A DNA stretch of 34,676 bases from Deltaproteobacteria bacterium (GCA_020849175.1 JADLGR010000185.1:1-34676), one strand, 5' to 3'. Counted from the first letter of the stretch, positions 1-34,676 are shown. Made by a program: numbers and translations. The notes: generated by a model not told the origin, from the letters alone.

Positions 1-105
1 CTGACGGCCGCGGGCTTCTGGTGCGCGAGCGGCCGTACTCGCCACGGATCGTGGTAGTCTCGCGTGCGGCCGCAGCTCAGCGGCCAACCGCTGGGCGGCG
101 GACCG

Positions 106-831
106 ATGGAACTCTACGACTCGATCGGCCGAGGGTACGGCCAACGGCGGAGGCAGGACCCTCGGATCGCCGAGCGCATCGCTTGGGCCCTGGGGAGGTC
201 CGAGAGCGTCGTCAACGTCGGCGCAGGCACGGGCTCCTACGAGCCGCGCGACCGAAAGCTCATCGCGGTAGAGCCATCCATGGTCATGATTCGTCAGCGT
301 CCACCCGAGGCGTCGCCAGCGGTGCGTGCTTCGGCGACCAATCTGCCATTTCGTGACGAGAGCTTCGACGCGGCACTTGCGGTTCTCACACTCCACCATT
401 GGCCCGACCTCTCGCGCGGCATCGACGAACTGCGGCGCGCTGCTCGGAGAACCGTGGTCATTCTCACCTTCGACACGTCCGTGGGTGGCTTCTGGCTCAC
501 GGACTACTTCCCCGAGATTCTGGAGGTGGATCACCGTACGATGCCGGCTCTGTCGGCGATTCAGCGCTGTCTTGGCACGTCGGAGGTCTTCGATGTTCCC
601 GTTCCGTACGACTGTACGGACGGATTCCTCGGAGCGTACTGGCGGCGCCCGCATGCGTATCTCGACGCCGGCGTTCGCTCGGCGATCTCCGTCTTCTCCC
701 GAATTGGAGATCTCGCACCCGGCCTCTCCAGGCTTCGAGCCGATCTGGAATCAGGTGCTTGGCACCGCCGATATGGCCGCGTTCTCGATCGCTCTGAGCT
801 CGATCTGGGATATCGGCTGGTCGTTGCCTAG
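106..831 (+). CDS. SAM-dependent methyltransferase (class I, methyltransferase type 11-like)
   Basis: ORF 64..831; likely ATG at 106 (MELYDSIGRGYGQRR). Motif I-like VNVGAGTGSYE, then IAVEPS and LPFRDESFDAALAVLTLHHWPD, typical of class I methyltransferases. Confidence 0.85.
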   Translation: MELYDSIGRGYGQRRRQDPRIAERIAWALGRSESVVNVGAGTGSYEPRDRKLIAVEPSMVMIRQRPPEASPAVRASATNLPFRDESFDAALAVLTLHHWPDLSRGIDELRRAARRTVVILTFDTSVGGFWLTDYFPEILEVDHRTMPALSAIQRCLGTSEVFDVPVPYDCTDGFLGAYWRRPHAYLDAGVRSAISVFSRIGDLAPGLSRLRADLESGAWHRRYGRVLDRSELDLGYRLVVA

Positions 832-1002
832 TCGGAGACCGCCGCACGACAAGGCGCTGCAGCTGACCGCCAAGGGCCGCGCTCCGCCCAGCCGCGGTAG
901 CGTCTGGCGTCGAACGTCGGCGCTCCGGGCAGCCGTGGCGGCGGCCCGTCCGGCTTGCTCCTCTACTGGCCGCCTGCGACGTTCTTCCTCCCGGAGGTCT
1001 CC

Positions 1003-2010
1003 ATGGCGACGCGACTCGAGAGCTGGAAGAGCGTGCTCACGACCCAGAACCTGCCCGAGGGGCAGGCGATGGACGTCGTGTCCAAGTGGCTGCTCATCAT
1101 CCGCGCGAGCGTCTTTCCGATGACGATCACGTCGGCCGCGATCGGCGGGCTGCTGGCGGTGGCGGGGCCGACTCCGGCGAGTGCGAACTGGCTCCATTTC
1201 GCCGCGGCGATGGTCGGGCTCGTGCTCGCCCACGCGGCCAACAACATGATCAACGATTACTTCGACACCGTCGGCGGCGTCGACACCGAGAGCTACGTGC
1301 GCGGGCAGTACGCGCCGCATCCGATCCTCTCGGGGCTGGTGTCGAAGGGGGGCCTTCTCGCGGTCATCGCGGTCGTGAACCTCCTCGACCTCGGCATCCT
1401 CGTCTGGCTCACGCAGGAGCGCGGTCCGTGGGTCGTGGTCTTCGCGCTGCTCGGGCTGTTCATCAGCGTCTTCTACGTGGCGCCGCCTCTCCAGCTCAAG
1501 CACCACGGCTGGGGAGAGCCGGGCGTCGCGATCGTGTGGGGGCCGCTCATGATCGCCGGCACCTACTTCGTGACGACCGGAACGCTCCACCCGTGGGTGT
1601 TCGTCGCGAGCCTTCCCTACGCAATCCTCGTGACGACGGTCCTCGTCGGAAAACACATCGACAAGCACGATGCCGACCGTGCGAAGGGCATCCACACGCT
1701 GCCGGTGATCCTCGGCGCCGATCGCGCGCGCTTCCTCAATCAGTTTCTGATGGTGTCGTTCTTCGTCCTCGTGCTGTGCCTCGTGCTCACGGGGACGCTC
1801 GGCGTCTGGACACTCGCCGTCTTTGCGGCTGCGCCGAAGCTGCGCGGCCTGCTCCGCGTCCAGGGCTCGCCGCCTCCTGCGCAGAAGCCCGAGAACTACC
1901 CCCTGTGGCCACTGTGGTACGTGGCGTGGGCCTTCGTCTTCACGCGCCTTTGCGGCGCGCTCTTCGTTCTCGGCCTCGTGGCGAACGCGATCTATCCGGT
2001 GTTCCTGTAG
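1003..2010 (+). CDS. UbiA-family prenyltransferase (MenA/UbiA-like)
   Basis: ORF 955..2010 with internal ATG at 1003. Asp-rich motifs NNMINDYFDTVGGVD and DKHDADRAKGIHTLPVILG; many hydrophobic segments. Confidence 0.85.
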   Translation: MATRLESWKSVLTTQNLPEGQAMDVVSKWLLIIRASVFPMTITSAAIGGLLAVAGPTPASANWLHFAAAMVGLVLAHAANNMINDYFDTVGGVDTESYVRGQYAPHPILSGLVSKGGLLAVIAVVNLLDLGILVWLTQERGPWVVVFALLGLFISVFYVAPPLQLKHHGWGEPGVAIVWGPLMIAGTYFVTTGTLHPWVFVASLPYAILVTTVLVGKHIDKHDADRAKGIHTLPVILGADRARFLNQFLMVSFFVLVLCLVLTGTLGVWTLAVFAAAPKLRGLLRVQGSPPPAQKPENYPLWPLWYVAWAFVFTRLCGALFVLGLVANAIYPVFL

Positions 2011-2022
2011 CGAGCGCACGAA

Positions 2023-2035
2023 GCCCGCACCGGGC
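2023..2035. terminator. Small hairpin in the convergent UbiA/glpD gap
   Basis: GCCCG-CAC-CGGGC perfect 5-bp stem between convergent stops at 2010 and 2062; no U-tract. Confidence 0.2.
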
Positions 2036-2061
2036 ACCGAACGGTCGGGATTCGCCGCGGC

Positions 2062-3633
2062 CTACTCGACCGGCGGAAGATACGCGCCCGCGAGCTCGAC
2101 GAAGGCGTCGAGCTGCGCCTTCGCGAAAGTCGCGTCGCGGCCGAGCTCTTCTGCGAGGATCGCCGCGGCGCGCGGTGCGGCCTCGATGGCCGCACGCGCG
2201 TCGAGGACGAGGCTCCGCGTTCGCCGCGAGAGAAGGTCCTCGAGGCTGCGTGCGAGCTCGTGACGGACGGCCCAGCGGAGCTGGCCGCACAGATAGGGAA
2301 GCCGCGGGTGCAGCCGCTCGCGGTGCGCGGGATGCGAGTCGAGAAAGGCGCCGACGCGCGCCGCATCGCTTCCGTACATCCGCATCCAGCCCTCGGTCGG
2401 AAGAGCCGGATCGCTCGGCGCGAGCCAGCCGTGCAGCCGCAGGTCTTCGGTCACGCACTTTCTCACCGAAAGGCCGCCGACCGTCACCGCGTCGTCGACG
2501 GCGTCCTCGGCCATCTTGCGATAGGTGGTCCACTTGCCGCCCATCAGCGAGACGAGACCCGTGCGCGAGATCTCGACCACGTGCTCGCGCGAGATCTTCT
2601 TGCTCTCGAGCGTGCCGCCCATTCGAACCAGAGGGCGCTGCCCGGCGAAGACGCTCAGGATGTCGTGCGGACGTGGGTCGCGCTCCATGTAGTACGCGGC
2701 GTTGCGGAGGATGAAGTCGATCTCGTCGCGCCGCGGTCGTGGCTCGAGCTCGGGCGCCTTCATTTCGACGTCGGTCGTTCCGACGAGCGCACGGTCGTGC
2801 CATGGGATCACGAACAGGACACGGCCGTCGTCGGTCTTCGGCACCATGATCGCCGTGTCACACGCGAGAAACGACGAAGGGAGGACGAGGTGGACGCCCT
2901 GGCTCGGCGCGACGACTGACTCGGCAGTGGCTTCGTCCATGCGGCGAATGGCGTCGGCGAAGATCCCGGTCGCGTTCACGACGACGCGCGCACGCACCTC
3001 GACCTCGTCGCCGGTCTCGACGTCGCGGGCGCGAACGCCACGAACGAGGCCATCCTCCTTGACGAGGCCCGTGACGCGCACGTAGTTGAGGACCGTCGCT
3101 CCATGGTCGGCCGCCGTCTGCGCGAGGCAGATCGCGAGGCGCGCGTCGTCGAACTGCGCGTCGTGGTACACGACGCCGCCGAGGAGCTGATCCTTCTGGA
3201 GATTCGGAATGCGCTGGACCGTCTCGTCGTAGTCGAGAAGACGCGAGGGACCGAGGTTCAGCGACTGCGCGAGCACATCGTAGACCTTGAGGCCGACCCC
3301 GTAGAAGGGCCCTTCCCACCAGCGGTAGCGCGGCACGAGGAACGCAAGGGGGTGGACGAGATGCGGCGCGTTGAGGCACAGCAGGCCGCGCTCGCGAAGC
3401 GCCTCGAGCACGAGGCCGATGTTGCCCTGCTGGAGGTAGCGAACGCCGCCGTGGACGAGCTTGGTGCTCCGGCTCGACGTGCCCTTCGCAAAGTCGTCCT
3501 GCTCGAGCAGGAGCGTCCGGTAGCCACGCGTCTGCGCATCGACGGCCACACCGAGGCCGCTCGCGCCGCCACCGATGGCGATGAGGTCGAACTCACCGCT
3601 CGCGAGCGAGCGGAGCATCTCGCGCCGGTCCAT
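2062..3633 (-). CDS. glpD: FAD-dependent glycerol-3-phosphate dehydrogenase
   Basis: FDLIAIGGGASGLGVAVDA (FAD Rossmann), TSSRSTKLVHGGVRYLQQGNIGLV, FVIPWHDRALVGTTD, GLVSLMGGKWTTYRKMAEDAVD; 523 aa. Confidence 0.93.
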   Translation of the reverse strand: MDRREMLRSLASGEFDLIAIGGGASGLGVAVDAQTRGYRTLLLEQDDFAKGTSSRSTKLVHGGVRYLQQGNIGLVLEALRERGLLCLNAPHLVHPLAFLVPRYRWWEGPFYGVGLKVYDVLAQSLNLGPSRLLDYDETVQRIPNLQKDQLLGGVVYHDAQFDDARLAICLAQTAADHGATVLNYVRVTGLVKEDGLVRGVRARDVETGDEVEVRARVVVNATGIFADAIRRMDEATAESVVAPSQGVHLVLPSSFLACDTAIMVPKTDDGRVLFVIPWHDRALVGTTDVEMKAPELEPRPRRDEIDFILRNAAYYMERDPRPHDILSVFAGQRPLVRMGGTLESKKISREHVVEISRTGLVSLMGGKWTTYRKMAEDAVDDAVTVGGLSVRKCVTEDLRLHGWLAPSDPALPTEGWMRMYGSDAARVGAFLDSHPAHRERLHPRLPYLCGQLRWAVRHELARSLEDLLSRRTRSLVLDARAAIEAAPRAAAILAEELGRDATFAKAQLDAFVELAGAYLPPVE

Positions 3634-3740
3634 GCTCCCCTCCGCCGGGCACGCGCAAGCTGCGCCGGCGCCGGCACGACCGGCCGCGCCTCACGCCGCC
3701 GAAGCCCCAGTGTAACGGCGGCGCGAGCGGGCGCCGCGGG

Positions 3741-3776
3741 GTTCGACGCGTGGTTCGACGCGGGCTTCGACGCGAG
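3741..3776. repeat. Three tandem 12-nt units (TTCGACGCG core) upstream of glpD
   Basis: gttcgacgcgtg / gttcgacgcggg / cttcgacgcgag, exact 12-nt period, in the glpD-penicillin acylase intergenic region. Confidence 0.8.
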
Positions 3777-3792
3777 GAAATGGACGCGCGGG

Positions 3793-6681
3793 CTACTGGG
3801 CCGGCTCGAAGCGCTCGACGGACCACGTCCGGCTCTCGAATTCGGCCGGCAGCATCGTGACCGGGTGCTGGTCGGCCGTGAGCCACGCTCCGAGCTGCGA
3901 GGCCGCGAGCGGGTGCCCGGGGACACCCGACGAGCCGCCGGCGATGACGTTGAAGCCGGAGACGCGCGCGCTTTCGATCCGCGACGCTCCGGCCGCGCCC
4001 GCGTAGCGGCGAACCGGGCCGCCGCCGAAGCGGAACGACGTCTCGCGATCGCCGCGCGCATTGAAGCCCGACGCGTTCACCACTTCGTAGCCGCCGTCGC
4101 GGGCGAGCCCCGGAAGGCCGGGCGCAACATCGGCGAACCCGGCCGCGGGCGGAAGCGAGAAGGCTCCGCCGAGCCGGTGGTCGAACGTGATGCGGTGGAG
4201 CTTCCCCCAGCGGTAGTCGTCCTGATTCGTGGAACGCTCGAACGCCGTCTTGAAGTCGTCGCCCGCGAGCGCGTCGAGCGCCTCGCGCAGCGCGACGAGG
4301 ATCGCGACGTCACGCCGATCGGCGGCCGCGAGAGCGCTGGGCTCAGGGAAGAAATCGACGCCCGAGGCGCCGACTCCCGTGAACGGCTGCTGTGCGAGCA
4401 GGTGAATCAGGGCCTTGAGCGCGTCTCCACCCCCCGTCGCCGGGACACCGACGCGCACGAGCGTCGCGTCGATCGTTCGCTTGATGAGCTTCGCGCGCCA
4501 CACGTTCTCGATCGTCGCAGCGACGCTCGCCGCGGCCTCTCGCTCAGAGACGAAGGGCATTCGCTCGCCGTACAGATGTCCGGCGTCGTAGCCCTCGACG
4601 AGGCCCGTCGGCGTGGTGTAGTCCCACGCAGCGAGCCGAGCAGCCGCTTCGATGACGCGCGCGTCGGCGGCGAGCTCGGTCAGCTCCGCCGGCGCGCCCG
4701 AACGCTGCGCGTTCGCGAACGCGGCGAGAAGGTGGGGCGTCAGGAGCTCGGCCTCGAGCGGCTGCGTGTTGCCCTGCATCCGGCGCAGCTCGGTGAGCGA
4801 GATCTTGCCGCCGCCCGCGAGCTTCTCGCGAACGAGACGCGTGATCCTTCCGGCGCGAAGGCCGTCGGCGTAGCCACCGTTCAGGTAGTAGATCGCGGAC
4901 GGCTTTCCCGGCCGCCGCTGGTTCAGGACGTCGTTGTCGAGACTCGTCCCGGCCGGGTCGTTGTTCGCGTTCACGAAGAAGCCGCTGGCGGGATTGACCG
5001 TCTGCGGCATCTCGGCATCGGGCAGCACCGCGAACGGGATGCTCTGGCCCTGCGTGCGCGCCGGGTCCGGGACCCAGTTGCTGGGCCCCGAGCCGTCGCG
5101 GACGAAGAAGGGCGGGAGTCCAGCCACCGCCCCCTCTTCGAGATCGCGACGCAGCGGCAGCTCGGCGCTCGCGAAGTACGCGAGGTTGCCGTCGGAGTCG
5201 GCATACCCCCAGTTCTGGCTTCCCACGTCGAAGTGCGAGAGCCCTTCGCGGAACTCGGCGAGATTTCGCGCGCGCGCCCAGCGCAGGAAGGTCTGCACCT
5301 CGCCCGTTCCGTGGAAGCCCGCGTACTGGAGCACGAGGACGTTCGTCTCGGGGACGGCGCCGACGAAGAAGCCGGGGTCGTCGGCGTCGACGATCGGCCC
5401 GAAGCTGCGGAACGGGACGGTGAGGATCAGCGAACGGTCGAGCGACACGTTCGCGTTCACGACGTCGTCGAGAACCGAGTTCCCGATCTGATTCACGAAG
5501 TACGTGCCGATCTGCACCTCGACCGGATGGAGCTGGCCTTCGCTCTCGATGCAGAACGTCGCCGCGCAGCCGGGACCGCCGCGGACGATGCGGTCGCGGA
5601 ACAGGTCCGTCACGTCCATCGGGTTCGTCGTCGAGCCCCACGTGATGCGCTCGTTCTGGCCCTGGATCACCGAGGGAACACCGGGGAAGGTCACGCCGCT
5701 CACGTTCATCACGCCGGCCACCGGGTCGGCGGTAACGACGAGGTGGTTCTCGTAGAAGGTCGACGGCCAATCGAGCCCGAGGTGCGGGTCGTTGGCGATC
5801 ATGGGAACGCCCGCCTCGCTCGCGGCGGCGGTGACGCCCCACTCGTTGCTGCCGACGAACGTGTCTCGGCGATCCATGGCGAGGGAGAGGAGCTTCGAAC
5901 TCGCGGCCTTCTCGCGGAAGCGGCGCGTGGCCTTCGCTGCGTCTGCCACGAAGCGGCGCTCGCGCTTCGCCGCGCTCGCCGTGAGGAAGGGAGCGCTGCC
6001 AGTCGCGTCGGGAACCGTCGCGGCGGGGTCGATCGGGGCGGCGCGGCGAACGTCCTCGAACAGCAGCTTGCGGCCGTCGAAGGGAGGCTGTGCCTTCGCA
6101 CCTGCCGCGACGTAGGCATCGAGCCTCTCGACGAGCCCCGCGTCGATCTCGAGCGAGAGGCTCGCCGAGATACCCTTGCCGATCGCGAGGGTGTCGACGG
6201 GGTTCCAGGGCCGCGCATGCGTCAGCTCGACCGCTGCGTACTCGGGCGGGAGGGGATTCGTGTCGAGCCAGCGGTTCACGCCCGCCGCGTAGGCGTCGAG
6301 AATCTCCTTCTCGCGGTCCGAGAGCAGCGCGTACGAACGCTCCGCCGCGCGGCGCAGGCCGACCGTGCGATTCTGGATGTCGCCATTGAGCGCTGACGGA
6401 CCGAGGATCTCCGCGAGATCCCCGCTCACCTCACGGCGGGTCACGTCCATCTGCCAGAAGCGGTCGCGCGCGTGGACGTAGCCCTGCACCCGGGCGAGGT
6501 CGAGATCGTTCTCGGCCGTGAGATGCGGAACGCCCAGCTGATCGGTCACGACTCGCACGGGTGCGCTGAGCTGCGGCATCGCGAGCGGCGTTCCCGGCGG
6601 CCCCGCGTAGGGCTGGCACTGGGATCCGGCGAGAGCGAGCGCTGCGACTCCGAGACCCGCGACGGCGACGCGCGCCCTCAG
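3793..6681 (-). CDS. Penicillin acylase family (Ntn-hydrolase) exported protein, probable lipoprotein
   Basis: Frame of ORF 3793..7773. Proposed CTG start at 6681 gives (M)RARVAVAGLGVAALALAGSQC signal. VRVVTDQLGVPHLTAENDLDLARVQGYVHARDRFWQMDVTRREVSGDLAEILG and autocleavage/nucleophile region VGSNEWGVTAAASEAGVPMIANDPHLGL. Confidence 0.9.
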   Translation of the reverse strand: MRARVAVAGLGVAALALAGSQCQPYAGPPGTPLAMPQLSAPVRVVTDQLGVPHLTAENDLDLARVQGYVHARDRFWQMDVTRREVSGDLAEILGPSALNGDIQNRTVGLRRAAERSYALLSDREKEILDAYAAGVNRWLDTNPLPPEYAAVELTHARPWNPVDTLAIGKGISASLSLEIDAGLVERLDAYVAAGAKAQPPFDGRKLLFEDVRRAAPIDPAATVPDATGSAPFLTASAAKRERRFVADAAKATRRFREKAASSKLLSLAMDRRDTFVGSNEWGVTAAASEAGVPMIANDPHLGLDWPSTFYENHLVVTADPVAGVMNVSGVTFPGVPSVIQGQNERITWGSTTNPMDVTDLFRDRIVRGGPGCAATFCIESEGQLHPVEVQIGTYFVNQIGNSVLDDVVNANVSLDRSLILTVPFRSFGPIVDADDPGFFVGAVPETNVLVLQYAGFHGTGEVQTFLRWARARNLAEFREGLSHFDVGSQNWGYADSDGNLAYFASAELPLRRDLEEGAVAGLPPFFVRDGSGPSNWVPDPARTQGQSIPFAVLPDAEMPQTVNPASGFFVNANNDPAGTSLDNDVLNQRRPGKPSAIYYLNGGYADGLRAGRITRLVREKLAGGGKISLTELRRMQGNTQPLEAELLTPHLLAAFANAQRSGAPAELTELAADARVIEAAARLAAWDYTTPTGLVEGYDAGHLYGERMPFVSEREAAASVAATIENVWRAKLIKRTIDATLVRVGVPATGGGDALKALIHLLAQQPFTGVGASGVDFFPEPSALAAADRRDVAILVALREALDALAGDDFKTAFERSTNQDDYRWGKLHRITFDHRLGGAFSLPPAAGFADVAPGLPGLARDGGYEVVNASGFNARGDRETSFRFGGGPVRRYAGAAGASRIESARVSGFNVIAGGSSGVPGHPLAASQLGAWLTADQHPVTMLPAEFESRTWSVERFEPAQ

Positions 6682-7391
6682 ACCTCGCTCCTGCGGCGAC
6701 CCGCGGCGAGTGCCGCGAGGCCCGCACCCGCGAGCACGAGCGTGCCGGGCTCCGGAACGAAGGTGATCGCAATGTTCGCGATTCCGAGCTGCACGTCGGC
6801 GAGCGAGCTCGCGTCGATGCCGAACGAATCGCCGATCAGGTCGGCCGCATCGGGCGTCACGAGCAGCCCGTAGCCGTCGATCTGGTAGCTCCCGTCGTTG
6901 TTCACGCAGGGGGGGAAGATGACCGGGAAGTTGCACAGCGTGAGCGTGGCGAGCGGAAGGTTCGGCACGACGAGGGCCGGCCCGACGCCGGGTGTCACCG
7001 TGGCGGTCGCGAAGAGCAGGAAGTCGACGCCGGTGGTGTCGATCACGAGGGTGTCGAGGTCGATCGTCGTCCCGGCCTGCGTGAGGGTCATGCCCTGATT
7101 GGCCTGGTGCTCGAGCGTCCCGTCGAGGAACGGCAGATCGAAGATCCCACCCGTGATCGTGAAGACGAGACGCCCCACGCCGTCGACCGGCGCGTTCGAC
7201 GAGAAGCCGATCCCGAGCGCGGCCAGCTCGTCGGTGCCGGTCACGGTCACGCGAGTGTCTCGGCCATTGACGGGCAACGGAGCTGCCGACGCGGCTCCGG
7301 CCAGACCCGTGAGAATCCAGCCCGCTGCCACCGCCACCGCTACCGCCCGGCTCTTCTGGAGACCATTCCTGATCCGCGTCGAGATGTGCAC
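6678..7391 (-). CDS. PEP-CTERM sorting domain protein
   Basis: N-terminal signal peptide (VAVAVAAGWILTGLAGAASA); C-terminal VPEPGTLVLAGAGLAALAAGRRRSEV, i.e. VPEP + TM + Arg cluster. Confidence 0.92.
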   Translation of the reverse strand: MHISTRIRNGLQKSRAVAVAVAAGWILTGLAGAASAAPLPVNGRDTRVTVTGTDELAALGIGFSSNAPVDGVGRLVFTITGGIFDLPFLDGTLEHQANQGMTLTQAGTTIDLDTLVIDTTGVDFLLFATATVTPGVGPALVVPNLPLATLTLCNFPVIFPPCVNNDGSYQIDGYGLLVTPDAADLIGDSFGIDASSLADVQLGIANIAITFVPEPGTLVLAGAGLAALAAGRRRSEV

Positions 7392-7529
7392 CGCTGCCTC
7401 CGTGATGGATGTCCCGTGGGTGGAAGTGGTCGCAGGGATCGAAATGTGTCAGGGAACGAGGGGCTTTCGTGCCACAATCGACGCCGCACGCCCACTTGAT
7501 CTGCGAGACCCGAGTGAGGGAGGACGGCC

Positions 7530-9347
7530 GTGAACACGAAGACCTGGACCGCGCTGCTGCTGGCGGGGGCCCTCGGAGGGCTCGGAAACACCTGTGCGGC
7601 TCCGCAGCAGGCGGCGATCGTGAGCCCGCCCGACCTCTCGGCGATCGCTGCCGATGGCGACGTCGCAGTCCAGATCGAGCTCGGCACGGCCGTCGCGCCG
7701 CCGGGCAGCATCGGGGTGACGCTGCTCTCCGGGATCGACTTCCCGCCGCAGGCGATCGCAGGGCTCGATGCACGGCTCGCGGTCACCGGAACGACCGCGA
7801 ACATGCAGCTCTCGGCCGCCGACCTCTCGCCCGGCCGCAACACGCTCTTCGTTCGCATCGATCGCGACGGAGACGGACGACCCGACGTGCTGATGAGCTC
7901 GACGTTCACCTGGGACGCCGCACTGAAGGCGGCGGCGTGCAAGCGCAAGATCACGCCGGTCGTTGGCGTGAACCACACCGACCCGATCTACATGGCCGGC
8001 TTCGGCAACGATCGCCGGGCCACGGGCGTGCACGACGACACGTGGGTGCGCGGCGTCGTCCTCGAATCACGTGGCAAGAAGATTGCGCTCTTCGTGCTCG
8101 ACGTGATCGGCTACTTCAACAACGAGATCCAGACGATTCGCAGCCTCGTCGACCCGGCGCTCGGCTTCGACTCGATCACCGTCACCAGCACGCACCAGCA
8201 CGAGGGCCCCGATACGATGGGCCTCTGGGGGCCCGACGAGCTCACGAGCGGAGTCGACCTCGGATACCTCGACTTCGTGAACCAGAGCGTCGCCGACTGC
8301 ATCTCCGAGGCGAACGCCGCGCTGGTTCCGGCGGAGATCAAGTTCGTGACCGGGTCGACGGCCGGAACGTCGCTCCCGCCGCACACGGACCTCGTCGCGG
8401 ACGGCGAGGTGCTGCAGGCGATGACGATCCCCTTCCTGATCGTCGACCCGGAGAATCCGTTCGAGCCCGCCCCTCCCGGAACCGGACCGATCGAGGTACA
8501 GGGCGACCCCGGTGAGATCATCAACGCGAGCGTGCCGGCGTTCCAGCTCCGCCAGCGGGAAGACGGCGCGACGATCGCGACGCTCGTCAACTTCGCGAGC
8601 CATCCCGAGTCGCTCGGGAGCGGAAACCACCTGATCACGTCCGACTTCCCGCACTACATGCGCGAGAGGATCGAATCGCGGTACGGCGGGATGGCGATCT
8701 ACATGGCCGCGGACCTCGGCGTGCTGCAGGGGCCGCTCGACGTCGACGTGGCCGGACCGGATGGCCAGCCTCTTCCGCGACGAACGTTCGAGATCGCGCA
8801 GGCCTTCGGCGAGAAGCTCGCCGACCGAGCGGCCCTGGCGCTCGACGCCGAGACGCAGTGGGACGCGGCGCCGCCGATCGACACGCGCAGCTCGGGCTCC
8901 ATCTCGGTGCTGGTCCAGAACGGATTCTTCGTGATCGCGGGACTCCAGGGCGTCTTCGGACGGCGCGGCTTCTATACGGCCCCCGACAGCAAGCGCTACG
9001 TCACGAGCGAGGTGAACGCGCTGCGCATCGGCAATGCCAACATCGCCGTCACGCCGAACGAGCTCGACCCGCAGATCGGCGATCGCTATCGCGCGCGCAT
9101 GACGAAGGCGCAGCACCGCTTCGTCGCCGGCCTCGGCAACGACGAGATCGGGTACCAGATGCCGGCCGAGAAGTTCAATCCGACGTGTCATCAGTGCTGG
9201 TTCTACGTCGCACAGGGCATGGAAGACGCCTGCCCACTCGCGGCGACGCTCGACTGCGGAACGGTCTTCCAGAACAACATCGGGGCCCTCGCGGATCCCC
9301 AGCTCGAGGGTGAGATGACGACGCTGCTCGACGAGCTGAATGAGTAG
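7530..9347 (+). CDS. Neutral/alkaline ceramidase-like exported protein with extra N-terminal module
   Basis: GTG start with GGGAGG upstream; signal/Cys MNTKTWTALLLAGALGGLGNTC; VGVNHTDPIYMAGFGNDRRATGVHDDTWVRGVVLE, TSTHQHEGPDTMGLWGP, VNFASHPESLGSGNHLITSDFPHYM resemble neutral ceramidase blocks. Confidence 0.75.
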   Translation: MNTKTWTALLLAGALGGLGNTCAAPQQAAIVSPPDLSAIAADGDVAVQIELGTAVAPPGSIGVTLLSGIDFPPQAIAGLDARLAVTGTTANMQLSAADLSPGRNTLFVRIDRDGDGRPDVLMSSTFTWDAALKAAACKRKITPVVGVNHTDPIYMAGFGNDRRATGVHDDTWVRGVVLESRGKKIALFVLDVIGYFNNEIQTIRSLVDPALGFDSITVTSTHQHEGPDTMGLWGPDELTSGVDLGYLDFVNQSVADCISEANAALVPAEIKFVTGSTAGTSLPPHTDLVADGEVLQAMTIPFLIVDPENPFEPAPPGTGPIEVQGDPGEIINASVPAFQLRQREDGATIATLVNFASHPESLGSGNHLITSDFPHYMRERIESRYGGMAIYMAADLGVLQGPLDVDVAGPDGQPLPRRTFEIAQAFGEKLADRAALALDAETQWDAAPPIDTRSSGSISVLVQNGFFVIAGLQGVFGRRGFYTAPDSKRYVTSEVNALRIGNANIAVTPNELDPQIGDRYRARMTKAQHRFVAGLGNDEIGYQMPAEKFNPTCHQCWFYVAQGMEDACPLAATLDCGTVFQNNIGALADPQLEGEMTTLLDELNE

Positions 9348-10440
9348 AGCCGTCGCGGTCGCGCTGCTGCTCGGAGCCGCGACCGCGCATGCGCACGTCG
9401 TCATCCAGCAGCCGGGCCTTCGCCAGCTCATGCAGGCGGGGACGACGACCGCGATCGTCGAGATCACCTCGCCGCTTCGCCTGTGGAGCGCACCGGACGG
9501 CTCGGACCGGCAGGAGTACTTCACGGTGCGAACCGTCGAGACGGTCGTCGGTGAGGCTCCTCCCGCGCGCTTCGACGTCTTTCCGCACGGAGAGGGCTTG
9601 CCGGCGTGGCAGCCCGGCGACGTTGCGCTGCTCTTCCTCGAGGCGACTGCCAGCCGGCCCGAGATGGCCGGGCTCGCGACGCGGTTCCCGTACTACACGA
9701 TCCAGCAGGCGGGGCAGGAATGGAAGCTCACGGGAGCGGACGGTGACGCGATCCGCGGGGCCGTCCTCGCGTATCGCGCGCTGGCGGCGAAGCCAGCCGC
9801 CGAGGGAGCGCCCGGGCTTCGAGAGCTGCTGCTGCGGAGCCTGCGATCGGGCGCACAGTCGCTGCGCGAGGACGCGATCGCGGAGCTCGTCCGTGCGAAG
9901 GACGCACCCGGAGCGTTCGCGGGGCTCTTTCCGGGTCGCGCCGACCTCACGCCTTTCACGGCGCTCGTCGCGCCGGACGCCGGGCTCCCCGTCACGACGC
10001 GCGTCGCGCTGGCGCGAATCCTCGATGGCCTTCACGGCTTCGACGCCGACGCGGCGATCCGAGCGCTCACGACGGAGCCTCTCTCGGCCGGCGAGCGCGC
10101 ACAGCTCGTGCGGGTCGCAGGCGCCTCGCAGGACCCCGGCATCTCCGTCTGGCTCGCCAGCTTGTTGGTCGAACCGGACGCGGCACTGCGCCGCGAGGCA
10201 GCGTACGCCCTCGGGCATCCGTGGCACGCAGCGCACGCGCAGGCGCTCGCCACGCGGCTCGCGGACCCGGACAGCACGGTCGCACGGGCCGCCCTACGAT
10301 CGCTCGGCGCCCAGGAGAGCCCCGAGGCCTCCGCGATCCTCCGGCGCGTCGCCGGGGGAGACCCAGGCTTCCTGCGGCAGCTCGCGGAGGCGGAGCTGCG
10401 ACGCGCCACGGCAGGGCAGCAGGCGCCCCAGGCACCCTGA
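9340..10440 (+). CDS. Exported HEAT-repeat-containing protein
   Basis: Signal peptide MSRAVAVALLLGAATAHA; C-terminal helical repeats (DAALRREAAYALGHP..., DSTVARAALRSLGAQESPEASAILRRVAGG). Start overlaps the previous stop by 8 nt. Confidence 0.75.
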   Translation: MSRAVAVALLLGAATAHAHVVIQQPGLRQLMQAGTTTAIVEITSPLRLWSAPDGSDRQEYFTVRTVETVVGEAPPARFDVFPHGEGLPAWQPGDVALLFLEATASRPEMAGLATRFPYYTIQQAGQEWKLTGADGDAIRGAVLAYRALAAKPAAEGAPGLRELLLRSLRSGAQSLREDAIAELVRAKDAPGAFAGLFPGRADLTPFTALVAPDAGLPVTTRVALARILDGLHGFDADAAIRALTTEPLSAGERAQLVRVAGASQDPGISVWLASLLVEPDAALRREAAYALGHPWHAAHAQALATRLADPDSTVARAALRSLGAQESPEASAILRRVAGGDPGFLRQLAEAELRRATAGQQAPQAP

Positions 10441-10454
10441 GGCGTCTTCGCCTC
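10439..10454. other. Small hairpin at the stop of the HEAT-repeat gene
   Basis: GAGGCG-TCTT-CGCCTC, perfect 6-bp stem with 4-nt loop, overlapping the TGA stop; possible terminator or processing signal. Confidence 0.3.
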
Positions 10455-10513
10455 CATCGGATGACACGAAGACCGCTTCGAAGCCACTTCCCTGAACGAG
10501 GAGGAAGTGCCGC

Positions 10514-11179
10514 GTGAAGTGGTCCATCCGAGATCGAAGCTCCCTGTGCCCCGTCTTGATCGGTCTTCTTCTGGCCGGAAGCCCTGCCGCAGCGGTGGAC
10601 GTCGGCTTCGACGATCTGGCGTCCCTCTCGGACGTCGCGTCGGCCTCGCTACCCGGCGTCGCGGTCTCGACGGCCCTCGTTCTCTCGGAGGCCGACGCGC
10701 AGGTGCTGACGGGCTTTCCGGCGGCGGGCACGTGGGCGACCTCGCCGCAGAACGGCCTGCTCAACACCCTCGCGCCGACGATCGTCTTCACGTTCGCGGT
10801 GCCGGTGACGTCCTTCTCGATCGACATCCTCTCGATCGAGAACGACGGCCTCACGCTCCCCGTTGCGCTGCGCGCAGCACCGACCGGCCTCGATCCGACG
10901 CCGATCCTGGTGGTTTCCGATCCGCTTCTCGTCGGCGACAGCGGGCTTCACGAGCAGCGTCTCACGATCGCAGCGCCGACCGGAAGCTCGTTCTTCGACA
11001 TCGAGGCGATGGCGCTCACGCTCTGCGGCTTCGACCCGTGCGCGGCGAGTGCGACGTCGAGCTTCTGGCTCGACAGCGCGAGCTTCACGCCCGTCCCCGA
11101 GCCCGGCAGCCTCGCCCTCGTCGGCGCCGGCCTCGTCGCGCTCGCAGGCGCGCTGCGCGCGGGGGACCGCGACGAATGA
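10514..11179 (+). CDS. PEP-CTERM sorting domain protein
   Basis: GTG start after GAGGAGGAAG; signal peptide LIGLLLAGSPAAA; C-terminal VPEPGSLALVGAGLVALAGALRAGDRDE. Confidence 0.92.
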   Translation: MKWSIRDRSSLCPVLIGLLLAGSPAAAVDVGFDDLASLSDVASASLPGVAVSTALVLSEADAQVLTGFPAAGTWATSPQNGLLNTLAPTIVFTFAVPVTSFSIDILSIENDGLTLPVALRAAPTGLDPTPILVVSDPLLVGDSGLHEQRLTIAAPTGSSFFDIEAMALTLCGFDPCAASATSSFWLDSASFTPVPEPGSLALVGAGLVALAGALRAGDRDE

Positions 11180-13524
11180 GCCGCCAGCACGCGATTCAAG
11201 GTCGCCGCGCCATCGCGGCGGCCTTCGTCGTCCTCACGGGCTGGCTCGCCGGCGCGAGCTGCTCGCAGGCACCGCGCCTCGCGATCGTCACACCGGCCGA
11301 CCTTTCGCAGGCGGACGCCAGCGGCAGCGTACCGGTCTCGATCGACCTCGGCGCACCGCTCGACGCCGCCGGCAGCGTCCACGCGAACCTCGTCCGCGGA
11401 ATCGACGATGCCGCCCGCAGCATCGTCGCCGTTCCGCTCTCCGTCTCGGGCGCCTCCGCGACTGCGAGCCTCGGTGCGGCGGACCTGCTCCCCGGACGCA
11501 GCTCGCTCTTCGTCTCGGTCGACCGTGACGGCGACGGCCGCGCCGACGCGACTGCGTCGGCGACCTTCTCCTGGGAGCCCGAGATCGACGTTGCGAACGC
11601 CGACCGCTGCGACTGGCTCGATTCGGCGCGCTGCCTGTTCCCCTTCCCGAACGACCACTTCACGCGCGCCGACGCCGGCACCGACACCGGGCTTCGCGTG
11701 AACTTCGCACTCGACTCGATGCCGGCGAACTACCTCGGCAGCCACACCGACCCGACGGAGCTGAACCGAAACGACGGGTTCAGCCCCGGCGCGAAGATCC
11801 TCACGCGCGTCGACGGGATCGATCTCGCACAGACGGGCGCCGTCCTCATCACGAAGATCGCGCGTTCGCTCGAGACCGACGCGCCGATCGTTCTCGTCGA
11901 CGCTGACACGGGAGAGCGGCATCTGATCTGGACCGAGATGGACCCCTCCGCTCCGGGCCTCGTCATCATGCGCGTCGGCAAGAACCTCGAGAACGGCCAT
12001 CGCTACATCGTCGCGATGCGCAGGCTCGAGAACTCTGCCGGCGAGACCATCCCGGCGCGACGGTCGTTCCAGGTCTACCGGGACGGCATTCCGACCTTCC
12101 TTCCCGCCGTCGAGGCGCGGCGGCCGAAGATGGAGGCGATCTTCTCCTCGCTCGCGCGCGCGGGGATCGGCCGCGAGGACCTGTTCCTCGCCTGGGACTT
12201 CACCGTCATCAGCAAGCGCAACATGTCCGAGCGCCTGCTCAAGATGCGCGACGAGACGTTCTCCGCGCTCGGCAGCGCACCGCCGGCCTTCACCGTGACG
12301 GGCAATACGACGTACACGAGCGACATCAACGGAAATCCGGCGGCGCAGTTCCGGCGTGTCGAAGGCACGTTCACGGTGCCGCTCTACATGACGAACGGCG
12401 GCGCTCCCGGCTCGCGGCTACGCCTCGGCGCCGACGGCCTTCCGGAGCGCGACCCGAGCCAGGACTTCGTGGCGAAGTATCGATGCACGATCCCGGCCAC
12501 CGCGACCGGTGCGAACCCTGCCCGAATCGTCCTCTACGGGCACGGCCTGCTCGGCAGCGAGAGCGAGGTGGGTGCGCGAAACATTCGCGACATCACCACG
12601 ACGTACAACTTCGTGTACTGCGCGACGAAGTGGTCCGGAATGAGCAGTGACGACCGGCCGACGGTCTACTCGATCCTTGCGAGCTTCTCGCTCTTCCCCG
12701 CGCTCAGCGACCGACTCCACCAGGGCTTTCTCAACTTCCTCGTGCTCGGCCGTGCGATGAAGCACCCCGGTGGCTTCGCATCGAACGCGGCGTTCCAGGA
12801 CGAGAGCGGCCAATCAGTCATCGACACCAGCGAGCTGTTCTACGACGGAAACAGCCAGGGAGCGATCGCAGGCGGCGGGCTCGCCGCCTACGCGCAGGAC
12901 TACACGCGCGCCGTGCTGGGAGTTCCCGGAATGAACTACAGCACGCTTCTTCGGCGGAGCGTCGACTTCGACGACTTCTTCCTGTTCATGCAGGCCTCGT
13001 ATCCGGACACGTACGAGACCGGGCTCAACACCGCGCTGCTCCAGATGAGCTGGGACCGGGTCGAGACCAGCGGCAACGCGACGCACGTGACGACCGATAC
13101 CTATCCGAACACGCCGCCCAAGAAGATCCTGCTCCATGTCGCGTTCGGCGATCACCAGGTCGCGAACGTCTCGGCCGAGGTCGAGGCGCGATCGATGGGT
13201 GCGCTCATCCACCAGCCCGCACTCGCCCCGGGCCGTCACCACGACGAACAGATCCCGGACGATCCGACGAACAAGGCTTACTTCGGGATCGACCCGCTGC
13301 CGGCCGGACCGTACGACGGCTCCGCGATGATCGTTTGGGACAGCGGGACGCCGACGCCGCCGACGGCCCTCATCCCGCCACGCCCGCCGGCCTACGGTGT
13401 CGATCCTCACGAGACGCCGCGCCGCGACCCGAAGGCGCAGCTCCAGAAGTCGGAGTTCATGAAGACGGGCGGCGCCGTGATCGACACCTGCGGCGGAGCG
13501 CCGTGCACGGCCGTCGATCCGTGA
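11176..13524 (+). CDS. Large exported lipoprotein-like protein with alpha/beta-hydrolase-like C-terminal half
   Basis: ATG at 11176 in ATGA overlap with the PEP-CTERM stop; signal + Cys (VVLTGWLAGASC); IVLYGHGLLGS (oxyanion-like), LFYDGNSQGAIAGG (GxSxG), LLHVAFGDHQVAN (possible acid). Confidence 0.75.
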   Translation: MSRQHAIQGRRAIAAAFVVLTGWLAGASCSQAPRLAIVTPADLSQADASGSVPVSIDLGAPLDAAGSVHANLVRGIDDAARSIVAVPLSVSGASATASLGAADLLPGRSSLFVSVDRDGDGRADATASATFSWEPEIDVANADRCDWLDSARCLFPFPNDHFTRADAGTDTGLRVNFALDSMPANYLGSHTDPTELNRNDGFSPGAKILTRVDGIDLAQTGAVLITKIARSLETDAPIVLVDADTGERHLIWTEMDPSAPGLVIMRVGKNLENGHRYIVAMRRLENSAGETIPARRSFQVYRDGIPTFLPAVEARRPKMEAIFSSLARAGIGREDLFLAWDFTVISKRNMSERLLKMRDETFSALGSAPPAFTVTGNTTYTSDINGNPAAQFRRVEGTFTVPLYMTNGGAPGSRLRLGADGLPERDPSQDFVAKYRCTIPATATGANPARIVLYGHGLLGSESEVGARNIRDITTTYNFVYCATKWSGMSSDDRPTVYSILASFSLFPALSDRLHQGFLNFLVLGRAMKHPGGFASNAAFQDESGQSVIDTSELFYDGNSQGAIAGGGLAAYAQDYTRAVLGVPGMNYSTLLRRSVDFDDFFLFMQASYPDTYETGLNTALLQMSWDRVETSGNATHVTTDTYPNTPPKKILLHVAFGDHQVANVSAEVEARSMGALIHQPALAPGRHHDEQIPDDPTNKAYFGIDPLPAGPYDGSAMIVWDSGTPTPPTALIPPRPPAYGVDPHETPRRDPKAQLQKSEFMKTGGAVIDTCGGAPCTAVDP

Positions 13525-13559
13525 TGCTGCGATAGGGTCGCGCCACCCGCCCGGTTATC

Positions 13560-13597
13560 ATCCCCCCCCGGCGCCGTCCGTGGTGCCGGGGGAGGAT
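13560..13597. promoter_or_regulatory. Inverted repeat enclosing the ribosome-binding site of the M1 aminopeptidase gene
   Basis: ATCCCCCCCCGGC (13560-13572) / 12-nt loop / GCCGGGGGAGGAT (13585-13597): 12 of 13 positions pair; right arm contains the SD just before GTG at 13600. Confidence 0.5.
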
Positions 13598-13599
13598 GC

Positions 13600-16218
13600 G
13601 TGACGGCTGGTGACACCGGGGGGCGGAAGTCGGCATCGGGGGCGGGGCACCGTCTGGCCACCGACTGCGTCCCCATCGAATACGATCTGCACGTCGACGT
13701 CGATCCGCAAGCGGGAGACGGGTATGCGGGTGAGGTGACGATCGCGCTGCGGCTCGATCGTGCGCGGCGAAGCATCGAGCTCCACGCTGCGGACCTCGCG
13801 ATCGGTGAGGCGCACATCGAGGCTGGCGGCACGGCTGCGCAGGGCCGCGTCCGCTTTCGTCCCGCGCGCGAGACGGTCGAGATCGTCTTCCCGCACGCGA
13901 TCGGTTCCGGCACTGCGCGACTTCGTCTCTCGTTCTCGGCAAAGCTCCGCGAGGATCTGCGCGGGCTGTACCGCGCGAGCTCCGCGGAGCACCGGTATGC
14001 GCTCACGCAGCTCGAGGCCGCTGACGCACGGCGCTTCTTCCCGTGCTTCGACGAGCCCTCGTTCAAGGCGCGTTTCCGCGTGTCCGTGACGACGTCGGCT
14101 GTGAATGCCGTCGTCGGAAACTCTCCCATCGAACGCGAGGAGGCCCTGAAGGGCGGACGCAAGACGGTTCGTCTGCTGCCGACGCCGCCCCTCTCGACCT
14201 ATCTCGTGGCGCTCGCCGTGGGGCCGCTCGAATCGTCGGCGCCCGTGCGCTGCGGCAAGACCAGCATCCGCGTCTGGCACGTCCCCGGCAAGGGGGCGCT
14301 CACCGCGTTCGCGCTCGAGGCGGCTCGAGAGACGCTCGCCCGACTCGAACGTTACTTCGACCTTCCCTACCCCTACGCGAAGCTCGACCTCGTCGCAGCG
14401 CCCGATTTCGAAGCCGGTGCGATGGAGAACGCGGGAGCGGTGTTCTTCCGCGAGACCCTGCTCCTCGTCGACCCGGCGACCGTCACGCTGAACGAGCGCA
14501 AGCGCGTCGCCGAGGTGATCTGCCACGAGCTCGCCCACATGTGGTACGGCGATCTCGTCACGATGGCGTGGTGGGACGATCTATGGCTCAACGAGGCCTT
14601 CGCGACGTGGATGGCCTACCAGATCGTCGACGACTGGAAGCCCGAGTGGAAGATGTGGCACGGCTTCGAGCAGGGCCGCTCGGCCGCTCTCTCGCTCGAT
14701 GCGCTCGCGAGCACGCATCCCATCTACACCGAGGTACGGAGCCCGGCCGAGGCCACCGCCAACTTCGACCTCATCACGTACGAGAAGGGAGCGGCCGTCG
14801 TCCGAATGATCGAGCGTTACCTCGGGCCGAAGGCCTTCCGCACCGGTGTTCGCGCGTACATTCGGAAGCACCGCGAGGCGAACGCCGTCGCCGCCGATCT
14901 CTGGAACGCGCTCTCGAAGGCATCCGGAGAGAACGTCGAGCCGATCGTTCGCGCGTGGATCGAGCAGCCGGGCTTTCCCTGTCTCTCGGTTCGTCCCGTG
15001 ACGCGCGGCGGGAGGACGATGCTCGAGCTGCGGCAGCAGCGGTTCCGCGCGCGCCCCGCGAAGGTCGCGGATCGAATGCGCTGGCCCGTTCCGGTCGTCG
15101 CCCGTGTGGGAAGCGCGCGGGGGGCTTCCGTCCGCGTGCAACGTCACCTGCTGGTGCGCACGGCGCAGACGATCGCGCTGCCCGATGGCGCTCGCTTCGT
15201 CTACGGAAATGCCGACGAGGGTGGGTTCTTCCGTCCGTTGCACGACACCGAGGGTCTGCGCGCACTCGTCGCCTCGCTGCCCCGCCTCTCGCCGATCGAG
15301 CGAATGGGCCTCGTCTCGCACCAGTGGGCGCACGTCCGTGCCCATCTCGCGCCGATCGAGAGCCTTCTCGAGGTCGTCGATGCGCTCGGCACGGAGAGCG
15401 AGCCGGACGTGCTTCAGGCGCTGCGCGCGCCGCTCGCCTTTCTCGCCGACCAGATCGCGCCAGCGGCAGGAGCAGCGGTGCTGGCGCGACTTCGCGGCTG
15501 GCTGGTCGACCGATTCGGACACCAGATGGAGACGCTCGGCTGGGAGGCCGCGCGGCAAGAGAGCGGCGACACGCGGCTGCGACGCGCAGCGGTGCTCGCG
15601 ATTCTGGGCGAGATCGCGGAGTGGGAGCCCGTCGTCGAAGAGGCCGATCGGCGCTTCCCGCGCTGGCTGTCCCGGCCGGCGAGCCTGGAGCCGAACCTGG
15701 CCGACGGCGTGGCGACGCTCGCCGCTCGAACGGGAGACGCAGAGCGCTTCGACGCCATCTTCACGGCGATGGGAAGGGCGGCCACGCCGCAGGAGCGGCG
15801 CCGCCTGCTGCTCTCGCTCGCCGAGTTTCGCGACCGTGAGCTCGTCGATCGCGCGCTCGCACTGACGCTCACCGATGCGATCCAGACACAGGACGTCGTA
15901 CTCGTCCTCGCGCGCGCCCTCGCCAACCGCGACGCCAGGGAGCGCGCCTGGGCCTTCGTGAAGCGCCGCTGGCCCGCCCTGCGCCGCCGGCTTCCGCCGA
16001 TGCTGGCGACGCGTCTGGTCGAGGCGACGCCGAGCCTCCAGACCAAAGAATACCGCCGCGACGTCGCCGCCTTCTTCAAGGCGAACCCGCTCCCGACTGC
16101 GAAGCGTGCGCTGGCGCAGGCGCTCGAACGCTTCGATCTGAACGCAGCCCTGCGCCACAGCGCGGCGCCCGGCCTGACGCACTGGCTCGAGGGCGTGAAC
16201 GCTCGCGCCGGAGGATGA
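13600..16218 (+). CDS. M1 family metallo-aminopeptidase
   Basis: GAMENAGAVFFRE; HELAHMWYGDLVTMAWWDDLWLNEAFATW (HExxH-18-E); GTG start; 872 aa. Confidence 0.93.
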   Translation: MTAGDTGGRKSASGAGHRLATDCVPIEYDLHVDVDPQAGDGYAGEVTIALRLDRARRSIELHAADLAIGEAHIEAGGTAAQGRVRFRPARETVEIVFPHAIGSGTARLRLSFSAKLREDLRGLYRASSAEHRYALTQLEAADARRFFPCFDEPSFKARFRVSVTTSAVNAVVGNSPIEREEALKGGRKTVRLLPTPPLSTYLVALAVGPLESSAPVRCGKTSIRVWHVPGKGALTAFALEAARETLARLERYFDLPYPYAKLDLVAAPDFEAGAMENAGAVFFRETLLLVDPATVTLNERKRVAEVICHELAHMWYGDLVTMAWWDDLWLNEAFATWMAYQIVDDWKPEWKMWHGFEQGRSAALSLDALASTHPIYTEVRSPAEATANFDLITYEKGAAVVRMIERYLGPKAFRTGVRAYIRKHREANAVAADLWNALSKASGENVEPIVRAWIEQPGFPCLSVRPVTRGGRTMLELRQQRFRARPAKVADRMRWPVPVVARVGSARGASVRVQRHLLVRTAQTIALPDGARFVYGNADEGGFFRPLHDTEGLRALVASLPRLSPIERMGLVSHQWAHVRAHLAPIESLLEVVDALGTESEPDVLQALRAPLAFLADQIAPAAGAAVLARLRGWLVDRFGHQMETLGWEAARQESGDTRLRRAAVLAILGEIAEWEPVVEEADRRFPRWLSRPASLEPNLADGVATLAARTGDAERFDAIFTAMGRAATPQERRRLLLSLAEFRDRELVDRALALTLTDAIQTQDVVLVLARALANRDARERAWAFVKRRWPALRRRLPPMLATRLVEATPSLQTKEYRRDVAAFFKANPLPTAKRALAQALERFDLNAALRHSAAPGLTHWLEGVNARAGG

Positions 16219-16270
16219 GGAGGGCGTCGCGAGGAGCGGAGCATGGCGCGTGGGCCCGGCCCTGGGTGCT

Positions 16271-17815
16271 TCACCCTCCGATCGCACGCCGCAGCGCCTC
16301 GACGAGTCGCGGCGTGCCGTCGAGATGCTCGGCGGCTCCGAAGACCGCGAAGTCGGGCCGGACGAGCGCCACCGCGGCGCCGCGCTCTCGACACCATCTC
16401 GTGTAGAGCTCGCTCCGGTCTTCGACGGGTCCGCCGGGAGCGACGTGAGCGGTCAGACCGCCGACAGCGCGAAAGAACGCTGCGGCCTCCGGCGAGAGCG
16501 ACGACGCCGGATCGCCGTCCGGGCTCAGCAGGACGAAGCCGCGTCCGACGACGTCGTCGAAGAGCCCTTCGGCCTCGCCGCAGCGGACGCGCCCCTGGAC
16601 GAAGAGCGTCCCTGCGCCGGGACTCCCCGGTGCGAAGCAGCCGGGGCCGAGGGGCGGAAGCGGGCGCGAGACGGGTTCGTGACGTGCGCGTTCCTCGGCG
16701 GCCATTCGCAGGTCGCGCGCACGCGCCTGCTCGGGGGAGAGGACACAGATCACCCGACCCAGCTCGACCCCGAGGTCGATCATCGCGCGCACGTGCGGGA
16801 TACGCTCGGTCGCGTAGGTGTCGAGGAGGCCATCATTCGCCCGGCCTGCGCGAACGAGGGCCAGCTTCCATGCGAGGTTCGCCGCGTCGCGCATTCCGGC
16901 GCACATGCCCTGTCCGGCGAAGGGCGGCGTCAGGTGTGCAGCGTCTCCGGCGAGCAGCACGCGTCCGCGCCGCCAGACGTCGGCCCAGCACGCGCGGAAC
17001 GTGTAGACCGCGTGTCGTTCGAGCGTGGCGTTGTCCGGCCGGATGTCCCATGCAGAGAGCAGCCGCCAGGCGGTCTCCTCACGCCCGAGCTCGTCCATCG
17101 TCTCTCCCGGAAGACGCATGAACTCCCAGCGCCGTCGCCCTGGGCCACCCGACACCACGGTCGTCGGACGCGCGGGGTCGCAGAGCTGCCAGTTGAGCGG
17201 CTCCCACGTTCTCTTCTCGTGCGGGATCACGTCGGCGACGAGCCAGTCGAAGCGGAAGCCGAGATCGTTCCACCGCGCGCCGACCACGCCGCGCACAAAG
17301 CTGTTCGCTCCGTCGCAGCCGACGACCCAGTGAGCCTTCACGAGGAGCGTCTCTCCGCTCTCGCGCCGCGCGGCGATCTCGACCAGATCCGCGCTCTCGC
17401 GCACGTCGACGGCCTCGGCGTCCCAGTCGACCCGCACCGACGGCAGCGCGACGATGCGGTCGTCGAGCGTCCGCTCGAGCTCGGGCTGGCTGAACATCAG
17501 CGACTCGGGCCATCCCGAGTCGCTTCCCTGCGCGTCTCGCCCGATGCGCAGCAGCACCTCACCGTCCGCACTGCGCCACTCGTAGTGCGCCGCCGGCTCG
17601 ACGCGCTTCGCGAGCGCGTTCATCACGCCCGCGCCCTGGAGGATCCGCGCGACCTCGTGATCGAAGTGGACCGCCCGCGGCAGCGGATACTGACCCGCCC
17701 AGCGCTCGAGCACGCGGACGCGCAGGCCTCGCTGCCCGAGCAGGATCGCGAGGAGCTGTCCGACGGGTCCGTATCCGACGATCGCGACGTCGAAGACCTC
17801 GTCCACTTCAGCCAC
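16271..17815 (-). CDS. FAD-dependent aromatic monooxygenase (MhpA-like)
   Basis: GTG start at 17815 (VAEVDEVFDVAIVGYGPVGQLLAILLGQRGLRVRVLER); VVGCDGANSFVR; GRVLLAGDAAHLTPPFAGQGMCAGMRDAANLAWKL. Confidence 0.9.
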   Translation of the reverse strand: MAEVDEVFDVAIVGYGPVGQLLAILLGQRGLRVRVLERWAGQYPLPRAVHFDHEVARILQGAGVMNALAKRVEPAAHYEWRSADGEVLLRIGRDAQGSDSGWPESLMFSQPELERTLDDRIVALPSVRVDWDAEAVDVRESADLVEIAARRESGETLLVKAHWVVGCDGANSFVRGVVGARWNDLGFRFDWLVADVIPHEKRTWEPLNWQLCDPARPTTVVSGGPGRRRWEFMRLPGETMDELGREETAWRLLSAWDIRPDNATLERHAVYTFRACWADVWRRGRVLLAGDAAHLTPPFAGQGMCAGMRDAANLAWKLALVRAGRANDGLLDTYATERIPHVRAMIDLGVELGRVICVLSPEQARARDLRMAAEERARHEPVSRPLPPLGPGCFAPGSPGAGTLFVQGRVRCGEAEGLFDDVVGRGFVLLSPDGDPASSLSPEAAAFFRAVGGLTAHVAPGGPVEDRSELYTRWCRERGAAVALVRPDFAVFGAAEHLDGTPRLVEALRRAIGG

Positions 17816-18722
17816 CCCGCGCCAGCGCCACGACGTCCTCGGGAGCGAGGAACGACGCAGGAACCGGCGGCCCCCAGGCGGCGAGCGGATGCGCGGCCGC
17901 AGACGCCGAGACCTTCCAGACCTCGTCGTCGACGACGACGTCGAGGTCACTCGTGTACTCGCAGAAGTTTCCGGCTGGATCTCGCAGGTACCAGAAGTAG
18001 TTCGAGCCAATGCCGTGACGGCCGATCCCCCAGACGTGTCGCGACGGGTCGGCAGCGACCATCACGGCGGCTGCACGACCGACCGCGTCGACGTCGTCCA
18101 TCTCCCACGCCGTGTGATGGACGAACGGAACGGGAGCGGGCTGTACGAGGAGATTGTGATGGTCGGTCGAGCAGCGAAGGAACGAGGCGCCGATCGCGGG
18201 CACCTCGTCGCTCACGCGGAAGCCCAGACCCTCGACGAAGAATCGCCGCGAGGCGGCCGCATCGGCCGAGCCGACGACGACGTGGCTGATCCGGCGCGGC
18301 CGGGGCGCGTGCCCTTCGAGCACTGCGGCCGAACGCGCATCGATTCGCTGCGTGCGGCCGGGTGCGTTCGTCGCGAGCACCGGCGCCGGCTTCTGCGTGC
18401 GTCGCGGCTCGATCACGAGCCGTGCGCGAACACCCGTCGCGGGGTCGACGGCGTCGAGGTCTCGCTCGCCTCGTCGCGCCGTGATGCCGAGCCGCGCGAG
18501 CGCCGTCTCTGCGCGACCGAGGTCGTCGCAATCGTCGACTCCGACCGATAGCGCGATCAGCCGCCGCTGCGACGCCGATTCGATGCAGAGCTGCTCACCG
18601 CCGTCGCAGGTCTCGAACCGCCCGGGTCGCGACTGCACGAGGCCGAAGTCGGCGTAGAATGCACAGGCCGCATCGACGCACGGAAGGCCGATCGTGACCG
18701 AGCGCAGTCGATGCAAGGGCAT
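17808..18722 (-). CDS. Type I (VOC fold) extradiol ring-cleavage dioxygenase
   Basis: ATG at 18722 (MPLHRLRSVTIGLPC). Two VOC halves; candidate Fe ligands in RRISHVVVGS, VHHTAWEM and GNFCEYTSD (2-His-1-Glu). Stop overlaps next GTG start by 8 nt. Confidence 0.85.
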   Translation of the reverse strand: MPLHRLRSVTIGLPCVDAACAFYADFGLVQSRPGRFETCDGGEQLCIESASQRRLIALSVGVDDCDDLGRAETALARLGITARRGERDLDAVDPATGVRARLVIEPRRTQKPAPVLATNAPGRTQRIDARSAAVLEGHAPRPRRISHVVVGSADAAASRRFFVEGLGFRVSDEVPAIGASFLRCSTDHHNLLVQPAPVPFVHHTAWEMDDVDAVGRAAAVMVAADPSRHVWGIGRHGIGSNYFWYLRDPAGNFCEYTSDLDVVVDDEVWKVSASAAAHPLAAWGPPVPASFLAPEDVVALARGG

Positions 18723-18738
18723 GGGATCTCCGGTCGAA

Positions 18739-19611
18739 TCAGAGGAGCGTCGTCGCTGCGGGCTCCTCGATGACGGTGTTCTCGAGCGCGCCGAGACCCT
18801 CGATCTCGACGCGCACCACGTCTCCGACGTGCAGCAGCCGCGGCGGCTTGCTCGCGATTCCGACGCCTCCCGGAGTTCCGGTCGCAACGACGTCGCCGGG
18901 CTCGAGCGTGAATGCCGTCGACAGGTGCTCGACGATGGCGAAGCAGTCGAAGATGAGGTGCTTCGTGTTCGAGTCCTGCCGCAGGTCGCCGCCGACCCAG
19001 GTCCGGATCCGCAGCGCGTGCGGGTCGCCGAGCTCGTCGGGTGTCGTGATCCACGGGCCGATCGGCCCGTGGGTATCGAACGACTTGCCCATCGTCCACG
19101 TCGGAACGCGGAGCTGCCAGTCGCGGACCGAGACGTCGTCGACCACGAGGTACCCGGCGATCACCTCGTGCGCACGCTCGCGCGGCACGTGCCGGCAGCG
19201 GCGTCCGATCACGAAGCCGAGCTCGCCCTCGTAGTCGAGCATCGTCGAGACGCGCGGCAGGTGGATGGGATCGCGCGGCCCGGCGATGCAGGTCGACTGC
19301 TTGTTGAACACCGTCGGGATCGTGGGTCGCTCGAGACCCGATTCCGCCACGTGGTCGGCATAGTTGAGACCGATGGCGAGAAACTTGGGCGGACGTGCGA
19401 TGGGCGCCGCGAGCGTGACCGTGCTCGGGTCGAGACGCGGAGCCGAGCCGAGCGCGGCTCGCGCGCGGTGAAGCGCGGGCGCACCGGCAGCGAGGAAGGC
19501 CGTCATCTCGCGCGGCAGCTCCGGTGCGGCGACCGCGAGGTCGGCAATGCCGTCTTCACCCGCGACGCCGAGCGACGAGACGCCCTCGCGAACGAACGTG
19601 CAGAGCTTCAA
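18739..19611 (-). CDS. Fumarylacetoacetate hydrolase (FAH) family protein
   Basis: TTG start at 19611 with GGAGG upstream (LKLCTFVREGVSSLG); AIGLNYADHVAESG, LDYEGELGFVIGRRC (metal ligands), DVVATGTPGGVGI. Confidence 0.9.
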   Translation of the reverse strand: MKLCTFVREGVSSLGVAGEDGIADLAVAAPELPREMTAFLAAGAPALHRARAALGSAPRLDPSTVTLAAPIARPPKFLAIGLNYADHVAESGLERPTIPTVFNKQSTCIAGPRDPIHLPRVSTMLDYEGELGFVIGRRCRHVPRERAHEVIAGYLVVDDVSVRDWQLRVPTWTMGKSFDTHGPIGPWITTPDELGDPHALRIRTWVGGDLRQDSNTKHLIFDCFAIVEHLSTAFTLEPGDVVATGTPGGVGIASKPPRLLHVGDVVRVEIEGLGALENTVIEEPAATTLL

Positions 19612-19756
19612 CGCGGAAATCCTCCGTGGGATCGAGCCGGATCCGGCGCATACACCACCCGGTCGGACCCTCCGCGATTCCTGCGGTCGTAGAATAGCCG
19701 GCAGTGGGGGCGGAGCCTGCGGCAACGCGCGGCGAGGAAAGCCTCCTGGCGTGGAC

Positions 19757-20416
19757 TCACGGCCCGGCGACGCCGGCCGCGGTGCGTAGACGGTTCACCT
19801 CCGCGTGCGCGACGCGCAGTGGCTCAGGCTGGCGGAAGCCGCGCGTGAAACGAAGGACGAGCCGGCGCGCGGTCGCGAGCGAGACACGGTGACCGATCGA
19901 GACGTAGACGGGATGCACGCCCGTGCGCGTGCGAACGACCTCGCCGATCACCTCGCCCTCGTCGAGCAGGCGGACGTGGCTGCCGCGACGCTCCCCTACG
20001 GAGGCGTGCTCGCCGACGAGCCGGCTCTTCGCGCAGCCGACGCTCGGCAGACCGAGCCGCACGCCGAGATGACAGGCGAGACCGAAACGACGCGGGTGCG
20101 CCCGCCCCTGACCATCGCACAGGACGAGATCGGGCCGAACGCGAAGTCGGCGGAAGGCCGCGACGACCGCCGGCAGCTCGCGGAACGAGAGGTAGCCCGG
20201 GACGTACGGAAAGCGTGCCCGCGCGCGGACACCGCTCGTCTCGACGATCTCGAGCGTCCTGGCATCGACTACCACGACCGCTGCGAACAGGTCCGGGCTT
20301 CCGCGATCCCAGCTCACGTCGGCGCCGGCCACGTGGCGGATCTCGCCGAACGCATCGCTCTCGACGACCTCGCCGTGCAGGCGCCCCTGCAGGGCCCGTG
20401 CGCGCACGACGTTCAC
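19757..20416 (-). CDS. nfi: Endonuclease V (deoxyinosine 3'-endonuclease)
   Basis: AGADVSWDRG, PGYLSFRELPAVVAAFR, LVLCDGQGRAHPRRFGLACHLGVRLGLPSVGCAKSRLVG, GHRVSLATARRLV. GTG start in GTGA overlap with the upstream SDR stop. Confidence 0.9.
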   Translation of the reverse strand: MNVVRARALQGRLHGEVVESDAFGEIRHVAGADVSWDRGSPDLFAAVVVVDARTLEIVETSGVRARARFPYVPGYLSFRELPAVVAAFRRLRVRPDLVLCDGQGRAHPRRFGLACHLGVRLGLPSVGCAKSRLVGEHASVGERRGSHVRLLDEGEVIGEVVRTRTGVHPVYVSIGHRVSLATARRLVLRFTRGFRQPEPLRVAHAEVNRLRTAAGVAGP

Positions 20417-21165
20417 GAGCACGCGCCCCCGTCGATCCGCAACATGGTGCCGTTGATGAATCGCGCGTCGTCCGATCCGAGAAACGCGATCGCGTCCGCA
20501 ACGTCCTCGGGTCTGCCGAATCCACCGAAAGGAAGGATGCGCCGCACCAGCGTCGCATCGGCTCCCGGCGGTACGGCGAACTCTTCGTGGATCGGCGTCT
20601 TCACCCCGCCGGGACACACGCAGTTGACGCGAACGCCCTGCCGGCCGTACTCGATCGCGAGCTCGTTGCTGAGCGCGAGGACGCCTCCCTTGGATGCGGT
20701 GTAGGCGGCCGTCCAGGCGTGCGCCTGGATCGCCGCGCTCGACGAGACGTTCACGATGGCGCCGCCGCCGTGTCCGAGAAAGTGCGTGATCGCCTCGCGG
20801 CAGAACAGGAACGTGCCGGTGAGGTTGATGGCGAGGACACGGTTCCAGTCGTCGAGCGAGACCTCGTGGGTGTTCTTGAAGCGCAGGATCCCGGCGATGT
20901 TGGCGAGAACGTGAAGGCCCCCGTAGCGCTGCACGGCCTCGCGGACCGCGGCCCGAACCTGCGACTCGTCGCCGACGTCGCAGGCGCACGCTGCCGCCTC
21001 TGCGCCACGCGAGCGAACGGCCTCGACCGTCTCGGCGAGAGCCGCGGCCTGCACGTCGGCGCACAACACGCGGGCCCCTTCGCGGGCGAGCCGCTCGGCG
21101 GTAGCCCGGCCGATCCCCGATGCGGCCCCCGTCACGAGCGCGACGCGCCCTTCGTATCGCTGCAC
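20413..21165 (-). CDS. SDR family oxidoreductase
   Basis: VALVTGAASGIGRATAERLAREGARVL; LANIAG; YTASKGG; FINGTMLRIDGGA. Confidence 0.92.
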   Translation of the reverse strand: MQRYEGRVALVTGAASGIGRATAERLAREGARVLCADVQAAALAETVEAVRSRGAEAAACACDVGDESQVRAAVREAVQRYGGLHVLANIAGILRFKNTHEVSLDDWNRVLAINLTGTFLFCREAITHFLGHGGGAIVNVSSSAAIQAHAWTAAYTASKGGVLALSNELAIEYGRQGVRVNCVCPGGVKTPIHEEFAVPPGADATLVRRILPFGGFGRPEDVADAIAFLGSDDARFINGTMLRIDGGACS

Positions 21166-21237
21166 GGTCCCCCTCCTCCCTTCCGATTCGCGGCGCGGTC
21201 ACGATATCATCGCGGCCCGTCCTGCAAAGGAGGCGCC

Positions 21238-22026
21238 GTGATCCTCGACCGCTTTCGCCTCACCGACCGCGTCGCCGTCGTCACCGGCGCGGGCAAGGGC
21301 ATCGGCGCGGCGATCGCCACCGCGCTCGCCGAGGCCGGCGCGGACGTGGTCTGCGCAGCGCGCACGCAGGCCCCGCTCGATGCCGTCGCCGATCGCATCC
21401 GTGCCCTCGGACGGCGCGCGCTCGTCGTGCTCTGCGACGTCAACGAGCGCGCACAGCTCGAGGCGCTCGCCGCACGAACGATCGAGACCTTCGGCCGGGT
21501 CGACGTCCTCGTGAACAACGCCGGCGGCGCGCCACCCAGACCCTTCCTGCGCACCAGCGAGAAAGCCTTCGAGGACGCCTTCCACTTCAACGTCACGTCG
21601 GGATTCATCGCCAGCCGTCTGTTCGTGCCGCACATGCACGCCGCCGGCGGGGGGAGCATCGTCAACATCTCTTCGGCGCTCTCTCATCGCGTCGAGAAGG
21701 CCTTCGTCGCGTACGGAACGGCCAAGGCGGCCCTCAACCACATGACGGAGCTTCTCGCGTACGAGCTGGCGCCGCGCGTCCGCGTCAATGCGATCGCGGT
21801 CGGGTCGATCGAGACCGAAGCCCTGACGCCGTTCCTCTCGAGCGGAGGCCTGCGAGAGAAGATGGAGGCGCTCACGCCCATGGCGCGGCTCGGAACGCCC
21901 GACGACGTCTCCGCGATGGCGCTCTATCTCGCCTCGCCCGCATCGGCGTGGGTCACCGGAAAGATCTTCGAGGTCGACGGCGGCTGCGTCGCCTCGAACT
22001 GGCCCGTCGACCTCTCGGGCGCCTGA
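21238..22026 (+). CDS. SDR family oxidoreductase
   Basis: GTG start after AAAGGAGG; VAVVTGAGKGIGAAIATALAEAGADVV; NNAGGAPP; AYGTAKAALNHMT; GKIFEVDGG. Confidence 0.92.
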   Translation: MILDRFRLTDRVAVVTGAGKGIGAAIATALAEAGADVVCAARTQAPLDAVADRIRALGRRALVVLCDVNERAQLEALAARTIETFGRVDVLVNNAGGAPPRPFLRTSEKAFEDAFHFNVTSGFIASRLFVPHMHAAGGGSIVNISSALSHRVEKAFVAYGTAKAALNHMTELLAYELAPRVRVNAIAVGSIETEALTPFLSSGGLREKMEALTPMARLGTPDDVSAMALYLASPASAWVTGKIFEVDGGCVASNWPVDLSGA

Positions 22027-22034
22027 CCGGCGCC
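22018..22034. terminator. Hairpin over the SDR stop codon in an 11-nt convergent gap
   Basis: GGCGCC-TGACC-GGCGCC; the loop begins with the SDR TGA stop. No U-tract. Confidence 0.25.
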
Positions 22035-22037
22035 GCT

Positions 22038-24935
22038 TCACAGGCCCGCGAAAGCGTCGTCGACGAGGGCCTTCTGCTCCTCGCGGTGCAGGCGCATCGA
22101 GCCGACCGCCGTGCTCGCACTGGCCTCGCGGCCCGCGTAGCGGAGTGTCTGACCCTCGCGGAGCAGGGAGGTCAGGCCTTCGCGAACGAAGGAGAAGGCG
22201 CCCATGTTCGCCGGCTCTTCCTGAACCCAGATGACGTCGTTCGCTCGCGGATGGCGGCCGATCGCTTCGGAGAGGTCGTTCCGCGGCCACGGATAGATCT
22301 GCTCGAGCCGGACGATCGCGACGTCGCGCCTCGATCCGGCCTTCTCGCGCGCCTCCTGTCGCTCGAGGAGGTCGTAGTAGACCTTGCCCGAGCACACCAG
22401 AACGCGCCGCACGGCATCGGCATGCGCGGCCGCGACGTCGTCGGCGAGCACCGCGTGGAAACGGCCCGCCGCGAGCTCTTGCGGCGACGAGACGACTCGC
22501 GGTGCGCGCAGCAGGCTCTTCGGCGTGAAGATCACCAGCGGAGCACGATAGCGGCGAACCATCTGCCGCCGGAGCAGATGGAAGTACTGCGCCGGTGTCG
22601 TGCAGTTCGCGACCTGCAGATTGTCTTCCGCGCAGAGCTGGAGGTAGCGCTCGATTCGCGCGCTCGAGTGCTCGGGGCCCTGGCCCTCGTAGCCGTGCGG
22701 CAGGAGCATCACGAGACCGCTCATCCGGCCCCATTTGACGTGAGCCGACGAGATGAACTGATCGATGATCACCTGCGCGCCGTTGGCGAAGTCTCCGAAC
22801 TGCGCCTCCCAGAGCGTGAGCGTCGTCGGATCGGCGACGCTGTAGCCGTACTCGAAGCCCAGCACGGCGGCCTCGGAGAGCAGGCTGTCGTAGACCTCGA
22901 AGCGCGCCTGCGTCTTCGTCAGATGGTCGAGCGGTGCGTATTCCTCGCCCGTGTGCTGGTTCACGAGGACTGCATGGCGCTGGCTGAACGTCCCGCGTGC
23001 GCTGTCCTGCCCCGAGAGCCGAACGGGCGTGCCTTCGACGAGCAGCGACCCGAAAGCGAGCGCCTCGGCGAGAGTCCAGTCGACCGTCCCGTCCTCTGCG
23101 ATCACCTTGCACCGCTTCTCTAGCATGGGCATCAGCTTCGGATGGACCTTGAAGCCGGCCGGAACCCGCGCGAGCCCTTCGGCGATCTGGGTCAGCCGCT
23201 CGATCGGCACTGCGGTGTCGATCGGTTCGGGTGGCGCAGTCCGCGAGAAGCCCGTCCACGGGCCGCGCGGCTCGTACGGCTCGTCGGCCTCGGGCGTCCG
23301 CGTCTTGATCATCTGGAGGGCCTGTGCGAGCTGCGCGCTCAGGTCCGCCTCGATGCGAGCGACGTCGTCCTCACGAAGGACACCGAGCGCGAGGAGCTGC
23401 GCAGTGTAGATCTTGCGCAGCGGCTCCTGCTGGCGAATCCGTTCGTAGAGCAGCGGCTGGGTGTAGCTCGGCTCGTCGCCCTCGTTGTGCCCATGTCGCC
23501 GGTACCCGAACACGTCGATCACGACGTCGCTGGCGAAGCGCTGGCGGTAAGCGATCGCCAGACGCGCGCAGTGGATGACGGCGTCGACGTCGTCTCCATT
23601 CACGTGAAAGATCGGCGCCTGGATCATCTTCGCGACATCGGTGCAGTAGAGCGTCGAGCGAGTCTCGGCGGGGTTCGCCGTGAAACCGATCTGGTTGTTG
23701 ATGACGACGTGGAGCGTTCCTCCGGTCGAGTAGCCCGCGAGGTGAGAGAGATTGAGGGTCTCGGCAACGATCCCCTGCCCGGAGAACGCCGCGTCTCCGT
23801 GGAGCAGGAGCGGCAGAATCGTGCGCCCCCTCTTGTCGCCCGCACGCGTCTGCTTGGCGCGCGCCCGGCCTTCGACCACCGGATCGACCGCTTCGAGGTG
23901 CGATGGGTTCGAGGTGAGAGAGAGATGGACGTGCGCGCCCGATTGTGTGACACGATCGGACGTATATCCCTTGTGGTACTTCACATCACCCGATCCGAAG
24001 GGGCTGTCGAGGAGCGGAGCGTCCTCGAACTCCGAGAACAGCATCTCGAGCGACCGCCCGACGACGTTCGAGAGCACGTTGAGGCGGCCGCGGTGCGCCA
24101 TTCCGAAGACGATCTCGGCGATCCCGTGCGTGGGCGCGTCCTCGACGATCCTGTCGAGCAGCGGAATCACGACCTCGGAGCCCTCGAGAGAAAAGCGCTT
24201 CTGCCCGAGGAATCGGGTGTGGATGAAGCGTTCGAAGAGCTCCGCCGCGGCGATCTTCTGCAGGATGCGCAGCCGGTCCTCGGTCGAGACCGGACTCGTG
24301 TTCTGCGTCTCCTCGAGATGGCGCTGGAGCCAGAGCTTACGGCCGGGCTCCTGGATGTGCGTGAACTCGACACCGATCGAGCGGCAGTACGTCGCCTCGA
24401 GGAGTGCGAGGATCTCGCGCAGCGTCTGGATCGGCCCGCCGGGAAGGTCTCCCGCGATGAAGGGCCGGTCGAGATCCTCCTGTCCGAAGCCGTAGTGCGC
24501 CGGATCGAGCTCCGGGAAGTACGAAGAATCCGCTCCGAGCGGATCCTTCTTCGCGATGCGGTGACCACGCGCGCGATACGAATGGATGAGGCGCAGGACG
24601 CGCGCGTGCTTCTCGGCCAGATGCGGCGCGACGTCCCCGAGCGCCGCAAACTCGCTCGGGGCGGGCTCGGAAGCGGCCTCGGGCGCCGCCGGCGACGCCG
24701 CCGCGGGAGCCTCGGCCGGCAGGTCTTCGCCTTCCTCCTCCTCGCGGAAGAGCTGCGCCCAGCTCGGATGCACCGAGGTCGGATCGACTTCGTAGCGCTG
24801 GTGAATCTCCTCGACGAGCGCTGCGTTGACACCGAACTCGGTGAGGACTTCGGACGCCGACTCCTCGCTCGACCAGCCACCCGAACCGGACGAGACGTCC
24901 GGGGCCGACTGCGCCGACCGCTCTTCCCGCGCCAT
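22038..24935 (-). CDS. sucA: 2-oxoglutarate dehydrogenase E1 component
   Basis: HSYRARGHRIAKKDPLG, VEFTHIQEPGRKLWLQRHLE, FGMAHRGRLNVLSNVVG, DVVIDVFGYRRHGHNEGDEPSYTQP, RGTFSQRHAVL, LLPHGYEGQGPEHSSARIERYLQL. Confidence 0.96.
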   Translation of the reverse strand: MAREERSAQSAPDVSSGSGGWSSEESASEVLTEFGVNAALVEEIHQRYEVDPTSVHPSWAQLFREEEEGEDLPAEAPAAASPAAPEAASEPAPSEFAALGDVAPHLAEKHARVLRLIHSYRARGHRIAKKDPLGADSSYFPELDPAHYGFGQEDLDRPFIAGDLPGGPIQTLREILALLEATYCRSIGVEFTHIQEPGRKLWLQRHLEETQNTSPVSTEDRLRILQKIAAAELFERFIHTRFLGQKRFSLEGSEVVIPLLDRIVEDAPTHGIAEIVFGMAHRGRLNVLSNVVGRSLEMLFSEFEDAPLLDSPFGSGDVKYHKGYTSDRVTQSGAHVHLSLTSNPSHLEAVDPVVEGRARAKQTRAGDKRGRTILPLLLHGDAAFSGQGIVAETLNLSHLAGYSTGGTLHVVINNQIGFTANPAETRSTLYCTDVAKMIQAPIFHVNGDDVDAVIHCARLAIAYRQRFASDVVIDVFGYRRHGHNEGDEPSYTQPLLYERIRQQEPLRKIYTAQLLALGVLREDDVARIEADLSAQLAQALQMIKTRTPEADEPYEPRGPWTGFSRTAPPEPIDTAVPIERLTQIAEGLARVPAGFKVHPKLMPMLEKRCKVIAEDGTVDWTLAEALAFGSLLVEGTPVRLSGQDSARGTFSQRHAVLVNQHTGEEYAPLDHLTKTQARFEVYDSLLSEAAVLGFEYGYSVADPTTLTLWEAQFGDFANGAQVIIDQFISSAHVKWGRMSGLVMLLPHGYEGQGPEHSSARIERYLQLCAEDNLQVANCTTPAQYFHLLRRQMVRRYRAPLVIFTPKSLLRAPRVVSSPQELAAGRFHAVLADDVAAAHADAVRRVLVCSGKVYYDLLERQEAREKAGSRRDVAIVRLEQIYPWPRNDLSEAIGRHPRANDVIWVQEEPANMGAFSFVREGLTSLLREGQTLRYAGREASASTAVGSMRLHREEQKALVDDAFAGL

Positions 24936-25075
24936 ACTCCGTGGAGCCTCCAGCGACGGGCTCGGAGGGCCGCGACGATCCGCGACGCGCTCTCCTGCAG
25001 CCCGGCCCGCGAAGTTAGCTCCAGCGAGATCGCCCCGCCCGCGTCTCGCGGCACTGCGTCACGCGTGCAGCGTGC

Positions 25076-26293
25076 TCAGGCGACGCCGGAACGAACCGGG
25101 AGGCCGTGCTTGTGCATGCGGTAGACGACCGACCCGCGGCTCACGCCGAGCCGGCGGGCCATCTCGGCGAGGTTTCCTCCGCATTCGGCATGGAGCCGCG
25201 CGAGGTCGTCACGCTCACGTTGGACACGCGCATCGCGGAGCGAGCCGTCCGTCGCCTCGCGCAGAACCTCCTCGACATCCTCGAGAGCGATCGCACCTCG
25301 CCGCGCGCATTCGACGGCGTGCTGCAGGACACGGGCGAGCTGGTCGAGGTTCCCAGGCCATGCGTGGCAGCGCAGGGCGGTCACGATGGGCGCGGGGACG
25401 CGCGCGTCGTGAAGCCCGTGCAGCCGCGCGAGCCGTCGAACCAGAGCAGGAACGAGCTCGCGCAGGTCGTCGAGGCGCTCGCGCAGCGACGGAATCTCGA
25501 TCGCATGTGCTGAAAGCGCGGCGAAGAGGTCGGTGTCGAACCTGCCTTCGGATGCGAGCGCTGCGAGATCGATCCGGCTCGATGCGACGACGCGGCGCCT
25601 TGCAGCCGGCGCGCTGTACGGCTCCGCGCGCAGGCGGAGCGCGACCACCCAGCGCACCTGCTCGTCGGGTCCGAGGCGATCCACGCCCTCGAGGTGAACG
25701 AAGCCCGTCTCGGGGATCGCCTCGCCTCCGGTGGCCTCGATGCGAACCATCGGCGCTGACGCGAACGGTCCACGCTCGTGCAGCTCGGCAATGGCCGCCG
25801 CGCGTCCGCGGTCGCACTCGCCCCAGACGAGGACCGGGTCGGTCTCCGGCGCGAGGCGCCCGAGCTGCTCGCGGAGCAGCCGGATGCGCCGGCTCGATCC
25901 TGCGAGCCAGTCTGCCGGCGCCAGCTCGAGCTCGGTCCGCGTCGCAAGCCGGCGCCCGCGATCGATCAGACGCCCGAGATCGTCCGGGAGGGTGATCGAG
26001 TCCTCGGCGCCCGAGCTCAGCGCCAGCAGCGACCCGGCTTCATCCTCCTGCGCCGTCATCACGACGACTGGCGTGCCTGCGACCTCGCGGATCCGCCGCA
26101 GCAGGTCGATGCCGCCCGATCTCGGCATGCGCAGGTCGGCGACGACGAGGTCGGGCTCGGCCCGCCGGTAACAGGCCCAGCCCTGCGCGGCGTCAGCCGC
26201 CTGGACCACGCGCAGGCCCACCTCCTCGAGCTCCTCTGCGAGAAGCTCTCGGACCTCGCGTCGATCGTCGACCACGAGCACCAGCGCGGTCAT
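25076..26293 (-). CDS. NtrC-like response regulator with degenerate AAA+ core and Fis-type HTH
   Basis: ATG at 26293. Receiver LVLVVDDRREVRELLAEEL...LVVADLRMPRSGG; altered Walker A VLVWGECDRGRA; Fis-like HTH NLAEMARRLGVSRGSVVYRMHKHGL. Confidence 0.85.
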   Translation of the reverse strand: MTALVLVVDDRREVRELLAEELEEVGLRVVQAADAAQGWACYRRAEPDLVVADLRMPRSGGIDLLRRIREVAGTPVVVMTAQEDEAGSLLALSSGAEDSITLPDDLGRLIDRGRRLATRTELELAPADWLAGSSRRIRLLREQLGRLAPETDPVLVWGECDRGRAAAIAELHERGPFASAPMVRIEATGGEAIPETGFVHLEGVDRLGPDEQVRWVVALRLRAEPYSAPAARRRVVASSRIDLAALASEGRFDTDLFAALSAHAIEIPSLRERLDDLRELVPALVRRLARLHGLHDARVPAPIVTALRCHAWPGNLDQLARVLQHAVECARRGAIALEDVEEVLREATDGSLRDARVQRERDDLARLHAECGGNLAEMARRLGVSRGSVVYRMHKHGLPVRSGVA

Positions 26294-26339
26294 GGACCGT
26301 CTCCGGTGCGCCGCGAGCCGCGCAGCGCCCCCCGGACGG

Positions 26340-26354
26340 CACTCTATCAGAGTG
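26340..26354. promoter_or_regulatory. Palindrome upstream of the NtrC-like regulator
   Basis: CACTCT-ATC-AGAGTG, perfect 6-bp arms, about 47 bp upstream of the start at 26293. Confidence 0.3.
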
Positions 26355-26396
26355 ACACCGAACTGCGGCAACAAAAAAGTGCGGCGGTCACGAATC

Positions 26397-26416
26397 GACC
26401 CCCCTTTCGGGGGGCC
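26397..26416 (-). terminator. Hairpin with GAAA tetraloop immediately after the CaiB stop
   Basis: Minus strand GGCCCCCCGAAAGGGGGGTC: 6 C-G pairs plus a G-T and a G-C pair, GAAA loop, directly after TAA at 26417-26419. A T6 run lies about 20 nt further on, not adjacent. Confidence 0.5.
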
Positions 26417-27613
26417 TTACAGGAGCTTCTCGATCTCCGACTCGGACAGGCCCGCCTCCTGCAGCACCTGACGAGCATCGGCGTGGAGCCCGGACACGGC
26501 GCGGCGCGTACCGAGTGTCTCACCGTCGATGCGAAACGGCGGCCCCACGGTCTCGAATCGACCTGCCGTCGCGTGCTCGATCTCGTAGAGGTATCCCATC
26601 GCCCGGGCCTGCGGGTCCTCGATGGCCTCTTCGACCCGCTGCACCGGCGCCCAGATGATGCCCGTCGCGTCGAGGACCGAGCGCCACTCGGCAAGGGTCC
26701 GCGCACCGAACACGGCCTCGAGCTCGGCCACCAGCGCCGCCGTGTTCGCCACGCGGCGGAAACCGTCCGCGAAACGCTCATCGCTCTCGAGCTCGGGGCG
26801 CCCGATCGCGCGGCAGAGCTTTCCCCAGTAGGGCTCGGGATCGATCATGACGAGCAGCAGCCAGCGGCCGTCGCGCGTCGGGTAGCTGTTCCAGAGCGGG
26901 TTCGGCGGCGCCTTGCGATCGTGCCGCTTCGCCGGCGCGCGCGTCACGAGCGCGTTGGCGATGTCCGTTCCGAGAATGTGCAGACCCGTCTGCAGGAGCG
27001 AGACCTCGACGTAGCGGCCGCGACCATCGGTGTCGCGAAGGCGCATCGCAGCGAGGATTCCACACACGAGATTCACGGCCGCGGCGTGGTCACCCACGGC
27101 CGGACGCTGCAGCGACGGCGCGACGCCTTCGTCGTGCATGACGTCCATCATTCCCGTTCGCGCCCAGTACGCCGCGTAGTCGAAGGCGGGCCGGTCCGCT
27201 TCCGCGCCCTCTCCACCGTAACCATTGACTGCCCCGACGATGAGGCGTGGCGAACGAGCGAGGAGCGTCTCATGGTCGACGCCGTACTTCTTGCGTCGCG
27301 CCGGGAGAAGGTTCGTGATGACGATCTCGGAGCGATCGATGACCCGCAGCAGCGCCTCGCGCGCTTCACCGCGTCCGAGGTCGAGCATCAGCGAACGCTT
27401 GCCGCGGTTGTCCATCTGAAACGGCGGGTTCTCATCGAAATCGCACGCATAGCCGGCGTAGCGTGGGCGGCTGCGCCGATAGAGCTCGCCCCGCGGCGGT
27501 GATTCGATCTTGACGACCTCGGCGCCGAGGTCAGCGAGCAGCGCCCCGGCCGCCGGAACCGCGACGTAGTTGGCGATCTCGACCACACGGACGCCGGCGA
27601 GGGGAAGGCTCAT
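26417..27613 (-). CDS. CaiB/BaiF family CoA transferase (class III)
   Basis: MSLPLAGVRVVEIANYVAVPAAGALLADLGAEVVKIESPPRGELYR; NRGKRSLMLDL; FDYAAYWARTGMM; GRYVEVSLLQTGLH. Confidence 0.95.
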   Translation of the reverse strand: MSLPLAGVRVVEIANYVAVPAAGALLADLGAEVVKIESPPRGELYRRSRPRYAGYACDFDENPPFQMDNRGKRSLMLDLGRGEAREALLRVIDRSEIVITNLLPARRKKYGVDHETLLARSPRLIVGAVNGYGGEGAEADRPAFDYAAYWARTGMMDVMHDEGVAPSLQRPAVGDHAAAVNLVCGILAAMRLRDTDGRGRYVEVSLLQTGLHILGTDIANALVTRAPAKRHDRKAPPNPLWNSYPTRDGRWLLLVMIDPEPYWGKLCRAIGRPELESDERFADGFRRVANTAALVAELEAVFGARTLAEWRSVLDATGIIWAPVQRVEEAIEDPQARAMGYLYEIEHATAGRFETVGPPFRIDGETLGTRRAVSGLHADARQVLQEAGLSESEIEKLL

Positions 27614-27669
27614 GACGCGTCTCCCTGGAGGTGGCGCTCCAGCGTATCAGGACGCCTCAGCCCGAAGCC

Positions 27670-27689
27670 AGCCGGGCCGGCGCCCGGCT
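27670..27689. terminator. GC-rich perfect hairpin between cupin and CaiB genes
   Basis: AGCCGGGC-CGGC-GCCCGGCT (8-bp stem, 4-nt loop), followed by further GCCGG-rich sequence; no U-tract. Confidence 0.35.
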
Positions 27690-27735
27690 CTGCCGGGCCG
27701 CGGCGCCGGCCGTCCCACGCCCGCGCCCGGGCTCG

Positions 27736-28095
27736 TCACGGCACGATGCGCGAATCCGTCCCGGCGACGCCCGGACCCGGAGCGAGGATCGCGAGCACGA
27801 GCAGGCGCCGCCCTCCCGTGTTGCGGATGCCGTGCGGAACGCCCGCGGGCGCAACGAGCATCTCGCCCTCTCGCATCGCGAGCGCTGCACCCTCGATCAA
27901 GAACTCGCCGCTGCCCTCGACGACGACGTAGATCTTGTCCGTTCCCGTGTGTGCGTGGAGCGCGTGCTCCTGATCCGGCTCGAAGGCGTTCAGTCCGGCG
28001 AGGAGCCGCGGCGACTGGAACAGCGTCGCCTTGCCCATCTTGCTGGCATCGTAGATCGCGTGCTCGGCCGGACGAATCAGCTTCGGGTGGTCCAT
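27736..28095 (-). CDS. Cupin-domain protein
   Basis: FEPDQEHALHAHTGTDKIYVVVEGSGEFLIEG...GEMLVAPAGVPHGIRNTGGRRLLVL. ATG abuts the HAD stop (TAGATG). Confidence 0.88.
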   Translation of the reverse strand: MDHPKLIRPAEHAIYDASKMGKATLFQSPRLLAGLNAFEPDQEHALHAHTGTDKIYVVVEGSGEFLIEGAALAMREGEMLVAPAGVPHGIRNTGGRRLLVLAILAPGPGVAGTDSRIVP

Positions 28096-28836
28096 CTACT
28101 CTCCTCTTGCCGCGAGAATCACCCGCGCAACGGTACCCACGTCGGCGAACTTCGCGCACGGCGGCTCGAGCCAGTCGCCGTGCGGATCGAGCAGCACCGC
28201 GTGCAGACCCGCGCGCTGCGCACCGACGACGTCGATCGCATGCAGGTCTCCCACGTGCAGCGTTCGGTGCGGTACGCGCCCGGACCGCGCGAGCGCGTGA
28301 CGAAAGATCGCGGGATCGGGCTTCTCGGCGCCGACCAGCGCCGAATCGACGACGTCGTCGAGCAGATCGCGCAGACCCGCGTCGCGCAGCTTGCGCTCGA
28401 TGCTCCCGTCCGAGTTGCTGACGACCACGAGGGCGAGCCCGGCAGCGCGCAGTCGTGCGAGGCTCTCGGGGATGTCCGCCGGGACGCGAGACCAGAGCCG
28501 GTCGCTTCCGCCGGGGCTTCGAAGCGCTGCTGCGAGCTGCGACACGAAGTGCGAACGCCGCTGCGACCCCACCTCCGGTGCGAGCCCGGCGTCGAGCATG
28601 CACTCGAGGTAGGCCGTCATCGTGTCGGGCGCCTCCGTCGAGCGACCGGCGGCGAGCAGTCGGTCGAGCCGGGGCCGGGCCGCCGCCTCGGCGCGTGCGA
28701 GCCGCGCGGCGTCGAGCACGAATCCGAGCTCCGCGGCGCACGTCTCGACGAATGCGTGGTCCCAGTGAACGAGGGTGTTTCCGGCGTCGAAGAAGACGGC
28801 TTCGAGCTCACCGAACGGAATCTGCTGCGAAGACAC
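28096..28836 (-). CDS. HAD-superfamily hydrolase
   Basis: LEAVFFDAGNTLVHWDHA (DxxxT variant), LVVVSNSDGS, GAEKPDPAIFRHAL, LHVGDLHAIDVVGAQRAG. Confidence 0.92.
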   Translation of the reverse strand: MSSQQIPFGELEAVFFDAGNTLVHWDHAFVETCAAELGFVLDAARLARAEAAARPRLDRLLAAGRSTEAPDTMTAYLECMLDAGLAPEVGSQRRSHFVSQLAAALRSPGGSDRLWSRVPADIPESLARLRAAGLALVVVSNSDGSIERKLRDAGLRDLLDDVVDSALVGAEKPDPAIFRHALARSGRVPHRTLHVGDLHAIDVVGAQRAGLHAVLLDPHGDWLEPPCAKFADVGTVARVILAARGE

Positions 28837-28924
28837 ACCGGCTCCCCGTGCTGCCGCGGCCGACGGCAGGGCGGTAGCATGCGACGCACGCGCACCGGCG
28901 GCAACGCGCGCAGGAGGTCACCTC

Positions 28925-29332
28925 GTGCTCTGGCTCCTCTGTGCGGCGATCGGTCTTCTCGCGGGAACTCTCGGGGGATTGCTCGGCGTGGGCGGCGGCG
29001 TCGTGCTGGTTCCGGCCTTCACGCGCCTGCTCGGCTTCTCGGTGAAGCAGGCGATCGGAACGTCGATGGGAGTGATCCTGTTCACGGCCATCTCCGCGTC
29101 GTGGCGCCACTGGCAGCTCGGCCACCTCCGGCCCGACATCGTCGTCGTCGTCGCGGCGCTCTCGATGGCCGGCGCCTGGCTGGGAGCGAGCCTCTCTTCG
29201 CAGATCTCCGAGCGGGCGCTGCGCATCGTGTTCGCGCTCTTCCTGATCGTGACTGCCGCCGACATGCTCGCCAGCGCGTTGCGGATGGACGGCGAGCCGC
29301 CGGCGGCGTCGCAGGCCGGAGTCGGGCGGTAG
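28925..29332 (+). CDS. TauE/SafE-type (sulfite exporter) membrane protein, half-size
   Basis: GTG start after AGGAGG; IGLLAGTLGGLLGVGGGVVLVPAFTRLLGFSVKQAIGTSMGVILFTAISASWRHWQLGHL; 135 aa. Confidence 0.8.
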   Translation: MLWLLCAAIGLLAGTLGGLLGVGGGVVLVPAFTRLLGFSVKQAIGTSMGVILFTAISASWRHWQLGHLRPDIVVVVAALSMAGAWLGASLSSQISERALRIVFALFLIVTAADMLASALRMDGEPPAASQAGVGR

Positions 29333-29348
29333 TCGCGCGTCGAGGCGG

Positions 29349-31031
29349 TCAGTCCACGCGAAAGCGCGCCAGCGCCGCGTGCGCTCGTGCGAGCTCGGCG
29401 TCGATCCGCGGCGCATCCCAGTCGAGCTCCGCCGCCATGAGGCGCGCCGTTCGCTCGATCGCCGCGTCATCGAGCGGCGATGCGAGCGAGAGCTCGGTCC
29501 TTCGTAGCAGGACGTCGTCGAGATGAAGCGCCATCTCCTCCCGAACCGCCCTCACCACCTCGGCGCCGATCACCCAAGAGCCCTCCTGCAACACGGTCGC
29601 GAGCTCGGGGCGCTGCTCCGCGAGCGCGAAGAGATCGCGTGCGCGTGTCCCGAAGCTCCGCAACAGGTGCTCGCCCGAAGCCGCGTCGAGACACGCGGGC
29701 AGCGAGGCGCGCTGCTCGTCCAAGAACTCCTCGTGGCGCTCGAACTCGCTCCCCGGAAGGCGAACGCCGCGAAGCGACGGCATCGCCTGCGGTCGCCCGA
29801 GCTTTCGGCACGCGAGCGTCACGCCGCGCGCGGCGACGGCGCGCGCCGCCGTCCACTTGACGCCGATCAGGGTGATCAGTCCCTCGACCGGTTCTTCCCG
29901 CGCGTGATCGATCACGCGTGAGCGCTTCTCGAGCTCGACCTCGTCCGCGCCGAGCGATGCCGCGCTCTGTGGCAGCATTCCACCGTAGACGCCGATCACG
30001 TCGTCCCTGCGAACTGCGAACGGAGGATAGGCCGCGTTCACCTCGTCGACGAAGAGACGAACGTCGTCACGCGTGATCCGAAACTCGTCCGGATCTCCGC
30101 GCCACGGCAGGTGGCGCGTTCCGATCAGTGAGAGGTCGTGCCAGGGAACGACGAAGAACAGGCGTCGCCCCGCGGGCACCACGGCATCGCGATCGCGAAG
30201 CTCCTCGCGACCTTCGAGGCCCACGGCCGCTTCCGGCCGCAGGCGGCGCGTCACGAGATTGAAAGCCTTCGACGCGAGGAAACGGGGCGGCGCCGGCCGC
30301 GCGACGAGACGCGCGAGCAGCGAATCGGCCCAGGGACCGGCGGCATTGAGCACGACGCGTGCGTGGATGGCGTGTGCGGCTCCGGACTCGGTGTCGCGCA
30401 CGCGAACGCCCTCGACTCGGTGCGCCGTTCCGATCGGCTCCACCACCTCCGCGCGGTTGGCGGCGGCGGCGCCCGCGCTCGTGGCCGCCGCGAGCAGCGC
30501 GAGCAGCAGGCGCTCCGTGCTGTAGCTCTGGCAGTCCCACCAGCGTGCCGCGCCGGTGATGCCGGCACCGGCGAGGCCCGGCAGCAGCTCGAGCGCCTCC
30601 GCCCGCCACAAGACGCGCCCGCGCGGAATGCGCTTCTTCGGATCGCCACGCGGGCTGCGGCGCAGACCGAGAACGTCGTTCGCGAGCAGCGCGATCGCCA
30701 TCGCCTCACGACTTCGAAGCGCGCGACCGTGGGTCGGCATCACGAACGGGATCGGGCTCACGAGATGCGGTGCGAGCTCGAGAAAGCGCCGGCGCTCGGA
30801 GACCGCCTCGAAGAAGCGCGGCAGGTGCGCATGCTGCAGGTAGCGAAGGCCTCCGTGAATCACCTTGAGGCTCTGCGACGACGTCGCGCCGCCGAAGTCG
30901 TCCCTTTCGAGCAGGCACACCGCGAGGCCACGCCGCGCCGCCTCCCACGCCGCGCACACGCCGTAGATGCCTCCACCGACGATCGCGAGGTCCCACTGCC
31001 GCGCGGCGATCGCGGCGAGATCGCGCTTCAT
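29349..31031 (-). CDS. GlpD-like FAD-dependent oxidoreductase (second copy)
   Basis: ATG at 31031 (MKRDLAAIAARQWDLAIVGGGIYGVCAAWEAARRG); TSSQSLKVIHGGLRYLQHAHL; FVVPWHDLSLIGTRHLPW; GLITLIGVKWTAARAVAARGV. Confidence 0.88.
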   Translation of the reverse strand: MKRDLAAIAARQWDLAIVGGGIYGVCAAWEAARRGLAVCLLERDDFGGATSSQSLKVIHGGLRYLQHAHLPRFFEAVSERRRFLELAPHLVSPIPFVMPTHGRALRSREAMAIALLANDVLGLRRSPRGDPKKRIPRGRVLWRAEALELLPGLAGAGITGAARWWDCQSYSTERLLLALLAAATSAGAAAANRAEVVEPIGTAHRVEGVRVRDTESGAAHAIHARVVLNAAGPWADSLLARLVARPAPPRFLASKAFNLVTRRLRPEAAVGLEGREELRDRDAVVPAGRRLFFVVPWHDLSLIGTRHLPWRGDPDEFRITRDDVRLFVDEVNAAYPPFAVRRDDVIGVYGGMLPQSAASLGADEVELEKRSRVIDHAREEPVEGLITLIGVKWTAARAVAARGVTLACRKLGRPQAMPSLRGVRLPGSEFERHEEFLDEQRASLPACLDAASGEHLLRSFGTRARDLFALAEQRPELATVLQEGSWVIGAEVVRAVREEMALHLDDVLLRRTELSLASPLDDAAIERTARLMAAELDWDAPRIDAELARAHAALARFRVD

Positions 31032-32947
31032 GCGACCTCCCCCCGCGACAGCCAGCGCTCGGGAAGAAGGAAGCGGCGGCGCCAGAGCTGGAAGACCATG
31101 AGGCTCCAGAGTAGATGGCTGTGGTTCGTCCGGCCCTCTTCGTGCTCGCGAACGAGCCGCGTGACCGCCGGCGGCTCGAACAGGCCCGTCGCGTGCAGCT
31201 CCGACTCGGCGAGCAGCTCGTGCATCAGCGGATTCCACTCGCGGGCGAGCCACGTCTTCATCGGCATGCTGAAGCCCTGCTTTCCGCGCCGCAGGATGAC
31301 GGGCGGTAGATCGCGTGCGTACGCGCGCCGCAGCAGCCACTTGCGCTCGCCGCGTCGCCAGAGCAGCCGGCTCGGAATCCGCAGCGCGAGGTCGATCACC
31401 TCGTTGTCGAGATAGGGAACGCGCGTCTCGAGCGACGGCGCCATTCCCATGAGATCGACCTTCGCGAGAATGTTCTCCGGAAGATAGAAGGTCGTGTCAC
31501 AGAAACGCTGGCGCTGCGAGCGGTCGGCGCCGCCGTTCTCGAGATGCGCCAGGGCGGCGCGCGCGGCACCGTCGCCGACCTCGGCGAGCACCTCCGGCCG
31601 ATACAGGGCGCACCGCGGCTCCGGCGACAGGAACGTCATCCATCGCAGGTGCTGCCACGCCGCCGGCAGGGCCGCGCCTTCGAGAAAGCGCTTCAGACTG
31701 CTTCGCAGGTCCTTCTTCGCCTGCGTTTCGGGAAGGCGAGCACCGAGCGCGAAGATCGTACGCCGCAGCCAGACCGGCAGCCGATCGGTCGTCGCAGCAG
31801 CGATGCGGTCGGCGAGATACGCGTCGTAGCCTGCGAAGAGCTCGTCCCCGCCGTCTCCGCTGAGCGTCACGGTCACGTGACGCCGCGCGACGCGCGAGAC
31901 GAGGAGCGTCGGAAAGACCGAGAAGTCACCGATCGGCTGATCCATGTGCTCGATCACGTCGCTCACCAGGTCGAGATAGCTCGGCTCGAGCACTTCTTCG
32001 TGGTGCTCGGTCTCGCAATGCGATGCAACGAGGCGAGCGAAGGGGAGCTCGTCGTAGCTCCGGTTGCGAAATCCGATCGAGAAGGTCTTCACGGGCCGCA
32101 CGCTGGCGCGGCGCATCGCGCTCACGAGGATCGACGAGTCGATGCCGCCCGAGAGAAAAGCCCCGAGCGGAACGTCGCTCACCATCTGCCGCGAAACGGC
32201 CGCGTCGAGCGTTGCGCGCAGGTCCTCGGCCCAGTCGGATTCGGAGCGCTGGCCGTCGCCGGACCGAGGCTGCGCCGAATCGGCGAGCGTCCAGAAGCGG
32301 CCGAGGGTCATCTCTCCCCGCTCCCAGACGAGCCAGCCGCCGGGCGCGAGCTTACGGACGTCCCGGAGCAGCGTCGTCGGGCTCGCCGTGTACTCGAAGG
32401 TGAGGAGCTGGTCGAGACCAGCCAGATCGACTTCGCGCGTGCTCCCGCCTGCAGCGAGGATGCACTTCACCTCCGATCCGAAGTAGAGCGTCCCGTCCCG
32501 AACCGACCAGAACAGCGGCTTGATCCCGACTCGGTCGCGCGCCAGCACGAGACGCCTCGCGCTGTCGTCCCAGAGCGCGATGGCGAACATGCCGTTCAGG
32601 CGCCGGGGAAACTCGAGCCCGTGCTCCTCGTAGAGGTGAGGGATCACCTCGGTGTCGCTTCGTGTCTCGAAGCGGTGGCCCTTCGCTTCGAGCTCGTCTC
32701 GTAGCTCGCGGAAGTTGTAGATCTCGCCGTTGAAGACGACCTGTACGCTCCCGGTCTCGTTGCCCATCGGCTGTTGGCCGGTGACGAGGTCGATGACGGC
32801 GAGACGCCGCATGCCGAGTGCGACGCCGGGCCGGGTGAGCAGGCCCTCTCCGTCGGGGCCGCGATGGACGATGCTGCGACACATGCGCCGAACGAGCGCC
32901 GCATCCGGCGCCTCGCCGCGCGTCGCGATGCCACAGATGCCGCACAC
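31028..32947 (-). CDS. asnB: Asparagine synthase (glutamine-hydrolysing) family protein
   Basis: GTG start at 32947 giving (M)CGICGIATRG with N-terminal Cys of class II amidotransferases; VVFNGEIYNFRELR; GAFLSGGIDSSILVSAM; TLSGDGGDELFAGYDAY. Confidence 0.92.
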   Translation of the reverse strand: MCGICGIATRGEAPDAALVRRMCRSIVHRGPDGEGLLTRPGVALGMRRLAVIDLVTGQQPMGNETGSVQVVFNGEIYNFRELRDELEAKGHRFETRSDTEVIPHLYEEHGLEFPRRLNGMFAIALWDDSARRLVLARDRVGIKPLFWSVRDGTLYFGSEVKCILAAGGSTREVDLAGLDQLLTFEYTASPTTLLRDVRKLAPGGWLVWERGEMTLGRFWTLADSAQPRSGDGQRSESDWAEDLRATLDAAVSRQMVSDVPLGAFLSGGIDSSILVSAMRRASVRPVKTFSIGFRNRSYDELPFARLVASHCETEHHEEVLEPSYLDLVSDVIEHMDQPIGDFSVFPTLLVSRVARRHVTVTLSGDGGDELFAGYDAYLADRIAAATTDRLPVWLRRTIFALGARLPETQAKKDLRSSLKRFLEGAALPAAWQHLRWMTFLSPEPRCALYRPEVLAEVGDGAARAALAHLENGGADRSQRQRFCDTTFYLPENILAKVDLMGMAPSLETRVPYLDNEVIDLALRIPSRLLWRRGERKWLLRRAYARDLPPVILRRGKQGFSMPMKTWLAREWNPLMHELLAESELHATGLFEPPAVTRLVREHEEGRTNHSHLLWSLMVFQLWRRRFLLPERWLSRGEVA

Positions 32948-32955
32948 CGCCCGGC

Positions 32956-33819
32956 CTAGGCCGTGCGCCTTCGGCGCCGCTTGCGAAGCTGCATCGCGAT
33001 CTGGTTGCGAACGAACCGGACGGGACGCTCCGGTCGTCCGAACGGCCGGATCTCGGCGGCCTGTGCGCGCAGGTGAGCGACGAGGCTCGCCGCCGGGCGG
33101 TCCGGGTCGAGATCCATCCGTGTCGTGAAGCCGAAGCTCCCGGCCCGCGTCGCCTCGTGCGCAAACGGCAGTGGATCGGTCCCCGGCAGTACGTCGAGAC
33201 CGCACCGTCGCGCCTCCGCGAAGTGGCGCGGCTCTCCCCAGAATCGCGGCCGGCTGCTCTCGTCGCCGAGATGCAGCGCTCCCGGACGCGCCTGTCGAAG
33301 GATTCGTGACAGCAGGCGCCCGCGCGCGCCGAGCCACTTGCCCGGCCCCCACGGAATGACCGCCACCGCGCCCAGCGCGCGCGCGCGATCGAGCGTCTCG
33401 CCGATCGGGAGACCGTCCGGGATTCGCCCCGCGCAGCACAGCGTCAGCACCTCGAGATCTTCGGCGCACGCCACCTGCCTGCCTGCCACGAGGAGCAGCT
33501 CGCGATCGCCCGCGCGAGCCGTGACCGACACCGCCTCACCGGTCGGTGCGAAGCGCCACGAGCCGGCCGTCGCGAGGCCGTCCTGCCCCGACGGCGACGA
33601 CGCCGCAGCCGCGAGCTTCGTGAACCAGTCGTCGGGCTCGGCTTCGCTTAGCAGCAGGACGGCGCGAACGTTCTCGCCGCCGCCGGTCGCACGCCCGGCC
33701 GCGGAGAGCGCCGCGAAGGCGTGGTCGAGCATCGGGGCGAGCGGGTGGCAGTCGTGAATGTGGACGTGTGCGTCGATCGACACGATATCGTGTAGATCCG
33801 AAGGGGCTTTCGCCGTCAT
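32956..33819 (-). CDS. Metal-dependent hydrolase-like (amidohydrolase/PHP-type) protein
   Basis: N-terminal SIDAHVHIHDCHPLAP resembles the HxH start of amidohydrolase/PHP barrels; later GALHLGDES and LDVLPGTDPLPF. No full motif set recognised. Confidence 0.5.
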   Translation of the reverse strand: MTAKAPSDLHDIVSIDAHVHIHDCHPLAPMLDHAFAALSAAGRATGGGENVRAVLLLSEAEPDDWFTKLAAAASSPSGQDGLATAGSWRFAPTGEAVSVTARAGDRELLLVAGRQVACAEDLEVLTLCCAGRIPDGLPIGETLDRARALGAVAVIPWGPGKWLGARGRLLSRILRQARPGALHLGDESSRPRFWGEPRHFAEARRCGLDVLPGTDPLPFAHEATRAGSFGFTTRMDLDPDRPAASLVAHLRAQAAEIRPFGRPERPVRFVRNQIAMQLRKRRRRRTA

Positions 33820-34676
33820 GGTTTCCGCTGCTCCGCACCGTTCACGAAGGTGTCGGGAAGCGCCTTCGGCGGACAGTCGACCGCCAGCCGATCGCGCGGT
33901 GTGTGCCAGCGGAAGGCTACGATTCCCGACTCTGGAGGCAGAGCGACCGGCTCACCACGCTCGAGGAGAAACGCCCGCGTCTCCTTCGGAACGAAGTACG
34001 GCGTATCGAGCGCGAACTGCTGCGCGACGACGAGACCGGTCTCGCTGCACGCCATGATCCGCTCGAGCGATTGCGGCTCGCTCACCATCGGACGGTCGAT
34101 CTTTCGGTCGATCGAGAACTCGGGACGCGGCCCTACGTCGGAGGGTCGGTCCTCGTGGAGATGGTCGCGGTCGAGGACGTAGTCGAGACGATCGAGGTAG
34201 TAGATCGCCTTGAGATCATCCGTCGCGACGACGGCGCCGGCCTCCTGTGCGAGCGGCCGCAAGACCGGCGCAGCACGACTCCAGGAGAGCGTGACCGCGC
34301 CCTGTCCCGGGTGCCGCAGGGTCGGATCCGCCAGCAACCCGCGCGCCGAGCGAACGAGCGCCGGGTGCGAGAGCGCAGCGAAAGTGACGACGCCGCCGAG
34401 GACGGCGCCGCGCAGAGCGCGCGCGAGGCGCGGGCGCTCTCGGAGCACGGCGCTTCGGCCGAGCAGGTCATCGACGAGGCCGGCCAGCGGACCGGCGACA
34501 CGCGCGACGGCGAGACCGATCACGACGAAGAAGAACGGCATCGCGTAGAAGAGGTATCGCTGCGCCTTCCACGCGAGAAGCGACTGTACGACGAACGCCG
34601 TGCCGAAGACCGACAGGGAGAGCAGGGCCGGCCGGGTCTGGCGCGAGACGGCGAGCACGGCGGCGACCGCGAAGCC
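33816..34676 (-). CDS. Integral membrane glycosyltransferase-like protein (ArnT/PMT family-like), C-terminal part; truncated by window end
   Basis: VFGTAFVVQSLLAWKAQRYLFYAMPFFFVVIGLAVARVAG, membrane segments with KxxRY-P pattern, then a soluble tail. N-terminus lies beyond the window. Confidence 0.5.
   Translation of the reverse strand, partial: GFAVAAVLAVSRQTRPALLSLSVFGTAFVVQSLLAWKAQRYLFYAMPFFFVVIGLAVARVAGPLAGLVDDLLGRSAVLRERPRLARALRGAVLGGVVTFAALSHPALVRSARGLLADPTLRHPGQGAVTLSWSRAAPVLRPLAQEAGAVVATDDLKAIYYLDRLDYVLDRDHLHEDRPSDVGPRPEFSIDRKIDRPMVSEPQSLERIMACSETGLVVAQQFALDTPYFVPKETRAFLLERGEPVALPPESGIVAFRWHTPRDRLAVDCPPKALPDTFVNGAEQRKP

Follow-up and report, generated by a model that had tools for sequence, protein, structure and literature searches.

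A PEP-CTERM protein recurrently coupled to exported hydrolases that share an N-terminal domain

Introduction

Bacteria that possess PEP-CTERM proteins usually encode many of them, and to our knowledge most of these proteins have been assigned neither a partner nor a role. In the original description of the sorting tag, it lies at the C-terminus ‘virtually without exception’, the rare longer tails are thought possibly to be non-functional, and no hydrolase is mentioned (Haft et al. 2006, PMC1569441). The nearest parallel to the arrangement reported here, by genetic logic only, is the TraA/TraB system of Myxococcus, in which overlapping open reading frames (ORFs) join a surface protein with a sorting tag (MYXO-CTERM) to an envelope partner. 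A fused homologue, MXAN_5598, is a natural fusion with an internal sorting tag, and internal tags have been proposed by the authors to be still processed (PMC11980579). TraA/TraB nevertheless differs in relying on MYXO-CTERM and myxosortase rather than PEP-CTERM and exosortase; in addition, its tagged protein is paired with an outer-membrane barrel that carries OmpA domains, where the present system has a lipoprotein hydrolase, and the function of TraA/TraB is outer-membrane exchange.

The locus described here lies in a stretch of 34,676 nucleotides (the window) from a Deltaproteobacteria bacterium whose draft genome comprises 3.95 Mb in 371 contigs. It was compared across 80 genomes of one uncultured, myxobacteria-related order (G000 among them), all of which are draft metagenome-assembled genomes.

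Organisation of the locus

Six genes are arranged in two divergent arms:

3793..6681, minus strand: PNA, exported penicillin-acylase-type Ntn hydrolase (PF01804, E 1e-139) with a GSNEWG autoprocessing/nucleophile motif
6678..7391, minus strand: PEP1, second PEP-CTERM protein, unrelated to PEP2 (PF07589, 26.7 bits)
7392..7529, no strand: divergent intergenic region between both arms
7530..9347, plus strand: CER, ceramidase-like zinc-site protein (PF04734, 1.8e-8) with the N-terminal domain NTD (residues ~22-132)
9340..10440, plus strand: HEAT, exported HEAT-repeat protein (PF13646, HEAT_2, 2.6e-9)
10514..11179, plus strand: PEP2, PEP-CTERM protein (PF07589, 21.9 bits) with a CBM/galactose-binding-like beta-sandwich
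11176..13524, plus strand: ABH, exported Cys-anchored alpha/beta-hydrolase with NTD (residues ~29-137) and Ser560 in GNSQG

This layout, with its divergence and overlaps, agrees with the initial annotation, as does the export of the hydrolases; the family calls made there are backed by Pfam for all but ABH, which has no Pfam match. PEP1 and PNA overlap by CTGA, CER and HEAT by 8 nt, and PEP2 and ABH by ATGA. The start codon of PNA is inferred to be CTG (or similar) because there is no ATG, GTG or TTG nearby. The divergent gap is also present in G001, the sole genome of the same genus in the sample, where it measures about 120 bp; neither a sigma-70-like promoter match nor a terminator-like match was found between 7392 and 7529. 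The gene order CER-HEAT-PEP2-ABH is seen again in G001 and in G004, which belongs to another family. The sorting tails of PEP1 and PEP2 both score above the Pfam cut-off (20.7 bits for PF07589). No exosortase was found within the window, as had been claimed, and the search elsewhere in the host genome that had been proposed yielded two exosortase genes (TIGR02602, 221 and 177 bits; cut-off 105.55). The two tails and these two genes fit PEP-CTERM/exosortase sorting as described by Haft et al. 2006 (PMC1569441).

A domain common to CER and ABH

CER and ABH had been taken for separate families. They are indeed distinct enzymes, but their N-terminal domains are homologous (42% identity over 131 aa, E 4e-24), which had been overlooked. 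The NTD consists of ~110 residues directly after the presumed lipid-anchor cysteine; it is beta-rich in the ABH model, and a D-x-D-x-D-G loop is often present. Elsewhere in the order, most CER homologues begin after the NTD, and CER has therefore probably gained it. Outside the order, a scan of 379 genomes from the phylum gave a single weak match to the domain. A weak NTD match (48.8 bits) also heads another long exported ORF (L276, G004:C193, about 1357-3249), which is possibly a fourth enzyme type behind the NTD.

CER aligns with neutral ceramidase (PDB 2zws, 4wgk) in its N-terminal fold region and in the positions of its zinc-ligand His, Glu and Tyr residues. Its match to Ceramidase_alk (PF04734; 33.9 bits, cut-off 32.1) covers the N-terminal third only, the profile match to 2zws has an E value of 3e-12, and the ligands H222, H358, E511 and Y542, which align with 2zws positions, are invariant in 15 homologues. 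The nucleophile of neutral ceramidases is the serine of the motif G-[ND]-x-S-P-N. In CER, G-N-L-S-P-N is replaced by G-V-L-Q-G-P, and no conserved serine was found at this place in the 15 homologues; the NTD and the HEAT partner are further differences from neutral ceramidase. HEAT is the next gene downstream of CER in almost all of those genomes, among the 80, that have a close CER homologue, and elsewhere in the order the two genes often overlap by 4 nt. The stretch before the CER cysteine is non-canonical in the window (GNTC) and looks better in G021 (LAAGC) and G001 (LGISC). In G021, an NTD-bearing CER without an adjoining PEP2 ends in a PEP/MYXO-CTERM-like tail of its own, NAPEPAAAGSGALAAAALGALARRRRR (L045:8772-10661, minus strand), which scores under the cut-offs of the curated models.

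The AlphaFold2 (AF2) model of ABH (mean pLDDT 88) has an esterase-type alpha/beta-hydrolase fold, and the nearest solved folds include CE7 acetyl xylan esterases and prolyl oligopeptidases. ABH is like these serine hydrolases in the fold of its catalytic domain and in its G-x-S-x-G elbow; C29, G558, S560 and G562 are invariant among orthologues. It is unlike them in lacking a Pfam family and in having a large N-terminal extension with the NTD and extra conserved cysteines. Assignment to one of the named lipase families of Pfam or NCBIfam was considered and rejected, since among the members scanned only a weak match to Abhydrolase_1 was obtained. The earlier reading of ABH as a lipoprotein is plausible: the lipobox is borderline in the window (GASC), and the orthologues, in which Cys29 is invariant, carry LSGC, LLAC, LVAC, LAAC or VNGC. 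Exported paralogues of ABH form a further large family in the order, likewise without a Pfam match (L133, L135, L136, L139, L140, L142, L144, L150); their N-terminal domain is divergent and they lack a PEP-CTERM partner. Genes which, from the appearance of their sequences, we take to be acyl-CoA dehydrogenase-like and enoyl-CoA hydratase-like surround the NTD-ABH gene in G058 and one of the CER genes in G021; these surroundings give a weak hint of fatty-acyl substrates.

Coupling of PEP2 to NTD hydrolases

The AF2 model of PEP2 has a mean pLDDT of 83, and its Foldseek matches are carbohydrate-binding modules of the CBM4/16/22/61 families, with modest TM-scores of 0.3 to 0.5. A profile search of the 80 genomes recovered 14 PEP2 homologues in 12 genomes, and in 12 of the 14 the protein is coupled to an NTD hydrolase, by overlap in nine cases and by fusion in three. 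In the overlapping pairs, which come from nine genomes, the PEP2 stop codon overlaps the start of the hydrolase by 4 nt (ATGA type) or 1 nt (TGATG); the partner is ABH in eight genomes (G000, G001, G004, G007, G021, G033, G040 and G052) and CER in one (G015). The remaining two homologues are G040:C204, which stands alone, and G005:C85, which lies at a contig end, where its stop overlaps an ATGA start; a further PEP2-ABH pair split between contigs was considered here, but the contigs have no shared sequence that would join them.

Tight downstream coupling is thus found for nine of the 11 PEP2 genes that are separate ORFs, against three of 45 other PEP-CTERM genes, sampled in G000, G033 and G021, with a same-strand gene at most 10 nt downstream (Fisher p 1e-6, although the p values for coupling and for co-occurrence overstate independence because the genomes are related). 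The tight neighbours of these three encode a TonB receptor, another PEP-CTERM protein and a dockerin-like protein. A generic coupling of PEP-CTERM genes to hydrolases across the genome was therefore rejected, the tight neighbours of other PEP-CTERM genes being different and most of the sampled genes standing alone. PEP2 and the NTD occur together in 12 of the 80 genomes, the NTD occurs by itself in two and neither is found in 66; no genome among the 80 has PEP2 without the NTD. Pairwise distances of PEP2 and the NTD are correlated (r 0.76 for 12 pairs with fusions included; r 0.50, permutation p 0.015, without them), and shared ancestry may account for most of this correlation and of the co-occurrence.

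The coupling of a PEP-CTERM protein to a hydrolase is a real conserved feature that extends far beyond this genome. The initial annotation had placed such a coupling in both arms and had made its conservation, with that of the neighbourhood, the point to be checked. The couplings are kept across families of the order; the PEP2 arm is conserved more strongly than had been guessed, and the PEP1-PNA arm is patchier. Upstream of four NTD-ABH genes (G058:C2, G012:C11, G035:C223 and G015:C256) there is no PEP-CTERM gene, and the enzyme can therefore exist without an adjoining PEP2.

Among PEP-CTERM genes with other close neighbours, one lies 1 nt ahead of a TonB-dependent receptor gene in the same genome as the window (L200:247-3256, minus strand), and another is followed after 10 nt by the gene of a Cys-anchored protein that has a dockerin-like repeat (L215:1432-3118, minus strand).

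Fused open reading frames

Three PEP2 homologues (G058:C164, G046:C329 and G040:C110) are part of single ORFs of ~600 residues:

L241:259-2103, minus strand: fusion ORF
L242:253-2058, minus strand: fusion ORF
L244:238-2055, minus strand: fusion ORF

In order, each contains a PEP2-like domain (BLAST E values to 1e-13), an internal VPEP with a TM helix and an Arg cluster, a second hydrophobic stretch with a cysteine in a lipobox-like setting (LLLLSC, LLLSC or LWLGC), the NTD and a PETase-like hydrolase (PF12740, E 4e-12 to 6e-14). The fused ORFs are candidate polyester or lipid esterases. Whereas the PEP-CTERM tag is classically C-terminal, here it is internal and precedes an NTD hydrolase; the internal tail falls below the Pfam cut-off, with 16.4 bits in one ORF and no match in two. 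None of the three ORFs contains a stop codon between its halves. In G040:C110 there is no ATG, GTG or TTG between the Arg cluster and the cysteine, so that the enzyme half needs read-through from PEP2 unless CTG is used.

It is possible, if on the doubtful side, that these ORFs encode true polyproteins. The PEP-CTERM helix and the lipobox helix would then form a membrane hairpin, which would be cut on one side by exosortase and on the other by lipoprotein signal peptidase, so that a sorted binding protein and a lipoprotein enzyme would be set free at exactly 1:1; the overlapping gene pairs would be the split form of the same device. Were this so, the device would be a cassette that displays interchangeable enzymes by means of exosortase and has its exosortase site internally. 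In the literature searched, no paper was found on internal PEP-CTERM tags, or on PEP-CTERM together with PETase and Ig-like domains. The fusions make the processing of an internal exosortase signal directly testable.

PEP1 and PNA

PEP1 and PEP2 were considered as paralogues; this was rejected, their similarity being confined to the sorting tail. PNA, a protein of ~960 aa without an NTD, is an intact Ntn acylase: the PF01804 match spans 1-673 of 675, the serine of GSNEWG corresponds to the start point of the beta chains in solved acylases, and a D-succinylase in the PDB is matched at 2.5e-27. It has the full Penicil_amidase domain and the autoprocessing serine in common with penicillin/glutaryl acylases, D-succinylase and PvdQ, and is unlike them in its length and in its pairing with a PEP-CTERM protein. 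Against the PvdQ/AHL acylase equivalog it scores 37.6 bits, where the cut-off is 950. The suggestion that PNA is a lipoprotein did not hold up, as PNA has no lipobox: the residue before the cysteine, which would be small in one, varies freely (Q/L/R/N/M/K), and the cysteine itself is absent in several orthologues.

In five of 18 PNA orthologues the gene immediately upstream encodes a PEP-CTERM protein, with 4-nt overlaps in G000, G033 and G004 and at distances of 75 nt in G040 and 109 nt in G071; none was found in the 13 others, for which the upstream region was at least partly available. The PEP1-PNA coupling is thus real but patchier than that of PEP2 to NTD hydrolases. At the corresponding locus of G001 there is no PNA gene, the best PNA match in that genome being a distant paralogue, and orthologues elsewhere sit away from CER and ABH.

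A proposed two-part surface module

On balance we lean towards a conserved core that is a two-part surface module, in which PEP2 would hold at the surface an NTD hydrolase with an exchangeable catalytic part (ABH, CER or a PETase-like esterase); PEP1-PNA would be a second, unrelated pair on a similar plan. PEP2 would be built of a signal peptide, a CBM-like beta-sandwich and the PEP-CTERM tail, and the mature hydrolase would begin with the NTD, behind the anchoring cysteine. Translational coupling would supply the two in a fixed ratio, PEP2 would be matured by exosortase and the hydrolase by lipoprotein signal peptidase, and PEP2 would most likely bind the NTD, thereby holding the enzyme at the outer membrane or the exopolysaccharide surface. 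In the window the ABH unit is complete, and CER, with the same NTD, belongs to the same operon. Overlapping gene pairs are known to be enriched in subunits of complexes (PMC10666635).

The same overlaps could arise if translational coupling merely co-regulated two independent surface proteins, a PEP-CTERM protein that binds the matrix and an esterase secreted for scavenging, which never touch. Conserved linkage and 4-nt overlaps can stem from co-expression by itself, complex subunits make up just 30.4% of overlapping pairs in E. coli (PMC10666635), and several NTD-ABH genes have no PEP2 neighbour. We nonetheless regard co-expression without contact as unlikely, if not strongly so: the three kinds of enzyme that PEP2 partners have the NTD in common, three genomes carry PEP2 and an NTD hydrolase as a single fused ORF, and none of the 80 genomes has PEP2 without the NTD. 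A role for PEP2 as a chaperone or secretion partner, which would help the lipoprotein hydrolase to cross the outer membrane before being itself released or anchored separately, seems improbable. Its upstream position, the fixed ratio and the fusions are all compatible with such an escort, and the type II secretion system has been suggested as the route of sorting-tag proteins and some lipoproteins in the phylum (PMC11980579), but the fold resembles a sugar-binding module and not a known chaperone, and NTD hydrolases occur without PEP2. The original proposal of a single surface complex degrading or recycling N-acyl amides (AHLs, N-acyl lipids, sphingolipid-like molecules) is very improbable, since the intact acylase PNA with its weak PvdQ similarity and the distant membership of CER in the neutral ceramidase family are outweighed by the missing ceramidase serine of CER, the serine-esterase fold of ABH, the PETase-like third partner and the position of PNA, absent at the G001 locus and elsewhere away from CER and ABH.

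Neither the shared amide chemistry nor the cluster-wide unity behind that proposal is upheld, and the cluster falls into three units that behave separately: CER-HEAT, PEP2-NTD hydrolase and PEP1-PNA. The lack of the serine in CER, the fold of ABH and the PETase-like partner mean that, as far as motifs and models indicate, hydrolysis of esters or lipids at the surface describes the common theme better, with PNA as the exception.

The pairing of PEP2 with NTD hydrolases points to a so far undescribed two-part system that would keep degradative enzymes at the cell surface; the best account of it is as a variant of known sorting-tag systems. PEP2 is a PEP-CTERM protein with a specific, recurring partner domain, and the pairing allows one possible role of exosortase-sorted proteins to be tested, namely the retention of degradative enzymes on the cell surface or within the matrix. 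Further gains are a family of exported hydrolases without a Pfam match and natural swaps of catalytic domains behind one docking domain.

Other genes near the cluster

Two separate genes for glycerol-3-phosphate-dehydrogenase-like FAD oxidases are present in the window (2062-3633 and about 29349-31035, both minus strand). A UbiA-type prenyltransferase gene lies near the cluster (955-2010, plus strand), and another is found directly upstream of NTD-ABH in G012, a member of another family (L125:3827-4837, minus strand); the prenyltransferase is possibly a second conserved neighbour.
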